The notes under the pieces were generated by a model. The model was given only the letters and a program-made list of their open reading frames with translations. It had not been told where the DNA came from and did not search any database. From Oscillatoria sp. CS-180 (GTDB lineage Bacteria > Cyanobacteriota > Cyanobacteriia > Phormidesmidales > Phormidesmidaceae), in the NCBI RefSeq assembly GCF_028330965.1, contig NZ_JAQMUB010000043.1, positions 1 to 64,000 on the forward strand: DNA of 64,000 bases. Reading direction: 5' to 3'. The translations under genes were made by a program, and so were the position numbers. Below are positions 1-64,000 of this stretch, in pieces. The first letter of the stretch is position 1; each line of letters opens with the position of its first letter.

Positions 1-72
1 CGCGTCGCTATGCAGAATCGCTGCGATTGCGCGGACATGGGAATCCAGTTGCTGACGGTCCTCGGGGGTCAT
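1..72 (-). CDS. Partial ORF, possible ISKra4-type transposase N-terminus
   Basis: Reading the minus strand from an ATG at 72 gives an open frame beginning MTPEDRQQLDSHVRAIAAIL that runs off the left window edge. Only 24 residues are visible. The opening resembles, from memory, the short N-terminal segment of ISKra4-family transposases common in cyanobacteria, which start with MTPE and a helical HVxAIAxIL stretch. No terminal repeats or catalytic residues lie inside the window, so an unrelated helical protein is equally possible. Confidence 0.4.
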   Translation of the reverse strand, partial: MTPEDRQQLDSHVRAIAAILHSDA

Positions 73-215
73 GACTATCACCGAATAGAAACGATATCTT
101 CTAGGATATTTTTTCTACCATGAGCGGATGACGTGCTCCCCTCCACACATGGAGAATTTAGTTCAGATAGGGCCTTATGAGACCCGACAAGGACTATTTC
201 CAAAAGAGTACCTGT

Positions 216-1235
216 TCAAGCCAGTCGTTGCCACAGGCGAGATAGCTCAGCTAGCAATGTTTGAAATGTCTCTCGGAAGGCTCGATGTTCGCTTTCATTG
301 AGGGCGCGATCGCGGTCAGCACGGACTAAAGCGTCATCAATGCGCTGACGATCGGCACGAACATCAGCTAGAAGCACATCAAATCGTTCAATCATTTCTG
401 CATGGCGCTGATCGGCTCTTTGTCGGTCAGCACGGACATCAGCTAGAAGCACATCAAATCGTTCAATCATTTCTGCGTGGCGCTGATCGGCTCTTTGTCG
501 GTCAGCACGGGCATCAGCTAGCAGGTTGTTGAATCGCACATCGGTTTCAGCCTGTTGCTGCCTCAGCTGCTCAATATCGTCAGAGACAGAACCAATCATA
601 GAAACGACATCGCTAATAGAATCCCTTAACTCCTGATTAGTAACTGATATAGAGTTCCTCATATCCTGCGTGGCGGCTCGATTCTCCTCTCGCACTTCCT
701 GAGTGGCCGCTTGATTCTCCTCTCGCAGTTCCTGAGTAGCGGCTCGATTCTCCTCTCGCAGTTCCCGAGTAGCGGCTTGATTCTCCTCTCGCACTTCCTG
801 AATGGCCGCTTGGTTCTCCTCTCGCAGTTCCTGAGTAGCGGCTCGATTCTCTTCTCGTAGTTCCTGAGCAGCCGCTTGGTTCTCTTCTCGCAGTTCCTGA
901 GTGGCGACTCGATTCTCCTCTCGTAGTTCCTGAGCGGCCGCTTGGTTTTCTTGCCGCAGTTCCTGAGTGGCCACTCGATTCTCCTCTCGTAGCTCTTGGG
1001 TAGCTGTCTGGCTTTCTTGCCGCAGTTCCTGTGTAGCGACTCGATTCTCCTCTCGTAGCTCTTGGGTAGCTGTCTGGTTTTCTTGCCGCAGTTCCTGTGT
1101 AGCGACTCGATTCTCTTCTCGTAGCTCTTGAGTAGCTATCTGGTTTTCTTGCCGCATGGCAGCGATCGCGACAGCGTTGCCTTCTACTAACCTTTCAAGG
1201 CGATCGAGTCGGTCGTTTGAGTTGAGATTAGTCAT
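216..1235 (-). CDS. Long coiled-coil protein with hendecad repeats
   Basis: 339 residues, function not recognised. After a short head (residues 1-33) come about fifteen 11-residue units of the pattern A-T-Q-E-L-R-E-E-N-R-V/A (residues about 34-198), a hendecad coiled coil rich in Glu, Arg and Gln. A middle segment (about 199-235) is followed by roughly two and a half copies of a 25-residue unit containing RADQRHAEMIERFDVLLADV. There is no signal peptide, membrane span or enzymatic motif. A long rod-like scaffold is the simplest reading. The start ATG at 1235 precedes the head with no obvious alternative. It lies outside the FaRLiP genes and shows no operon link to them. Confidence 0.75.
   Translation of the reverse strand: MTNLNSNDRLDRLERLVEGNAVAIAAMRQENQIATQELREENRVATQELRQENQTATQELREENRVATQELRQESQTATQELREENRVATQELRQENQAAAQELREENRVATQELREENQAAAQELREENRAATQELREENQAAIQEVREENQAATRELREENRAATQELREENQAATQEVREENRAATQDMRNSISVTNQELRDSISDVVSMIGSVSDDIEQLRQQQAETDVRFNNLLADARADRQRADQRHAEMIERFDVLLADVRADRQRADQRHAEMIERFDVLLADVRADRQRIDDALVRADRDRALNESEHRAFRETFQTLLAELSRLWQRLA
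642..1136 (-). repeat. 33-bp tandem repeat array inside the coiled-coil gene
   Basis: About fifteen in-frame copies of a 33-bp unit encode the 11-residue motif. The copies differ at synonymous sites and at codons switching E/Q and R/Q. Alternating ENRV and ENQT units suggest that pairs of units (66 bp) were amplified together. Copy number is likely to vary between strains. Confidence 0.85.
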
Positions 1236-1823
1236 AGCGATCGCCCTGCTTACCGTCGTCCTTAAATAACCTGCCCTTTTTGCAGAATTCCTTAACTGTA
1301 TCTCACAGAGCTTACTAAAGGTACAGCCGTCTTCTTGTGCCCAAGCTATTGTTTAGGCTATTGACCCGTCATTGGCATAGAGGCTGTTGACTGGTTCACG
1401 TTTGAAACCCAACTGTTTTCGTCCATTCCCCAGGCGTAGCGTAACTTTGTCAGGACCTACGCAGTTGCATCCGGCTTTGGCCCCTTAATCCCCAAATATG
1501 GGGAAGCCGGATACAACGTCCCCCAAAATTGGGAGATGCAAGGGGACCGTGCGTAAGTCCTATTTGTAACGAACTTGTTCTACAGGTTGTGGAGTATGGC
1601 GGTCTTGTACAAAATTCACCGTAACACTTCGCAAGCTTTGTATTCCCTCAATACACAACGCTTACAGCGGTAGAGAAGACTTGAATGTAGGCTCAGGAAA
1701 AAACTGGTGACACTGCATGAAGCAGGTAAGGCTCTATTTTATTAACATTAAAAATGAAATCTCTAACGGCTTACATTGGTTTGGGACAGTTTCACAAAGT
1801 CCTCTAGATATTGATTCAGTCCT
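1236..1823. other. Intergenic region with one MITE-like element
   Basis: 588 bp without a convincing gene. It holds the inverted-repeat element at 1452-1561 and, at its right end, the upstream region of the secreted acidic protein. Nothing else was recognised. Confidence 0.6.
1452..1561. repeat. 110-bp MITE-like inverted-repeat element
   Basis: The ends are AGGACCTACGCA (1452-1463) and TGCGTAAGTCCT (1550-1561), complementary at 11 of 12 positions. Nested inside is a second perfect 9-bp pair, ATCCGGCTT (1469-1477) with AAGCCGGAT (1504-1512), enclosing CCCCAAATATGGGG. No ORF fits. Terminal AGGACTTACGCA sequences are, from memory, common on small dispersed cyanobacterial repeats, which suggests a non-autonomous transposable element. 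Confidence 0.6.
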
Positions 1824-2321
1824 ATGAAATATTCAACAATCCTTCCAAAAGAAACGAGTCGGCTAGCAAACAGAATCCTTCTTCTCACCGCGTTCTTATT
1901 GCCAGGAATCATTATTTCGATTAACGGGCAAACACAAGCACAGACCTTGTGCCTTGATGAGGACGTGACTCTAAGTGTTCAACGGGATACTCCGCCTGAC
2001 GAGGAGGCTTTTGTCAGCTCCAGTCCTGCCAGTTCTGAAACTGACATCAGACTTGAGTTTGATCTCACTAATTTAGATTTGTCAGAGGAAGAGAATGTAG
2101 AGGCAGATGACGTGTCTCAATCAAGTGACATGACGGCAGAGCAGCCAGATACAATTTCTGAAGACGCGACAATTACCACTTCAGCTGAGGAGAATTTTGA
2201 TGGTGAGACTGTATCAGAAGCATCAGCTCTTGGAACTGTCGAGGTTGGTGAACAACCAACAATATCTCGCGAAGCTCACCTAGAGGCCACTGCTGACGAG
2301 CTTAACGAATGTATTGAATAA
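1824..2321 (+). CDS. Secreted acidic low-complexity protein
   Basis: 165 residues, not recognised. The N-terminus (about 1-40) looks like a Sec signal: basic residues KETSRLANR, then a hydrophobic core LLLTAFLLPGIIISI, with possible cleavage after AQA. The mature part is strongly acidic and Ser/Thr/Glu rich, with only two cysteines, one near each end. No domain is visible. Export to the periplasm or outside is inferred. It stands alone between the coiled-coil gene and rfpC, on the opposite strand to both. Confidence 0.55.
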   Translation: MKYSTILPKETSRLANRILLLTAFLLPGIIISINGQTQAQTLCLDEDVTLSVQRDTPPDEEAFVSSSPASSETDIRLEFDLTNLDLSEEENVEADDVSQSSDMTAEQPDTISEDATITTSAEENFDGETVSEASALGTVEVGEQPTISREAHLEATADELNECIE

Positions 2322-2511
2322 TAGGAGTGTGTAGGATTCTGCGCGTCAGGTTCTAGCATTTTGTCAGATGGACGGTCAACGCTTGAATATAGCTCAATCA
2401 TTCTTGAATCTGACGCTCGCCATAGCTCTTGCAAATTGGTTAATTTAGATAAGAGAATTCAGGCATTTCAAGTCTTCAAACTTTTAAGTTATGCCAGAAC
2501 TATGTCAGTCC

Positions 2512-2883
2512 TCATGTAAGCACGGAAAAAATACGCTCTGATAAAGTTAACGGATCGTAGGGCTTAGTGATAACAGATAAAACATTTAACTGACTAAATT
2601 GCCGCTGTTCACTTGACTGGGCCTTTGCCGTCAAGATAATGACAGGAATTTGTTGAGTTTTAGGATTTTTCTGAAGTCTCTTCAGGATAGTGAGCCCATC
2701 CATGCCTGGCATCATGATGTCTAGCAGGATGACATCTGGCATTGCGGTCTCCGCGATCGCCAATCCCTCTTGACCATTACCGGCCTTGGAAACTTCCCAC
2801 TGGCCAGTAATTTCTAGGCAAAGCTGAGTTGCTTCTCGAATGTCGGCTTCATCATCAATAATCAGAACATGTTTGGAGTCCAT
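2512..2883 (-). CDS. rfpC: RfpC, single-domain CheY-like response regulator
   Basis: 123 residues forming one receiver domain and nothing else. The acidic pocket IIDDEAD is at 9-14, the phosphoacceptor Asp55 is in VILLDIMMPG, and the conserved Lys is in ITKPYDPL near the C-terminus. It is the last gene of the rfpB-rfpA-rfpC run, about 250 bp past the end of rfpA. In known FaRLiP systems RfpC is thought to relay phosphate between the phytochrome kinase RfpA and the DNA-binding RfpB. The assignment rests on this gene neighbourhood plus the stand-alone receiver structure. Confidence 0.88.
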   Translation of the reverse strand: MDSKHVLIIDDEADIREATQLCLEITGQWEVSKAGNGQEGLAIAETAMPDVILLDIMMPGMDGLTILKRLQKNPKTQQIPVIILTAKAQSSEQRQFSQLNVLSVITKPYDPLTLSERIFSVLT

Positions 2884-3132
2884 GAGTCATTTCCTTAATG
2901 AGTGAGGAGAGGGAGGGCTAAAAGAAAAGCAAAAGATAACTAAGGATAAAAATAAAGCAGTCCCTTGAGGTGTGATGATTTTGCTGAATGCAATACACTT
3001 CGACGAAGAACAATACGCAGTGTGGCTACAGTCCTCTAACTCCAAGAGAGTCGTAAACGTAGAGAAGTCGGGGTAGAGGATTGGCGCTACCTTTTGCCCA
3101 TCAGGTCTAACATGAAGGCTCAACCCTACTGC

Positions 3133-5664
3133 CTACAGCGGCAGGGTAAAGAAAAAGGTGCTGCCTCCATCGGCATTGTTCTCTGCCCAAATTCTACCGT
3201 TGTGCTGTTGAATGATGCTGCGGCAGATGGCGAGACCCAATCCCGTACCGCCTTGATGCTCGGTGTCTGAAACATTAAGCTGCTCGAACTGATTGAAGAT
3301 AACCTCCAGTTTGTCTTCAGGGATGCCCTGACCCTGATCTTTCACTTGAACGAGCAGCATTTCAGATGGTGCCTCCATTCTTGAAAAAGCGCCAGGATCC
3401 TGAGATGGCAAAGCTTCTGTAGGAACGGAGACCTGATCAGATTGAATTTGATGAACAATCATTTCCACCGTTGATCCAGGGGGAGAAAACTTAATGGCAT
3501 TGCTCAGCAAATTGGTCAGTGTTTGAATGAGGCGATCAGGGTCTGCCCACAGTTCAATTGAGAGAGATTGGATAGCAAGATGGACCTGATTTTTTTCTGC
3601 GATCGCCCGCATCTCATCAGCAGCTTGCGCCATCAAATCAGTCAAGTTGCAAATCTGTTTATTCAGCGTGACTTTGCCAAGTTTAATGCGCTCAGCATCT
3701 AAGATATCGTTGACCAAACGTACTAAGCGGTTGGTATTGGAAAAAGCGATTTCAACCATGCGCTGGCGCTTCTCAGCCTGCACATTGAGGTCCCCTTGAG
3801 CTAATAATCCGAGGGCTGTTCGAATGGATGTCAAAGGTGTTCTCAGTTCATGGCTGACAACCGAAATGAATTCGTCTTTCATTCGTTCGATAATCTGTCG
3901 CTCCGTGATGTCTTTGAAGGTGACGACAGCTCCCAGAATCTTGTCTCGTTCCTGAATAGGAGTACTGACATATTCTGCGGGAAAACTGAAGCCATCCCGT
4001 CGTTCAAACAAGTCTCCAGAGACATGGTGAGTTTTTCCCCGTCGTAGGGTATTGAAGATAGGACTTTCTTCCCAACGATGAAGCGTACCATCTGGCTTAG
4101 AGTGACGGATTAGCTGCGGCATGAACTGCCCCACCATCTGTTTAGCTGTATATCCGAGAATTTCAGCAGCGGCAGGATTAACAAAAACAACCTTGCCCCT
4201 GGAATCCAAGCCACAAATTCCTTCCCCAGCAGATTTGAGAATCAGTTCATTTTGGTAACTCAAGCGCTCTAGAGAATCCCTGGCTTGCTGAAGCGCTTTG
4301 AGCGTTCGTTCTCGCTCCATGATTTCTAGCCTTAAATTGGCATTAGCTCGCTGCAGCTCAGTAGTGCGCTGCAATACCCGTTTTTCCAAATCCGTGTTGA
4401 GTGCCTGTACTTCTTCGTAAAGCTGCGTTTGATACAACACCGAAGCAAATTGATCAGCTAGTGCTTGAGCCAATCTGATATCTTCAGAGGTCCAAGCATG
4501 CGCCTGATTACGCTTTAGCTCTCGCCAAGTTTCGAAGGATTGTCGAGGACGATTCTGTCGAGGATCGGCTGCATTGAGTCGACCAGCCCATACATTTTCA
4601 ACATCGATCGCTCGACGAAAGAAGCTTAAATAACCCAATGAATGATTTCGGTGCCGGAGTTCTACCACCATCATTCCTCGCAGATTGCTCCGCGACAGTG
4701 CGAAAGCAATAGTCCACGGTAGTTGAGCCTGCTGAATGTCCGTGATTGCCCACAGCCGTCCTTGAGGATGAACAGGAACCTCCATATTCAGCCACGTCTG
4801 CCAATCAGATAGCTGTTCCAGTACGGGAGGAACCATCCGTGACTGGGGGGTATCGCCCTTCGAGTGGGGCACATTAGGTTGGTGTCCATGGGTGAGCTGA
4901 AGGATGCTGCTTGAGTCCTTAGCGCTTACATGGAGGCGTCCACTCGTACTTTTTAAAGCAGCAACGGCCTTACCAAGCGCCACTTTTGAAGCATCCCTAG
5001 AGGGGGCATGAAGTAACGAGACAACCTGATTGATCGTCGCTTCATGCTGAGTTCTTAAGCGGCTTTCAGTCAAGATGTCAGCGTGAGCGATCGCCACAGC
5101 GACTTGATCTGCAATCAGCTGAACCATCTCCAGTTCTTTAGGACTAAACCATCGGGGCGTACTATGGTGAGCCACTAGCAGACCCCAAAGGTGATCCTGA
5201 TGGAGAATGGGAACCACTAAGGACGCTTGCACCCCCATCGCCATCAGATATTCCACATGGCAAGGATCAACGGGACGAAACCAAAGATCATTAGATAGAG
5301 GGGCCTGAGTTTTGTGACAAATGAGTGGACTAATGCCGATTTCTTGCCGCTTCACATTAACAATCGTTCGCTGACGGGCCTTGAGAAACATTTCGCGAGC
5401 ACGATCAGGAATGTCTTCAGCGGGGAAGTAATGTCCTAGCAGCGACGGCAAACGTTTGTCAGCAATGGCCTCTGCAACAACCTTGCCGCTGCCATCCTCC
5501 TGAAATCGATAGACCTTGACCCGATCCGTTTTGAGAAACAGCTGCATCTCGTTGACGGTTGAGGTGAGAATTTCTGGCAGCTCAATGGACCGACGAATGT
5601 GATCAGTCATGCGGTGCAGCAGCCCTTCTAGAGTTTGGATTGGGTAGGAGGGAGAGGAGAGCAT
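3133..5664 (-). CDS. rfpA: RfpA, knotless phytochrome histidine kinase
   Basis: 843 residues. It begins directly with a GAF domain and has no N-terminal PAS, as expected for a knotless phytochrome. The PAEDIP motif is at 81-86 and the bilin-binding Cys135-His136 in DPCHVEYL. A PHY domain follows, with the PRQSF tongue motif near 370-375 and WTSEDI. Then come a coiled coil (about 415-460), a PAS domain (about 465-585), a HisKA box with His605 in SHELRTPL, and an HATPase domain with N and GTGLGLAI boxes. It should sense the red/far-red ratio and start the phosphorelay controlling the FaRLiP genes. It lies 35 bp downstream of rfpB. Confidence 0.93.
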   Translation of the reverse strand: MLSSPSYPIQTLEGLLHRMTDHIRRSIELPEILTSTVNEMQLFLKTDRVKVYRFQEDGSGKVVAEAIADKRLPSLLGHYFPAEDIPDRAREMFLKARQRTIVNVKRQEIGISPLICHKTQAPLSNDLWFRPVDPCHVEYLMAMGVQASLVVPILHQDHLWGLLVAHHSTPRWFSPKELEMVQLIADQVAVAIAHADILTESRLRTQHEATINQVVSLLHAPSRDASKVALGKAVAALKSTSGRLHVSAKDSSSILQLTHGHQPNVPHSKGDTPQSRMVPPVLEQLSDWQTWLNMEVPVHPQGRLWAITDIQQAQLPWTIAFALSRSNLRGMMVVELRHRNHSLGYLSFFRRAIDVENVWAGRLNAADPRQNRPRQSFETWRELKRNQAHAWTSEDIRLAQALADQFASVLYQTQLYEEVQALNTDLEKRVLQRTTELQRANANLRLEIMERERTLKALQQARDSLERLSYQNELILKSAGEGICGLDSRGKVVFVNPAAAEILGYTAKQMVGQFMPQLIRHSKPDGTLHRWEESPIFNTLRRGKTHHVSGDLFERRDGFSFPAEYVSTPIQERDKILGAVVTFKDITERQIIERMKDEFISVVSHELRTPLTSIRTALGLLAQGDLNVQAEKRQRMVEIAFSNTNRLVRLVNDILDAERIKLGKVTLNKQICNLTDLMAQAADEMRAIAEKNQVHLAIQSLSIELWADPDRLIQTLTNLLSNAIKFSPPGSTVEMIVHQIQSDQVSVPTEALPSQDPGAFSRMEAPSEMLLVQVKDQGQGIPEDKLEVIFNQFEQLNVSDTEHQGGTGLGLAICRSIIQQHNGRIWAENNADGGSTFFFTLPL

Positions 5665-5699
5665 GGAGGAATGGAAAGAGAGGAGGAAGTTTAAGGAAT

Positions 5700-7640
5700 T
5701 TAGGAGTGTGGGGAAGGGGCGATCGCGGTCATTGCTTGATGCAGCTGAGACTGTTTGATCTGTTCAAAAAGACAGTTCAACAGCGTTGAATCGGTGTGCG
5801 ACTTCTCCACTAAGTCGTTAGCGCCAGCTCTAAAGGCAGCAGCCCGGGTATTAGCATCATCATGAGCCGTCAAGAAAATGATAGGCAACTGATTCCAGAA
5901 GGGAGCTTGACGAACGGCTTTACACAGCTCAAAACCGTTGAAATTCGGCATTTCAATGTCTAGCAGTAGCAAATCGGGTGACGCAGTCTGTAACGTCGAC
6001 CAGAAGTCATGGGGGCGATTCAGGGTAACTAGCTCAAAGCCTCTAGGCTCTAGAAGGGTTTGAAGTCCTTGCAAAACTTGAGAGTCATCATCAACCGCTA
6101 ATACCCTATGGGATGCAGGATGCAGACGAGATTTTATCTCCAGCACACTCCTAATCACACTGTCCACAGTGGGAGCATGAAGAAATGAATGGCTCCCCAA
6201 TCGAGCAGCTTTTACTCGATGACTTAAATCGCCATCGGCGCTGCACACCACCAACAGCAGGGGAGGGGTCTGGTTGATAATTCGTGCCAGTCGTTTAAGG
6301 GAAGCCGTAGTGCTATCCGTTAGTGAAAAGTTCAGCAGTATGACATCCGGCAAATCTTTGGTCGACGCAGCAGTATCTGAAGTATGGTCCGCTGATGAGG
6401 ACGTTTCTGATGAGAGCAATAGCTGCTCTAGAGCCATTTCATCAGCAGAGATTTGTAGGCTAAAACCGTGCGATCGCAGTGTCGTGGCAATCTGCTGGGC
6501 TAAGCCCAAGTCTTTGTCAATAAGAACAACAAGCGGAGAGGAGCCTCGTGAAGAAGACCGATTGAGGTGACTGAGTGCCTGATTGAGTTCTGTTTCTAGC
6601 GCCTCGACAGACTCGACCAGTTGCTGCTGACTCTGACTAGAAAGCGCCTCCTTGCCATGCAGAATATGCTCAATTGAACGAGCCAGATCAGAACCCGACT
6701 TCAAGCCAAAAATACCAAGCGCTCCAGTCAGGCTATGGGCAGCTTGATAAGCTTCCTCCCGCAGACCTCGGGTAAAACGTCTATCTCGCAGCGCTTGAAT
6801 AGTTCGCTTGAGAACAGCAAGCCGTTCTAAATGTTGAGACTTAACTGATTTCCACAGCGTTATTAAGGCAGCTTGGGTTTGCTTTTGCTGAATGCTTGTC
6901 AGTTGCGTTTCCAGTTGGGCTTGCGTACTGGACGTCGACTGATGCCGCGATCGCGGAGAAGAGGCTTCAATGGGCTTAAGCCGATATCCAACCCCATACA
7001 CGGTTTTGATGAGATCGCCAGGGACACCCACGGCTACTAGCTTTCGCCGTAAACCTCTGATGTGAGCGGTGACCGTATCTTCCCCCGGAGTTTCACTACA
7101 GCTCCACAGGCTGTCTAGAATAGCTCCACGACTGAAAACTTGAGACGGCTTTCTTAAAAACAGCTCTAACAGACGAAATTCTTTGGGCGTAAGCTTGATG
7201 GGAAGATCGCCATAGGTCACATCTTGACTATTGGGATCCAGCTTCAACTCCCCCCATCTCAGCATCGATAACAGTGGCGTCTCAGTCCGCCGCAACAGCA
7301 CCCGGATACGAGCCAACAACTCTTCTATCTCGAAAGGCTTCGTAATGCAATCATCAGCACCCGCGTCAAGACCTTCAATCTTCTGAGTACTAGAATCTAG
7401 CGCAGTGACTAGCAATATCGGCATGTGATACGAGTTTTCTCGTAGTCGCCGACAGAGTTGAATGCCATCCAATTTAGGTAGCATGACATCCAGCAAAATT
7501 AAATCGTAATCAAAGGAACTAACGAGCTGCCAACCCGCTTGGCCATCGTTAGCTACATCAACCGCATAATGTTCACTAATCAGGCTTTTTTCAAGGGTTT
7601 TCGCAACAGATTCGTCATCCTCAACGAGTAGTATCCGCAT
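5700..7640 (-). CDS. rfpB: RfpB, multi-receiver DNA-binding response regulator
   Basis: 646 residues. Domains in order: receiver 1 (1-120, Asp51 in LILLDVMLP, Lys101); OmpR/PhoB winged helix (about 125-222, ending TVYGVGYRLKP); Hpt-like helical domain (about 255-355, His302 in AHSLTGALGIFGL); a degenerate receiver (about 368-505) with Asn437 where the phosphoacceptor Asp is expected; and receiver 3 (512-635, Asp561 in LLLLDIEMPN). It is the output regulator of FaRLiP. The Hpt module could let RfpB take part in the relay itself. It is first of the rfpB-rfpA-rfpC run and has paired palindromes upstream, which hints at autoregulation. Confidence 0.92.
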   Translation of the reverse strand: MRILLVEDDESVAKTLEKSLISEHYAVDVANDGQAGWQLVSSFDYDLILLDVMLPKLDGIQLCRRLRENSYHMPILLVTALDSSTQKIEGLDAGADDCITKPFEIEELLARIRVLLRRTETPLLSMLRWGELKLDPNSQDVTYGDLPIKLTPKEFRLLELFLRKPSQVFSRGAILDSLWSCSETPGEDTVTAHIRGLRRKLVAVGVPGDLIKTVYGVGYRLKPIEASSPRSRHQSTSSTQAQLETQLTSIQQKQTQAALITLWKSVKSQHLERLAVLKRTIQALRDRRFTRGLREEAYQAAHSLTGALGIFGLKSGSDLARSIEHILHGKEALSSQSQQQLVESVEALETELNQALSHLNRSSSRGSSPLVVLIDKDLGLAQQIATTLRSHGFSLQISADEMALEQLLLSSETSSSADHTSDTAASTKDLPDVILLNFSLTDSTTASLKRLARIINQTPPLLLVVCSADGDLSHRVKAARLGSHSFLHAPTVDSVIRSVLEIKSRLHPASHRVLAVDDDSQVLQGLQTLLEPRGFELVTLNRPHDFWSTLQTASPDLLLLDIEMPNFNGFELCKAVRQAPFWNQLPIIFLTAHDDANTRAAAFRAGANDLVEKSHTDSTLLNCLFEQIKQSQLHQAMTAIAPSPHS

Positions 7641-8101
7641 AGATCTTTGCCCGTCTGGGATAAATGATGAATGTTATAAGAAGGCTGCCTTGACAATAGT
7701 TTTTAAAGAGCAACTTCCCAAAAAGTCAGAAAGTTAAAAAAAGGCTGCCTTATGGAAATCATTATTAATCCTTTTATTTAGTATTTTACTGAAGTTTATT
7801 AAAATTAATCTTTAGGCGCATTTTTTAAGCCGCAATACAGATGCATTTTGATGTTGGTTTTGCTGTCAAAACGCCTTCATCTGTACGACTTGAACTTTAA
7901 GGAGGGGGTGAACCCCGAGTAGTCTTGTCAAATGAATAGTACTGTCTTCGTAAGAAATTCAGATTTGTGTGTTGTAATTCAAGCTATATGATCTGCGTCT
8001 ATCTTTGATGCAAGCTCTCGACGTTCCAGGCAAAGGTCTTGCCATTGGGTATGCTAATCGCAAACTTCTCTGGCAAGACCTTGCCTTTACTTCAGAAGGG
8101 C
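7641..8101 (-). promoter_or_regulatory. rfpB upstream region with two AAGGCTGCCTT palindromes
   Basis: The palindrome AAGGC-T-GCCTT occurs at 7681-7691 and again at 7741-7751, exactly 60 bp apart. Read toward rfpB, the proximal copy ends two bases before TATAAC, a plausible -10 box. The rest is AT-rich and carries no ORF. Position and symmetry suggest an operator for a dimeric regulator, with RfpB the obvious candidate; this is inference. Confidence 0.5.
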
Positions 8102-8242
8102 TTAAGGTGCTGAATGAAAATAGGTTCCATACTGCAAACCAGGAAAGATTTGGTTGAGTTCAATCAGCACAACCGCCAGGAAAATCATTGCAGCAGTCGC
8201 CATAACGGGGGCACTGGTTAGGTATTTTGTGAAATGTTGCAT
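8102..8242 (-). CDS. psaJ2: PsaJ2, photosystem I small subunit
   Basis: A 46-residue ORF read by hand: starts MQHFTKYLTSAPVMATAAM and ends GLQYGTYFHSAP. One membrane helix covers about residues 12-30, followed by IELNQIFPGL, the layout of PsaJ. PsaJ is a peripheral one-helix PSI subunit that contacts PsaF. The gene lies 70 bp downstream of psaF2 on the same strand, the usual psaF-psaJ order. It is the last gene of the far-red PSI operon, ahead of rfpB. Confidence 0.9.
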   Translation of the reverse strand: MQHFTKYLTSAPVMATAAMIFLAVVLIELNQIFPGLQYGTYFHSAP

Positions 8243-8312
8243 GGTTTTCTCAAAAAGTGAACAACAAGAAGCAGACAATAAACGGATTTTAGATAAAGTC
8301 TACGGAAAAACC

Positions 8313-8804
8313 TTATCGAGGTGACACTGATAGCTCTTCTTTCTTGGCAGTGAGTTCTCCAGTGGTCAACTCTTTAAACGCCAGCAGAGGCCACAGTAAT
8401 CCTTGAGTAAAGGAACGAATGGCTAAAGGAATATCGACAAAGATTTCCAATTCTTCTGGTTTAGAAGACCGCTTACTGCCAATCAAATAAGAGCGGCCTG
8501 ACCAGCCAATAAATCCAGTCACGTAGAAGAAAATTCCAAAGGGAATAATCACATCGATAGCTCTATCGAATCGCAATTGTAAATGGGGCAACCCATCCGC
8601 ACCACAGAGTAAATTGGACGAGTAGGATTTGTAGGGCTGGTCAAAGTAATAGTTTTGAGGGGCGTTTTGCATCCGTTCTTTGAATGCTGCGGATTCTTGA
8701 CAAGGAATGAGATGGGTATCCGCGATCGCTGGGGCCGCCGGAAGGATACCAATCCATAGAAACAGCACCATCAGTGCAGCAAATAGGTTTCGCATCGGAA
8801 ACAC
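8313..8804 (-). CDS. psaF2: PsaF2, photosystem I subunit III
   Basis: 163 residues. A signal peptide (about 1-28, ending PAAPAIA) precedes the lumenal domain starting DTHLIPCQES, with Cys pairs typical of PsaF (IPCQESAAF and NLLCGADGLPHL). The membrane span is near IPFGIFFYVTGFIGWSGRSYL. PsaF forms part of the donor side of PSI, near the plastocyanin/cytochrome c6 dock. An internal ATG at residue 4 is an alternative start. The paralog number follows from its place in the FaRLiP PSI operon. Confidence 0.92.
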   Translation of the reverse strand: MFPMRNLFAALMVLFLWIGILPAAPAIADTHLIPCQESAAFKERMQNAPQNYYFDQPYKSYSSNLLCGADGLPHLQLRFDRAIDVIIPFGIFFYVTGFIGWSGRSYLIGSKRSSKPEELEIFVDIPLAIRSFTQGLLWPLLAFKELTTGELTAKKEELSVSPR

Positions 8805-8959
8805 TCCTGGAAATTAAACAGCTTTTCGGGGCTTAAAACCATTTCGCTTTTGGGTCGTTACAGATACTGGGGCTGCAAGCACCGCAATACACGCAGTCAT
8901 TGATCCAAATTTGCAAATGGGGTAAGGGCTCATGAAGCTCAAGTCTCTTCAAATATTCC

Positions 8960-9208
8960 TTAGCCCGTAGTCTCAGATGAGGATGTCGGCTCAGCACCCA
9001 TCACATTCAGTTGCTCCGATGGCAGAGATCCTGGAGGCCCTAATGGGGCAGTTCGTCCAGGTGTCGAGTCGATGTTTCCTTCTCGCTCAATCCAAAGAAA
9101 GAGGATCGCGAACGCAGGAAACGGCAGGATGTAGGTAGTGAGGGGGATCAACAGCCACGGCAGCCAGGAGGCAGCATAGTCCCCGGTGAGTTGTGTTACA
9201 TCAGCCAT
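8960..9208 (-). CDS. psaI2: PsaI2, photosystem I subunit VIII with C-terminal tail
   Basis: 82 residues. Residues about 12-45 (AASWLPWLLIPLTTYILPFP and on to LFLWIERE) are a clear PsaI membrane helix with the usual Pro and Glu features. PsaI is normally about 38-40 residues. Here an extra soluble tail of about 38 residues, rich in Pro, Ser and Gly, follows the helix. The tail should lie on one membrane face near PsaL and the trimer centre. The gene sits between psaL2 and psaF2 in the operon. Confidence 0.85.
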   Translation of the reverse strand: MADVTQLTGDYAASWLPWLLIPLTTYILPFPAFAILFLWIEREGNIDSTPGRTAPLGPPGSLPSEQLNVMGAEPTSSSETTG

Positions 9209-9306
9209 TTGAATTGCTCCTAATTAGCGAAAAAAACAGAGGAGAAAAACGTTGAGTTTTGAATTACCAGAACTCACGTCGCAACGCTTTGGAAAAGGGC
9301 GATCGC

Positions 9307-9849
9307 CTACAAACCATTTACAGCACCACGCAGAATGGCATCGAGGTCACTAAAGTTTTCCAGCAGGACGTAGGCAAAAATAGCCCCTCCCATTGAACCG
9401 AGGAGAATGCCACCACAGAGTTGAAACCAATCTTCTTTGCGGCGGAGGGGACGCAGATTATCTTCGGACTGCGAGTTGTAGGCCCCTCTGGGATCTCCTT
9501 GGAAAGTAGCTAAGGCAAAGATGGAAATACCTAAGCAGGCAGAGACGGTGATGTAAATAGCCGTGATTAGACCGCTCAGATTCGCCCCATGTGCAGTTTC
9601 GCGTAGGGGACCGACAACAACTTCAGGACCCACCAAGAAGTAACCGTGAGCCATACCAATTTCTAGTCCGCGCAAGAAAGGCGTCAGTCCTGGCCGATAG
9701 GCTGGCAGGTTGTTGATGTAGGTCTTGACCCAGCCAGAATTATTAATCGGGGTGGATAAATTGCCCAAACAAGGGTCGCCTTTGTAAGGCTGAACCGGAT
9801 CATCCTCGCTATTGGCATAGGCCAAGCTGGGCTTTTGAGAGAAAGTCAT
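9307..9849 (-). CDS. psaL2: PsaL2, photosystem I subunit XI
   Basis: 180 residues. The N-terminal part has the PsaL signature PYKGDPCLGNLSTPINNS. It is followed by LPAYRPGLTPFLRGLEIGMAHGYF and hydrophobic helices at about 80-102, 120-135 and 145-170. PsaL organises PSI into trimers or tetramers; a far-red form could alter oligomer state. It follows psaB2 by 138 bp and precedes psaI2 by 98 bp, as in other FaRLiP PSI operons. Confidence 0.94.
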   Translation of the reverse strand: MTFSQKPSLAYANSEDDPVQPYKGDPCLGNLSTPINNSGWVKTYINNLPAYRPGLTPFLRGLEIGMAHGYFLVGPEVVVGPLRETAHGANLSGLITAIYITVSACLGISIFALATFQGDPRGAYNSQSEDNLRPLRRKEDWFQLCGGILLGSMGGAIFAYVLLENFSDLDAILRGAVNGL

Positions 9850-9987
9850 GGTCTTGCTCGTTGATCAACAAAGTTTAGAAATTTTGGAAAAAAGTCCTGG
9901 CCACTACCCTAGGCCAGGACCCGTCTGGGAGGAGAGTCCCAGTTCTGATGTCAAGGTGTTGTTGAGCTTACCTTGACGAATGTTTCA

Positions 9988-12219
9988 TCACGGGAATCGG
10001 CTCGCCGTTGACGCAATGAGGAATGCGCCATAGGTGACGATGTAGCCAACCGTGAAGTGAGTTAGCCCCACTAGTCGCGCCTGCACAATCGACAGGGCTA
10101 CTGGCTTGTCCTTAAAGTAGCCAAAGGACAGAGGCGTATTTTCGTGTGCCCAAATCAACGTTTCAATCAGTTCCTGCCAATAGCCTCGCCAGGTAATCAG
10201 GAACATGAAGCTCACGGCCCAAGCCAAGTGACCGAATAGGAAAATCCAAGCCCATATTGCGAGACTGTTGGTTCCGGCTGGATTGTAGCCGTTAATGAGC
10301 TGAGCTGAGTTGAGCCACAGATAATCTCGGAACCAACCCATTAGGTAAGTTGAGCTTTCGTTGAACTGAGCAACATTGCCACTCCAGATAGCTAAATGCT
10401 TCCAGTGCCAGTAGAAGGTAATCCAACCTAGAGCATTCAGCATCCAGAACATAGCGAGATAGAAAGCGTCCCAAGCGGAGATATCGCAAGTGCCGCCACG
10501 ACCTGGGCCATCGCAAGGGAAGCTGTAGCCGAAGTCTTTCTTATCCGGCATGAGCTTAGAACCGCGTGCATCCAGGGCGCCTTTCACAAGGATGAGAGTG
10601 GTGACATGAAGACCAAGTGCGATCGCATGGTGCACCAACAAGTCTCCCGGTCCGATGGTCAAGAACAGCGAATTGGTGCCGCTGTTGATACCCTCCAACC
10701 AGCCCGGTAGCCATACATTGGCATGGTTGGGCCAAGCTGTGGTCGCAACACTGTCGGGATTGGAAAGCAATGAGCTAATCCCATACAGCGTCTTGCCGTG
10801 GAAGGCTTGAATCCATTGGGCAAAGACCGGCTCAATCAGAATTTGTTTTTCAGGAGCCGCAAAGGCCACCTCACAATCGTTGTGAACATAGAGTCCCAAA
10901 GTGTGGAAACCCAGGAACAAAGACACCCAGCTAAGGTGAGAAATGATGGCTTCTTTGTGATCCAGGACGCGAGCAAGGACATTATCCTCATTGGCTTTGG
11001 GGTCATAGTCCCGGATTAGGAAAATGGCTCCGTGGGCGAAGGCTCCTACCATCAAGAACCCAGCAATGTACTGGTGATGGGTATAAAGAGCCGACATGGT
11101 GGTGTAATCCCGAGCCATGAAAGCATAAGGCGGCATGGAATACATGTGCTGCGCCACCAAAGAGCACACTACCCCTAAGCAAGCAAGGTGCCAGCCTAGC
11201 TGAAAGTGGAGGGAATTATTGTAAGTGTCATAAATCCCTTTGTGCCCCTGTCCAGTGCGGGGAGCAATGAAGAAACCTTTGATGCCAGGCCCTTGCAGCG
11301 CATCTGTCATTTCCTTGATGCTGTGGCCAATGCCCCAATTCGTGCGATACATGTGGCCGGCAATGATGAAGATGACGGCGATCGCCAAATGGTGATGAGC
11401 CATATCCGTCAACCAGAGTGATTCTGTTTGAGGATGAAAGCCTCCTAAGAAAGTGAGAATTGCGCTTCCGGCTCCTTGGGACGTACCAAAGACATGGTCT
11501 AAGGTATCAGGGTTCTGCGCGTATGCGCCCCAGTTGCCCGTAAAGAAGGGAACCAGACCTTCAGGGTGGGGACGGACAGACAAAAAGTTGTCCCAACCCA
11601 CATGCTGTCCCCGTGATTCAGGAATAGCAACGTGGATCAAATGCCCTGTCCAGGCCAAAGAGCTGACGCCAAAGAGTCCTGCTAAGTGGTGATTCAAACG
11701 CGATTCGGCGTTCTTAAACCAGGCCAAGCTGGGTCGATAGCGGGGTTGTAAATGCAGCCGTCCAGCGTAAAGCATGACCCCAGCTAACAAGAGCAAAAAT
11801 ATTGACCCTACAAACAGGTCGGTGTTGGTTCGCATCCCAATGGTGTACCACCAGTGATAAACCCCGGAATAGCAAATATCGATAGGGTTCCCAGCCCCTG
11901 CTCGGGTGAAGGATTCGATCGCCGAAGGACCAAACTGAGGATCCCAGATGGCATGGGCGATCGGTTTAGTGTTCAGCGGATCTAGAATCCACCGCTCAAA
12001 ATTGCCCTGCCAGGCCACATGAAACAAAATGCCAGAAATCCAAAGAAAGATAATGGCTAGATGCCCAAAATGGGAGGCGAAGATCTTCTGATAGAGATTC
12101 TCCTCGGTCATCCCATCATGGGTTTCAAAGTCATGGGCCGTGGCGATCGCATAGAAGAGCCGACGAGTCGTCGGATCTCGCTGCAAATCCTGACTAAATT
12201 TCGGAAATTTTGTCGCCAT
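9988..12219 (-). CDS. psaB2: PsaB2, far-red photosystem I reaction-centre protein
   Basis: 743 residues, full length for PsaB. It starts [16 protein letters not shown] and shows the eleven-helix pattern. The iron-sulfur FX-binding loop [20 protein letters not shown] carries both ligating cysteines. Many His residues in GHLAII and HHH contexts ligate chlorophylls. With PsaA2 it forms the heterodimeric PSI core expected to hold a few chlorophyll f molecules. psaA2 and psaB2 are 75 bp apart. Confidence 0.97.
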
Positions 12220-12294
12220 GGTTCGAAAGTGAAAACGTTATGAGTGTGATCTCTAGGGGTGTGGCAGAACCACACCTCTGTCGGTCGTCAATGG

Positions 12295-14652
12295 CTAACC
12301 CACTACCAACATGCGAGCCGTGAAGAAGGCCCACGTGGTGACAATGCCGCCCAGCAGATAGTGAGCAACGCCCACAGCCCGTCCGTGAGTGATACTTAAT
12401 GCCCGAGGCTGAATCGCAGTCGTGATCTTCAGCTTGTTGTGAGCCCAAACGATGGACTCAATCAGTTCTTGCCAATAGCCACGGCCACTGAAAAGGAACA
12501 TGAGACTAAAGCCGAAGATAAAGTGTCCTGCCAGGAAGATGAGTCCATAGGCCGAGACTGCCGAGCCGTAGGAGCCAATCGCCTGCGATGCCTGGGCCCA
12601 GAGGAAATCTCGTAACCAGCCATTGTTGGTAATCGACGACTGGGCAAAGTTTCCGCCCGTAATGTGAGAGATCGTACCGTCGGCATTGACCACCCCCCAA
12701 ACGTCCGACTGCATCTTCCAGAAGAAGTGGAAAATCACAATCGACAGTGAGTTGTACATCCAGAACAGCCCCAGGAATACATGGTCCCAAGCAGAGACTT
12801 GACAGGTACCACCACGACCGGGTCCATCACAGGGGAACCGGAAGCCGAGTTCAGCCTTGTCAGGAATGAGACGGGAACTGCGGGCAAACAGCACGCCCTT
12901 CAGCAGCACCAGCACCGTGACGTGAATGGTGAACGCATGGATGTGGTGAATCAAGAAATCTGCCGTACCCAGATGAATCGGCATCATGGCAATCTTGCCA
13001 CCGACGGCCACAACATCACCGCCAAAGGCATGGCTGATGGGTTCTGCAACCCGAGGAACTGTTGTTCCTAAACCCACCAAGTCAATGTTGCGGAGACCTC
13101 CAAACACATCGCCCAGCGGTTCGGCTGCCAGAGCGGTCGAACTGTTGATAGCTGTTGTATGGATTTGCTGAATCCATTGGGCAAAAATGGGCTGTAGCTG
13201 AATCCCCGTATCGGAGAACATATCCTGAGGACGACCAAACGCTCGCATGGTGTCGTTGTGACAATACATGGCAAAGCTATGGAAGCCGAGGAACTGACAA
13301 ACCCACACTAGGTGAGAGATGATGGCATCCCGGTGCCGCAGCACCCGATCCAACACGTTGTTGACATGATCAGCAGGATCGTAGTCTCGCACAAAGAAGA
13401 TAGCAGCGTGGGCAGCACCTCCCACAATGCAGAAGCCTGCAATCCACACATGGTGGGTAAAGAGCGATGTCACAGTGGCGTAGTCGGTTGCTAGATAGGG
13501 ATAAGGCGGCATCGCATACATGTGATGAGCCACCAGCAAGCTAGCTGTGCCAAACTGCACCAAGTGAATTGCCAAGTTCGCGTGCCAAGAGTTTTCAAAG
13601 ATTCGCTCCAAACCTCGGTGTCCTACCGGTCCGATGAAGCTAAACAAAGGAAACATCTTGGGTGTTCTGGCATCATCCAGTAGCTCCCGGAAACTGTGAC
13701 CAATGCCCCAGTTTGTCCGATAGAAGTGTCCTGCGATGATAAACAGAACGGCGATCGCCACATGGTGGTGAGTAATATCCGTCAGCCATAGCCCTCCCGT
13801 TACTGGATTGAGACCGCCTCGGAAGGTGAGAAAATCCGCATAGGCCGACCAGTTAAGCGTGAAGAAGGGGCGTAAGCCCTGAGCAAAGCTGGGATACATC
13901 TCTGCCATTAAGGCTTTGTCGAGAATGAACTCATGGGGTAGTGGCACATCCACCGGACTCACCCCAGCATCCAACAATGCGTTGGTGGGAGTTGCTACGT
14001 GGATTAGGTGCCCCGACCAGCCCAAACTACCCAAGCCCAAAAGCCCAGCTAGGTGGTGGTTCATCATCGATTCCCAGTTACGAAACCACTCTAGTTTGGG
14101 GGCTCGCACATGATAGTGGAACCATCCGGCAAACAGCATTACACCGGCCATCACCAGAGCACCCATAGCCGTCCAAAAGAGCTGGAACTCATGGGTAAAG
14201 CCCTGACCACGCCACATTTGGAACAGGCCAGAGGTAATCTGAATGCCTCGAAAACCAGCGCCTACGTCGGCATTAAGGATCTCCTGACCCACTAATGGCC
14301 AAACAATCTGGGCACTAGGCTTCACGTTGATGGGATCAGCCATCCAACCCGAAAAGTTGGAAAACCGTGCGCCATGAAAATACATGCCGCTAAGCCAGAT
14401 AAAGATGATAGCTAGATGCCCGAAATGGGCTGAGAAGATTTTGCGGGAAATATCTTCTAGATCACCTGTATGAGTATCGAAGTCATGAGCATCGGCGTGG
14501 AGATTCCAAATCCAAGTTGTGGTTTTGGGTCCCCGGGCCAGGGTCCGGTCGAAGTGCCCTGGTTTTGCCCATTGCTCAAACGAGGTTGGGACGGGATTGT
14601 CATCAACAACAACCCGCGCCGGTTGCCTCTGCTTCGGAGGACTCGTCGTCAT
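12295..14652 (-). CDS. psaA2: PsaA2, far-red photosystem I reaction-centre protein
   Basis: 785 residues. N-terminal [20 protein letters not shown] leads into the PsaA signature [11 protein letters not shown] and [16 protein letters not shown]. The FX loop [20 protein letters not shown] supplies the other two cysteines of the shared 4Fe-4S cluster. It is somewhat longer than many PsaA proteins (about 750). It is placed between chlF and psaB2 on the same strand, 188 bp after chlF, so one chlF-psa transcript is plausible. Confidence 0.97.
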
Positions 14653-14840
14653 TAAAACCTCCCTGTGTTACTAAACAAAACTGATTTATCAGAACGCCCG
14701 AGTAGAAACTTGAAAACTAACTAGACAGGTCGGAGGTCATCGATACAGCTCTCGTCATTTTGGTGAGAAAGTTCACCAGGATCAGCCTGCCGCTAAAAGA
14801 CGGATAGCTGACTGGTAGCCACAGCCACACTGAGTCATAG

Positions 14841-15983
14841 CTATGTCTTGATATTCGTATCGGTTTCAGAAACCTCTCCAAGAAAGACTGGAAAAGACGC
14901 TTCGCGAGTCTCTTCAATGGCCTGCAAGCCAAGATTGGCCTGCCCCACAATGTCTGCCCAGGTCGGCACGACAGTCTTTTGCAGATATCCGCCTGACACT
15001 TGAGATAAAGAATTTTGATCGAAGCCAAAGGCTGCCATATCCACGCCCAAAGCGGCTGACCAAATGCCGGCAACGGGAAAAGCCGCTAGGAAGAAGTGCA
15101 GCGATCGCGACGATTGAAAGCTCGCGCTCCGCCAGAGTAATTTTTGCTGATTCGCTTGAACATGCTCAAAGCTGTAGACTTGCTCAGGCTTGCCTGTCCA
15201 GGATGATTCCGTCAATGAAGTGTGCGATCCTGAACGACGAATGAGCGCCGAAGTGACGAGAGAACCATGAGCAGCACACAGCAGCGAACCGCCGAATACA
15301 CCGATCACACCCAGTTGATGAAAGGGATTCGCCAGGATGTTGTGATCCGCCTGAAATTGCAGCATAAACGTGAAGGTACCTGCAATTCCCAAAGGCATTC
15401 CTGCCGAAAAGCCGCCCTGACCAATGGGGTAAATCAACAGCACCGAGACAGTCGCGGCAACAGGAGCTGTGAAGGCGAGAGAAATCCAAGGGCGCATCCC
15501 CAAGCGATAGCTCAGTTCCCATTCGCGATCCTGATAGGCAATGATACCGATAACGAAGTGGAGCACGATGAGCTGATAGGGACCGCCATTAATCAGCCAC
15601 TCGTTGAGAGAAGCTGCTTCCCAGATAGGGTAGAAGTGTAGACCTACTGCTGGAGAGGTCGGCACAACAGCCGCCGTAATGACGTTGTTGCCACTCAATA
15701 GGGCCCCCGACAACAGCCCTCCAGTACCATCAATATCAACCGCTGGCGCAAACAAGAACGCCAACACAAATGTTATGGCTGCTGTTGAAATGGTGGGAAT
15801 CATCAAGATCCCAAACCAGCCAATGTAGAAGCGGTTTTCGGTGCTAGTCACCCATCGACAAAAGCGTTCCCACGGATTAACGCGAGGGGAAGGCTTGGCG
15901 GTGTCTACAGGACACTGAATCTCCCGCACTTCTTTAAGTTGGTCAGGACGATCAAGCGCGATCGCTCTACCAAGCTGTGTCAT
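14841..15983 (-). CDS. chlF: ChlF (PsbA4), chlorophyll f synthase, super-rogue D1
   Basis: 380 residues, a D1 homolog. It shows the diagnostic Gln-Asp pair at 151-152 (AYQDREWEL, where D1 has MG), reported as the ChlF hallmark. Manganese ligands are lost: the residue matching D1 Asp170 is Ala ([10 protein letters not shown]), and the C-terminus ends [12 protein letters not shown] without the [13 protein letters not shown] block. The TyrZ position is Phe171 (LAFTAP) where psbA3 here has Tyr. The His matching D1 His190 is kept (QADHNIL). It makes chlorophyll f from chlorophyll a in a light-dependent reaction. An N-terminal extension of about 15 residues precedes the D1-like start. Confidence 0.96.
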
Positions 15984-16756
15984 TTTAAAGCTCCTGTATC
16001 AACGAATTATTTAACTTTGCATTCATGATTTACCTAATGAAAAAAATGCCGCTTGCCACAACAGAAAGGCAAATCAGCACTGATTTTTAAATCTTTGACT
16101 TTGACAATCATGAGTATGCTCTAGCAAGCCGAATTCATTAACAGCAAACTTTTTCCGAACCACCCTCGCAGGATCCTTCGAGTAGCCACTCCTTATTTTT
16201 TGCCTGAGGATTAGCAATCAACTTCCCCAGAAAAGCAAATCATCTGATAGATGATCAGACTTTGCTTCCCAGCAAAAATCTAAGTGGCATAGAGGAAAAG
16301 GGTTGATCAGAAAGTAATCTGCCTTGATTTGTATGCAAGCAGAATAGGCAAGAAAAATGAAAAACTAATGAAGATGGCTAGGTGGTTTAGAAAAAGTTAC
16401 AGCCTCAAAGCTTGCTATATAAGGGATTGAGAGCCTTCAATGCCAAAGACCTATAAAATGTGATGGTAGAAAATTAAGCTGCCCTTATTTCTGAAAAGTC
16501 CCCTCATCCAATCTCTCTGTATAAATACTGAATTCAAAAATGAGGATTGTCAGTCCTCTTTTTTTAGGAAAATCAGGTTTTCCAGAATCAGGCATTCAAC
16601 CTTAATTAAACTCAGTAGCTTCGAAAAATATTTCAAGATAAAATTTTCACAGCCTCTAATTTAAGAGTTTCCTTAAAAAACGAAATAAGTTCATTAAATA
16701 TTCTGAAATGTGTGATATTTTCAGCTTATAAGCGTCATTTTGGAGATAAATTTAGA
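15984..16756. promoter_or_regulatory. AT-rich divergent region between chlF and psbV
   Basis: About 770 bp with no convincing gene, between divergently transcribed chlF and psbV. It likely holds promoters for both. CTGCCTTGA at 16319-16327 and AAGCTGCCCTT at about 16476-16486 partly match the palindrome upstream of rfpB, so they are candidate shared regulator sites. The psbV frame is open back to 16712, but the first good signal-peptide start is 16757. Confidence 0.4.
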
Positions 16757-17269
16757 ATGTTTTTCCCTCTTAAAAAGAGATTGATAAAAGCAGTTGTTGG
16801 ATCAGTTTTTGCTGGATTAATTTCTACAACACTATGGGCTGGCTCTGCTGCTGGTGCTGAAATTAATCGAGACATTCGAACGGTGCCGTTAAACGATTCA
16901 GGCGATCCGATTACGCTCACGACAAAACAGCTCGCTCAAGGACAGCGTAAATTCAATGGCAGCTGTGCTTCATGCCATTTAGATGGCGGAACAAAAACTA
17001 ACCCCAGCGTGGATCTATCCCCCGCTACGCTGGCCCGGGCCACCCCACCTCGTAACTCAGTCAGCAGCATTGTGGATTATCTCAACGAGCCAACCACTTA
17101 TGATGGCTTGAGGACTCTTGCAGAACTGCATCCGTCTACTGCACGGACTGATATTTTTCCAAAAATGCGGGACTTGACGGAAAAGGATTTAACGGCGATC
17201 GCAGGCTACATTCTTGTTCAGCCTAAGGTTGTTGGGAAGCAGTGGTCTGGGGGCAAACCTAATCGATAG
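16757..17269 (+). CDS. psbV: PsbV-type cytochrome c550 paralog
   Basis: 170 residues from the ATG at 16757; an upstream ATG at 16712 would add 15 hydrophilic residues before the signal peptide and is less likely. A signal peptide (about 1-34, ending SAAGA) precedes a mature chain starting EINRDIRTVPLN. The heme c site is CASCH, and the second axial His lies in AELHPS. PFPK-like DIFPKMRDLTEKDL and the C-terminal WSGGKP match PsbV. It is an extrinsic lumenal PSII subunit that protects the oxygen-evolving cluster. It is not among the FaRLiP genes usually listed and probably is a second copy. Confidence 0.88.
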   Translation: MFFPLKKRLIKAVVGSVFAGLISTTLWAGSAAGAEINRDIRTVPLNDSGDPITLTTKQLAQGQRKFNGSCASCHLDGGTKTNPSVDLSPATLARATPPRNSVSSIVDYLNEPTTYDGLRTLAELHPSTARTDIFPKMRDLTEKDLTAIAGYILVQPKVVGKQWSGGKPNR

Positions 17270-17292
17270 CAACAGCAATAATTGGCATCAGC

Positions 17293-17328
17293 ACCCCAGA
17301 GTTTTTAAAAAGCTCTGGGGTCTTTTTT
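17293..17328 (+). terminator. Rho-independent terminator after psbV
   Basis: ACCCCAGAG (17293-17301) pairs with CTCTGGGGT (17313-17321), followed by CTTTTTT at 17322-17328. It begins 24 bp past the psbV stop. Confidence 0.85.
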
Positions 17329-17353
17329 AGACTGAATGAAATGCCTCTTAGCA

Positions 17354-17393
17354 GCAAAACCTAACACCGACGAGGGACTTTGTTAGGTTTTGC
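17354..17393 (-). terminator. 12-bp stem hairpin after psbF
   Basis: GCAAAACCTAAC (17354-17365) pairs perfectly with GTTAGGTTTTGC (17382-17393). It lies beyond the 3' end of the minus-strand psbO-psbF unit and faces the psbV terminator, so a terminator or processing hairpin for that unit is likely. Confidence 0.55.
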
Positions 17394-17467
17394 TCCGCTC
17401 AACACCCCCTTACAAAATGACTCAACACCTGAGCGAACTCACGCCATTTTGAGGTGGGTTCATTGCG

Positions 17468-17602
17468 CTAGCGCTGAATAAACTGCATGGCGGCGATCGC
17501 ACCCAGGAAAAACACCGTTGGAATAGCCAGCGTATGGACTGCTAGCCATCGAACAGTGAAGATGGGATAGACAATTTCTGGCTCACGATTCAAGTTAGTC
17601 AT
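17468..17602 (-). CDS. psbF: PsbF-type cytochrome b559 beta subunit paralog
   Basis: 44 residues read by hand. It starts [20 protein letters not shown] and ends AAMQFIQR, nearly the canonical PsbF ending. The heme-ligand His is in RWLAVHTLA, followed by one membrane helix. An AGGAG ribosome site lies 9 bases upstream. It begins 31 bp after psbO, so both are probably cotranscribed. No partner psbE, psbL or psbJ is present here, so this beta subunit must pair with a PsbE encoded elsewhere, if it is used. Confidence 0.92.
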
Positions 17603-17633
17603 GGTGGATTAATCTCCTGAAAAGAACGGCTGT

Positions 17634-18461
17634 TTACACAACCCCTGGCTCTACACGACCGTAGAACTGCCCCCGAATTTTGACGTCCATTGCTTCTTTC
17701 GCGCCAAAGTCGGTGTCAGAAGGCTGATTACTTTCGAAGATTCCAGCAATCTCGCCTGTGGTGCGATTCACCCGATTGATTTGCAGAGAAATTTGCCCCT
17801 GTCCCATCTCAAACGACTTGATGTTTTGACGAACGAATTCTTCGCTGTCTGCCTGAATAGGCAATCCTACTGCTGAGTCATATCCCATCGACAACCCTCG
17901 TCCCTTTGGATCAATAAAGCTGGAGGTGCGATAGGACGGAACTTGAAATGTTCCAACCAGGCGCGTAGCCGGAGTGAGGTTGTTGAACGCATTCTGATTT
18001 TCGGCGACTAGTCCTTTGACCGTAAACAAGATGGGAACTCGTTCTCCATCCGGTAACTGCACAGTTACCGGCTGAAAATCAAACCCACCTTGTTCGACAA
18101 AAGTGACATTGCCCTCAGGGTTAAGAGTCAGAGAACCGGCAATCTGATCGAGGGAGAAGCTTTTTCGAGTCAGGGGGCGGGTCGCAACAAACTTACCTTC
18201 TGAGCGCTTCATTAGGGGCGATCGCCTGACCAAGAATGTTTTGGGCTGCAAACAAAGCTCTTTGAGCTGATAAGACTGATTGGCATCAATCTCAATTGAA
18301 TCCAAGTTAGTTTCAGTCAGTTGAGGACAATTGTTGGCTAATCCACTTCCTCTAATGTCGTCATAGCTAAGTGACTCGCTATCAATGGGGCTTTGGCTAC
18401 AGGCTCCTAGCAGCCCTAAACACATGGCTAGAAAAAAAGCGATTAAAGCGCGATATTTCAT
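17634..18461 (-). CDS. psbO: PsbO-type manganese-stabilising protein paralog
   Basis: 275 residues. A lipoprotein-like signal (MKYRALIAFFLAMCLGLLGAC) is followed by the PsbO signature YDDIRGSGLANNCPQL and the paired Cys in ELCLQP. SFIDPKGRGLSMGYD, the EIAGIFESNQPSDTD segment and a C-terminal IRGQFYGRVEPG also match PsbO. It is the extrinsic lumenal protein that steadies the Mn4CaO5 cluster. It sits between psbF and a fragment copying its own N-terminus. It is not part of the standard FaRLiP gene list I know, so it is likely a far-red-specific second PsbO. Confidence 0.93.
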   Translation of the reverse strand: MKYRALIAFFLAMCLGLLGACSQSPIDSESLSYDDIRGSGLANNCPQLTETNLDSIEIDANQSYQLKELCLQPKTFLVRRSPLMKRSEGKFVATRPLTRKSFSLDQIAGSLTLNPEGNVTFVEQGGFDFQPVTVQLPDGERVPILFTVKGLVAENQNAFNNLTPATRLVGTFQVPSYRTSSFIDPKGRGLSMGYDSAVGLPIQADSEEFVRQNIKSFEMGQGQISLQINRVNRTTGEIAGIFESNQPSDTDFGAKEAMDVKIRGQFYGRVEPGVV

Positions 18462-18668
18462 ATCTCTACTCGAATTGGGTTAGCTGAAGTCATTTGAGAA
18501 GAACCAGAGGCTGCCATCGTTAACAGGTCAAATGACGAGAAGACAATGAGGTCAGCCCTTAGCTGAGCTCCTGGAGCAGGCGCGGTCATGCGTATCTTCA
18601 AAGCGTTCTGTCCCGAATGGATGACGAGTCCTAAAGGATTCTATTTTCTGCTTACAAAAGCCGCGATC

Positions 18669-18806
18669 CTAAGCCTCAACGAAACTAATCTCCGCTTTAA
18701 TGTCGTCATAATTGGGGGAACGATCTCTCTCTAGATCACCGCTGTAAACAGCGAGTAATACTAAACAGAAGGCCAAAAAAATAGCCATCAGAGCGTAATA
18801 TTTCAT
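18669..18806 (-). CDS. Mini-PsbO: 45-residue copy of the PsbO N-terminus
   Basis: 45 residues, MKYYALMAIFLAFCLVLLAV then YSGDLERDRSPNYDDIKAEI and SFVEA. It aligns without gaps to the first about 42 residues of the adjacent PsbO: MKY-AL-A-FLA-CL-LL, then S and YDDI. The lipobox Cys of PsbO is Tyr here. The bases just upstream of both start codons are also alike. It is a partial tandem duplication that keeps an intact frame with its own stop. It may be a one-helix membrane peptide or a decaying remnant; no clear Shine-Dalgarno site is present. Confidence 0.6.
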   Translation of the reverse strand: MKYYALMAIFLAFCLVLLAVYSGDLERDRSPNYDDIKAEISFVEA

Positions 18807-19458
18807 CTCTCTATGCAGACGGAAACAAGCGAATTTGGGCCTAGCATGATCGGCTGGCTATTCTTTGTAAGCCTTGAATGACCTGAGTTTTTAGCAGTAT
18901 TCAATCAAGAGAATCTAAAGAACTGAAGAAGATGAAATTCCTTTTCTGAAAACATAAACTTTTTTAAAGCGCTTCTCATCTTTTCATTAGTTTTTCATTT
19001 TCTTTTCTTATTCTTTTTGCAAACCTTAAGGAAGCAAAAATGCCTGTGACGAATGGGTTGATTTGTTTGTCTAGGGATTCAGAAATGTTTAATCATTTCT
19101 CTGTGAAGAGAGGGTGAAAGTATTAGATTCCGATCTCTCTATCTATTCTTTCAGCAATTTTCTGTATTGTCCTTCGTGTTGGTTTTTGAAGAATTCAAGC
19201 AGGTCCAAATTTCTGGATTATTTTTCATTTGCAGACATTGGACCTGCGGATTTCATGCAAAGCCAAGACTTGTGTCAAGAAAGGTATGGAAATCTGAAAC
19301 CAACTCTCTCGAAACTCAATTTTGCAATGGCTCGGTGCTTGTAATTGACGAGTTGTCTTTGAAATTCCAATCCGGCTTTATCAAAGATATCTGGACTCCT
19401 CTGGTCCTCAAGTGTTCAGTTCAAGCTGTTGACTTTAATTCACATTGGGAGAAGATAA
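18807..19458. promoter_or_regulatory. Divergent region between mini-psbO and apcD5
   Basis: About 650 bp, mostly AT-rich and pyrimidine-rich near 18980-19020. Short open frames on the plus strand (19114-19344, 19167-19496) look nothing like a known protein and overlap the apcD5 start. The region probably holds the promoter and a long leader for the large apc-psb operon. Confidence 0.4.
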
Positions 19459-19935
19459 ATGAGTTTAGTGACAGAACTGATTTTAAATGCGGATAGTGAA
19501 GCCCGTTATCCTGCGCCCAAGGAACTTCGAATTTTTCAGGACTTTGCTAAGACAGGAGACCAGCGAATTCGAATTGCCAAGGCCTTAGCAGAAAATGAAC
19601 AACAAATTGTTCAAAATGGCAGCCGGAGATTCTGGGAACGGTGTCCAAACACGCCTAGCAACAGTGGTAATGAGCGTAAGACGGCTTCTTGCCAAAGAGA
19701 CCAAGGTTGGTATGTTCGCCTAATTGCTTACTCCATTCTGGCGGGCAGCGAACGGCCCCTTGAAGAAATCGGCACAGTGGGCATCAAAGAAATGTATAAC
19801 AACCTGGAAATTCCCATTAGAAATATTGCGGAATGTATGCGCTGCTTGAAAGAAGAAGCGATGTCCGTCATGAGCGAAGAGGACGGTCAAGAAGTTGCTC
19901 CCTACTTCGACCTCATCATTCAGTCATTGTCCTAG
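19459..19935 (+). CDS. apcD5: Allophycocyanin alpha-type subunit, ApcD5-like
   Basis: 158 residues, phycobiliprotein alpha fold. The bilin-binding Cys78 sits in SCQRDQGWYVRL, with the conserved Arg and Asp next to it. The opening MSLVTELILNADSEARYP and ending EVAPYFDLIIQSLS are typical of ApcA/ApcD. It is a far-red allophycocyanin subunit pairing with ApcB2. The number D5 follows from the remembered order apcD5-apcB2-apcD2-apcE2-apcD3; sequence alone does not prove which ApcD paralog it is. It is the first gene of a plus-strand run reaching psbH2. Confidence 0.85.
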   Translation: MSLVTELILNADSEARYPAPKELRIFQDFAKTGDQRIRIAKALAENEQQIVQNGSRRFWERCPNTPSNSGNERKTASCQRDQGWYVRLIAYSILAGSERPLEEIGTVGIKEMYNNLEIPIRNIAECMRCLKEEAMSVMSEEDGQEVAPYFDLIIQSLS

Positions 19936-20015
19936 CGGAATAAAGCTGATTCCCAATCTGCCAGCTACTTGTTTTTTAGACCACTTGATTCATTCAGCTA
20001 ATAGGAGATACCTCA

Positions 20016-20501
20016 ATGCAAGATGCCATCACAACGCTGATTAATTCATCAGACGTTCAGGGGAAGTATCTAGATGATGCCTCTTTAGAAAATTTACAAA
20101 ACTACTTTCGCAGTGGTGACCTAAGAGCACGGGCAGCTATGACGGTGAGCGCCAATGCGTCCAAAATTGTGACCAAAACGGTGGCAAAAGCTCTGCTTTA
20201 TACAGACATCACAGCTCCTGGCGGCAACATGTATACGTGCCGCCGCTATGCTGCTTGCATTCGTGACATGGACTATTTTCTGCGCTACGCAACCTATGCA
20301 ATGTTGGCGGGTGACTCATCGATTTTGGATGAGCGAGTGCTGAACGGACTGAAGGAAACCTACAATTCCCTGGGCGTTCCTGTCGGCGCTACAGTGCGCT
20401 CTATTCAGTCGATGAAAGAGGTCGCGAATGAAATGCTAGGCGCTGAGGCAGGTCGAGAGATGGGCACGTATTTAGACCATCTCTGCTCGGGCCTCAGTTA
20501 G
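20016..20501 (+). CDS. apcB2: ApcB2, far-red allophycocyanin beta subunit
   Basis: 161 residues. It starts [20 protein letters not shown] as in allophycocyanin beta. Asn71 (usually methylated) is in [10 protein letters not shown], and bilin Cys81 is in [15 protein letters not shown]. It is full length with the usual C-terminal [14 protein letters not shown]. It provides the beta chain for all three alpha-type paralogs in the cluster. It follows apcD5 by 80 bp and has an AGGAG site just upstream of the start. Confidence 0.93.
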
Positions 20502-20524
20502 TTATTTAGGTTGCAAGCTGAACC

Positions 20525-20645
20525 AGGCGCACGCTGTGCGCCTTTACCTCTTCTTAGAGCTACAGTGCCACGTCAGGCGTACTGCCGTACGCCTTTACCT
20601 CTTTCTTGAAGCTTAGTGTCGCGTCGGGCGTACGGCAGTACGCCT
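20525..20645 (+). repeat. Three tandem hairpins between apcB2 and apcD2
   Basis: Three units spaced about 50 bp. Unit 1: AGGCGCAC/GTGCGCCT (20525-20543, loop GCT). Unit 2: AGGCGTAC/GTACGCCT (20575-20594, loop TGCC). Unit 3: GGCGTAC/GTACGCC (20627-20644, loop GGCA). Each is followed by TTTACCTC. Unit 1 differs from 2 and 3 on both arms in a compensating way, so the stem is conserved rather than the bases. An RNA role such as processing, stability or attenuation within the apc transcript is inferred. Confidence 0.85.
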
Positions 20646-20717
20646 TTACCTCAGCAGCTTCATTTTGGAGTTTGAACATTCCATCCGTTCCGTTTGATAT
20701 AGAAAGCATCTTTCATC

Positions 20718-21197
20718 ATGAGCATTATTACTCAAGCGATCGCAAATGCAGATCGCGAGGCTCGGTATCTGAGTCGAGGAGAACTCGACGCCATTCAGCA
20801 CTTTTTTGCAGAAGGAAACCAGCGTCTTCGAATTGCTGCCGTTTTGACGAGCAACGCTGATTCCATCATCGAATCAGGGAGTCAGCGCTTCTGGCAGCGT
20901 TGTCCAGTGACTCCTAGCAATAGCGGCAACAGCAACTTTCGGTCGTCTTGCCTACGCGATCAGGGTTGGTTTCTTCGTCTGATTTCCTATGCCGTTGTAG
21001 TGGGTGATATTGATCCGCTCCAAGCCAGTGGTGTCAGGGGTGTTAGGGAAATGTATCTCTCACTAGAAATTCCCCTGAAAAACGTGGCGGAGTGCATCCG
21101 CTGTATTAAAGAAGCTGCACTGGAACTGCTGGTCACGGAAGACGCGGCGGAGGTAGCGCCCTATTTCGACTACCTAATTCAGGGGTTAATGCCTTGA
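20718..21197 (+). CDS. apcD2: Allophycocyanin alpha-type subunit, ApcD2-like
   Basis: 159 residues. It has the alpha-type phycobiliprotein pattern with MSIITQAIANADREARYLSR at the start, Cys78 in SCLRDQGWFLRL for bilin attachment, and a C-terminus AAEVAPYFDYLIQGLMP. It is expected to pair with ApcB2 in far-red phycobilisome cores and to shift absorption red of normal allophycocyanin. It is separated from apcB2 by the triple hairpin region and followed 46 bp later by apcE2. The number D2 is taken from the remembered cluster order. Confidence 0.83.
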   Translation: MSIITQAIANADREARYLSRGELDAIQHFFAEGNQRLRIAAVLTSNADSIIESGSQRFWQRCPVTPSNSGNSNFRSSCLRDQGWFLRLISYAVVVGDIDPLQASGVRGVREMYLSLEIPLKNVAECIRCIKEAALELLVTEDAAEVAPYFDYLIQGLMP

Positions 21198-21243
21198 AAA
21201 TTGGATTTTTAGAAACGTTTGAAACTTAAGTTGGTAAAAGGCC

Positions 21244-23601
21244 ATGACTGATCGGACCAACGGGGGCAGCCCAGTCGTTAATCCACAGCAATATCACACG
21301 GTGCCCACAGCTATCCTGACTGAGGCACAACAGCGCGATCGCTATTTAAGTCACGGTGAGTCGCAGGAGCTTTCAATCTTCTTTGGGTCAGGGCTGAAGC
21401 GCTTGGAGATTGCTGAAACGCTGACCCGGCATGCTGACAAGATTGTTGCGGCGGGGGCTAACCGCATTTTTATTGGGGGCAACCCCATGAGCTATCTAGA
21501 GCGGCCAGCAGACCCCGTAGGAATGCCAGGCTCAGACTATTACGTGGCAGAGGACTATCTTTCTGCGGTCAAACGTCAGAAAAAAGCGCAGGCGGTTAAT
21601 CGCGATCGCCCCCGTTCGGTAGATACCTCCAACGGCATTATGGAGTGGTTCAAAGATATCTTCACTGGGGGGAAACCTTCAGTTCCCAGTAGCTTTCGAG
21701 CGATTGACATTTCTCGCTATGGCCCTGTGCGGATGAAGCGGTCCATGCGAGATTTGAGCTGGTTTTTGCGATACATCACCTACGCGATCGTGGCGGGCGA
21801 TACGAGCATTATCAGCGTCAACACGTGCGGACTGCGGGGCGTCATTCCTGAAGATGTCACCCTTGCCACCGTTGTCGCGCTCAGAGAAATGCAGTGGAAA
21901 GCCCTTACTTACTTTCCGCAGCAATCAGCAGCGGCGGGGCTGGTCAAGCAATACTTTGATGTTTTGATCAATGATTATTGGGTTGAAAAGCCGCCTTCTC
22001 AACTCCGCATTGGGGTGTCAAAACACCATGCCGGTTTACCCCTACCCCAGAGTTACCGCGATAGCGCGATCGCTCAACCACGCTGGGTAATGAAACCAGG
22101 TTTGCCTGATATCGAAAAAGGGCAGGTGGTACGAGCCGCGTATCGACAAGTATTCGAGCGCGATGTCACCGCCACTTATGAACCTCAGCTATCAGAACTG
22201 GTGTCCCAGGTCAAAGGTGGATACTGGTCGATGAAGGAATTCATTCGCCAACTGGGGAAATCGCGGCTTTATCGCCAGCTGTACTATGAGCCTTACACGA
22301 TCAGCCGTAGCATTGAACTGGCTTGCCGTCACTTCTTAGGACGAGGAATCAGCTGCCTCGAAGAGTTTCAGACCTATTTTGAAGCAATCTCTGCTCAGGG
22401 CTTTCCGGCTCTAGTCGATCTCTTCGTCGATTCTCAAGAATATGCGGATTATTTTGGGGAAGAAACTGTTCCCTACCTCAGAGGTCTAGGGTCAGAGGCA
22501 CAGGAATGTCGCAACTGGGGACCGCAACTGGATCTGTTTAAGTACAGTGCTCCAGCCCGCAAGGTACCTCAGTTTGTCACGACCTTTGGACAGTATCAGC
22601 AGCCGTTGCCCAATCAGCATCCCTATGGCACGGGCAACGATCCGCTGGAAATTCAGTTTGGTGCAGTCTTTCCGCAGGAAACACGAGATCCAAAATCTCA
22701 GCCTGCGCACTTTAGCGAAGACAGTCGCCGCATTTTGATCAGTAGTGGGGCTGGAAACGGTCATCACGATCTGAGTAATAGCGGTAACGGAAGGGCTGAT
22801 TTAGGCAGAGTTCCTGGCTCTCCGGAGCATCACGTTTTGAGATGGGAATCTGTTCATAATGGCAACGGCAAGACTGCGGGTTCCGGTAAGAAACCGGCTC
22901 TCTCACAGCTCAACGTTAATCTCACTCATCACTCTCCTGAAGCCGTCATTTTGGCAACTTATCGACAAGTATTTGGTCGTGAGGTCTTCGATAGTCAGCG
23001 ACAGGTTATTGCTGAAACGCAGCTGAAGGGAGGCTACATCACGCTGCGAGAGTTTGTCCGTCAACTGGCGAAATCGCGACCCTTCCGCCGCCTGTATTGG
23101 GAAGAACTGTACATCACTAAGGCGATCGAATATATTCACCGGCGGCTTTTGGGACGACCGACCCAAGGACGGAGAGAGATGGCGGACTACTACGATATCT
23201 GCGCTCGACAAGGGTTTTACGCCTTCGTTGATGCCTTGATAGACAGCGCCGAGTATACCGAAGTCTTTGGGGAAGACGTTGTGCCCTACGAGCGCTATCT
23301 CACGCCGCGCGGTGTTGCCATGCGATCGCCGCACGGTCCAGTTGCTCCTGTTAGACCAAGAGAAAATCCCCATACAGCTAGCGAGTGGATGCAAAGTCAA
23401 CTTAATCCATCTACCGCCAAGATTCCGGTCATGACGTCATCAGAGACACCAAAGGACGCCTCTGCAACCCAGCCAGATGAAGCGTCTCAGTCGCTAGAGG
23501 TTCACGACGGTCACAGCGATAACGGCAACGCTAATGCAGACACCAAAACCCCTGAAAAGCAGCCTGCCGAAGTTGCTCAGGGCGAAGAAGTCAACGCCTG
23601 A
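21244..23601 (+). CDS. apcE2: ApcE2, far-red core-membrane linker
   Basis: 785 residues. The N-terminal phycobiliprotein-like domain (about 20-245) contains a loop insertion. VIPEDV (200-205) replaces the region that holds the bilin cysteine in ordinary ApcE. Two linker repeats follow: about 285-412 (VVRAAYRQVFERDV ... YADYFGEETVPYLRG) and about 565-690 (ILATYRQVFGREVF ... FGEDVVPYERY). A Gly/Asn-rich spacer and an acidic C-terminal tail complete it. It anchors the far-red core to photosystem II, and the bilin is bound non-covalently in known ApcE2. Two linker repeats imply a small, two-cylinder-type core. Confidence 0.95.
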   Translation: MTDRTNGGSPVVNPQQYHTVPTAILTEAQQRDRYLSHGESQELSIFFGSGLKRLEIAETLTRHADKIVAAGANRIFIGGNPMSYLERPADPVGMPGSDYYVAEDYLSAVKRQKKAQAVNRDRPRSVDTSNGIMEWFKDIFTGGKPSVPSSFRAIDISRYGPVRMKRSMRDLSWFLRYITYAIVAGDTSIISVNTCGLRGVIPEDVTLATVVALREMQWKALTYFPQQSAAAGLVKQYFDVLINDYWVEKPPSQLRIGVSKHHAGLPLPQSYRDSAIAQPRWVMKPGLPDIEKGQVVRAAYRQVFERDVTATYEPQLSELVSQVKGGYWSMKEFIRQLGKSRLYRQLYYEPYTISRSIELACRHFLGRGISCLEEFQTYFEAISAQGFPALVDLFVDSQEYADYFGEETVPYLRGLGSEAQECRNWGPQLDLFKYSAPARKVPQFVTTFGQYQQPLPNQHPYGTGNDPLEIQFGAVFPQETRDPKSQPAHFSEDSRRILISSGAGNGHHDLSNSGNGRADLGRVPGSPEHHVLRWESVHNGNGKTAGSGKKPALSQLNVNLTHHSPEAVILATYRQVFGREVFDSQRQVIAETQLKGGYITLREFVRQLAKSRPFRRLYWEELYITKAIEYIHRRLLGRPTQGRREMADYYDICARQGFYAFVDALIDSAEYTEVFGEDVVPYERYLTPRGVAMRSPHGPVAPVRPRENPHTASEWMQSQLNPSTAKIPVMTSSETPKDASATQPDEASQSLEVHDGHSDNGNANADTKTPEKQPAEVAQGEEVNA

Positions 23602-23902
23602 CGGAGGGGTGAAGGGGTGAGGGGGCGAAAAAGCCGCTCAGTGTTATTCACCGAGTAGAGGTGACGCCAAGTTCAAAACCGTCAAAACCTTTGAACCCCT
23701 TTTTAGGCAAAAGATCAATCTGTTCTTCTGCCTTCATCCTTTCACCGCATCTTTTTTTAACCCCCCATGCATTCCCCTTCTTTAACAACCCAAAAATTCT
23801 ACGCGCGGTTGAAGCCTATTAATCGCCCTTGCAATCCCTTCGCCTACCGAATTTATATCGGCTGGTTTGGGGGCATTCAAATTTATTTCAAATCTCAAAC
23901 CC
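23602..23902 (+). other. Intergenic region between apcE2 and apcD3
   Basis: About 300 bp. The apcD3 frame is open up to 23867, but the ATG at 23903 matches the sibling subunits' start. A gagggggcgaaaaagccgc stretch is near the apcE2 end. No gene or clear hairpin was recognised. Confidence 0.4.
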
Positions 23903-24433
23903 ATGAGCATCGTTAAACAAGTCATTCTCAATGCTGATGAAGAAAAGCGCTATCCGACACCCGGCGAGTTGCGGATGATTCGGACATTCTGCAAAACCGG
24001 AACTGAGCGTATTCGATTAGCCAAGACGTTAGAAGCCAAGGCGCCGACGATTGTCGAGCGCGGCACTCGACAATTCTGGCGAGTCTGCCCCAAAACGCCC
24101 AGCAATAGCGGTAATCGCCGCAAAACGGAAGCGGCCAAACGCGACGTGGGGTGGTATGTCCGCTTGATTAGCTACTGCCTGCTGGCCGGTGACGATCGCC
24201 CCTTAAGAGAAATCGGCTTGGTGGGCATCAAGGAGATATACACCAACATTGGCATTCCCCTAGCCAACATTCTGCAATATATGCGCTGTCTCAAGGCAGA
24301 GGCGATCGCGCAGTTAGGGGAAGCCGACGCCGCCAGAATTATTCCCTACTTCGACGAAATCATTCAAGAACTCGCGCTACCAGGACCACCCTATTTCATG
24401 AATGACGGTCCTGGGGAAAGCGAACCCGTTTAG
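23903..24433 (+). CDS. apcD3: Allophycocyanin alpha-type subunit lacking the bilin Cys, ApcD3-like
   Basis: 176 residues from the ATG at 23903; the upstream ATG at 23867 would add 12 residues not found in its siblings. It is alpha-type: MSIVKQVILNADEEKRYPTP, RDVGWYVRL and RIIPYFDEIIQEL. The residue matching Cys78 of the two sibling ApcD proteins is Ala78 (TEAAKRD), confirmed at codon level. So no thioether bilin link at this site is expected, although binding may be non-covalent. A C-terminal extension of about 17 residues follows the usual end. It ends 108 bp before psbD3. Confidence 0.85.
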   Translation: MSIVKQVILNADEEKRYPTPGELRMIRTFCKTGTERIRLAKTLEAKAPTIVERGTRQFWRVCPKTPSNSGNRRKTEAAKRDVGWYVRLISYCLLAGDDRPLREIGLVGIKEIYTNIGIPLANILQYMRCLKAEAIAQLGEADAARIIPYFDEIIQELALPGPPYFMNDGPGESEPV

Positions 24434-24541
24434 CGGATCGGCTGACCAATAAGGTCAGTCATCCCATCCTGCAGGGGCAGAAAATCTGCCCACACATTGA
24501 CTCAACCCTTTGGACACGTTTGGAGAAATGAGGACATCATT

Positions 24542-25600
24542 ATGACGATTTCAATGGGCGCAGTTAAGCCCACCAGAAGCTGGGTAGGCGAACTAGATGA
24601 CTGGTTAAAGGCCGATCGCTTTGTGTTCCTTGGCTGGTCTGGTCTATTGCTGTTTCCCTGTTCCTATCTGGCACTCGGAGCCTGGTTTACGGGCACGACA
24701 TTTGTCAGCTCTTGGTACACCCACGGTTTAGTCAGTTCCTATCTGGAAGGCTGCAACTTTCTCACGGTGGCTGTGTCAACGCCTGCCGAGAGCATGGGGC
24801 ACTCACTGCTACTGCTGTGGGGACCCGAAGCCAACTGGGATTTTGTTCGCTGGTGTCAAATTGGCGGACTGTGGACTTTCACCGCTTTCCACGGCGCATT
24901 CGCACTCATGGGTTTCATGCTGCGGCAGATTGAGGTAGCCCGTTTAGTGGGTTTACGGCCTTACAACGCGATCGCCTTCTCAGCTCCCATCGCCGTTTTT
25001 GTCGCTACTTTTTTAATGTATCCCCTGGGTCAGTCGAGCTGGTTTTTTGCTCCTGGCTTCGGTGTTGCCGCTATCTTTCGCTTTCTACTGTTTTTCCAGG
25101 GATTTCACAACTACACGCTGAATCCGTTTCACATGATGGGGGTTACCGGCGTATTAGGTGGAGCGCTGCTCTGTGCCATTCACGGTGCGACCGTGCAAAA
25201 TACGCTGTTTAAGGACTCAGATGGCAAAAATACATTTAAGGGTTTCGCCACGACTCAAGCCGAAGAAACCTACTCAATGGTGACGGCTAACCGCTTCTGG
25301 TCTCAAATTTTTGGGATTGCTTTCTCGAACAAGCGCTGGCTGCACTTCTTCATGCTGTTTGTGCCAGTGACAGGCTTGTGGATGAGCGCGATCGGTATGG
25401 TCGGATTGGCCTTCAACCTACGGGCCTATGACTTTGTGAGCCAAGAAATCCGCGCTGCACAAGACCCAGAATTCGAAACGTTCTACACCAAAAACGTTCT
25501 GCTCAACGAGGGCGTTCGAGCTTGGATGGCAGAGCTAGACCAGCCGGCGAAGAAGTTTGTCTTCCCAGAAGAGGTCCTCCCTCGGGGATTCTCTGAATAA
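24542..25600 (+). CDS. psbD3: PsbD3, far-red photosystem II D2 protein
   Basis: 352 residues from the ATG at 24542, matching the canonical D2 start region ([21 protein letters not shown]); the frame is open further upstream to 24497. Five-helix reaction-centre pattern. The redox-active TyrD is in [12 protein letters not shown], and chlorophyll and iron His ligands are in PFHMMGV and HFFMLF. It pairs with PsbA3 in far-red PSII. It is followed by psbC2 after a gap of about 107 bp, unlike the usual overlapping psbD-psbC arrangement. Confidence 0.95.
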
Positions 25601-25707
25601 CCCCATCAGGACTGACGCGGGCCAGCAGAACAGGGTTCGCGTCAGTCTCCGCCAAAAAGAAAACCTTGTAGCAACGAAGTTTATCTATTTCCAGGAGGTA
25701 TTCCCCT

Positions 25708-27150
25708 GTGGAAACACCCATCGAAACCGTACCAGACGTATCGGCCACGCTGCCGGCGGAGGAAGGTTCTATCTTTGCTCCAGCCAGACCCGGCTACGAC
25801 GAAGCCTCTAGTGGCTTCGCCTGGTGGGCAGGCAATGCCCGCTTCATTACCCCTGAACTAACGGGACGCTTCTTAGGTGCACATATTGCCCATGCTGGAC
25901 TGATTGCTTTTTGGGCAGGCGGCATGTTGCTCTTTGAAGTCTCCCATTACAACCTGTCTCAGCCAATGTATGAGCAGGGATGTATTTTGATGCCCCATAT
26001 TGCCACGCTCGGATTTGGCGTGGGTCAAGGCGGTGCCGTAACCAGTATTTTCCCCTTCTTCGCCATTGGTGTAGCTCACCTGATCGGCTCCGCTGTCTTG
26101 GGCGCTGGCGGCATTTATCATGCTATTCAAGGCCCCGAAAAGCTCTCAGGCTTTTTCCAGTTTGACTGGACCGATCGCGCCAAAGTTGCCCAAATTTTGG
26201 GATTTCATATCCTAATGTTAGGTCTCTTTGCCTTGTTGTTTGTCTGCAAGGCAATGTTTTGGGGCGGCCTGTATGACCCCTGGGCACCCGGTGGTGGTGA
26301 TGTGCGGATGATTACAGATCCGACCCTCGACCCCCGCGTCATTTTTGGCTATCTATTCCGCTTGCCAACGGGTGGCAGTGGTTGGATTGTCAGCGTCAAC
26401 AATCTGGAAGATGTCATCGGTGGGCACATCTGGGTGGGTTCTTTGCTCGTGATTGGCGGAATTTGGCATATTTTGGTACCGCCCCTGCGTTGGACATACA
26501 ACCTGTATCCGTGGACGGGAGAAACCTATTTGGCTCAAAGCCTAGGCAACGTTGCCGGACAGGCGTTCATCGCTACTGCATTCATTTGGTTCAACAATAC
26601 GGTCTATCCCAGCGCTTTCTACGGTCCCACTATTCCAGAAGCATCCCAGGCTCAATCTTTAGTGTTTTTGGCACGAGATCAGAATTTGGGGGCGGATGTG
26701 GCCTCGGCTCAGGGACCGACCGGGTTGGGTAAGTATTTGCAGCGATCGCCGACTGGAGAAATCATCTTTGGCGGTGAAACCATGCGCTTTTGGGATGCCC
26801 GCGCACCTTGGCTAGAGCCACTGCGGGGTACCAACGGCTTGGATCTAGAGAAAATCAAGCACGACATCCAACCTTGGCAGCTACGGCGAGCCGCTGAATA
26901 TATGACCCATGCTCCATTGGGGTCAATTAACTCAGTTGCAGGCTTAGCGACCGAAACAAACGCCTTCAACTTTGTTTCGCCCCGCACCTGGATGGCAACA
27001 GCACACTTCATCTTCGCCTTCTTCTTCCTAGTCGGTCATCTCTGGCACTCAGGCCGTGCTCGTGCAACCGCCGCCGGATTTGAGACCGGGATCGATCGCG
27101 ACAACGAACCTGTCCTTTCCATGCCCCCCATCGACCCCAGCCTCCGCTAG
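25708..27150 (+). CDS. psbC2: PsbC2, far-red CP43 antenna protein
   Basis: 480 residues starting at GTG (25708), with AGGAGG at 25693-25698, nine bases upstream; a GTG start is also usual for ordinary psbC. Six-helix CP43 pattern, with loop motif [17 protein letters not shown]. That loop contains the Glu and Arg that contact the Mn cluster in CP43. The C-terminal [20 protein letters not shown] is canonical. The short hairpin-rich gap to psbB2 follows. Confidence 0.95.
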
Positions 27151-27165
27151 GGCAATTCATTTCAT

Positions 27166-27265
27166 GGGATCCGCCGTGTAAAGACTCACGGCAAGGATCC
27201 CCCAGGGATTCGCACTTGTGAACCCCATAAGGAAAGCACCGTAGGGACTCACACCCGTGAGTCCC
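27166..27265 (+). repeat. Hairpin cluster between psbC2 and psbB2
   Basis: Hairpin A: GGATCC-GCCGTG (27167-27178) pairs with CACGGC-aa-GGATCC (27187-27200). B: imperfect GGGATTCGCAC...GTGAACCCC (27205-27226). C: perfect GGGACTCAC (27244-27252) with GTGAGTCCC (27257-27265). No T-run follows, so readthrough into psbB2 is likely and a processing or stability role fits better than termination. Confidence 0.65.
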
Positions 27266-27315
27266 CATAACAAAATCCTAAACACATGTTCACTTAACAT
27301 CCGGGAGAAGACCCC

Positions 27316-28845
27316 ATGGGACTGCCTTGGTACCGCGTCCATACTTCCGTCATTAATGATCCAGGACGACTGCTTTCAGTGCATCTCATGCACAATGCGC
27401 TTTGTGCTGGGTTTGCCGGCTCTATGCTGCTATTTGAGCTAGCTCGCTACGACCCCACCGATCCAATTCTCAACCCCATGTGGCGACAGGGTTGTTTTTT
27501 GCTGCCCTTCGTTGCCCGTTTGGGCGTCACTAACTCTTGGCAAGGCTGGAGCATCACCGGAGAAACCTTTGCCGATCCAGGCTTCTGGACCTTTGAAATG
27601 GTCGCTGTTGCTCACATTGTCTTCTCCGGCTTAGAATTTCTTGCGGCCTGCTGGCACTGGGTTTATTGGGATGTCGCTACTTTCTTCGATCCCAAAACCG
27701 ACGAACCCATCATCGATCTGCCTAAAGTCTTTGGCATTCACCTGCTGCTAGCAGGACTCCTTTGCTTTGGGTTTGGAGCTTTTCACCTGACGGGCGTCTT
27801 CGGTCCGGGCATGTGGGTCTCTGATCCGTTTGGCCTAACTGGACACGTCCAAGGCGTTGCCCCCGAATGGGGACCCGCTGGCTTTAATCCTCAAAATCCG
27901 GGAGGGGTAGTTGCCCACCACATTGCCGCAGGTATTGTCGCCATCATCGGTGGTCTTTTCCATATTCTCGTGCGGCCTCCAGAATACCTTTACAAGGCAC
28001 TCAGGATGGGGAACATCGAGGGTGCCCTGGCTAGCGGTTTAGCGGTTTTCTTTGCGGGTGGTTTCATTGCAGCAGGAACGATGTGGTACGGCACAGCTAC
28101 CAATCCCATCGAGCTGTGGGGACCAACTCGCTATCAGTGGGACCAAGGATACTTTAAACAGGAAATTAACCGTCGAGTTCACGCAGCGGAAGCGGAAGGC
28201 AAAAGCCCATCAGAAGCGTGGTCAAGCATTCCTCAAAAACTGGCTTTCTATGATTATGTTGGCAACAGTCCGGCCAAAGGCGGTCTATTCCGAGTCGGGC
28301 GCATGGTTGATGGCGATGGCTTGCCCACAGGCTGGCTCGGTCACCCCGTCTTTGAAGACAAGCAAGGTCGGGAATTGGAAGTCCGGCGAATGCCCAACTT
28401 CTTTGAAAACTTCCCCGTTGTTCTGTTTGATCAAGAAGGAACTGTACGAGCCGATATTCCATTCCGGCGATCGGATGCTGAATATAGCTTTGAACAAACA
28501 GGTGTAAACGTCTCCTTCTATGGTGGACAGCTGGACGGCAAGACCTTCACCGATCCGCAAACGGTGAAGAAATATGCCCGCAAAGCCCAACTGGGTGAAC
28601 CGTTTGAGTTCGATCGCACCGTCTACAACTCAGATGGCGCTTTCAGAACCAGTAACCGAGGGTTCTTTGCCTTCTTCCACGCTTGCTTCGCCTTAGTCTG
28701 GTTCTTTGGTCATATTTGGCACGGCCTCAGAGCGCTCTTCCAAGACGTGTTCTCTGGCATCGACCCCGAATTAAGCGCCGAACAGGTGGAATGGGGCTAT
28801 TTCAAGAAAGTGGGCGATCCCACAACCCGGCAAACCACAATCTAG
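27316..28845 (+). CDS. psbB2: PsbB2, far-red CP47 antenna protein
   Basis: 509 residues, full length for CP47. It starts [20 protein letters not shown] and ends with the long lumenal loop and [17 protein letters not shown]. The six-helix antenna pattern has the expected histidine pairs ([21 protein letters not shown]). It binds core-antenna chlorophylls of PSII and contacts PsbH. It lies between psbC2 and psbH2 in the plus-strand run. Confidence 0.96.
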
Positions 28846-28880
28846 CTCGGTATACCTGGCGCGGGAACCTCTGTACCCGT

Positions 28881-28908
28881 GTGGGGAAGCGATGTATTGC
28901 TTCCCCAC
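28881..28908 (+). repeat. Perfect hairpin between psbB2 and psbH2
   Basis: GTGGGGAAGC (28881-28890) pairs with GCTTCCCCAC (28899-28908) around an 8-base loop. No T-run follows. It lies 36 bp after psbB2, so partial attenuation or mRNA end protection ahead of psbH2 is plausible. Confidence 0.7.
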
Positions 28909-28960
28909 CTCTCTCAATCAACCCCCCTTAAACACTACGCTTCTTGAATAGAGGTATTTT

Positions 28961-29182
28961 ATGGAACAAAGATTTGTCCCTAAAAAAGTCGCTCCCCTTC
29001 AATACACCCTCAGGAGACTGAACTCCGAAGCGGGACGGGTCAACCCCGGTTGGGGAACAGCACCGGTTATGGGAGCATTGCTCGTTGCCCTTCTACTGTT
29101 CATCATTATTATCTTGCAGGTCTACAACGGCACCATCCTCCTAGAGGGCGTCAACTTTAATACAACCGATCTTGGTTTTTAG
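28961..29182 (+). CDS. psbH2: PsbH2, photosystem II one-helix subunit
   Basis: 73 residues. A basic N-terminus (RFVPKKVAPLQYTLRRLNSE) is followed by VNPGWGTAPVMGALL, a highly characteristic PsbH stretch. One membrane helix (about 37-58) and a lumenal tail follow. PsbH binds beside CP47 and helps chlorophyll binding. It is placed right after psbB2 as in other FaRLiP clusters. Confidence 0.94.
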   Translation: MEQRFVPKKVAPLQYTLRRLNSEAGRVNPGWGTAPVMGALLVALLLFIIIILQVYNGTILLEGVNFNTTDLGF

Positions 29183-29737
29183 CGCATTACTGCTGTGTCA
29201 ACGCTAAAAAATAGAAGTGCGCGTAGGTTGAGTAGAACGGAGCGTAGGCTTTGCCTTCTCGTAGAGTAAACCAACATTGCTAACAGTTTTGCTGGATTTC
29301 CTACACATCAACCTAACCAACAAAATCCAAGCCTGACAGACTACTAAGACCAACGCAAACAATCTGTTTAACTTGAACCTTGCAGTCGAATTTACGCTAC
29401 TGCTTTAATCCACCCGCCCCCAAATTTGGGAGGTCCTGAGGTCAAAGCCTCCTAAATTTGAGGAATTTAGGGAGCGAATGCAGGGAATAATGCTTTAGTT
29501 CAAGATCTGAGTTCAAGCCATAGAAATACCGTAGGGTGGGCGCTACCCACCCTATTGGATTAGCCCTCTTTAAGGATAGGTTGGTGTTGAACGGGGCAAA
29601 ATCCAACGAAATCCAACCTATTGAAAATGTGATTTTTCAAAGATTTTCTCAATCAATTAGGGCACTGAGTTTTGAAGCTCACGCCTACCCTACCTGATAA
29701 AAAAGCTTGAATAAAATGTCTCTAATGGAGTTGATCA
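29183..29737. other. Intergenic region with several inverted repeats
   Basis: 555 bp without a recognisable gene. It contains CCCAAATTTGGG near 29424, a CTCCTAAATT/AATTTAGGGAG pair just after it, and a GGGTGGG/CCCACCC hairpin near 29535-29555. Such short palindromes are common in cyanobacterial intergenic DNA. Any of them might end the psb transcript, but none has a proper T-run. Confidence 0.4.
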
Positions 29738-29884
29738 ATGCCTAACACGTTCTACCTAGCCTATGGAGAAGGCCAATTTGGCTCTACTGCAAGCGGAATT
29801 TTTTCAGCCCTCCTAGTGTTTGTTATCTGCTGTGTCATCTTCGGCGTGTATTCCTACCGGAACTATCCGATGGACAAAGAATGA
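29738..29884 (+). CDS. 48-residue one-helix membrane protein, unrecognised
   Basis: It starts MPNTFYLAYGEGQFGSTASG, has one hydrophobic helix (about 20-38, with Cys-Cys in the middle: FVICCVIFG), and ends YRNYPMDKE. A GGAG site lies 7 bases upstream and the spacing to the next gene is 51 bp. It does not match PsbN, PsbT, PsbX, PsbM, PsbJ or other small photosystem subunits I can recall. Position after psbH2 and before the Ycf35-like gene suggests a small thylakoid subunit or assembly factor. Confidence 0.65.
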   Translation: MPNTFYLAYGEGQFGSTASGIFSALLVFVICCVIFGVYSYRNYPMDKE

Positions 29885-29935
29885 GTCTTCGATTCAACAG
29901 CATGTAGTCCATAGTATTCAGAAGGTTGTAAAACG

Positions 29936-30319
29936 ATGTCCCATTTCAGCCATATCAAAACCCGCATTCACGACCTGGAGGCTCTACAAACTGCTCTGAC
30001 AGACTTAGACATTCAATGGAAACCAGGCCCCGCTAAGGTTAGAGGCTATCAGGGTCAAACCCACACAGCTGCTCTTGTGATCGAGCAGTCCAACGATCGC
30101 GATGTTGGTTTTGCTTGGAACGGTCAAGAGTACACCCTCGTCGCCGATCTTCAGTTTTGGCAGCAGCCTTTATCCGTTGACGGCTTCATCAGGCAAGTGA
30201 CTCAGCGCTACGCCTATCAAAAGCTTCTCAACGAAACAGCCGACCAAGGCTTCGAGATTGCTGAACAACAGCAGCAAGAAGATGGCTCCATTCGGCTAGT
30301 TGTCCAGCGTTGGTCCTAA
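29936..30319 (+). CDS. ycf35: Ycf35-like (DUF1257) protein
   Basis: 127 residues with the characteristic opening MSHFSHIKTRIHDLEALQTA, the central GQTHTAALVIEQ and FAWNGQEYTLVADLQFWQQP, and the end QEDGSIRLVVQRWS. This is the conserved plastid/cyanobacterial Ycf35 family, whose exact function is not settled. Whether this is the only genomic copy cannot be seen here. It lies next to the small membrane protein and ends the plus-strand run before a clear terminator, which suggests co-expression with the photosystem genes. Confidence 0.88.
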   Translation: MSHFSHIKTRIHDLEALQTALTDLDIQWKPGPAKVRGYQGQTHTAALVIEQSNDRDVGFAWNGQEYTLVADLQFWQQPLSVDGFIRQVTQRYAYQKLLNETADQGFEIAEQQQQEDGSIRLVVQRWS

Positions 30320-30349
30320 ACCTTCCTGTGCCAGAGCGAACAGGTAAGT

Positions 30350-30374
30350 AGCCCTCATCAAAGAGGGCTTTTTT
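30350..30374 (+). terminator. Rho-independent terminator after ycf35
   Basis: AGCCCTC (30350-30356) pairs with GAGGGCT (30363-30369), followed by a T-run to 30374. It closes the apc-psb plus-strand block. Confidence 0.88.
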
Positions 30375-31278
30375 GCGTTTAAGTATTACAAAATATTCTC
30401 ATCAAAGTTTTGAGTTTCCCAAAATATTTCTCTTCCCAAAAAACATAAAATCTTTTTGAGGTCGGTTCATACATAAATATTTATTCAAAATCAATATCCA
30501 TTGATATTCGATCTAATATGAATTTGCATGGGTAGTTCTAGGTATAAAAAAATACCAACCCTGAAGAGACTTCGACACTATTGCGGCGCCTCATGCTGAA
30601 CACAAAAAGTTCTCTCTAGTTTCTAGATGCGTTGGTATGCAGGGATAGTGCTTACATAGGTGCTCTAGCTAAACTTGCGGACTTGCAGGTCCATATGGTA
30701 CGAATTGAATCATCAAAATTATTAGGAATAATCAATTCTATGTCATTTTTAGTAAATGCAGCGGACGCAATTGTGCTCTAGGTAGCTATTAACCTATCCG
30801 GAAAATCTATTGATTATTCGCACTTTAAACATCTAGATAGTATGAATTTTAAAAAAGTAAAAAATGTCAGACCGATTGCTTTTGATATGTCGGTGTATGT
30901 TTTAATTTATGATTACAGCAGGTTTAATGCAAATCTTTTTGAGTCTTACCGGTTACTCTCTTGAGAACAGTGATTACGAAGTCAATTCCCGTTAACCGAC
31001 TTCATTCAGAGCACCTCTCTCGAAAAGGGCACTTCTGTCAACCCATTTCAAAAGCGGTTGCTTGTGATTCTGTGAGCTAAGTTACCGATTTAAATATTCA
31101 AGGGACTCAAGTCTGTCAAACACACTTGCAGTCACCCTTCAAATCCGACGGTTTCCTTCTTTGTAAATCTGGTTTCTCTGTCAGATGAGATCGTCATGTT
31201 CTCCAAGAACGTCCATTCTGCGTATAAACGCTGATCGTTCTTGCTGTCTGCTAGCTATCACTATTTATTAAAAAACTC
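30375..31278. other. Long AT-rich gap with a possible gene remnant
   Basis: About 900 bp before the tandem phycobiliprotein-like gene. On the plus strand one frame from 30620 to 30964 has only one internal stop (30779-30781); see the pseudogene entry. The rest shows no gene. A promoter for the 446-residue protein must lie toward 31200, though no strong consensus is visible. Confidence 0.4.
30620..30964 (+). pseudogene. Possible decayed ORF with one in-frame stop
   Basis: The frame reads FLDALVCRDSAYIGALAKLA through IINSMSFLVNAADAIVL, a TAG, then VAINLSGKSIDYSHFKHLDS and onward to a TGA at 30962-30964. Base composition is AT-rich. I do not recognise it; VAINLSGKSI vaguely recalls EAL-domain proteins but the surroundings do not fit. 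Chance openness is a real possibility. Confidence 0.2.
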
Positions 31279-32619
31279 ATGTTGATTTCTGCCTCTCATC
31301 ATGTCAAAACGCCCGCCGTTGAGCTCCTGACCCACATTTGGGAAGCACGCTACGTTCCAGATTGGTCGTCCGTTGCAGAGTCGAAAAATACGGCGGATTT
31401 CCGTCGAGACATTATCCAAGCTGCGTCTCAAGAAGGACGTTACAAGACAGCTGCCAAGATTACAGAGCGAGTTGTCGTCATTAAATGTCAAATGGCGAGC
31501 CTCAAAGCTGAGTCCCTCTACTCCTATATTCCTAGAGTGGTGGATTTCAATGACGCAAAGCGAATGTCTAATTTTGCTTTGCTGATTTATCTCAAACTGG
31601 TAGAGATTTACCAGCTGTCTGCTTCGGGTTTTGCCGATTCCAACCGACTACGAACGACGTTGTCGATGGCCAGCCACCACAGCAGTGCTTTGCAGCAAGA
31701 AGCTCTGTCGATGGAAGCTTGGGGCATGCCCCCCATTGAGAAGCTAGCTCAGGAACTCGAACCGTTGCTGATCGAGTTTCAGCAGCAGCACATTCAATCT
31801 AAAGACAGTCGGACCTTAGGCTTTTTAACAACGATTCTGAATTTCTGCAATGAGCTGATTCTCCACAGTCTGTCAGAAGCAGAACGACTCTTGATCTCCC
31901 CCTATTTCAAATTTGTAGAGGAGCAGGTTGCACTCCCTTGGCAACGGGTCTGTTTAGCTGCCAGCAACCATTCTCTCAACAGTCCAGCGCTGGCCATTGT
32001 TGAGCAGTGTTTGCCGCAGAGTCAGGCGATCGCCCATCGAACCTACAGCCAACTCATTGAAAGATTTCCCGCTCACTACAGTCGTCGCGGATCTCTCAAT
32101 GATCCCGGAGTCACCCACTCCTGCATCCGTGACCTACAAATGAATCAAGCCTATTTCTGGCTGTCTTTTCTAGACAATACACTTTCGCCCATTCGGGATG
32201 AATTCGTTCCGCTGTGCATCATGGTATTTCCAGGTATTGGGGTGAAATGGGAGCTTATCGAATCCTGGAATCAACTGTTGTTAGAAGAGATTTCCAGTCT
32301 TCTAGATCAAACTCAAATAGACCAAATACGCCCTTACATTGACGAATACCTTCAAGCCTTCAGCGATCGCCGCTCTGAATTTCGACAGACACCGAAGGGC
32401 TTACAGGACAAAGCTCAGAAGAAAGCAGCGACTTCTCTCAAAAAGCTAGGGCAGCTACACCCCGGAATGGCATCAAACTTATCGGGCAAAGCCAACGCTT
32501 CGTCAGGCACCGAGAAACCATCTGCGTCTAATGAAGTCGTCTATCTTCAAGAGAAGATGGCAGCGCTAGAAGCTGAATTATCAAACGCTCGGAAACAAAT
32601 CAATATCTTGAATCAATAG
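31279..32619 (+). CDS. Tandem phycobiliprotein-fold protein with coiled-coil tail
   Basis: 446 residues. Domain 2 (about 222-362) aligns by eye with the allophycocyanins nearby. LAIVEQCLPQSQAIAHRTYS matches helix B. SCIRDLQMNQAYFWLSFLDN (Cys282) matches the bilin site, sharing CIRD with ApcB2. IGVKWELIESWNQLL leads to IRPYIDEYLQAF, matching the C-terminal APYFDxLIQSL. Domain 1 (about 38-215) opens FRRDIIQAASQEGRYKTAAK and ends SEAERLLISPYFKFVEE, also phycobiliprotein-like but more diverged and with longer loops. Basic linker 370-395 and a coiled coil 419-446 follow. A role in far-red phycobilisome assembly, degradation or signalling is inferred. It converges with psbA3. Confidence 0.7.
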   Translation: MLISASHHVKTPAVELLTHIWEARYVPDWSSVAESKNTADFRRDIIQAASQEGRYKTAAKITERVVVIKCQMASLKAESLYSYIPRVVDFNDAKRMSNFALLIYLKLVEIYQLSASGFADSNRLRTTLSMASHHSSALQQEALSMEAWGMPPIEKLAQELEPLLIEFQQQHIQSKDSRTLGFLTTILNFCNELILHSLSEAERLLISPYFKFVEEQVALPWQRVCLAASNHSLNSPALAIVEQCLPQSQAIAHRTYSQLIERFPAHYSRRGSLNDPGVTHSCIRDLQMNQAYFWLSFLDNTLSPIRDEFVPLCIMVFPGIGVKWELIESWNQLLLEEISSLLDQTQIDQIRPYIDEYLQAFSDRRSEFRQTPKGLQDKAQKKAATSLKKLGQLHPGMASNLSGKANASSGTEKPSASNEVVYLQEKMAALEAELSNARKQINILNQ

Positions 32620-32688
32620 GGTTGAACAGGACAGCGGTCAGGGCGCAAGCCTAAGCTAGGCAACCTGACCGCATCCACACACGAGAAA

Positions 32689-32709
32689 AGCGCCCCTCTA
32701 GAGGGCGCT
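32689..32709. terminator. Bidirectional hairpin between the tandem PBP-like gene and psbA3
   Basis: AGCGCCC (32689-32695) pairs with GGGCGCT (32703-32709) around a palindromic TCTAGA loop. It is placed between convergent genes, 69 bp after one and 36 bp after the other. The T-run is weak (TGTGTTGTT). Confidence 0.65.
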
Positions 32710-32745
32710 GTGTTGTTCAACGCATTCGTCCACAGGAAAGGTCAC

Positions 32746-33825
32746 TTAGACAGGAATGCTTGGCGCTTGATAAGCAACAGGAATGGCAGGTTCACTAGCC
32801 AAGTCTAGAGGGAAGTTGTGAGCATTACGCTCATGCAACACCTCAAAACCTAAATTGGCTCGGTTCAACACATCAGCCCAACTCGGCAAGATTCGACCTT
32901 GAGAATCCAAGATAGAGTGATTGAAGTTAAAGCCATTGAGGTTGAACGCCATTGTGCTAATGCCCAGGGCGACAAACCAAATGCAAACAACAGGCCAAGC
33001 CGCTAAAAAGAAGTGCAGCCAGCGTGAATTGTTGAAACTAGCGTATTGGAAGATTAGACGGCCAAAGTATCCGTGGGCCGCGAGGATGTTATAAGTTTCC
33101 TCCTCTTGACCAAACTTATACCCATAGTTCTGTGACTGGCTGTCGGTCGTTTCCCGAATCAGACTGGAAGTGACCAAAGAGCCATGCATGGCGCAGAATA
33201 GCGAGCCTCCCAACACCCCTGCAACCCCAAGCATGTGGAATGGGTGCATCAAGATGTTGTGTTCCGCTTGGAAGACAAACATAAAGTTGAAGGTGCCGCT
33301 AATCCCCATTGGCAAACCATCCGAGAAACTACCTTGACCAATGGGATAGATCAAGAAGACGGAACTTGTTGCAGCAACAGGTGCAGAATAAGCCACACAA
33401 ATCCAGGGGCGCATTCCCAAACGATAGCTCAGCTCCCACTCTCGCCCCATGTAGCAAAGCAACGCAGGGATGTAGTGGAAGGCAATCATCTGGTAAGGAC
33501 CACCGTTGTATAACCACTCATCTAACGTGGCCGCTTCCCAAATGGGATAAAAATGGAGGCCGATCGCATTAGAAGAGGGCACAACAGCCGCCGTAATGAT
33601 GTTGTTGCCGTACAGCAAAGAGCCCGATAGTGGCTCTCGGATGCCGTCAATATCAACAGGAGGGGCCGCAATAAAGGCCAGTACGAAGACGGTTGTAGAG
33701 ACTCCGAGAAGAGGGATCATTAAAACACCAAACCAGCCGACATAAAGTCGATTTTCGGTGCTAGTCACCCAATTACAGAATCTCTCCCACAAGGATGTAT
33801 CTTGTCGTTGAAGAAGAGTTGTCAT
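32746..33825 (-). CDS. psbA3: PsbA3, far-red photosystem II D1 protein
   Basis: 359 residues, a functional D1. TyrZ is in ICVAYSAP, and the Mn ligands are kept: Asp in GSFSDGLP, Glu-His in QAEHNIL, and the C-terminal [13 protein letters not shown] with a cleavable 15-residue tail [16 protein letters not shown]. The residue matching D1 position 130 is Glu (YMGREWEL), the high-light type. It is far-red D1, pairing with PsbD3. It is transcribed alone toward the tandem PBP-like gene and is separate from the other psb genes, a common FaRLiP layout. Confidence 0.95.
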
Positions 33826-33843
33826 TGGTCTTCACGATGAAAT

Positions 33844-33872
33844 TATCTAAGTGAATGCAGCCATTAGAACAA
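33844..33872 (-). promoter_or_regulatory. Putative psbA3 promoter with palindrome in the spacer
   Basis: On the minus strand TTGTTC (33867-33872) and TAGATA (33844-33849) are 17 bp apart. The spacer holds AATG-GCTG-CATT (33854-33865), a palindrome sharing GGCTGC with the rfpB palindromes. It would give a very short leader before the ATG at 33825, which weakens the call. Confidence 0.35.
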
Positions 33873-33897
33873 AACAATCTAAAAATCTTGAGAAGGC

Positions 33898-34197
33898 ATG
33901 AAATTTCGGCCCGGATCACACTTTGTCGTAAATTGCTCCAGTGTTTGGCAAGAGAGGGAACACCGTTTTGTCCGTGAAAATTTCAGACCACAGTCTGTTT
34001 TTATGTCCAACAGCCTGATTCGAACTGTGTCGTTTGTTGAGGAAACTCTTGTGAAAACTGCCGTCTCAAATCAGCCCAACATCTTGTTACAGGCCCTTAC
34101 CGAAAAGCTTCATCACCTAGAGGACAATTGTGAACTCACAGGGATTGTGTACGATCGCGCTGCTGATAAACACAAGCTCTTCTCCTCTAACTGTTGA
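33898..34197 (+). CDS. Small hypothetical protein
   Basis: 99 residues if it starts at 33898; a start at 34003 (MSNSLIRTVSFVEETLVKTA) gives 64 residues and is more natural. No domain, signal or membrane segment is visible. It lies between psbA3 (divergent) and the M15 peptidase-like gene, 68 bp ahead of the latter. It may be noncoding. Confidence 0.3.
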   Translation: MKFRPGSHFVVNCSSVWQEREHRFVRENFRPQSVFMSNSLIRTVSFVEETLVKTAVSNQPNILLQALTEKLHHLEDNCELTGIVYDRAADKHKLFSSNC

Positions 34198-34265
34198 TCT
34201 GTTTCGAGGTTTTTGAGGCATAATTCACGTTCTGTCTCTACCTACAGACTTCACTTACAGATGCT

Positions 34266-35459
34266 ATGAAGGTCAAAGCTAAGAATGACACTTTGTTCAA
34301 GCTCCAGCCAGTCTTATCTAGCGAACTGGCTGATACCGAAAAGCGGTTTGTGGAAAATGGGGCTGAGTACGACGTCAAGTTTTTCACTGAGGCCAACCAC
34401 AATCATCTCCGTCTGGAACTGACCAAAGCAGCCTTAGACAATCAAAACGCCTTGACTTGGTACGTCCGCAAAGCCGATGTCGAGATTGTCGGCTCTGGAG
34501 TTACGGCTACCGTATTGAACGACACGCTGTTCAAACAGCAACCTCTGCTCTCTAGTGAACTCTCCGATCGCGACAAGATTTTCATCGCTGCCGGACGCGA
34601 GTTCGAGTTGCAGTCTTTCTTGCCCGCGATCGCGAACCACACAAAACTAACCCTGGCAGAGGTGCAGTTGGGCGATCAACTGTCTGATACGTGGTACGTC
34701 AGCGCAGCGGATATTGAAGTCTCAGGTCAGAAAATTACGCTGAAAATAACCAGTGATACTGTTTTCAAAGCCAGGCATACGCCTCTTAATCGGCTCTCAC
34801 CGTCAGAGAAAGAATTCGTCTCCAAGCACACGTCTTTTGACTTGCAGTCATACGCCGAAGTTGAGGGTAATTACTTGAAGGTGACCCTATCAGGAACTGC
34901 GCTGGGTGAAGATGGGCGAATTACTTGGTATGTGTACGCTCCTGATGTCGAAATTGAAGGCACTGAACCCAACAATTATCCTCAAGATGCTAATCCAGCA
35001 GGTCGCAAAGAAACATCGAGCGATCGCGGTCAATCTTTGAACCTTCCAGGTTTTCAGGGGACCTATTACAGCCATGATCCCATCATTGCAGGCGGCTACT
35101 TCACTTGGGCACAAGCGACCCACAGCGGCACCCGGATTCCAGCAAGTGTCGATGTGGTGTATGGCATGATCCGCATTGCTGAAACACTAGAGGAGATTCG
35201 TACGCTATTTGACAATCGCCCCGTCGAAATCGTTTCTTGGTATCGCGATCCCGCCACGAATCTGCGTGTGGGCGGTTCCAAAACGTCGCGCCATATCAGT
35301 GGCGATGGCGTAAATTTTCGGATTGAAGGGATTCACCCTCACGACGTGTACTCTAAGCTGGATGCCTGGTGGGGCAACCGAGGGGGCCTAGCCCGCTCAA
35401 CTGAATTTACCCACATTGACGCTAGGGGCTACCGCGCCCGCTGGGACTATGGCTTTTAG
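34266..35459 (+). CDS. Repeat protein with C-terminal M15A peptidase-like domain
   Basis: 397 residues. Three SH3-like repeats of about 80 residues (near 1-78, 79-155, 156-235) share the pattern DTLFK...PLLSSELSD...TWYVxAADVEV. A peptidase M15A-like domain follows (about 265-397). Candidate zinc ligands are His343 in SRHISGDGVNF, Asn350 at the usual Asp position, and His383 in THIDARGYRARW. The Asp-to-Asn change could lower or remove metal binding. No signal peptide is seen. It may act on peptidoglycan or serve as a binding protein. It has no evident link to photosynthesis. Confidence 0.72.
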   Translation: MKVKAKNDTLFKLQPVLSSELADTEKRFVENGAEYDVKFFTEANHNHLRLELTKAALDNQNALTWYVRKADVEIVGSGVTATVLNDTLFKQQPLLSSELSDRDKIFIAAGREFELQSFLPAIANHTKLTLAEVQLGDQLSDTWYVSAADIEVSGQKITLKITSDTVFKARHTPLNRLSPSEKEFVSKHTSFDLQSYAEVEGNYLKVTLSGTALGEDGRITWYVYAPDVEIEGTEPNNYPQDANPAGRKETSSDRGQSLNLPGFQGTYYSHDPIIAGGYFTWAQATHSGTRIPASVDVVYGMIRIAETLEEIRTLFDNRPVEIVSWYRDPATNLRVGGSKTSRHISGDGVNFRIEGIHPHDVYSKLDAWWGNRGGLARSTEFTHIDARGYRARWDYGF

Positions 35460-35494
35460 CCAATGGGCTGATGCAATATGGGTTGAGTCCCTGA

Positions 35495-36286
35495 ATGTCA
35501 CCGTCTTCTCCATCAAAATTTATTCGCCAAGACCTGAAAGGCAAATCGCTGCGAGGTCAGAGGCTGCGTGGGGCTTCCTTCCTAGAGTGTGATTTGCGAG
35601 GCTGTGATTTTTCCCGCACGGATCTGACTGCGGCCCGTTTTGTCCGATGTCGCACAGGCTTTTATCCCCAGAAAGGGTGCTTACTGGGGATACCAGTCCT
35701 GCTAGCGATCGCGCTCATGTTCCATGCCATTAGCAGTCTAGTGTTTGCCACGATGGGGACTTTGCCGGGACAGGCTGCATGGCCCTATGTGCTTGCATTG
35801 CATACCGCATTGGCGATCGCCACAGTCAGTACGGGTCTACAAACACTCTCGTTTTTCTGGGCTAAGGTTGCTGCCCCGCCCGCACATGCTTCAACAGCCG
35901 CTCTGGCAGGCTTCTTCTATGGTGGACGACTAGCCGACAACGATCCTACGGTTGCCGTCGCAGGAGCCGTGTTTTTAGGCATGGTGGGTCTGCTGGCTGC
36001 TTGGAGAAGGGCTTTCGGGCTGATCCAAGCGCTATTCGCGATGATGGGGGCGATCGCAGCTTATGGTCTGGCCTTTTTGGTGTGGACGAATGGCAGCAAT
36101 TTGTTGACCACAGGATCTTGGGGACGAGGAAGCCTACTGGCAGCAACTTCACTCGCCTGCATTGGTGTATCTTTACGCAGCGCAGTGTATGGCTGGCAGC
36201 AGCTACGGCGCGCAGCGACAACCTCTTTTCGCGAAGCCGACCTAACAGACTGTGCTTTTGTAGAAACCCCTATGCCGCACAATTGA
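35495..36286 (+). CDS. Pentapeptide-repeat membrane protein
   Basis: 263 residues. The N-terminus (about 15-50) has pentapeptide-type repeats: LRGQRLRGASFLECDLRGCD. Then come about five hydrophobic segments (near 63-85, 92-115, 130-160, 165-200, 205-225), and a short pentapeptide remnant FREADLTDCAFVETP at the end, as if the membrane block were inserted into a pentapeptide protein. Function unknown. It follows the M15-like gene by 35 bp. Confidence 0.65.
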   Translation: MSPSSPSKFIRQDLKGKSLRGQRLRGASFLECDLRGCDFSRTDLTAARFVRCRTGFYPQKGCLLGIPVLLAIALMFHAISSLVFATMGTLPGQAAWPYVLALHTALAIATVSTGLQTLSFFWAKVAAPPAHASTAALAGFFYGGRLADNDPTVAVAGAVFLGMVGLLAAWRRAFGLIQALFAMMGAIAAYGLAFLVWTNGSNLLTTGSWGRGSLLAATSLACIGVSLRSAVYGWQQLRRAATTSFREADLTDCAFVETPMPHN

Positions 36287-36540
36287 ACTAGTAAAACTTA
36301 TAGCGGCATGCATTTAAGCCAAGCCACCCCATTCCCCACACTCAGCCGATAAGACCTGTCTAAAAAATGACTTCCCATGGCAAGGACTTAGACGGTTTAG
36401 GCTGTTTTAAGGAACGGGAACGTATTTAAGTATCAACTTTGAACTTTGGATTCGCCGATGACTCAATCATTCAAAACTCAAAACTGAGAACTTAAAATTC
36501 ATTCATTCCTAAGTTAGAGAGGCTACGACCGTAAGTCATC

Positions 36541-37230
36541 ATGAATCAACACACTTCTCAGAATTGCTTTGTCGCGGGTGCCAGTCGAGGCGTTGGCTTT
36601 GAGGTCGTCAAAGCACTTTGTCAAAAGGGCTATACAGTTATCGCCTTAATCAGGACAGCTGATACTCGTCCCCAGTTAGAATCCCTAGGGGCAAGCATAC
36701 AGATTGGGGATGCTCTGGATGCGGATTTTGTAAAGACCGCAATACAGTGTTTCGGAGATGCCCCCTTCAAGGTCGTCACGACGGTCGGCGGTAAAGGAAT
36801 GACCCGCGACGAGCCTCGGTCGGACTATTTGGGTAACCGGACTCTGATTGATGCGGCTAAGGCGCTGCCGTGCCAGCGGTTTTTGCTGGTGTCTTCTATT
36901 GGTGTGCGAGAGAGCGCGATCGCCCTTCCACCACCCGTCTTGGAAACGCTGCGTCCGGCTCTGCTAGCTAAAGCTAAAGCCGAAGAACACTTGATTGCCA
37001 GCCAATTGCCCTACACCATCGTGCGTCCAGGAGGGCTGCTATCTGAGCCAGCAACCGGACAAGGTATCGTCACCGAAAACGTTCAAGCAGCAGGCAGCAT
37101 CACCCGAACCGATGTTGCTGACATCGTTATCCAATGCCTGGAGTCATCTACTGCAGAAAATAAAGTACTTTCGGCAGTAGACAGCAATCGTATCCGCAGT
37201 GAGCACCCGATTGAGCCGCTCGCTTTATAG
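36541..37230 (+). CDS. SDR-family NAD(P)-binding protein
   Basis: 229 residues. Rossmann fold of the atypical SDR type: nucleotide loop GASRGVGFEVVKALCQKGY near the N-terminus, GDALDADFV, LLVSSIGVRES, and YTIVRPGGL near 160. There is no classic YxxxK pair, as in NmrA or complex-I assembly type SDRs. The substrate is unknown. It lies about 410 bp ahead of the heme oxygenase gene on the same strand. Confidence 0.75.
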   Translation: MNQHTSQNCFVAGASRGVGFEVVKALCQKGYTVIALIRTADTRPQLESLGASIQIGDALDADFVKTAIQCFGDAPFKVVTTVGGKGMTRDEPRSDYLGNRTLIDAAKALPCQRFLLVSSIGVRESAIALPPPVLETLRPALLAKAKAEEHLIASQLPYTIVRPGGLLSEPATGQGIVTENVQAAGSITRTDVADIVIQCLESSTAENKVLSAVDSNRIRSEHPIEPLAL

Positions 37231-37644
37231 CGAAGGTGGATGTCTGTGGATACATAGCTTAGACTCCTAGATTTGTGCACTCAATAACACCCAGAGCTGA
37301 GCGTATCGCCAGATGGCTCGCCGTCTTGTCTTAGCGGAACTAGCGACAGCTACGGAGGTGAAAAATGAAAAACGTGCAATCGTGTCCTGATAGCGATCGT
37401 GTCCTCATGTAAACAAAGGTGAACAGAATTCATCTATTTGGGAACAACCACCTCACCGTAGACCAATCAAAGCCTTTGGCGGTCTATTTTCACGAAAAAA
37501 TGCGTTTATGCATCCACTATAAGGTTTTGGCCGTAAAAAAATGTAATGAAAAGTCTCATCAAAACCCTATACTGTGACATTCATGGCTTTGTTTTTGACA
37601 CCCAATTTACAGCGCTAGTTAGGAATATAGACTAGGACGTTAGC
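37231..37644 (+). promoter_or_regulatory. Upstream region of heme oxygenase
   Basis: About 410 bp without a gene. TATACT at 37568-37573 is a plausible -10 for the heme oxygenase gene, but no good -35 is seen. Nothing else was recognised. Confidence 0.35.
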
Positions 37645-38361
37645 ATGAGCAGTAATTTAGCAAGCAAGCTTCGAGAAGGCACTAAGAAAGCGCATACGAT
37701 GGCTGAGAACGTCGGATTTGTCCGATGTTTTTTGCGTGGCGTTGTTGAAAAGAACTCTTACCGGAAGCTAGTTGCCAACTTCTACTTTGCCTACACAGCA
37801 ATGGAAGAGGAACTGGAGCGTCATAAAGATCACTCCGTTGTTTCTAAAATCTACTTCCCAGAGCTTCACCGGAAGCAGAGCTTAGAAACAGATTTGCACT
37901 ATTACTATGGTGCTAACTGGCGGGAACAAATCAGTCTTTCTAAAGCAGGCCAAACCTACGTTGATCGCATCCGTGAGGTTTCCAATACTCAGCCAGAACT
38001 GCTGGTTGGTCACTCTTATACCCGCTATTTAGGCGACCTCTCTGGTGGTCAAATTCTAAAGGGAATTGCTCAGCGAGCAATGAACTTGACTGATGGTGAA
38101 GGCACTGCTTTCTACGAGTTCGAAGACATCAGCGACGAGAAGGCGTTTAAAGCAACTTATCGTCAGTCTTTGGATGATATTGACGTTAGCGAAGCAATGG
38201 CTGACCAAATTGTTGAGGAAGCTAACGACGCCTTCGGTCTTAATATGGAGATGTTCCAAGAGCTAGAAGGCAACTTGGTAAAGGCGATCGGGCAAATGCT
38301 GTTCAACACTCTGACCAGCCGTCGTCGTCGGGGCAGCACCGAACTCGCAACCGCCGAATAA
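37645..38361 (+). CDS. ho1: Heme oxygenase
   Basis: 238 residues, full length. The proximal heme ligand His17 is in REGTKKAHTMAENVGFVRCF, and the distal-helix glycine motif is in YLGDLSGGQILKGIA. It converts heme to biliverdin using ferredoxin. Biliverdin is the precursor of phycocyanobilin used by the allophycocyanins and RfpA in this window. Whether it is the general HO1 or a low-oxygen paralog cannot be told. It is followed by a strong terminator-like hairpin. Confidence 0.94.
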   Translation: MSSNLASKLREGTKKAHTMAENVGFVRCFLRGVVEKNSYRKLVANFYFAYTAMEEELERHKDHSVVSKIYFPELHRKQSLETDLHYYYGANWREQISLSKAGQTYVDRIREVSNTQPELLVGHSYTRYLGDLSGGQILKGIAQRAMNLTDGEGTAFYEFEDISDEKAFKATYRQSLDDIDVSEAMADQIVEEANDAFGLNMEMFQELEGNLVKAIGQMLFNTLTSRRRRGSTELATAE

Positions 38362-38438
38362 GCTTCGAAAAACCTGCGCGCCGCCGTGTGACAGCACTAA
38401 CAGCTGTACAGGTGCACTGATCTTTATAGGGTTCTAAT

Positions 38439-38476
38439 ACTCGAAGGGGACGCAATATGTCGCGTCCCCTTCGAGT
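38439..38476 (+). terminator. Strong hairpin after heme oxygenase
   Basis: ACTCGAAGGGGACGC (38439-38453) pairs with GCGTCCCCTTCGAGT (38462-38476), a perfect 15-bp stem, followed by GTTTGGCTTT. It probably terminates the heme oxygenase transcript. Confidence 0.75.
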
Positions 38477-38647
38477 GTTTGGCTTTAGTCATCTAGGCAG
38501 CAGTCGTTTTGACAATGGCAACTTTCATACCAAGCAGCCCACGGGCGCACTAAGCATAACTTTAGTCATCCGGCCCGCCGCCTTGACCTAACGGAACTGA
38601 CAACAGCTGTAGAATCCGGCTATAACAGCAAAAAAATCCCTTCACCT

Positions 38648-41600
38648 TTAGTCCTGAACCCGCTCGACAGTCCCTACACGGCCATCAATGCGGACCACCT
38701 CTCCATCCTGAAACTGCTGAGTCGCCTGAGCAATATTCATGACTGCAGGAATTCGATATTCTCGTGCCACGATCGCCCCATGGGACAATCGCCCCCCCAC
38801 CTCCGCAATCAATCCCGCTGCCTGGGCCAAAATGGGTGCCCACCCGGCATCGGTATAGGGCACCACAATGATGGTGTTGGGCGGCAAAGGGGTAGAAAGC
38901 TGTAAAGTGTTCAAAATTTTGACCGGACCTTCTACCTGTCCTGCGCTTGCTCCAATGCCCTGTAAGACTCCTGCATTTATAGATAGAGGACTGCTTGTAC
39001 GGGTAGGATCAGCCGGCGGATCGTTGCCATACACAATGAATGGAACAGTATTCCACTGCTGACGCTGAGTGAATTGCGATCGCCGCTGCTCCACCACAGC
39101 CTGTAGCGTGGATGCTTGCAGTAATCCCGCTACGCCTTGTTTCAACTCTTCAAGAGTAAGAAAAAAAGCATCTCCCGCTTGCAGTAGCAGTCCTTGAGCG
39201 ATCGCGTGTTCCTCCAACCTCAGCAAACTCCATCGCAATTCTGCCAGCAGCATCAAGTAGACTGTGGCAACCCGACCCTTTAGATTTAATCGGCTCTGCA
39301 CTTGACGGTACTGCCATGTATCACCCTGTGGCGACTCTTCCGAAGTCGTGTCTTCGGGGCGGTCCGGCGCATTGGGTGGATTCAAGAAGAACTGAGTAAA
39401 CAGATCTCGAACGGGCTGAGGATCTTCCTGCCAGGTCGGAATTGCGATATCTGTTCCCACTTCGCTGAGGTAGCCGTAGTGCTCAACTAATTGGTTCAGT
39501 TCGGTCAAGAGCGACTGACCGCTGGGCTCTGTTGACAGCTTTTTAAATAGAGCATTCGTAGGAGAAATCCCTTCGCCCTGAGATAAGTCTAAGAGGTGAG
39601 GATACTGCTGACGGGCAGAGGTTGCCAATGTTTTGATGGCTTGCACAGAGGCGATTTCAGGTTGCTGACTTGGGTCCAGCGCAGTCTCTGGGACTTGAAA
39701 AAGGGCGCGTCGCAAGGCGAAGCTCAATGGCGCCAAAATGTTATAATAGGTGGCGGTTTTGAGCTGATCAAGAATTAAGTCAGTTCTTTGCACACAGTCT
39801 GACACCGGCAGGGAAGACGCTCGCCCCTGACGAAGCTGCTGTAAGACAGGTGCAAACTGCTGGCGATCGTTCCGAGAAAATTCTTGAATTAAGCTCCATT
39901 CATTGCCCAATAGCCGTAACAGGCCAGGAACATTTTTGAGCGTACTTAGAATCGGAGGCTTACTAAATGGACTGCCTAAAGTCAAAAATTCCAGACTCTC
40001 AGGAGGGAGCCCCATACGGCGAAAAATATCGCCTAGTAAAGTGGCATTGAAGTAGGCTCGTGAGTAATGCAGCGTCGCTGTTTCTTTGAAATCAAGCCCT
40101 GCCGCGCGATCGCCCAACACGATAGTGAAAATTTCACCCCAGACACCGCAAGTCAACGGTCGATTGATGGACCACGTGAGCGGGCGAATGACACCTGGAA
40201 TGACCTCTGCGGCAATTTTGCGCGTCCAGATGGGGACCAATGTTGTAATGGGTCGTGCCTGAAGCAGCCACAGCGTTTCGCCATCAAAGCTCCACTCAAT
40301 GTCTTGGGGAATGCCATGGTAGTACAGCTCCAAATGTCTGGCTAGACGGGCGACCTGCTGGATCAGAGTTGAAGGCACGGAGTCCTCCAAACCCTGATTG
40401 AGCGCTTCTAGGGTGATTGATGCCGGCTCCCACTGAGATACCTCCTCAGCCGGCCATTCTGTCAAAGCGACTTCATCGACATCAACGCGGTACTGCTGTG
40501 GAGTAACTCGACCTGACACAATTTGGTCGGCACCGCCTGCTAAAGCCTCAACAATAACGGCATTGCCTTGCTCGACTGGATCACGGCTAAAGGCCACCCC
40601 TGAGTACACGCCCTCAACCTGCTTCTGGACCAGCAGAGCGATACCCGACTGTTCTTCCAAGCCACGATCGCGGCGGTATTGTTCCGCTTCTGGGCGATGA
40701 TAAGATGCCCGGCATTGCTCAACCGCCTCAGTTAATGCCGCCCTAGTGCTGACATGAGCAATAGTTTCGTACTGTCCAGCAGCAGAGGCGCTTTCGCTGT
40801 CTTCACTAATTGCCGATGAGCGCACAATCCAGGGCTGCTGCCAAGGATCGACTTCGATGGATTCTAAGTGAGACACAAGCGATCGCACGCCAGAGGCAGC
40901 AGGTAGAATCCAACCGGGTGGAACAGCATAGCCTGCTTGCTTGAGTTCCGCCAAGGTAGCTGCTTTCCGCCCCATCTGCTGCACTTGAGGTTTATCGCTT
41001 AGTGACTTAATCACATCTCGACCTCGAAAATACTCAAACATTCTACGAGAATCGGATGCTGGCTGCGTGGAGGCCAACGATAGATCATCTGGGATCTGAC
41101 GATAGATCCAGGCCAGAAGAAGACTGAGAATGATGGTGGACGCGATCGCCGCTGGATGCCCTGGACGTCGCAGTAATTCGACAATGGGAATCAAAATGAG
41201 GACAAATAAACGACCCTGTTGTCGACGACGAACGATGGCAAACCAGGTCCCCGAAACAACAAAGATGATCAAAGCGCCCACCCAATCGTGAACGATGTAG
41301 CCCCAAACCACATTGGTTGTTCCAGCCCCTCGCCCCACGACATAGCGTCCTACCACCAGAGCAATCAGAGCAACTATTTCCCAAGCCGGAGAAACGGGGA
41401 AGAGCGATCGTGCTAGCGTCACGACTGCAATCCCTTTTAAGGCCTCAGACAGAACTGCAAGCAGCCCTAACCTTGTACCGCCGTGATAAAACGCTGCTGA
41501 GACACTGATGTTGCCTGTCCCTAAATCCGCTAAGCGTTTCTGGGCCAGTCCCTCAACAATCCAGCTGATAATCGGCAATCCGCCAACGCCGAAAGCAACG

Positions 41601-41686
41601 ATGCAGAGAACGGACGCAGTCCAAGTAGTTGAAGAGGGCATTGCTTGAAGTAGCCACAAATCGTGTTTGCGTTTGCTTGTTAGCAA
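38648..41686 (-). CDS. PlsY-like membrane domain fused to PEP-synthase-type dikinase
   Basis: 1012 residues. The N-terminal part (about 1-200) is membrane-embedded and resembles glycerol-3-phosphate acyltransferase PlsY: LGTGNISVSAAFYHGG and ALKGIAVV, but the later GGKGVAT-type loop is degenerate (GRGAGTTN). Residues about 230-480 form a PPDK/PEP-synthase ATP-binding domain (MGRKAATLAELKQAGYAVPP, WSFDGETLWLLQARP). A middle region of several hundred residues follows, then a phosphohistidine domain with His969 in GGRLSHGAIVAREY. The C-terminal PEP-binding barrel is absent, as in rifampin-phosphotransferase-like enzymes. The substrate is unknown. A lipid-linked phosphotransfer role is speculative. 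Confidence 0.8.
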   Translation of the reverse strand: MLTSKRKHDLWLLQAMPSSTTWTASVLCIVAFGVGGLPIISWIVEGLAQKRLADLGTGNISVSAAFYHGGTRLGLLAVLSEALKGIAVVTLARSLFPVSPAWEIVALIALVVGRYVVGRGAGTTNVVWGYIVHDWVGALIIFVVSGTWFAIVRRRQQGRLFVLILIPIVELLRRPGHPAAIASTIILSLLLAWIYRQIPDDLSLASTQPASDSRRMFEYFRGRDVIKSLSDKPQVQQMGRKAATLAELKQAGYAVPPGWILPAASGVRSLVSHLESIEVDPWQQPWIVRSSAISEDSESASAAGQYETIAHVSTRAALTEAVEQCRASYHRPEAEQYRRDRGLEEQSGIALLVQKQVEGVYSGVAFSRDPVEQGNAVIVEALAGGADQIVSGRVTPQQYRVDVDEVALTEWPAEEVSQWEPASITLEALNQGLEDSVPSTLIQQVARLARHLELYYHGIPQDIEWSFDGETLWLLQARPITTLVPIWTRKIAAEVIPGVIRPLTWSINRPLTCGVWGEIFTIVLGDRAAGLDFKETATLHYSRAYFNATLLGDIFRRMGLPPESLEFLTLGSPFSKPPILSTLKNVPGLLRLLGNEWSLIQEFSRNDRQQFAPVLQQLRQGRASSLPVSDCVQRTDLILDQLKTATYYNILAPLSFALRRALFQVPETALDPSQQPEIASVQAIKTLATSARQQYPHLLDLSQGEGISPTNALFKKLSTEPSGQSLLTELNQLVEHYGYLSEVGTDIAIPTWQEDPQPVRDLFTQFFLNPPNAPDRPEDTTSEESPQGDTWQYRQVQSRLNLKGRVATVYLMLLAELRWSLLRLEEHAIAQGLLLQAGDAFFLTLEELKQGVAGLLQASTLQAVVEQRRSQFTQRQQWNTVPFIVYGNDPPADPTRTSSPLSINAGVLQGIGASAGQVEGPVKILNTLQLSTPLPPNTIIVVPYTDAGWAPILAQAAGLIAEVGGRLSHGAIVAREYRIPAVMNIAQATQQFQDGEVVRIDGRVGTVERVQD

Positions 41687-42892
41687 TGCATCTTACAAAT
41701 TAAACCGTCTAGCGACAAATGAGCCGTCGCCAGTTCCGTTACGGCAAGCCGGCAGGCCATCTAAACCTGTCTAGTTTGAGAACCGTAGCTTCCCTTCTTT
41801 TAGGACCAACTACGATTTGCTCATAGCTGGTCCGCGATCGCAGTCCGATAGCTTGTATCAACTTTTTTGCAAAAGCTGTGCTGACAATCTTGTTAGCTTC
41901 AGCAACACGACATCCATGACTAAAGACACCAGTTATCCATTCCTCGTTTGTCATGGAGCTGAGATTGCGCCCTTCATTCCAGACATGGTTTCTATCTAGG
42001 GCCTTTCGGGTTCAGTTACACAAATTGGCACAATGCTTGGCGAATGAAAGGATTACAGATGAACACGGAATCTACAAACGGAACACAGAATGCAGAGTGC
42101 GAGCATTCATGTCCGTAGCTAAACATATGGAGGCAGTTTTTGAGAACGACTTCATAGAAATTTTGCCTATCTGTAAAATTACGGAATAGGTTTATGAGTA
42201 GATCTGCCATTCTTTGTAACGCTGCCGAAAAACTTGGATACAAGAGACTAGGTTAGACCTACTTGGATTCCGAAGACACTTAGGAAAAATGTTTTCAGGG
42301 TAAACGCCATTTTTATACAATGGCGATGGGAATACCGCATTACTTGCATCAACATAGCTTGTCTTACAGCTCATCCTGAAGGACTTCCCTCTTAAGCAGG
42401 GCTAATTATGTATCTACCATAATCCATTAAAGTTACGAGGGAAAACACGTAAATGAGTGAGTAGTTTATTATACTTATAGTCTTCGCTACTATAGAATCT
42501 AAAGGGCTTTAAATAATTTTTTTAAGTGTCTAAGTAAAATTCCGTACACTATTTAAATTTTTTGTGAACTATGAACAAATGAGTTGATTTGATAGGTCGA
42601 GTCGTTGTTACATGCGATGGATTCAAACTAATTTGATGAACCCCCAATAGCTGTTGAGGGTTTCGAATACATCAGGTCTCGGATGGTCTATCCAGATATT
42701 TTTGTCTATGCCCCGGCGATCACAGCGGCTTCTTGTTGCGAAGGATGACATTCAGCATCTCCGGAGATCAGAGTATGGCTTTTGAAGGCATTTGTGATCT
42801 TGGTGAAATTTCCGTAAAGTTTGGTTTCAAAACCAGCAATACCACTGAGACGTTCTGAGCGGTGCGAAATTTTTTAGACGAGGAATTTAAAA
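41687..42892. other. 1.2-kb gap between the dikinase and polysaccharide genes
   Basis: Several short frames exist on both strands, but none resembles a protein and none has a good ribosome site. AT content rises after 42400. A short AACCCCCAA/TTGAGGGTT hairpin is near 42640-42665. The gap separates the photosynthesis-related and surface-polysaccharide regions and may contain degraded sequence. Confidence 0.4.
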
Positions 42893-43645
42893 GTGAACTT
42901 TCCTAAGGTCGAGGTAACTGGCACACCAGTAACAGCTTTAACGCTAGGCGAGCAAATTAGCGTTATGGTTGATTGGGCGAAACGTCGGTGTAGCAAGGTG
43001 GTTTGCGTTGCCAATGTCCATATGCTGATGGAGTCTCGTTGGAATCAGAGCTTTAGCAGCATCCTTGCGAAGGCTGATCTAGTTACTCCTGACGGTATGC
43101 CGTTGGTTTGGGTAATGAGGAAAATTGGCGCTAAGTCTCAAGATCGGGTTGCCGGGATGGATATTTTTCAATCCGTATGTGACAAGGCCGTTCAGGAGGG
43201 GCTTTCCGTCTATCTTTTTGGCTCTACGCCACCGGTCTTAAGCAAAATGCAAGAGCGATTAAAGCAAGACTATCCTGATTTGAAATTGGCAGGGGTTGAG
43301 TCACCTCCTTTCCGCGCACTGACTGAATCTGAGAATGCTGCGATCGCTCAGCGCATTAATGCTAGTGGCGCGGGGTTTACCTTCGTGTCTTTAGGTTGTC
43401 CTAAGCAGGAGATCTGGATGGAGGATCAGCGGGGCAAAGTGAATTCTGTCATGATTGGCGTGGGTGCTGTTTTTCCTGTCTATGCGCGTGTCAAGAAGCA
43501 TGCCCCTAAATGGGTCCGTGAGAGCGGCCTGGAATGGTTTTATAGACTGCTCCAAGAACCTCGACGTCTGTTTGGTCGATATCTCAAAACAATCCCTCCC
43601 TTCGTTTGGTTGGCATTTCGACAACTTCAAAGCCAAAATAGATGA
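42893..43645 (+). CDS. WecG/TagA/CpsF-family glycosyltransferase
   Basis: 250 residues, GT26 family. Typical motifs are VANVHMLMES, ADLVTPDGMPLVWVMR and DRVAGMDIFQSVCD near the middle, FVSLGCPKQEIWM and VGAVFPVYA, and the end APKWVRESGLEWFYRLLQEP. These enzymes add N-acetylmannosamine uronate or N-acetylmannosamine to a lipid-linked primer. GTG is the probable start at 42893. It begins the plus-strand sugar gene group, 108 bp ahead of gmd. A second member is at 52581. Confidence 0.88.
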   Translation: MNFPKVEVTGTPVTALTLGEQISVMVDWAKRRCSKVVCVANVHMLMESRWNQSFSSILAKADLVTPDGMPLVWVMRKIGAKSQDRVAGMDIFQSVCDKAVQEGLSVYLFGSTPPVLSKMQERLKQDYPDLKLAGVESPPFRALTESENAAIAQRINASGAGFTFVSLGCPKQEIWMEDQRGKVNSVMIGVGAVFPVYARVKKHAPKWVRESGLEWFYRLLQEPRRLFGRYLKTIPPFVWLAFRQLQSQNR

Positions 43646-43753
43646 CGGTATTTATGTTTTTAGTGCAATGCTTGTAGATTTGCTGAGGCCACATCTCTGA
43701 GCACTTGCTATATCTAGAAGCAAATTATGTATTTTTAGGAGTCAATATTCATA

Positions 43754-44830
43754 ATGACTAAAGTAGCTCTTATTACCGGTATTACAGGACAGGATGGTTC
43801 ATATCTTAGTGAACTTTTGTTAGAGAAGGGCTACGAAGTCCACGGCATTATTCGCCGAACTTCAACTTTTAATACTGACCGCATTGACCATCTGTATGAG
43901 GATCCCCATAGTCAAACAGCTAAGCTCTTTTTGCACTATGGCGATCTGACAGATGGAACCACTTTGCGTCGCATTCTGGAAGAGGTTAAGCCTACTGAGA
44001 TTTATAATCTCGGTGCTCAATCTCACGTTCGTGTCAGCTTTGATTCTCCTGAATACACGGTCGATTCTGTCGGTATGGGGACGTTGAGATTGCTGGAAGC
44101 CGTTCGTGACTATCGATCTCGGACAGGCATTGAAGTTCGGTATTACCAAGCAGGTTCCTCTGAAATGTTTGGTAAGGTCCAAGAAGTACCCCAGAGAGAG
44201 GCGACTCCCTTCTACCCTCGGAGTCCTTATGCCTGTGCCAAGGTCTATGCCCACTGGCAAACGGTCAACTACCGTGAGTCCTATGGCATTTTTGCCTGTA
44301 ATGGAATTCTGTTTAATCACGAGTCACCCCGAAGAGGCGAGACGTTTGTGACTCGAAAAATCACGCGAGCAGTTGCGCGTATCGTAGCAGGTCGGCAAAG
44401 CAAGTTGTACATGGGGAATTTGGACTCCAAGCGTGATTGGGGCTATGCGAAAGATTATGTTCAAGCGATGTGGCTGATGCTGCAACAGGAGCAGCCTGAC
44501 GATTATGTTGTGGCCACTGGTGAAACGCATTCAGTTAAAGAGTTTTTGGATATCGCTTTTGGACACGTCAACCTCAACTGGGAAGACTATGTCGCCTTTG
44601 ATGAGCGGTATTTGCGTCCTGCAGAGGTTGATTTGCTGATTGGTGACCCTACCAAAGCCACTGAAAAACTGAACTGGAAACCTTCGGTCACATTTGAAGA
44701 ACTCGTCCATTTGATGGTGGACGCTGACCTGAAAGCATTAGGGTTGGTTCCGCTCAACGGCAGCGTGCCAAAAGACATTCTAGATAAGGCTACTTTACGG
44801 ATGCCTAGCGAGAGTGGCGCTTCTAGGTGA
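43754..44830 (+). CDS. gmd: GDP-mannose 4,6-dehydratase
   Basis: 358 residues, full length. NAD(P)-binding [20 protein letters not shown] near the start; catalytic Tyr-Lys in [35 protein letters not shown] and [15 protein letters not shown] are hallmarks of Gmd. It makes GDP-4-keto-6-deoxymannose, the precursor of GDP-fucose and related sugars. It works with the GDP-fucose synthase encoded next. Confidence 0.96.
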
Positions 44831-45188
44831 TCACGGGCCAATCTTAGTCGCTTACCGCTATCCCTGAAATAGGTGGGGACTGATTGAGTTGCCCCAGAAA
44901 ACTATTTAGTTTCAAAAGTCCTCTGGTACGGGTATCTCTCCGGACTTACTTAAAGTGTCCGCAGGTAGGACAGGTATTTGATAACCTGTTTTTGCAAGCC
45001 CTGCTCTTGAGTAAGTCCTGTCTTGGATAACAGTCTGGTGCGAAAACCAAGCAGGGGGCTTTTGATTCGACTATGTCACGTTTCAGTTCTGTGGATGTCA
45101 ACAGATATCCCGTGACCTTTTTATGAACTCAGGGTTTTGCTTTAATTGAAATTGCTATAGATCCTGATTTAAACAGGAAAGAAACGAT
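44831..45188 (+). other. Intergenic region between gmd and fcl
   Basis: 358 bp with no recognisable gene; composition is close to its neighbours. It may contain a separate fcl promoter. Confidence 0.4.
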
Positions 45189-46130
45189 ATGGATTCTCAA
45201 GCAAAAGTCTATGTTGCTGGCCACAACGGTCTAGTTGGTGGAGCTATTGTTCGAGCACTGAAAGATCAAGGTTATGCCAATCTGGTTTTGCGATCTAGCA
45301 AGGAATTAGATCTTCGTAATCAGCAAGCAGTTGACACGTTTTTTGCTCAAGAAAAACCTGATTACGTTTTTCTTGCAGCCGCTAAGGTGGGCGGCATTCA
45401 GGCGAATAACACTTACCGTGCTGAGTTTCTGTATGACAACTTGATGATCGAGGCGAATGTAATCCACAGTGCTTACCGCCATCAAGTTCAGAAGCTTTTA
45501 TTTCTAGGATCCTCTTGTATTTATCCCAAGTTATGTGCTCAGCCTATGCAGGAAGAGTATTTGTTGACTGGGTTCCTAGAACCGACTAATGAACCTTATG
45601 CGATCGCTAAAATTGCGGGCCTTAAACTCTGTGAAAACTATTGCCGTCAGTACGGCGTCAATTTCATCTCAGCGATGCCGACAAACCTCTACGGCATCAA
45701 CGACAACTTTGATCTCGCTAATTCTCATGTTCTTCCCGCGTTGATTCGAAAATTTCACGAAGCTAAATTGAATCAATCACCCACAGTAACCGTGTGGGGA
45801 ACGGGAGAACCATTGCGAGAATTTTTGTATGTCGATGATTTGGCAGATGCGCTCATTTTCCTCATGCAGAATTACGACGAGACTGAGTTCGTCAATGTAG
45901 GTACTGGAGAAGAAGTGTCTATCAAAGAACTGGCGTTGACGATTCAAGTCGTTGTGGGATATTCGGGAGACCTCGTTTTTGATACCTCTAAACCGGATGG
46001 AACTCCTCGTAAACTGCTGGATGTGTCACGGCTGACGAAGTCGGGTTGGCGAGCCAAAACCAGTTTGAAGGAAGGTATTGAAAAGACCTATGCCTGGTAT
46101 CTGGAGAACATGGACTCGATTCGGAAATAG
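45189..46130 (+). CDS. fcl: GDP-L-fucose synthase
   Basis: 313 residues, extended SDR. N-terminal [14 protein letters not shown], then [19 protein letters not shown], the serine region [14 protein letters not shown], the catalytic [16 protein letters not shown], and [24 protein letters not shown]. It turns the product of Gmd into GDP-L-fucose by epimerisation and reduction. Its stop codon directly abuts the stop of the opposite-strand gene at 46131. With gmd it supplies fucose for the polysaccharide locus. Confidence 0.95.
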
Positions 46131-46526
46131 CTACGCCTGCTGTTGTGCTTTGTAAGCAGCCCAGCCACCGATGTCAGAAATGTCAGGCCAGCCGTCTCGC
46201 TCGATGAGAGATTGGGGATAGAGCATCGCGATCGCCGTTGTACCATCCGTCAGAGTCACCTCCGCCGGATACATATCGGGCGGTTCGGTAGCAACCAGAT
46301 GCTCGTATTGCTCTATCGACAACTGATATAGCTCGCCAGGAATTGAAATGCCATCTGACGCAACTTCGTAAATACCAGGATGCCAACCGTCTCTTACAGC
46401 ATGTAGGCGATAGTAAGGTTTGGTTTGGGCTTTCCTCAAGAAGACTGCGCCTTGTAGATTACCGTGATCTGGCTGTCCTTTCAAGGCAGACCCACAGATG
46501 AAAACAGTCTTATTCTCTAAAGTCAT
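46131..46526 (-). CDS. Allophanate-hydrolase C-terminal-like protein (GGCT-type fold)
   Basis: 131 residues from an ATG at 46526, with AAGGGAAG upstream; a farther start at 46622 is less likely. FICGSALKGQPDHGNLQGAV, RLHAVRDGWHPGIYEV, GISIPGELYQL and EPPDMYPAEVTLTDG match the stand-alone form of the C-terminal domain of allophanate hydrolase, related to gamma-glutamylcyclotransferases. It has no amidase domain, so it does not make up a full allophanate hydrolase alone. A link to the ureido-hydrolase module at 48.6-50.7 kb is tempting but unproven. Confidence 0.8.
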   Translation of the reverse strand: MTLENKTVFICGSALKGQPDHGNLQGAVFLRKAQTKPYYRLHAVRDGWHPGIYEVASDGISIPGELYQLSIEQYEHLVATEPPDMYPAEVTLTDGTTAIAMLYPQSLIERDGWPDISDIGGWAAYKAQQQA

Positions 46527-47519
46527 ACTTAGGCTACTTCCCTTGACGAAACGAATGCTACTCGCTGATATGCGTACAGGACTCCTAAATGTTTTACCAC
46601 CTTCATACGTGCAGTCAGTCAACTTCAGACGGAATACTACCAGTTTTGAGAAAAATCTTGGAATATGTAAGACAGGTTTTCTATAGATGACAAATTGAGA
46701 AATAAGTCTACTACCGTCAAATCAATGACAATTCTATTTTGATGAGTATGACCATATAGATTTAAGACTATAATAAGGATTGAAAACGCATATTTCTCTT
46801 AAGACGGTTTGACAACACTTCGGACAGTTTTTTTAAAGCCAACAAGAGAATGCGGGTTGTAACTCTCTTCCTCAATCATTAGGTCAACAAAAAATCAAAG
46901 GTTTCAGCGCTTGCCTAGAAAATTGTCCGACTATTAGGAGTTGAGAATCTTTTGTTAAAAGCTAATTTTACCCGGAATATTGAACCTGCTAAGTGTATAG
47001 CTTATCGAAAGGATCCTCTAAAATTGCGCACGACGATAAAACTAGAAACACCTGTATTTCTTCCTAATTAAGAAGGCCGAAAAATATTCAAATAAAGTTA
47101 TAGCTTCTGCTAGATTATTGTAGAAAATCTGCGTTTTCTGTACATCTACTTGCATATGCTTGTGCTTTATAGCAATCCATCTTAATTTCATAGACTTGGG
47201 ATGACCAGTTAAAGGGATTCACGGGAATACCCGTGAATCGGGAAAATAAAGTATTCTAATCTACCTTGCCTAGAACTTTACTATGATCCAGGTGAATAGT
47301 TGCTGAAGTTGTTCTTTTAAGATGCACAATCCTACCAAAAAATTTCAAGTATCTATTTTGAAGCTTTAGTGTGTCTTTTATTCTGATTTTGGTGTGAGTA
47401 GACTGTAGTATTTTAATACCTTTATGCAATCAAATATTTTCATATGGATTTGCATTTGAGATTGTCATATGAATTTTATGTTCAATTAGTAGCCTCCATC
47501 ATTTGAGGAACAAAGTCAT
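46527..47519. other. AT-rich gap before a sulfotransferase gene
   Basis: About 990 bp, AT-rich, without a convincing ORF. It holds the perfect hairpin at 47216-47239. It may be residue of rearrangement within the surface-polysaccharide region. Confidence 0.4.
47216..47239. repeat. Perfect 10-bp hairpin
   Basis: GATTCACGGG (47216-47225) pairs with CCCGTGAATC (47230-47239), loop AATA. The hairpin at 27244-27265 uses a similar GGGACTCAC/GTGAGTCCC design, which suggests a dispersed stem-loop family with variable arms. Confidence 0.6.
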
Positions 47520-48170
47520 ATGCTCATATCAGAGAAGTATAAATTCATCTTCATCCATATACATAAGAACGCCGGTATCAGCATCAAACATGCACTACGA
47601 CCGTTTGCGGTAGAGAAATGGCAGCCATTTGCGATCGGGCAGTGGCAATGGAGGGTTCATAAAAGACTCAAGAAAAAGGGGTTTCCGTCACCTTTCTTTG
47701 AGCCTCATCCATTCCATGGGCATATCAAAGCATCCGAAATGATAGATGCTTTGGGTTTCGATGCATTCAATTCGTTCTTCTCATTCGCGGTTGTTAGGAA
47801 TCCATGGGATTGGCAAGTATCTCTCTATAAATACATGCTGAAAAGAGAGACACATTACCAACATGAGTTCATAAAAAGCCTAGGTAGCTTCGAAAATTAC
47901 ATAAAATGGAGGTGTGAAAATGAAGTGAGATATCAGAAAGATTTTATATACTCAGAAGATAATAGGTTGCTAGTTGATTTTGTCGGAAGATATGAAAACT
48001 TAAACGCCGATTTTAATCAAATATGTTCTCGAATTGGCGTTTCTACCTCTTTGCCAAAACTTAATGTATCAGATGGAAGGCCATATCGACACTACTACAC
48101 AGAAGAAACGAAAGAACTAGTAGGTAAAGTATTCGAGCCTGATGTCAAGATACTTGACTATACTTTTTGA
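47520..48170 (+). CDS. Sulfotransferase family 2-like protein
   Basis: 216 residues. FIFIHIHKNAGISIKHALRP near the start is the 5'-phosphosulfate loop, and FAVVRNPWDWQVSLYKYML the 3'-phosphate site, as in membrane-associated carbohydrate sulfotransferases (Sulfotransfer_2). It probably transfers sulfate from PAPS to sugar hydroxyls. There is no signal peptide. It stands alone on the plus strand, apart from the four minus-strand sulfotransferase genes to the right. Confidence 0.8.
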   Translation: MLISEKYKFIFIHIHKNAGISIKHALRPFAVEKWQPFAIGQWQWRVHKRLKKKGFPSPFFEPHPFHGHIKASEMIDALGFDAFNSFFSFAVVRNPWDWQVSLYKYMLKRETHYQHEFIKSLGSFENYIKWRCENEVRYQKDFIYSEDNRLLVDFVGRYENLNADFNQICSRIGVSTSLPKLNVSDGRPYRHYYTEETKELVGKVFEPDVKILDYTF

Positions 48171-48576
48171 AATTCGCTGAGCAAGTGTAGTGACCAAGTA
48201 GCGATCTTACCATCCTGTATTGCAACCGATAACCTAGTGGTCTGACAGCTTTGAAGTTATGAGTTAGCTATTCCTGAAAGTGTTGTCAAACAGGTACGCC
48301 TTGCTTAAAATTTTGAGCTAGACACTGCACTAAGGTAGTGTCTCAACCCTTCATTAGAGAATAAGAGTTGAGCGATTTTTTAACTAGAGCAGCGACGAAG
48401 CGATTTACAGCCTTCACCGATTTAAAGTGGGCTTTCTGATTTGTTATAGTTGTTATTAAAATATCATTAACTTAGTAGATAAGAATCGTTGTGAAACTTT
48501 AGAACAATATCGAAAATTGGAAAACCATGAAAAAGATTTCGCTAAGCTATGTGCCTAAAGGAACAACTTAGACGGC
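48171..48576. other. Intergenic region
   Basis: About 400 bp between convergent genes; no gene or clear terminator was recognised. Confidence 0.4.
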
Positions 48577-49272
48577 TTATTTAGTTGTCGAATGTAAAGT
48601 CTCAATCGCCTGTATTACGCGCCGCTTACTAGCATCAAGGTGAGTTCGAATAGCTTGCATAGCTATCTCTGGTTGCCGGGAGGCGATCGCTTTGCAAATG
48701 TCGCGATGCTCGTTGCAAATCTCTAGAACTTTAGGGTTGTGGCGAGTTGTATGCACCCTAAGCAGCATCATTTTGTCAAACACCTGGTCTAGTAATCCTG
48801 TCAACCATCGGTTTCCAGTGCTCTCAGCAATCTTGCGGTGAAATTGATAATCCAAATTAAGCATTTCAAAGGTGTTGAGAGCGGAGGTTTGTCGCTGCAC
48901 TGCTCGCTCAGCTTGAATGATGGACTGCTGCAAGACGTCTAGCATAGGTTCGGTCGCATTGAGACAGGCTGCTTGAACTGCGGATTCTTCCAGAGCAAGA
49001 CGACAGTCATAGAGGTGAACGGCATCGACTATAGAGATTGAGATGACCCGTAGTCCACCACTAGCGTCATCCGTGACTAATCCCTCCCGCTGCAACTGTC
49101 TCAGCGCCTCTCGAATAGGCGTACGACTGACTTGTAGCTGCTCGGCCAAATAAGTTTCAACTAAGCGCTTTCCTGGCAGCAACTCGCCTGAAAGAATGCT
49201 GGTACGCAAAGCTTGATAGGTCTGCTCATGAAGCGATTCTCGACGGGGGATAGGTTTAGATAAGCTTGTCAA
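48577..49272 (-). CDS. GntR/FadR-family transcription regulator
   Basis: 231 residues. Winged helix near 12-75 (TYQALRTSILSGELLPGKRL, QLQVSRTPIREALRQLQREG) and an all-helical FCD ligand domain (about 85-220) with metal-type residues Asp, His in HRKIAES and His in NEHRDICKAI. It likely controls the divergent hydrolase gene at 49438, with an effector related to its substrate. A matching palindromic operator lies between them. Confidence 0.9.
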   Translation of the reverse strand: MTSLSKPIPRRESLHEQTYQALRTSILSGELLPGKRLVETYLAEQLQVSRTPIREALRQLQREGLVTDDASGGLRVISISIVDAVHLYDCRLALEESAVQAACLNATEPMLDVLQQSIIQAERAVQRQTSALNTFEMLNLDYQFHRKIAESTGNRWLTGLLDQVFDKMMLLRVHTTRHNPKVLEICNEHRDICKAIASRQPEIAMQAIRTHLDASKRRVIQAIETLHSTTK

Positions 49273-49346
49273 AGCAGATTCCTTTCGTGACAGAGTTCAG
49301 AATATTGGGAAAGATGGGCTGACTGTAATGGCGCTTACAGATGTAT

Positions 49347-49365
49347 GGTTGTATACAGTATACAG
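49347..49365. promoter_or_regulatory. Palindromic GntR-type operator
   Basis: TTGTATACAGTATACAG contains two GTATAC half-sites (49351-49356, 49358-49363) separated by one base. GTATAC cores are typical of FadR-subfamily operators. It is located between the regulator and the divergent hydrolase. Confidence 0.7.
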
Positions 49366-49437
49366 TTTTGCTCATAAGAATAGTGGCTTATGGTCCTATC
49401 GAGCGTATTAAAGGCAATTTTGCAAAGAGGTGAATGA

Positions 49438-50691
49438 ATGGTCTCTAAGGTTCTGTCGTCTTTGGCGGTGAATCGTGATCGCTTATCAACCATGATTCAC
49501 CAGCTCGCTCAGCTTGGGAAGTTACCAAACGGTGGAGTGCAACGATTGGCGTTTAGCCCAGAAGACTGTCACGCTCGTGCATTAGTCCGTCGCTGGATGG
49601 TAGAGGCTGGAATGACCGTTCGCCTTGATGAGGCAGGGAATTTGATTGGGCGCTATCCTGGCAGATTCGAAGCGGCTCCGCCCTTGGTAACTGGCTCTCA
49701 TATCGATACCGTCCCCAACGCAGGTCACTATGACGGCACCTATGGCGTACTGGCGGGGATCGAATCCGTTAGAACGCTCTCAGAGCGCAAACTGTATTTG
49801 GACCATCCCATTGAAGTCATTGTCTTCGCCGATGAAGAGCGGACGATGATTGGATGTAAGGCAATGGCAGGCAGGCTTTTGAATGATCCCAAACTCTACT
49901 CCAGTCGCTCTCAGGAACCTGTCGAAACCTGCTTAGAGCGAGTAGGAGGCGATTGGGACATCATTGATCATGCTCGTCGAACGCCTGAATCAATGGCTGC
50001 TTTCGTTGAGCTGCATGTCGAGCAGGGACCTATGCTCACAACGCTGAATAAGCAGATTGGCATCGTGACGGGCATTGTAGGACAGCGTCGGTACTGGATT
50101 ACGGTGGAGGGCCAATCGAGTCACGCCGGAACAACTCCGATGTCAATGCGGCAAGATGCTCTGGTTGCTGCTTCTCAAATCGTGTTGGCAGTTAACCAAA
50201 TTGGCCAGCGGCCCGGTGATCAAGTGGCAACAGTTGGGCGACTGGAGCTTTCTCCTAACGTGCCTAACAGTATTCCCGGCAAAGTAGAAATGAGTCTAGA
50301 TTTGAGGGATCTGTCGAGCGATCGCCTTGATCAGCTGCTGTCAGACATTCATCAGGCGATTGATAGCATCGCGGCAGAGACAGATACCCAAATTTCAATG
50401 ACTCAGCGCTTACACAATGAACCCTCTCCAGCAAACTCACACATTCAGAATGCGATCGCGCAGGTCTGCGATGACCTCAAGCTTACTCACTGTTCCTTAC
50501 CGAGCCGAGCTAGTCATGATGCTCAAGAGATCGCTCATATCACCGACATGGGCATGATTTTTGTGCCTAGTGAGGGTGGCATCAGCCACGCCGAGACGGA
50601 ATATACCAGCCCTGAAGATTGTGCCAACGGCGCTACCGTTCTCCTGCAGACTCTCATGCGTCTTGATCGGCACTATCACTGCCCAAGCTAA
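49438..50691 (+). CDS. M20-family N-carbamoyl/ureido amidohydrolase
   Basis: 417 residues. Metal-site motifs are GSHIDTVPNAGHYDGTYGVL (His and bridging Asp), FADEERTMIGCKA (Glu) and VELHVEQGP (His), then RASHDAQEIA and SEGGISHAETEYT near the C-terminus. It matches allantoate amidohydrolase / N-carbamoyl-L-amino-acid hydrolase / beta-ureidopropionase; the exact substrate cannot be chosen from sequence. It is a soluble binuclear-metal enzyme releasing ammonia or carbamate-derived nitrogen. The adjacent divergent FadR-type regulator suggests induction by its substrate. Confidence 0.87.
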   Translation: MVSKVLSSLAVNRDRLSTMIHQLAQLGKLPNGGVQRLAFSPEDCHARALVRRWMVEAGMTVRLDEAGNLIGRYPGRFEAAPPLVTGSHIDTVPNAGHYDGTYGVLAGIESVRTLSERKLYLDHPIEVIVFADEERTMIGCKAMAGRLLNDPKLYSSRSQEPVETCLERVGGDWDIIDHARRTPESMAAFVELHVEQGPMLTTLNKQIGIVTGIVGQRRYWITVEGQSSHAGTTPMSMRQDALVAASQIVLAVNQIGQRPGDQVATVGRLELSPNVPNSIPGKVEMSLDLRDLSSDRLDQLLSDIHQAIDSIAAETDTQISMTQRLHNEPSPANSHIQNAIAQVCDDLKLTHCSLPSRASHDAQEIAHITDMGMIFVPSEGGISHAETEYTSPEDCANGATVLLQTLMRLDRHYHCPS

Positions 50692-50791
50692 TCTAAAAGT
50701 TAAAAGGATGCAGCTTGGTTCTGCGAAGCCATTGGGTGAAGGACGAAATCCCTAATTCCTTCACTAAAACCGACGTTTGCCGCTCTGCTCT

Positions 50792-52240
50792 CTAATAGGC
50801 TCCAGATTTCTTCAGAACAGCAGACAGTGTTCTAAAGAGAATGCTGATGTCTAGCAAGACGGACCAATTCTGAATGTAGTAAAGATCAAGCTTGAGAACA
50901 TCGTCAAAGTTGTCAATATCAGAACGACCTGAAATTTGCCACATTCCGGTGATACCCGGCAGGACATCCTGACGGATGAAGTAGTGCTGCTTGAATTTTT
51001 CAACGTCACGTAGGGGCAAAGGGCGAGGTCCCACTAGGCTCATCTCACCAAAGAGAACGTTGAAAATCTGAGGCAGCTCATCCAGACTGTATTGGCGGAT
51101 GAAGTGGCCGACTCGGGTGATGCGGGGATCGTCCTTGACTTTGAAAAGAACGCCATCTTTGGTCTCATTCTGCTGCTCAAGCTGGGCCTGAAGTTTGTCA
51201 GCATTATTCACCATACTGCGAAACTTCCAGACTTTGAAGGGTTCACCATGCAGGCCAACGCGGGTCTGTTTGTAGAAAATAGGTCCTGGAGAATCGATGA
51301 AGACGGCGATCGCGATCGCCAGATACACTGGAGACGCCAGCGTCAAAATCAGCAGTGCAGACGTGACATCAAAAATGCGCTTAACCCAGAATTGGCCTCC
51401 GGCAATAACGGGAGGACGAAAAGTAATGCAGGGCGTCTCAGCATTTAGCATGTGGAGATTGGCTGCCCCAAACACACGATTCTGCTCAATCGGGATGACG
51501 CGCAGCGTAATTCCTAGGGTTTGAAACCACTGCCCTAAAAACATGCGATTCTTAATCGCATCCCACGCAACAAAGACTTCAGCAATCCCAAGCTGCTGCA
51601 TCTTGCGGAAGGTTTCTTCCCGAATGTCTCGATCCAGTGCTTTGGCATCCAGAATACCCGCTACTTGGTATCGATCTTCACCGTGAACAATCTGAATGGC
51701 TCGTTCTCGGTAGTCCTGATCAGCAATCACCATGGCGGGATAGCGGATGGAACCGCGAAGCCGCAGACGCTGAGTTCCTTTATCAATAACAAAGCGCCCG
51801 AGGACTAAGAACACAAGGCTAAAGCCCCAGTACAGGAGATATTGCGACCTAGAGACAAACTGATTGGGGTTGAAGAAATAGCTGGTCAGCAGCAGCAGTA
51901 GGACAGCTAGACTCTGAGCCTTAATCATGCCGAGATAGTCTCGTCGTGGTTCTCCAGCCTGATAAAGACTACGGGCAGCAAAGATGCTAATGCTAATTCC
52001 TAAGACTGGGATCAGGGTGAGTTCAAATCCTTCAGCGCTAAGAAAAGCAGGAGTGGGTATGCCTAGATTTCTAGCCAGTATCCAAGCAAAACCAACTGAC
52101 AGAACATCCGAGCTAAGAAGGACTAGGCGACGTATCCAGCCCATGACTGCCCCTCGACGCAGGCCAGCAAGGCCAGGAATTCGACGAATGTCATGGGAAA
52201 AAGCAGGAGAATCTATAGTCGTAGCATGGGAATAACGCAT
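50792..52240 (-). CDS. Polyprenyl-phosphate sugar-1-phosphate transferase (WbaP/CpsE type)
   Basis: 482 residues. Membrane helices in the N-terminal half (near 35-155) and a CoA-binding-like soluble segment (about 165-280) precede the bacterial sugar-transferase domain. That domain has KRIFDVTSALLILTLASP, KVWKFRSMVNNAD, LDELPQIFNVLFGEMSLVGP and LPGITGMWQISGRSD. It primes polysaccharide assembly by transferring a hexose-1-phosphate to undecaprenyl phosphate. It heads the minus-strand sugar gene set as transcribed in reverse. Confidence 0.92.
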   Translation of the reverse strand: MRYSHATTIDSPAFSHDIRRIPGLAGLRRGAVMGWIRRLVLLSSDVLSVGFAWILARNLGIPTPAFLSAEGFELTLIPVLGISISIFAARSLYQAGEPRRDYLGMIKAQSLAVLLLLLTSYFFNPNQFVSRSQYLLYWGFSLVFLVLGRFVIDKGTQRLRLRGSIRYPAMVIADQDYRERAIQIVHGEDRYQVAGILDAKALDRDIREETFRKMQQLGIAEVFVAWDAIKNRMFLGQWFQTLGITLRVIPIEQNRVFGAANLHMLNAETPCITFRPPVIAGGQFWVKRIFDVTSALLILTLASPVYLAIAIAVFIDSPGPIFYKQTRVGLHGEPFKVWKFRSMVNNADKLQAQLEQQNETKDGVLFKVKDDPRITRVGHFIRQYSLDELPQIFNVLFGEMSLVGPRPLPLRDVEKFKQHYFIRQDVLPGITGMWQISGRSDIDNFDDVLKLDLYYIQNWSVLLDISILFRTLSAVLKKSGAY

Positions 52241-52580
52241 GGGAGCCTGACGGTTTATGTTGACGACAGTGACGTTTCACAGGTAGATGCGGAACCATTG
52301 ACTGTTAGCTCGCGAGATGTACTGAGAGAGAATGAAGTGTGCACGTTATATAACTTCATTCTCTATTTCTTTGACTGAATTTTGACTAGACATAGATTTT
52401 GATTCTGTCATATTGGCACTCAACAAGTCATTTACAATAAATAGAACTTAGGCTGTGGCACTTGACAATATAAACACCAGATTTGTTCTCTAGATGCAAA
52501 CTAACTTTTCTCGCAACCGAGTTTGGAAAAGTACTTAGGATACTAATTAGTATCTGAAAACTTTTATCTATTGATAAAGC
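52241..52580 (-). other. AT-rich upstream region of the priming transferase
   Basis: 340 bp; likely contains the promoter of the priming transferase. No gene recognised. Confidence 0.4.
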
Positions 52581-53381
52581 CTAATTTTGATATTCAGAAT
52601 TCATGAAAGTACTAATTTTCATCAAAAAATCTTTGATAAATAAAAATAGTACAAACCATGGCTCAATTAGATAACGTTTCCAAAGCCTGGCAGGTTCACT
52701 CGCTAGACGATAAAGCCACTCTAGTCCTAACTTACCTAGAAATCGGGGTGGAGTAGGTACAGCTCCTGCAACATAATCAATACAAGCTCCACTAGGTAGA
52801 ATAATATTTGCCTCAAGCTTGTCTAGATTATCTAAAATCCAGTGTTCTTGACGTGGCATTCCCATCCCAACCATAAGGATATGCGGCTTATATTCTTTGA
52901 TCTTCTTTAAGACAGCCAAGTTCTCTTCGCTATCAGGCGAAGCATCATAATACCCATGCATCGTAGCAATGTTTAATTCGGGAAATTTGAAACGTAATAT
53001 ATCAGCTCCACGATTCGCAACACCTGGTTTAGATCCAAGGTAAAAAATACGCCAATCGTTTTTAGCGGCTTCTTCTATTAATGGCCATATCCAATCAGCA
53101 TAAGTTACCCGCTGAGATCTGGTGACTGGAAGACCAAGAATCCTGCCGAATAAGATTATAGGCATCCCATCAATGTGAATGTAATGAGATGAACCATAAA
53201 ACTCTCGCATTTTAGGGTCATGGTGAAAGAGATATAAACTGTGGATGTTATGATTGGAAATGATTGATTTATGTCCCTCCTCTATAACACTCTTGATTAG
53301 AGCATTAAGTTCAGCAATTGTTAGAGGCCATACCTTCACACCGAGGAGATTATAGAAGGTCAAAAAGTTTGTAATAGACAT
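52581..53381 (-). CDS. WecG/TagA/CpsF-family glycosyltransferase, second copy
   Basis: 266 residues. GT26 motifs: SNHNIHSLYLFHHDP, IHIDGMPIILFGRILGLPVT, RVTYADWIWPLIEEA, FYLGSKPGV, MVGMGMPRQEHWI, ACIDYVAGAVPTPP and LGLEWLYRLASEPARLW. It is clearly diverged from the copy at 42893. It probably adds the second sugar to the primed lipid carrier, in the same pathway as the priming transferase. Confidence 0.88.
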   Translation of the reverse strand: MSITNFLTFYNLLGVKVWPLTIAELNALIKSVIEEGHKSIISNHNIHSLYLFHHDPKMREFYGSSHYIHIDGMPIILFGRILGLPVTRSQRVTYADWIWPLIEEAAKNDWRIFYLGSKPGVANRGADILRFKFPELNIATMHGYYDASPDSEENLAVLKKIKEYKPHILMVGMGMPRQEHWILDNLDKLEANIILPSGACIDYVAGAVPTPPRFLGKLGLEWLYRLASEPARLWKRYLIEPWFVLFLFIKDFLMKISTFMNSEYQN

Positions 53382-53415
53382 AGTTAGACTTTTACTCCGA
53401 CATATTTAGATGCGG

Positions 53416-54606
53416 TCACAAACACAATATGGTTTCGACTTCCTTCACAAGGACCTCTACTCTGCTTTTCCAACTATGGCTAGAAACAATGATTTTACGC
53501 GCCTGCTCTCCCATGACATCACACAAATGCCGCGAATTAAAGGCTTCTAAAAGCGCCTTCTTCAGGCTTTCCAAGTTGTTGGGTGAAAACAATAGACCAG
53601 TTTCACCATCACAAACCAAGTTTTTAGTTGCATCTATATCAGATGCAATCACGGGTTTCGCCATTGACATATATTCGTAAAGCTTCAATGGAGATCGATA
53701 AGTATTTTGGCCATGGGGATCGAAGTGCCCAGAATAACAAAAATCGCAGCCCAATATGACAGGAAACAACTCACTTTGAGGTAACCTTCCTAAGTAACAA
53801 ACCTGAGAAGAAAGCTCCATTTCTGCAGTCATCTCCTTAAGAGACTCAAGCATTGGGCCATCGCCGATAACAACCAGGTTGATAGCTATATCCTCATCTT
53901 TTCTTAAATTTTCTATGGCCTGAAGCAATAAATCTAAGCCCTGCCAAGGAAATAAGCTCCCAACGAATCCAATTGTAAAAGACGGAAATATTCTCTTCTC
54001 AAGGTACTTGTCCGGATTTACCAAATCGGTGTCTACACCATTTGGAGTGACTACAATTTTGTGAGGCGGTACTTTAAACTCTTCAATGATTTTTTGCTTG
54101 AGTCGTTCGCTTATGCAAACAAGTACATCACACTCTCGATAAGCCTTGGATTCATATCTACGTAAAAGGCTAGAGAGAACAGTTGTTTTTCTTTCTTCTT
54201 TTGATTCTTGTGAAAGAAGAGCGTTAGTTTCAAGTATCCAGGGGATTTTGTGCTTCTTAAAGCGGTAGCCCATTGCCTGAAAAGCACCAAATCGTTCGTA
54301 AACCCAATCCACTTTCCCAAATAATTCATCAAAGGCTTTCCAAGAATTTTTTTTGCTAATAATTAATCTGACAATGTCAGCAGATAAAGCCATATAGAAG
54401 CTACGGCTAACTTTCTCTTCGGATCCTTTTGATATCCAAGCATCAGGAACTTTATTACCAACTATATAAGATTGAACCGTCCAATCTAGTGATTGAAAGG
54501 CTTGCATAATTCCTAATACATGCGACCTTGGGCCACTCATTTCTGCATTTGCCTTAGTAGACACTCTTGGTGCGCCAGAAAGATAACCAATGCGAGAAGG
54601 TATCAT
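53416..54606 (-). CDS. GT4-type glycosyltransferase
   Basis: 396 residues, GT-B fold. C-terminal donor site pattern SLFPWQGLDLLLQAIENL, VIGDGPMLESL, and SPLKLYEYMSMAKPVIASD with a Glu (E in KLYEYMS) typical of GT4. It likely uses a nucleotide sugar to extend the surface polysaccharide. Genes at 53416-62516 are close spaced on the minus strand and may be cotranscribed. Confidence 0.87.
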   Translation of the reverse strand: MIPSRIGYLSGAPRVSTKANAEMSGPRSHVLGIMQAFQSLDWTVQSYIVGNKVPDAWISKGSEEKVSRSFYMALSADIVRLIISKKNSWKAFDELFGKVDWVYERFGAFQAMGYRFKKHKIPWILETNALLSQESKEERKTTVLSSLLRRYESKAYRECDVLVCISERLKQKIIEEFKVPPHKIVVTPNGVDTDLVNPDKYLEKRIFPSFTIGFVGSLFPWQGLDLLLQAIENLRKDEDIAINLVVIGDGPMLESLKEMTAEMELSSQVCYLGRLPQSELFPVILGCDFCYSGHFDPHGQNTYRSPLKLYEYMSMAKPVIASDIDATKNLVCDGETGLLFSPNNLESLKKALLEAFNSRHLCDVMGEQARKIIVSSHSWKSRVEVLVKEVETILCL

Positions 54607-54693
54607 ACTTAATTTCCTTTACTCAAGAGCTTATGAGCACAGAGACATTTACAACGCAAGTATTCAGAACAGAAGACAAAACCTATCTTGTTT

Positions 54694-55572
54694 TCAATTC
54701 GAATTTGTGTGCTTCTCCATTCTCTTTCCAGTTATGGCCTTTATGTACGGAAAAAACCAGTGAATCCACCAAAAAAAGCCTTTGTGACGGCTTGCATATA
54801 CAGTCCAAGCCTTAAGTGGAAATTCTTTCTGATGAAGAACCTTCCGAAAACGTTCCGTTATGTTTAAATTCGAGTCAGCCCACGTATTGACTACGGTGTT
54901 TCTCGAGCATTTTCCAAGGAACCCAGGTGCTATCCAAACTTTGCAACCTAGCTTCTGAGACCTTAATCCATAGTCAAGATCGCCAAACTTATGAGTAAAG
55001 GTAGGATCTAGATTGCCAACCGTCTCTGCTACACAATGAGGTATCAGCACCACATTACCTTGCATAGTATCGCACTGCTGAGGTTCATCACTGGGTTGAA
55101 TAGACCTGAAGCGCTTGAAGATGAACCGTTTAGTATGCAACCTACCGCCGTAAGACAACTGTCCGGTTGCTGGATCTTGGACTGAACCAACAATAATGGA
55201 GTTAGGATAGCCTTTTTGAAATAATTGGAAATAAGTGTTTAGTAATTTAGTGATAGCATCATTCTCTAGAAAGGTGTCGTCGTTGAGCCAAAGATAAAAC
55301 TGATATCCAGTTTCAAGAGCTTCGCCAAAGGCGACTCTCATACCCCCTCCCCAGAATAGGCTGCCATCACCTCTTAGCAAGTTAACATTTGGATATAGCG
55401 ATCTAACGGATTCGGATGTGTTGTCCGAACTACCATCATCTACGAGATATATATCGCAATCCTCATCTTGTGCATACACAGAAGATAAAGACTTTAAAGT
55501 GGTATCACGTCTGTTGAAACAGGACATAATGATAGCGACGCTTATTTTGCAACTAGAAAAGCTGTCAGGCAT
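54694..55572 (-). CDS. GT2-type glycosyltransferase
   Basis: 292 residues, GT-A fold. VAIIMSCFNRRDTTLKSLSS near the start, DIYLVDDGSSDNTSE, LRGDGSLFWGGGMRVAF and LWLNDDTFLE (the DxD-like metal site). It resembles rhamnosyl- or related transferases. It adds a sugar on the cytoplasmic face. Confidence 0.85.
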   Translation of the reverse strand: MPDSFSSCKISVAIIMSCFNRRDTTLKSLSSVYAQDEDCDIYLVDDGSSDNTSESVRSLYPNVNLLRGDGSLFWGGGMRVAFGEALETGYQFYLWLNDDTFLENDAITKLLNTYFQLFQKGYPNSIIVGSVQDPATGQLSYGGRLHTKRFIFKRFRSIQPSDEPQQCDTMQGNVVLIPHCVAETVGNLDPTFTHKFGDLDYGLRSQKLGCKVWIAPGFLGKCSRNTVVNTWADSNLNITERFRKVLHQKEFPLKAWTVYASRHKGFFWWIHWFFPYIKAITGKRMEKHTNSN

Positions 55573-55648
55573 GTATCGAAGTTAATGCGGTGAATTACAG
55601 ATAACAAAATGTGGAAATTAAGATAGACCTTTCAAGAGCAATCTTCCT

Positions 55649-56515
55649 TCATGGCCCTACACAGGTTTGCTTCCATCTAGAGCAATCTAAATCTGTCAAT
55701 CTTTCGAGTAAGATAATGTCTTGGCAGTATTTTTTAATTAGTTCTTCTTTCATCTCAGCGGACATAGGTGGAATGGAAGAAGTCTTTTTCGAAAACATCT
55801 TCTCTAGACCAGAAGATTTTGCCAAGTTCCAGATCCAGTCTAAATCTTGATCACGTAGAGCATCTCTGACGTAGCGAGCAGCAGAGCGAACTCGTGGGAA
55901 TTGCACAACTCCAGAAGGATTGCTTTTTTGGGTAATCAGCGATGTATCGAACAAGTGCTCGTCAAGCATTAAAAAATGTGCGATCGCTTTAAGAATGTTG
56001 GTCGGATCTTCAGCTACATCCTCATAAAGTAGAAGCAGAAATTGATCTAGAGAGAAATGCTGCAGGTATCTTTCTATCTGTTGACCATAAAGACCTTTTG
56101 AAAAAGCCTCTTGCTCTTGCTGAATAAAAGTTCTAAAATCTCTTTTCTCAGCATAATTTCTCAAGTAGAAACCATAGTGAGAGTAAGCCCGCTCCGCTGG
56201 ATTTCGGAGAATCGCAATAAATTTGCAGGTCGGTAGTAACTGCTTTATTCTCTCTGGAGCCTCAGGGACATGTAAATAAGCAGGCGTAATTTCCCCAACG
56301 CTTGAGTAAGCTAAGAGTTCATCTCCCGAAAAAAAGCTTGTATACCAATCCAGTCCTCGTTCGTAATATTTGTCGAAAAAATGAACTTCTTTTCGACGTG
56401 TTGGAAGATAGATTTCTGGGTGAGAGCGTAGCATCGTGTCAAGCCAAGTTGTTCCACAACGCATAGCGCCAATGCCTAAGAAAGTCGGCAAACTGTTTTC
56501 AACTTCTTGTGTCAT
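55649..56515 (-). CDS. Sulfotransferase (PAPS-dependent)
   Basis: 288 residues. PAPS 5'-loop GIGAMRCGTTWLDTMLRSHP and 3'-phosphate site AILRNPAERAYSHY, with KEVHFFDKYYERGLDWY between them. It is typical of bacterial carbohydrate sulfotransferases related to heparan N-sulfotransferases. It likely sulfates the polysaccharide made by the neighbouring genes. Confidence 0.88.
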   Translation of the reverse strand: MTQEVENSLPTFLGIGAMRCGTTWLDTMLRSHPEIYLPTRRKEVHFFDKYYERGLDWYTSFFSGDELLAYSSVGEITPAYLHVPEAPERIKQLLPTCKFIAILRNPAERAYSHYGFYLRNYAEKRDFRTFIQQEQEAFSKGLYGQQIERYLQHFSLDQFLLLLYEDVAEDPTNILKAIAHFLMLDEHLFDTSLITQKSNPSGVVQFPRVRSAARYVRDALRDQDLDWIWNLAKSSGLEKMFSKKTSSIPPMSAEMKEELIKKYCQDIILLERLTDLDCSRWKQTCVGP

Positions 56516-56656
56516 ATCAATCGTTTTCTCTCTATGCTCCTGCCAATATCACAATGATCAAAAGCCTACAGAACCTATGGGCAAGCTCCTATGCAAAAAG
56601 TAAGGCTTTCTTTAAATGCACTTGTAACAGTATTCAAGCGCGTTCTAAAGAGCACT

Positions 56657-57592
56657 TTAAGGACCTTTCAAATAGCCATATTCAGATATTTGAGGTTTCG
56701 TAATATTGGTAATTAGAGTTTTGTTGATGGGGTTGAGTTCTTTTTTCCACCGATTGTCTAGTTTAAGGTTGACCACCCCTTGATTGAATCGACTGCTTGG
56801 GCTACCTGCAAAAAGATGGTCTACTTTCATTTCCAAAGACTTTTCATTTTCCTTAAAGAGAGGTTCAGAAAGACCCTCTTTAAGGAAATCCATAATTAAT
56901 TCTATATAGTAACTTGGCCTGTCGATGAAATCTTCATATCGAAGCCTTAGATATTGCTCAGATTCTAACGCAGACAACTTTTCCGACAGTACATTTTTGA
57001 AGCGCCACGTAACGGATGCATGGATGGGATTATACCATTGGGATGCTAATTCACCTTTCATCTTACGACTTTGAAGTGAATAGCATACGCCTCGAGGGTC
57101 TCTAACCAAATGTAAGACGTAGAGGTCAATCTTCGATGATTCTTTTAGTAGAGTTGCATACCAAGCAGCCTTAGTAGAGTCTACGATAACTCTACTATTT
57201 GTTTTTGATTGAATTGCTGTGTACAGATTCTCTAATTGACTGAGATATTTTTGGACATTTAAGTTGACGCTTCTAGGAAGAGGTAAACCAAAGTTCTCAA
57301 GATAAAACGCGTTTCGAGCTAACTTCGAAAGTGCTATCATTTCTTGAGGGGTTATTTTGCCCTGTTGAGCATCAAAGAAAGACTTAATAATATCAGTCCA
57401 AACAGGGCATTGGTTGAATCTTTTTCCACAAGAGCAAGTTCTGTCTTCGACCAAACCGTGTTGCCAAACATCACGTAATTCGCCCCAGGCGACAAATCCC
57501 TCGATCTGGCCTAAAACTCTATTAACAATAGTACTTCCACTGCGCTCGAAACCAGCAATGAAGAGAATCTTGATCGTATCCGAATTATTCAT
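56657..57592 (-). CDS. Sulfotransferase (Sulfotransfer_3-like)
   Basis: 311 residues. FIAGFERSGSTIVNRVLGQI is the PAPS loop, and VLHLVRDPRGVCYSLQSRKM the 3'-phosphate site. CSCGKRFNQCPVW gives a Cys cluster common in this subfamily. The sequence is distinct from the other sulfotransferases here, so it probably sulfates a different position or sugar. Confidence 0.85.
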   Translation of the reverse strand: MNNSDTIKILFIAGFERSGSTIVNRVLGQIEGFVAWGELRDVWQHGLVEDRTCSCGKRFNQCPVWTDIIKSFFDAQQGKITPQEMIALSKLARNAFYLENFGLPLPRSVNLNVQKYLSQLENLYTAIQSKTNSRVIVDSTKAAWYATLLKESSKIDLYVLHLVRDPRGVCYSLQSRKMKGELASQWYNPIHASVTWRFKNVLSEKLSALESEQYLRLRYEDFIDRPSYYIELIMDFLKEGLSEPLFKENEKSLEMKVDHLFAGSPSSRFNQGVVNLKLDNRWKKELNPINKTLITNITKPQISEYGYLKGP

Positions 57593-57666
57593 AGATTGTG
57601 GCTTTTCAGCTTTGATTTTGCCAAACTATAGATTTCACAAACTATCTGTCAGGTAAATAAAGTCAC

Positions 57667-58521
57667 TCAAGCCTGTGACTGTTTCCAGGAAGGAATATTG
57701 CGATTCAAAAGATGAAAAAGATTTTTGTTTTCCTCTGAAAAGTAGTCGTATAACCGACTCGAAATCTCGGGTGACAAAATGTGTTTTGGCCTTGAGCCTG
57801 AAAGTGAGTGATTATTGGAAAGTCGGAAAGTTGCTAAATCCAAGAATCTAATCAACTTAAAGGCTGATGGAAAATGATAACTCAGGTTTGCAGCATACTT
57901 CGATGTACGGAAAGCATTCCTTTTTCGATTAAGTTCTTGAAACTTAAAGGAGGTATTGATGCCAAGAAATTGTGTAACACGACTCATCGTTTGCTCTGGC
58001 TGCTGTATTATGTCCTCTTCAAAAATAAGAATCAATAACTGATTTTTTGGAAAAGCGCTATAGTAATTCTTTAAATTACTGTAGTACATTCCCATTTGTA
58101 GCAGCCCAAATTTCTTTACAATATCATCATGGCGGCCAGAGAAAACCTCGTCGATGTCAATAGACGGAGGAACTCTTCCCAATGACCAATGATGTGTAAA
58201 TGCTGAGATAGCACGATTCACTGGATTTCTAAGAACAGCGATTAATTTGACGTCAGGAAGTTGACTCAATATATTCTGAGGTATCTCAGGTGAACGAGAC
58301 AACCATAAATAGCTTGTGCTTTTCTCCCCAACAACCTTTTCTGTCGTTCTTTCTGAGAAATGCTTTTCATACCAATCAATACCATTGATAAACTGTTCTT
58401 TCGCAAAAAAGTGTATTTCTCCAGACGGAATAAAAATATCTGGATGCTGCTTCAAATTCTTGGCTAGCCAGGTAGTTCCTGACTTTTGAGCCCCGATAAT
58501 GAGAAAGTTTGGTAATGTCAT
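57667..58521 (-). CDS. Sulfotransferase (PAPS-dependent)
   Basis: 284 residues. FLIIGAQKSGTTWLAKNLKQ at the start, then FFAKEQFINGIDWYEKHF and AVLRNPVNRAISAFTHHW. It is closest in layout to the copies at 55649 and 61617. Sulfation of polysaccharide is inferred from the locus. Confidence 0.88.
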   Translation of the reverse strand: MTLPNFLIIGAQKSGTTWLAKNLKQHPDIFIPSGEIHFFAKEQFINGIDWYEKHFSERTTEKVVGEKSTSYLWLSRSPEIPQNILSQLPDVKLIAVLRNPVNRAISAFTHHWSLGRVPPSIDIDEVFSGRHDDIVKKFGLLQMGMYYSNLKNYYSAFPKNQLLILIFEEDIIQQPEQTMSRVTQFLGINTSFKFQELNRKRNAFRTSKYAANLSYHFPSAFKLIRFLDLATFRLSNNHSLSGSRPKHILSPEISSRLYDYFSEENKNLFHLLNRNIPSWKQSQA

Positions 58522-58950
58522 TTTCTTACTCGCACTTTATAGATAATAACTGGAGTAATTAGAATGCCTTAAGAGACACATGGTGAAGTTGTTGGAATGG
58601 CAATATTGAATGCAATAGTTACATGTAAATCATAAGAGTGTTTATGCTGACTTTTTAACACGAGCTTTCAAGCACACAGGTACAAAACGACATGTTCATG
58701 CAGATGAGCCGTCAGTTTTGCACTACTAGTGTAGCCATTAAGTGCATCTGAGCTAACCAAAAAGCAAATTAACAGCCATGAAAAGAGTGATTTTTCCTCT
58801 TCTGGTTCAGTCCCCTTCAACAGCGGGAAGTTTGTCGAACAGCATAAATTTCATAGTAAAAATTTATGCTTGAGCGCTTGTAAAATGGCCTTTAGTCATG
58901 AATCAATTGCTTAATTTTCGATATTGAAAGTTGCAGAAATAATCAGTAAT
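58522..58950. other. Intergenic region inside the polysaccharide gene set
   Basis: About 430 bp, AT-rich, with no convincing gene. It may carry an internal promoter. Confidence 0.4.
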
Positions 58951-60297
58951 CTATCGAATTTCGATCAAAGGATTTCTGTTAACTCCGGACTTGTTCGAGG
59001 CTAACTTTTCTGACAAAACCTTTGTCTCTAAGGAAGCTATGATGCACGCCAACATAAAGAGAGTTATCCATCCAAAAGGTGCATGAGCATTGGATATAAA
59101 CCCCCAAAGGCAGTAGGCACAGACTGAACAAAACAAAGCCTTGCCAATGTTTCGGTCAGATTGAAACTTCAGTCTATTTGTCTTAAATAGCAGAAAAGAT
59201 TGTCTCAAAAGAATGAATATCAATGATATGTAGAATGCTAGACCAACTGTTCCCCACGTAACAAAGGCCCAAACATACACGTTATGGGGAGCCGCAGATC
59301 CCTGGATCACTCCCCATTCATTCACTACATCAAAAAGTCTGATGTGTTCGTTCAAATACTCCCACCCACGGGCACCAAAACCAAATATTGGAGAGTATCT
59401 CAAGGTGTATGAAATTGCTGGGATCCAAGCATGCTCCAGACGATAACCAAAAGAACCACCATCGTTCAATTCATCATTAAATGTACCGGTTATGATGCTA
59501 GCGTCTGCCAAAAGATATAGTCCACATCCCGCAGAAACCAGAGTTGAAAATATCAAGGTTCTTCCCATAGAAAGTCTGGAGTAATACATGAACAGAACCA
59601 AGGGAAATGTTATGAAAATTGCTGTTCTTGTCCCATTTAGTAAAAGCGCAAGTAAAGTACCAAATATCAAAATATATCTGAATAGTATTTTCTTAGGTCC
59701 TTTTGTACTTTCTACGCGCAAAAGTGCTAACGGGAAGACTGTCATCATGAAATTTGCATCTTCATTAGCTGCATGGAAAATGCCGAATGTTTTGATTTTA
59801 CTACCTCCAACAAGCGCAGATAGGATACTGCCTATACTCAGCTTCGATTGAATGACCAGTATGGGATATTGAATTATCGTAATCAGAAACAAGAAGGTAA
59901 GAAAGCCTAAAAGCACATTTCTGATTCTTTGTTCATTCCTTGGCGTCAAAATTGTTGTGAGGCTCAAGTATGAAAAGAACCAGAATAGTATTCTTACAAG
60001 TCCTCTAGAATGTGCTGACGCAAGGCTTCTTGGCGATATTGCTATTGCTTGAAGAATAGAAAGCAAAATCAACAGGAATATCGGCACTAAGAATATTTTC
60101 TTCTGCAAGAAGTATTTATTTTTCTTGAGAATTAGGAGAAGCGTTAAAGCCAGTATAACTAGTGCACCTAATCGATAAACACCCAGAAAGGAGACGCTAC
60201 CAACACGAACATTCACGATTGATGAAATAGCTGGAATAGATAAGGATAAATCTATTATCAAAAGCAAAAGCGGTATTTGAAAGGCCTTTATTTTCAT
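58951..60297 (-). CDS. O-antigen ligase/polymerase-like membrane protein (Wzy type)
   Basis: 448 residues with about ten to twelve hydrophobic segments and a large loop (about 255-330) containing GFGARGWEYLNEHIRLFD and SAAPHNVYVWAFVTWGTVGL. The HNxYV-type loop is typical of O-antigen ligase/polymerase family proteins (Wzy/WaaL). It probably polymerises repeat units on the outer face of the membrane. No separate flippase was seen in the window. Confidence 0.85.
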   Translation of the reverse strand: MKIKAFQIPLLLLIIDLSLSIPAISSIVNVRVGSVSFLGVYRLGALVILALTLLLILKKNKYFLQKKIFLVPIFLLILLSILQAIAISPRSLASAHSRGLVRILFWFFSYLSLTTILTPRNEQRIRNVLLGFLTFLFLITIIQYPILVIQSKLSIGSILSALVGGSKIKTFGIFHAANEDANFMMTVFPLALLRVESTKGPKKILFRYILIFGTLLALLLNGTRTAIFITFPLVLFMYYSRLSMGRTLIFSTLVSAGCGLYLLADASIITGTFNDELNDGGSFGYRLEHAWIPAISYTLRYSPIFGFGARGWEYLNEHIRLFDVVNEWGVIQGSAAPHNVYVWAFVTWGTVGLAFYISLIFILLRQSFLLFKTNRLKFQSDRNIGKALFCSVCAYCLWGFISNAHAPFGWITLFMLACIIASLETKVLSEKLASNKSGVNRNPLIEIR

Positions 60298-60347
60298 GTC
60301 CTATATCTAAAGAGCTATTTGCTTTGCAATCTATTACAGTCAAAATG

Positions 60348-61610
60348 TCAACTGTTTACTTTCGCTTTCTGAATGTCTTCGAAAAGCTTTGAATATTGCT
60401 TAGCCTGAATATCGAGAGTAAAGTTGGAAATGACTTTTTGCCGAGAGTTAAACGTGAGCTTTTGATAACGCTCTCCATCCTGTAGTGTCTCAAAAATTCC
60501 TTTTGCTAAATCCTCAACCTCAAATGGCTTTGCCAAATAACCATTCTCACAATGATTAATCATATCTGGCATACCTCCAATACGAAAGGCAACGCAAGGT
60601 AATCCGCACGCTAGGGCTTCCATAACAGTATTCGCTAGGTTTTCCTGTAGAGAGGGAGCTACAAAGACATCTGCAGCAGAATAAATAGTCGCCATAGAGA
60701 TATCATCATTAAAAACACCTAGATAGTGAGTTTTTAACCCAAAATCAGGCGGATTCTTGGGAGGTGGAGAACCTATCACTGCAATTTCGACCCCATCGAG
60801 CCTCCCAGCTTTAGTTAACTCTAGCAAAGCTGGATGCAAGAGATGAAATCCTTTACGCTTATCGCTGGTTGCTCTAAGTGCCCCAAAGAGAATTATCTTT
60901 ATGTCTGATGGCAAGCCTAACAGATTTCTCGCCAGGCTCTTATCAATAGGTTTGTATACAGATTCATCAACGCCGTTTGGAATAACTTCTACACGTCGAT
61001 TCATGAAAAGAGTACTTTTACGAGCACACTGGGCAAGCCATTGACTGGGAGTAACAACTGTTAAATTAGCCTTCTGGAAGGTATTGTATTTCCGCTGCCA
61101 AACCCAGCGAGATAGGTCAGAATCTTTTTTGCTTGACAAAGCTGGACATTGGCCGCAGGCACCCACGTATCGTTCACAGTTTTGATCGTAGTGACAACCT
61201 CCGGTGAAGGGCCACATGTCGTGAAGTGTCCACGCCAGCGGTAGAGATATTTTAGATAGAGATTCAATCCTTAGGAAGCCTGCATTTACCCAATGAAGAT
61301 TTACAATATCAGGCCTTAGTTGCTTTACCGTTGTGCTGACTTTATCAGGAAGCCACTGAAGAGAAAAGGTTGACTTTTTTCGTTGAGAATACTTTTTGAG
61401 AGGATAGTTATCGATCGCAACACGACTCCAGGCAATAGACTCCCCTATTCTGGTGTTAGTGATTGGAACAACATCAGAATCCTGAGTGTTCTTGTCCTGA
61501 ACAAGCATTTGCGAATAGACGCCAGTTGTCAGCAATCCTTTATGAAGTCGGTTAGCTGCTCGAGCTGCTCCACCCTGATTGTCTGAGCTACTAAGAATTA
61601 GAACTTTCAT
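60348..61610 (-). CDS. GT4-type glycosyltransferase
   Basis: 420 residues. N-terminal SSDNQGGAARAANRLHKGLL, the Cys-rich CHYDQNCERYVGACGQCPAL found in this subfamily, then VIPNGVDESVYKP, ALRATSDKRKGFHLLHPALL, VAPSLQENLANTVMEALACG (Glu site) and FRIGGMPDMINH. It likely adds a sugar to the growing polysaccharide. It starts 7 bp after the stop of the sulfotransferase gene transcribed before it. Confidence 0.9.
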   Translation of the reverse strand: MKVLILSSSDNQGGAARAANRLHKGLLTTGVYSQMLVQDKNTQDSDVVPITNTRIGESIAWSRVAIDNYPLKKYSQRKKSTFSLQWLPDKVSTTVKQLRPDIVNLHWVNAGFLRIESLSKISLPLAWTLHDMWPFTGGCHYDQNCERYVGACGQCPALSSKKDSDLSRWVWQRKYNTFQKANLTVVTPSQWLAQCARKSTLFMNRRVEVIPNGVDESVYKPIDKSLARNLLGLPSDIKIILFGALRATSDKRKGFHLLHPALLELTKAGRLDGVEIAVIGSPPPKNPPDFGLKTHYLGVFNDDISMATIYSAADVFVAPSLQENLANTVMEALACGLPCVAFRIGGMPDMINHCENGYLAKPFEVEDLAKGIFETLQDGERYQKLTFNSRQKVISNFTLDIQAKQYSKLFEDIQKAKVNS

Positions 61611-61616
61611 ATATAG

Positions 61617-62516
61617 TTAGATTAACCAATTCGATAGATCACGGTTCAGCATATCCTGAAGCTTGAGAATGTCTTCTCTATAAAGCTTTCTAAGACTGAC
61701 TCGAGCACGTTGAGGCATCTCTTCTTTTACGCGATTTCTATTATTCAGAGAGATCTTGACCTGGCTTCTGAGTTTCTCAGAAAGTAAAGGTCTTAAGGAC
61801 TTCTTTATCAGATTAGGTTTTGACAGAAAATCATGAATCAGCTTATTTTTGGGAGTCCCAGAAACATTACGACGACCAATTGAAGTAGTAACGATTGAAT
61901 CGTCAACTTCTAAAAATTCACAAATATTTGAGAGAAGCTTCGATGTTTCATTCTTAAGGTCTTCGTAGAGATATATTCGAATTTGATCTTGGCCAAAAAG
62001 GTTGAAGTAACGTTCAAGCTGGACTGAATAAAAGCCCATCTGAGTGTAGCGCCATAGATATTCCCAGTTGTTAGCACAGCGTTCTTCCTCGCGTTGAAGC
62101 GCTAGTTCAAAATCAGAGATAGTCTCGCGTTCATCTCTGATCGCATGCATAAATGCTGAGTATGCCCTCTCCACTGGATCTCTAAGAATGACGATAAGTT
62201 TAACGTTAGGCAAATAGTGGTAGATTCTTTCTGGAGCTTTAGTGCTATACAGATACCAAGTTGTTGCCTCTCCGATCGCTACCTCATCTGAAACATTACT
62301 GAAAAGTTGCTGATATGCTTTGAAGTCAGTAATGATGTGGCTATATAGCTCAAGGTCACGGGGACCTGCAAACTTGGGAGATTCTCCTTCAAAGTCAAAG
62401 AAGCCCGGCTCTTTAATTTCACTCACGAATATTTGAGGATGCCGACTCATATGTCTAGCAAGAGCAGTAGTGCCCGCCTTTTGAGCACCGATAATCAAAA
62501 AATTAGGAAGTACCAC
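61617..62516 (-). CDS. Sulfotransferase (PAPS-dependent)
   Basis: 299 residues. FLIIGAQKAGTTALARHMSR at the start, KEPGFFDFEGESPKF, and VILRDPVERAYSAFMHAIRD as the 3'-phosphate site, followed by LYLYEDLKNET-like IRIYLYEDLKNE. A basic C-terminal segment follows. Together with the others it gives five sulfotransferases in about 15 kb. Confidence 0.88.
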   Translation of the reverse strand: MVLPNFLIIGAQKAGTTALARHMSRHPQIFVSEIKEPGFFDFEGESPKFAGPRDLELYSHIITDFKAYQQLFSNVSDEVAIGEATTWYLYSTKAPERIYHYLPNVKLIVILRDPVERAYSAFMHAIRDERETISDFELALQREEERCANNWEYLWRYTQMGFYSVQLERYFNLFGQDQIRIYLYEDLKNETSKLLSNICEFLEVDDSIVTTSIGRRNVSGTPKNKLIHDFLSKPNLIKKSLRPLLSEKLRSQVKISLNNRNRVKEEMPQRARVSLRKLYREDILKLQDMLNRDLSNWLI

Positions 62517-62575
62517 AGAATTATCAATACCTCACATCATATGAATCTTAATTGAGCTTCATTTAAACAACTATC

Positions 62576-63514
62576 CTAAAGCCCGATTTTCACCTTAAAG
62601 ATGCTCAGAGCATAGCTTATTGCTTTACGTAACTTTTGGACAGTACGGGCCTTTAAAGATCTATGCCAAACTTTCATAAACCTCTGTTGATCGTACTCTC
62701 TATCGATTGCAGTCTCTTTTGGTGGTTTCAGTGGAAAGCTGATAGAAGCCACTCTCAAATTAGCTCTAGTGTCCTCTGAAGATTTGGTATTTGTTGCATT
62801 TTTGCTGAATCCGACATTCGAGATCACGTTAACAGCTGGAGTAATAGTCATACCAGAATGCATCAAACACATGAAGAAAAATGGATAGGCCCACGAATCT
62901 ATTTTTCCGTTGTATGCTTTGTCAAGTACTCGTGAACGATTTTCAAATTGCTGATCGTTATCAATAAATTCGCGAATATTTTTTTTAATATTAGGGCTAC
63001 TCCAAGCACTCATGTGAGGATCGTACAGTTGCCATACTCTACGCCAGGTTGCCCATCCCCAACAATCAAAATATGCGGAGAAATGAAAGCTTTGATCGTC
63101 GCTTTTCCAGTCACCCAGATGATTGTGGCCTGTTATACAAAAGATCTTCTCATCGTCTTTGTATTTTTCTAGCAGCTCGCTGCAATAGGCAAAAAAGGAA
63201 GTATTAGGGACACAATCATCCTCAAGAATGATCGCAGTCTCAACCTGTTCAAACACCCAGGTAAGTCCGCTCGATATTCTCTTTTTCAAGCCTAGGTTGA
63301 TATCCGAATAATTCTTGAAGACTTGACAATTCCAGTCAACTCCTTCGATAAGTTGGCGAGTTTCATAGCATTTATCTGTTTCCTCAGGATGATCACTTCT
63401 TGGACCATCAGCAATAACAAAAAGTTTTTGAGGAGCCGCCAGACGAATCGCTTCGATCACTCTTTGTGTCGTATCTGGCCTCTTGAAAATAACTAGAACA
63501 ACTGCAGTCTCCAT
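62576..63514 (-). CDS. GT-A glycosyltransferase (GNT-I/HlpA-like)
   Basis: 312 residues. VLVIFKRPDTTQRVIEAIRL near the start, LFVIADGPRSDHPEE, and the metal site AIILEDDCVPNTSFF. Then come CWGWATWRRVWQLYDPHM and DSWAYPFFFMCLMHSGMTIT. This family is often annotated as hemolysin-like HlpA but is a glycosyltransferase. It lies 60 bp from the adjacent sulfotransferase. Confidence 0.82.
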   Translation of the reverse strand: METAVVLVIFKRPDTTQRVIEAIRLAAPQKLFVIADGPRSDHPEETDKCYETRQLIEGVDWNCQVFKNYSDINLGLKKRISSGLTWVFEQVETAIILEDDCVPNTSFFAYCSELLEKYKDDEKIFCITGHNHLGDWKSDDQSFHFSAYFDCWGWATWRRVWQLYDPHMSAWSSPNIKKNIREFIDNDQQFENRSRVLDKAYNGKIDSWAYPFFFMCLMHSGMTITPAVNVISNVGFSKNATNTKSSEDTRANLRVASISFPLKPPKETAIDREYDQQRFMKVWHRSLKARTVQKLRKAISYALSIFKVKIGL

Positions 63515-63640
63515 AAAATCCGTCTAAGCTAGTACACTTCATTTGCAAGTTAAATTCATCCCAAACTTAATTACCCTTTATGAAAGGAAAAACTTTAATG
63601 AATTTTCACAAGCCAAAAATACACCCATCTCAAGTAGTAT

Positions 63641-64000
63641 TTAGAAGCTACTCTTGATCGTAGTAAGCAATGGAAGTATGTGTTGCCTGTACAATAATCT
63701 AATACGTGAACCATAAAAATGCATGAAAGGAACCATGTGTATCTCATGCGAAGCTTCGTGAAAAACAGCATCAATCAGCCTTATCCACCTTGTTATTGTG
63801 AGATCTGTTTGAGCATCAAACCATTGAGCAACTGCCATAGACCTCTGTTGAAGTTCACGATATCTTAGGGGTTCAGAGACCAGCCATTCAACTTTTTCGG
63901 GTATCTTCTTGTGCCCATCAACAATTAGCTCTGGAAAAAAACGCATGCAATCCGACATGCCGTAGTCACCGGAAGCAATTACAGGAGTACCAAAAGCCAT
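63641..64000 (-). CDS. C-terminal part of a glycosyltransferase, cut by window end
   Basis: 119 residues visible, 3' end only. MAFGTPVIASGDYGMSDCMR resembles the donor-binding end of a GT4 enzyme (GxPVIAS). The rest is helical. The start must lie beyond base 64000; the Met at the edge is probably internal. Confidence 0.6.
   Translation of the reverse strand: MAFGTPVIASGDYGMSDCMRFFPELIVDGHKKIPEKVEWLVSEPLRYRELQQRSMAVAQWFDAQTDLTITRWIRLIDAVFHEASHEIHMVPFMHFYGSRIRLLYRQHILPLLTTIKSSF

Follow-up and report, generated by a model that had tools for sequence, protein, structure and literature searches.

Phycobiliproteins are regarded solely as antenna pigments. The allophycocyanin subunits ApcD5, ApcD3, and ApcB (PF00502) have a helical fold, a C-x-R-D motif, and a PYxD-type C-terminus, and smURFP and related near-infrared fluorescent proteins, which are derived from an allophycocyanin alpha subunit, have a bilin-binding Cys followed by R-D. 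In FaRLiP, the true core subunits ApcD3 and ApcE2 have R-D without the Cys and hold the bilin noncovalently; in strain PCC 7335, both do so without a thioether (PMC10810746). The Asp of the motif, which forms hydrogen bonds with bilin rings B and C, is according to the same study shared by all phycobiliproteins (PMC10810746). The Pix (tax1) and Ptx phototaxis gene sets, with genes for a PatA-type regulator, CheY, CheW, a multi-GAF MCP, and CheA, include no phycobiliprotein-fold component as reviewed (PMC5812497).

The stretch of DNA analyzed here, which has a length of 64,000 nucleotides and is referred to as the window, contains a FaRLiP cluster and, within it, the gene for a protein that we call PBPL. 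The C-terminal half of PBPL is like the allophycocyanins in the three features named above and has the Cys and R-D at the same place as smURFP. Unlike the allophycocyanins, with which it shares about 16-20% identity, PBPL appears to consist of two fused copies, has no bilin site in its N-terminal half, and has a coiled-coil tail, and its relatives are not encoded together with phycobilisome genes. While smURFP is an engineered homodimer, PBPL would be a fused pair that occurs naturally and has a tail of regulatory appearance. In contrast to ApcD3 and ApcE2, PBPL is neither conserved in nor restricted to FaRLiP clusters; its Cys-less relatives may, like these two subunits, hold a bilin noncovalently. 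Operons of PBPL relatives contain the same genes as Pix and Ptx and, unlike these sets, a gene for a phycobiliprotein-fold protein. Pfam and NCBIfam contain no family covering the whole of PBPL, and we found no description of a PBPL-like protein in the open-access literature searched. A preliminary description of this DNA had stated that no named FaRLiP component is known to have this layout, and we found no published name in that literature either.

PBPL is very likely an all-helical tandem of two phycobiliprotein-fold copies

The PBPL open reading frame is intact from its ATG start at exactly the coordinates given in Table 1 and has a GC content of 0.48, similar to that of the neighboring genes.

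Table 1. Coordinates of PBPL, its parts, and other features in the window
Feature	Coordinates	Strand	Remarks
Repetitive protein	216..1235	-	Many REENxxATQEL-type 10- to 11-residue units, partly tandem
chlF, divergent PsbA homologue	14841..15983	-	458 bits, below the psbA cutoff of 596
Cytochrome c-550 PsbV	16712..17269	+	In FaRLiP cluster; above NCBIfam cutoff
PsbO-like gene	17634..18461	-	In FaRLiP cluster; judged by eye
48-aa membrane-like peptide (MPNTFYLAYGEG...)	29738..29884	+	Between psbH2 and the DUF1257 gene; no family name found
DUF1257 (PF06868) gene	29936..30319	+	Closes the psb run
A+T-rich (37% GC), apparently noncoding stretch	30320..31278	.	959 bp, upstream of PBPL; contains the terminator
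Intrinsic terminator after the DUF1257 gene	30350..30369	+	Parts PBPL from the upstream FaRLiP genes
PBPL, whole gene	31279..32619	+	446-aa tandem phycobiliprotein-fold protein (very likely); ORF and AlphaFold2 model
N-terminal half, residues 38-215	31390..31923	+	Likely diverged phycobiliprotein-like fold without bilin motif, ending ISPYFKFVEE
C-terminal half, residues 220-362	31936..32364	+	Phycobiliprotein (PF00502-like) domain
Putative bilin-attachment motif C282-I-R-D	32122..32133	+	Assigned by sequence; all 105 relatives have R284 and D285, and 36 of them have the Cys
Residue 289	32143..32145	+	Asn; Phe in 101/105 relatives
Basic, poorly ordered linker, residues 363-415	32365..32523	+	Low pLDDT at 396-412
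C-terminal coiled coil, residues 416-445	32524..32613	+	Predicted; common to L075, L076, and L081
Palindromic terminator-like stem	32689..32709	.	Between convergent PBPL and far-red psbA3
Far-red PsbA3 (D1), not ChlF	32746..33825	-	Convergent neighbor; 726 bits, above the psbA cutoff of 596
Heme oxygenase gene	37645..38361	+	About 4 kb past the FaRLiP cluster, about 5 kb downstream of PBPL

As a single sequence, PBPL matched PF00502 weakly over residues 237-359 (E 0.0066), with a score of 16.9 bits against the gathering score of 22.2 bits. Among 105 relatives, 88 matched PF00502, with a best E of 1.8e-10; these matches support that the PBPL family is, as judged by sequence, a distant branch of the phycobiliprotein superfamily. 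Local alignments of the C-terminal half to ApcD5 and ApcD3 outscored 300 of 300 shuffles (z 5.8 and 5.4, respectively), and a search of the PDB using the family profile retrieved phycobiliproteins and phycobiliprotein-derived fluorescent proteins over this half. When the PDB was searched with the single sequence, allophycocyanin was found at an E of 0.9 only; the apolipoprotein and homing endonuclease matches from that search were mostly chance helical matches and were gone with the family profile. An AlphaFold2 model computed with the family alignment as input had a pLDDT of 87 and a pTM of 0.82. Using Foldseek, the best match to its C-terminal half was smURFP with a target TM of 0.85, followed by allophycocyanins at about 0.7, at E-values that for both halves of PBPL were weak and in no case at or below 0.001. 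In the model, the C-terminal half clearly has the globin-like phycobiliprotein fold.

For the N-terminal half, Pfam gave no match and pairwise alignment no clear similarity. An AlphaFold2 model of this half alone reached a pLDDT of 88, and phycobiliproteins were its sole consistent Foldseek matches in the PDB (target TM 0.5-0.65; highest probabilities 0.99 and 0.98), the other folds among the 50 matches listed having probabilities of ≤0.21. Aligning the profiles of the two halves using hhalign gave a co-linear match of residues 97-215 with 249-359 at a probability of 34% and, counted for a single comparison, an E of 4e-4. Based on these Foldseek matches and the co-linear alignment, it is likely, on moderate evidence from modeling, that the N-terminal half is a second, far diverged phycobiliprotein copy. 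We found no bilin motif in it; R43-D44 is present but is not conserved among the relatives.

These analyses bear out the preliminary description in its claim that the C-terminal half aligns with the allophycocyanins (shuffles, PF00502 matches of the family, and AlphaFold2/Foldseek) and make its claim of a more diverged second copy at about residues 38-215 likely (AlphaFold2, Foldseek, and hhalign). The separate analysis of the halves that it had proposed gave phycobiliprotein matches clearly for the C-terminal and probably for the N-terminal half, and the basic linker and coiled coil that it had placed after them correspond to the poorly ordered and predicted coiled-coil segments in Table 1.

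The putative bilin site combines an invariant R-D with a variable Cys

In the alignment, the motif C282-I283-R284-D285 of PBPL is the same as the CIRD of ApcB2, as had been noted previously. Only P220, G271, R284, D285, and Y292 are invariant columns in the alignment of the 105 relatives. Residue 282 is Cys in 36 of them, including all five relatives with a chemosensory operon context, and Ser in 57. The ApcD3 and ApcE2 homologues of the window have no Cys and retain R-D. An invariant R-D together with a variable Cys is the pattern that would be expected from a mixture of covalent and noncovalent bilin binders, although it is not proof, and the invariant R-D could instead be structural. From these residues, we infer that PBPL may bind a bilin at C282-R284-D285.

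The copy in the window deviates from its relatives four residues after the invariant Asp, where it has Asn289 (Table 1). It also sits on a long branch (0.71). Because of the long branch and Asn289, the window PBPL may have changed its role and have an altered function.

The PBPL family is widespread and not restricted to chlF genomes

Two paralogues of PBPL are present elsewhere in the same genome, with 37% and 31% identity. In a sample of 390 genomes of the class, the family was found in 149 and chlF in 21, and we therefore rejected a restriction of the family to chlF genomes. No match to the family was found in the plasmid collection. G003, which is of the same genus as the window and has a FaRLiP cluster, has no member of the family anywhere.

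In a phylogenetic tree, the family forms two deep clades. Clade II, with Ser and no Cys at the position of residue 282, is widespread in small (2.5-Mb) to large genomes, and no neighbor gene was conserved at its loci. Clade I is multi-copy and contains all Cys-bearing forms. In the sample, clade I genes and chlF were found together more often than expected by chance: 9 of the 21 chlF genomes have clade I genes, compared to 21 of the 369 remaining genomes (odds ratio 12, P 4e-6, with relatedness ignored). Clade I genes are thus missing from 12 of the 21 chlF genomes, and chlF is missing from 21 of the 30 genomes with clade I genes. The window PBPL groups with L075, L076, L081, L078, and L082 (SH-aLRT 91, not starred), and it shares the C-terminal coiled coil with the first three. 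The preliminary description had named, as evidence against its claim, orthologs mainly from cyanobacteria without chlF and lacking Cys282. One half of this applies: most genomes with relatives have no chlF, but Cys282 is retained in the nearest relatives.

We note that an apparent frameshift divides the clade II member at L199 (9418-10460) into two frames. In G012, a genome with chlF, a clade I gene adjoins a third psaA-psaB-psaL set (L035, 2794-8343), which is distinct from the far-red set and from the other set; a third psaAB set is also present in G003.

The nearest relatives of PBPL are encoded in phototaxis operons

The genes of the three relatives that share the coiled coil, L075, L076, and L081, lie immediately ahead of cheW in phototaxis operons of the Pix/Ptx type. 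The gene order of L075 and L081 is PatA-type regulators, CheY, PBPL, CheW, and multi-GAF MCP, to which L075 adds CheA; the contig of L076 starts at PBPL, followed by CheW, MCP, and CheA. In L078, PBPL comes after MCP, CheA, and a CheW-like gene. In L181, from another subclade, it comes after PatA, CheY, CheW, MCP, and CheA, with all genes on the same strand. Four of these five cases are close relatives of one another. The MCPs of the operons have cyanobacteriochrome-type motifs (DHCF; ..CH), and the gene set fits Pix/tax1 and Ptx (PMC5812497) with PBPL as an extra gene. Among immediate neighbors of clade I genes, Response_reg was found in 8 of 83 cases compared to 2 of 83 in controls, while CheW and GAF were found in 4 each.

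Orthologues from families f24 and f15 yielded no additional operon case, and Pfam and NCBIfam scans detected no known chemotaxis domain (CheW, MCP, or receiver) in PBPL. The window PBPL has no chemosensory neighbor, and the three taxis operons elsewhere in its genome are without PBPL. A shared operon context for the whole family was rejected: the neighbors of clade I genes mainly reflect lineage synteny, and those of clade II are not conserved. Because most of clade I and all of clade II lack a conserved operon, signaling may not be the general role of the PBPL family.

The window PBPL is probably outside the core far-red machinery

PBPL sits between the DUF1257 gene and the convergent far-red psbA3. 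The 959-bp stretch upstream of it presumably carries its own promoter. The simplest reading of the terminators on both sides and of this upstream stretch is that PBPL forms a transcription unit of its own. In seven other FaRLiP clusters (G003, G007, G323, G315, G287, G033, and G352), one of which, G003, belongs to the genus of the window, the corresponding stretch runs from psbB2/psbH2 (DUF1257 where present) to far-red psbA3 and contains no PBPL. Moreover, no apc gene was a neighbor of a PBPL family member in 123 loci. We therefore rejected as the main reading that PBPL is a FaRLiP component, as which it had been presented in the preliminary description; the seven clusters, the spread of the family, and the flanking terminators speak against that assignment, and PBPL is probably outside the core far-red machinery.

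Several other genes of the cluster are listed in Table 1. A PsbO-like gene is also present in L204-L207 and a c-550 gene in L205-L207, and in Halomicronema hongdechloris a PsbO is among the locus tags near chlF (PMC6416890). In L204 and L206, the 48-aa peptide is conserved in the corresponding position. The DUF1257 gene is also present in L204 and L205, and none was seen at the corresponding place in L206, L207, L208, L210, and L211.

DISCUSSION

The explanation that we favor, with a probability of roughly 0.45, is that PBPL is a bilin-binding, single-chain mimic of a phycobiliprotein dimer that was recruited to light signaling, and that the copy in the window is an orphan beside FaRLiP genes. 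PBPL would be soluble and mimic the dimer in one chain, with the N-terminal half as a pigment-free pseudo-subunit and the C-terminal half as a smURFP/allophycocyanin-like domain carrying a bilin at C282-R284-D285, and the coiled-coil tail would dock to partners. Since its nearest relatives lie in light-taxis operons, its job would most likely be that of an accessory of cyanobacteriochrome-MCP/CheW/CheA signaling, as a bilin-carrying antenna or modulator or as a scaffold of the receptor array. The window copy, as an orphan of its subclade and its own transcription unit between the FaRLiP DUF1257 gene and psbA3, may be under far-red regulation and may link light signaling to far-red growth. A more tentative proposal is that a light-harvesting fold became a chemosensory component, in that the tandem phycobiliproteins carry a bilin and serve cyanobacteriochrome taxis receptors as photosensors or antenna adaptors, and that one copy moved beside the far-red genes. 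Among the roles that the preliminary description had offered (assembly, storage, degradation, or sensing), sensing gains most weight from the relatives in cyanobacteriochrome chemosensory operons; its tandem protein mimicking a dimer is upheld, while a chromoprotein or sensing factor stands only as possible.

The strongest rival to a role in light signaling is that PBPL is a pigment-free structural mimic, in which the fold and R-D are kept for stability and the dimer-like surface serves an assembly, docking, or degradation factor on phycobilisome cores or linkers. The minority of relatives with the Cys, the widespread Cys-less clade II without signaling context, and the N-terminal half without a bilin motif are all as this explanation would have it. 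However, invariance of R284 and D285 even in very diverged members is unusual where a ligand has been lost, and the nearest relatives are in light-taxis operons and not beside phycobilisome genes; we consider this explanation somewhat unlikely. Clearly less probable is that PBPL is a bilin carrier, a storage protein, or a lyase-like helper that binds free bilin transiently and then supplies cyanobacteriochromes or, in the case of the window, far-red allophycocyanins with it. A Cys conserved for covalent attachment fits a holder rather than a donor, and PBPL has no match to a bilin lyase family in Pfam or NCBIfam; the retained bilin-contact residues and the operon partners, which by motif are bilin-binding cyanobacteriochromes, would fit such a helper. 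The heme oxygenase gene downstream of PBPL would do so as well, but it has no match in the stretches read beyond far-red psbA3 of G003, G007, G323, and G315.

Two further explanations concern the position of the gene. A selfish or chance insertion, with PBPL as the relic of a decaying paralogue without a specific role, could account for the long branch, the unusual Asn289, and a position not shared by the sister genome, but is very unlikely given that the frame of 446 codons is intact and still encodes the two halves, the motif, and the coiled coil, that the GC content is like that of the neighbors, and that no mobile-element remnants or flanking repeats were found. Least probable of all is that PBPL gives this strain a new structural subunit in the antenna core of its far-red phycobilisome. 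The location inside the FaRLiP cluster, the resemblance of the C-terminal half to ApcD5 and ApcD3, and the co-occurrence of clade I with chlF (relatedness ignored) would favor this explanation, but it is at odds with the seven clusters without the gene, the 123 loci without an adjacent apc gene, the separate transcription unit, and a published FaRLiP core described with known subunits only (PMC10810746).

For research on FaRLiP, our analysis indicates that the PBPL gene probably does not belong to the core far-red machinery. PBPL would offer a compact, natural single-chain phycobiliprotein. If our favored explanation is true, light signaling is a further use for which the antenna fold was recruited, in a widespread family of fused phycobiliprotein pairs with an invariant bilin-contact pair; to our knowledge, a signaling role, if confirmed, would be the first for the phycobiliprotein fold.
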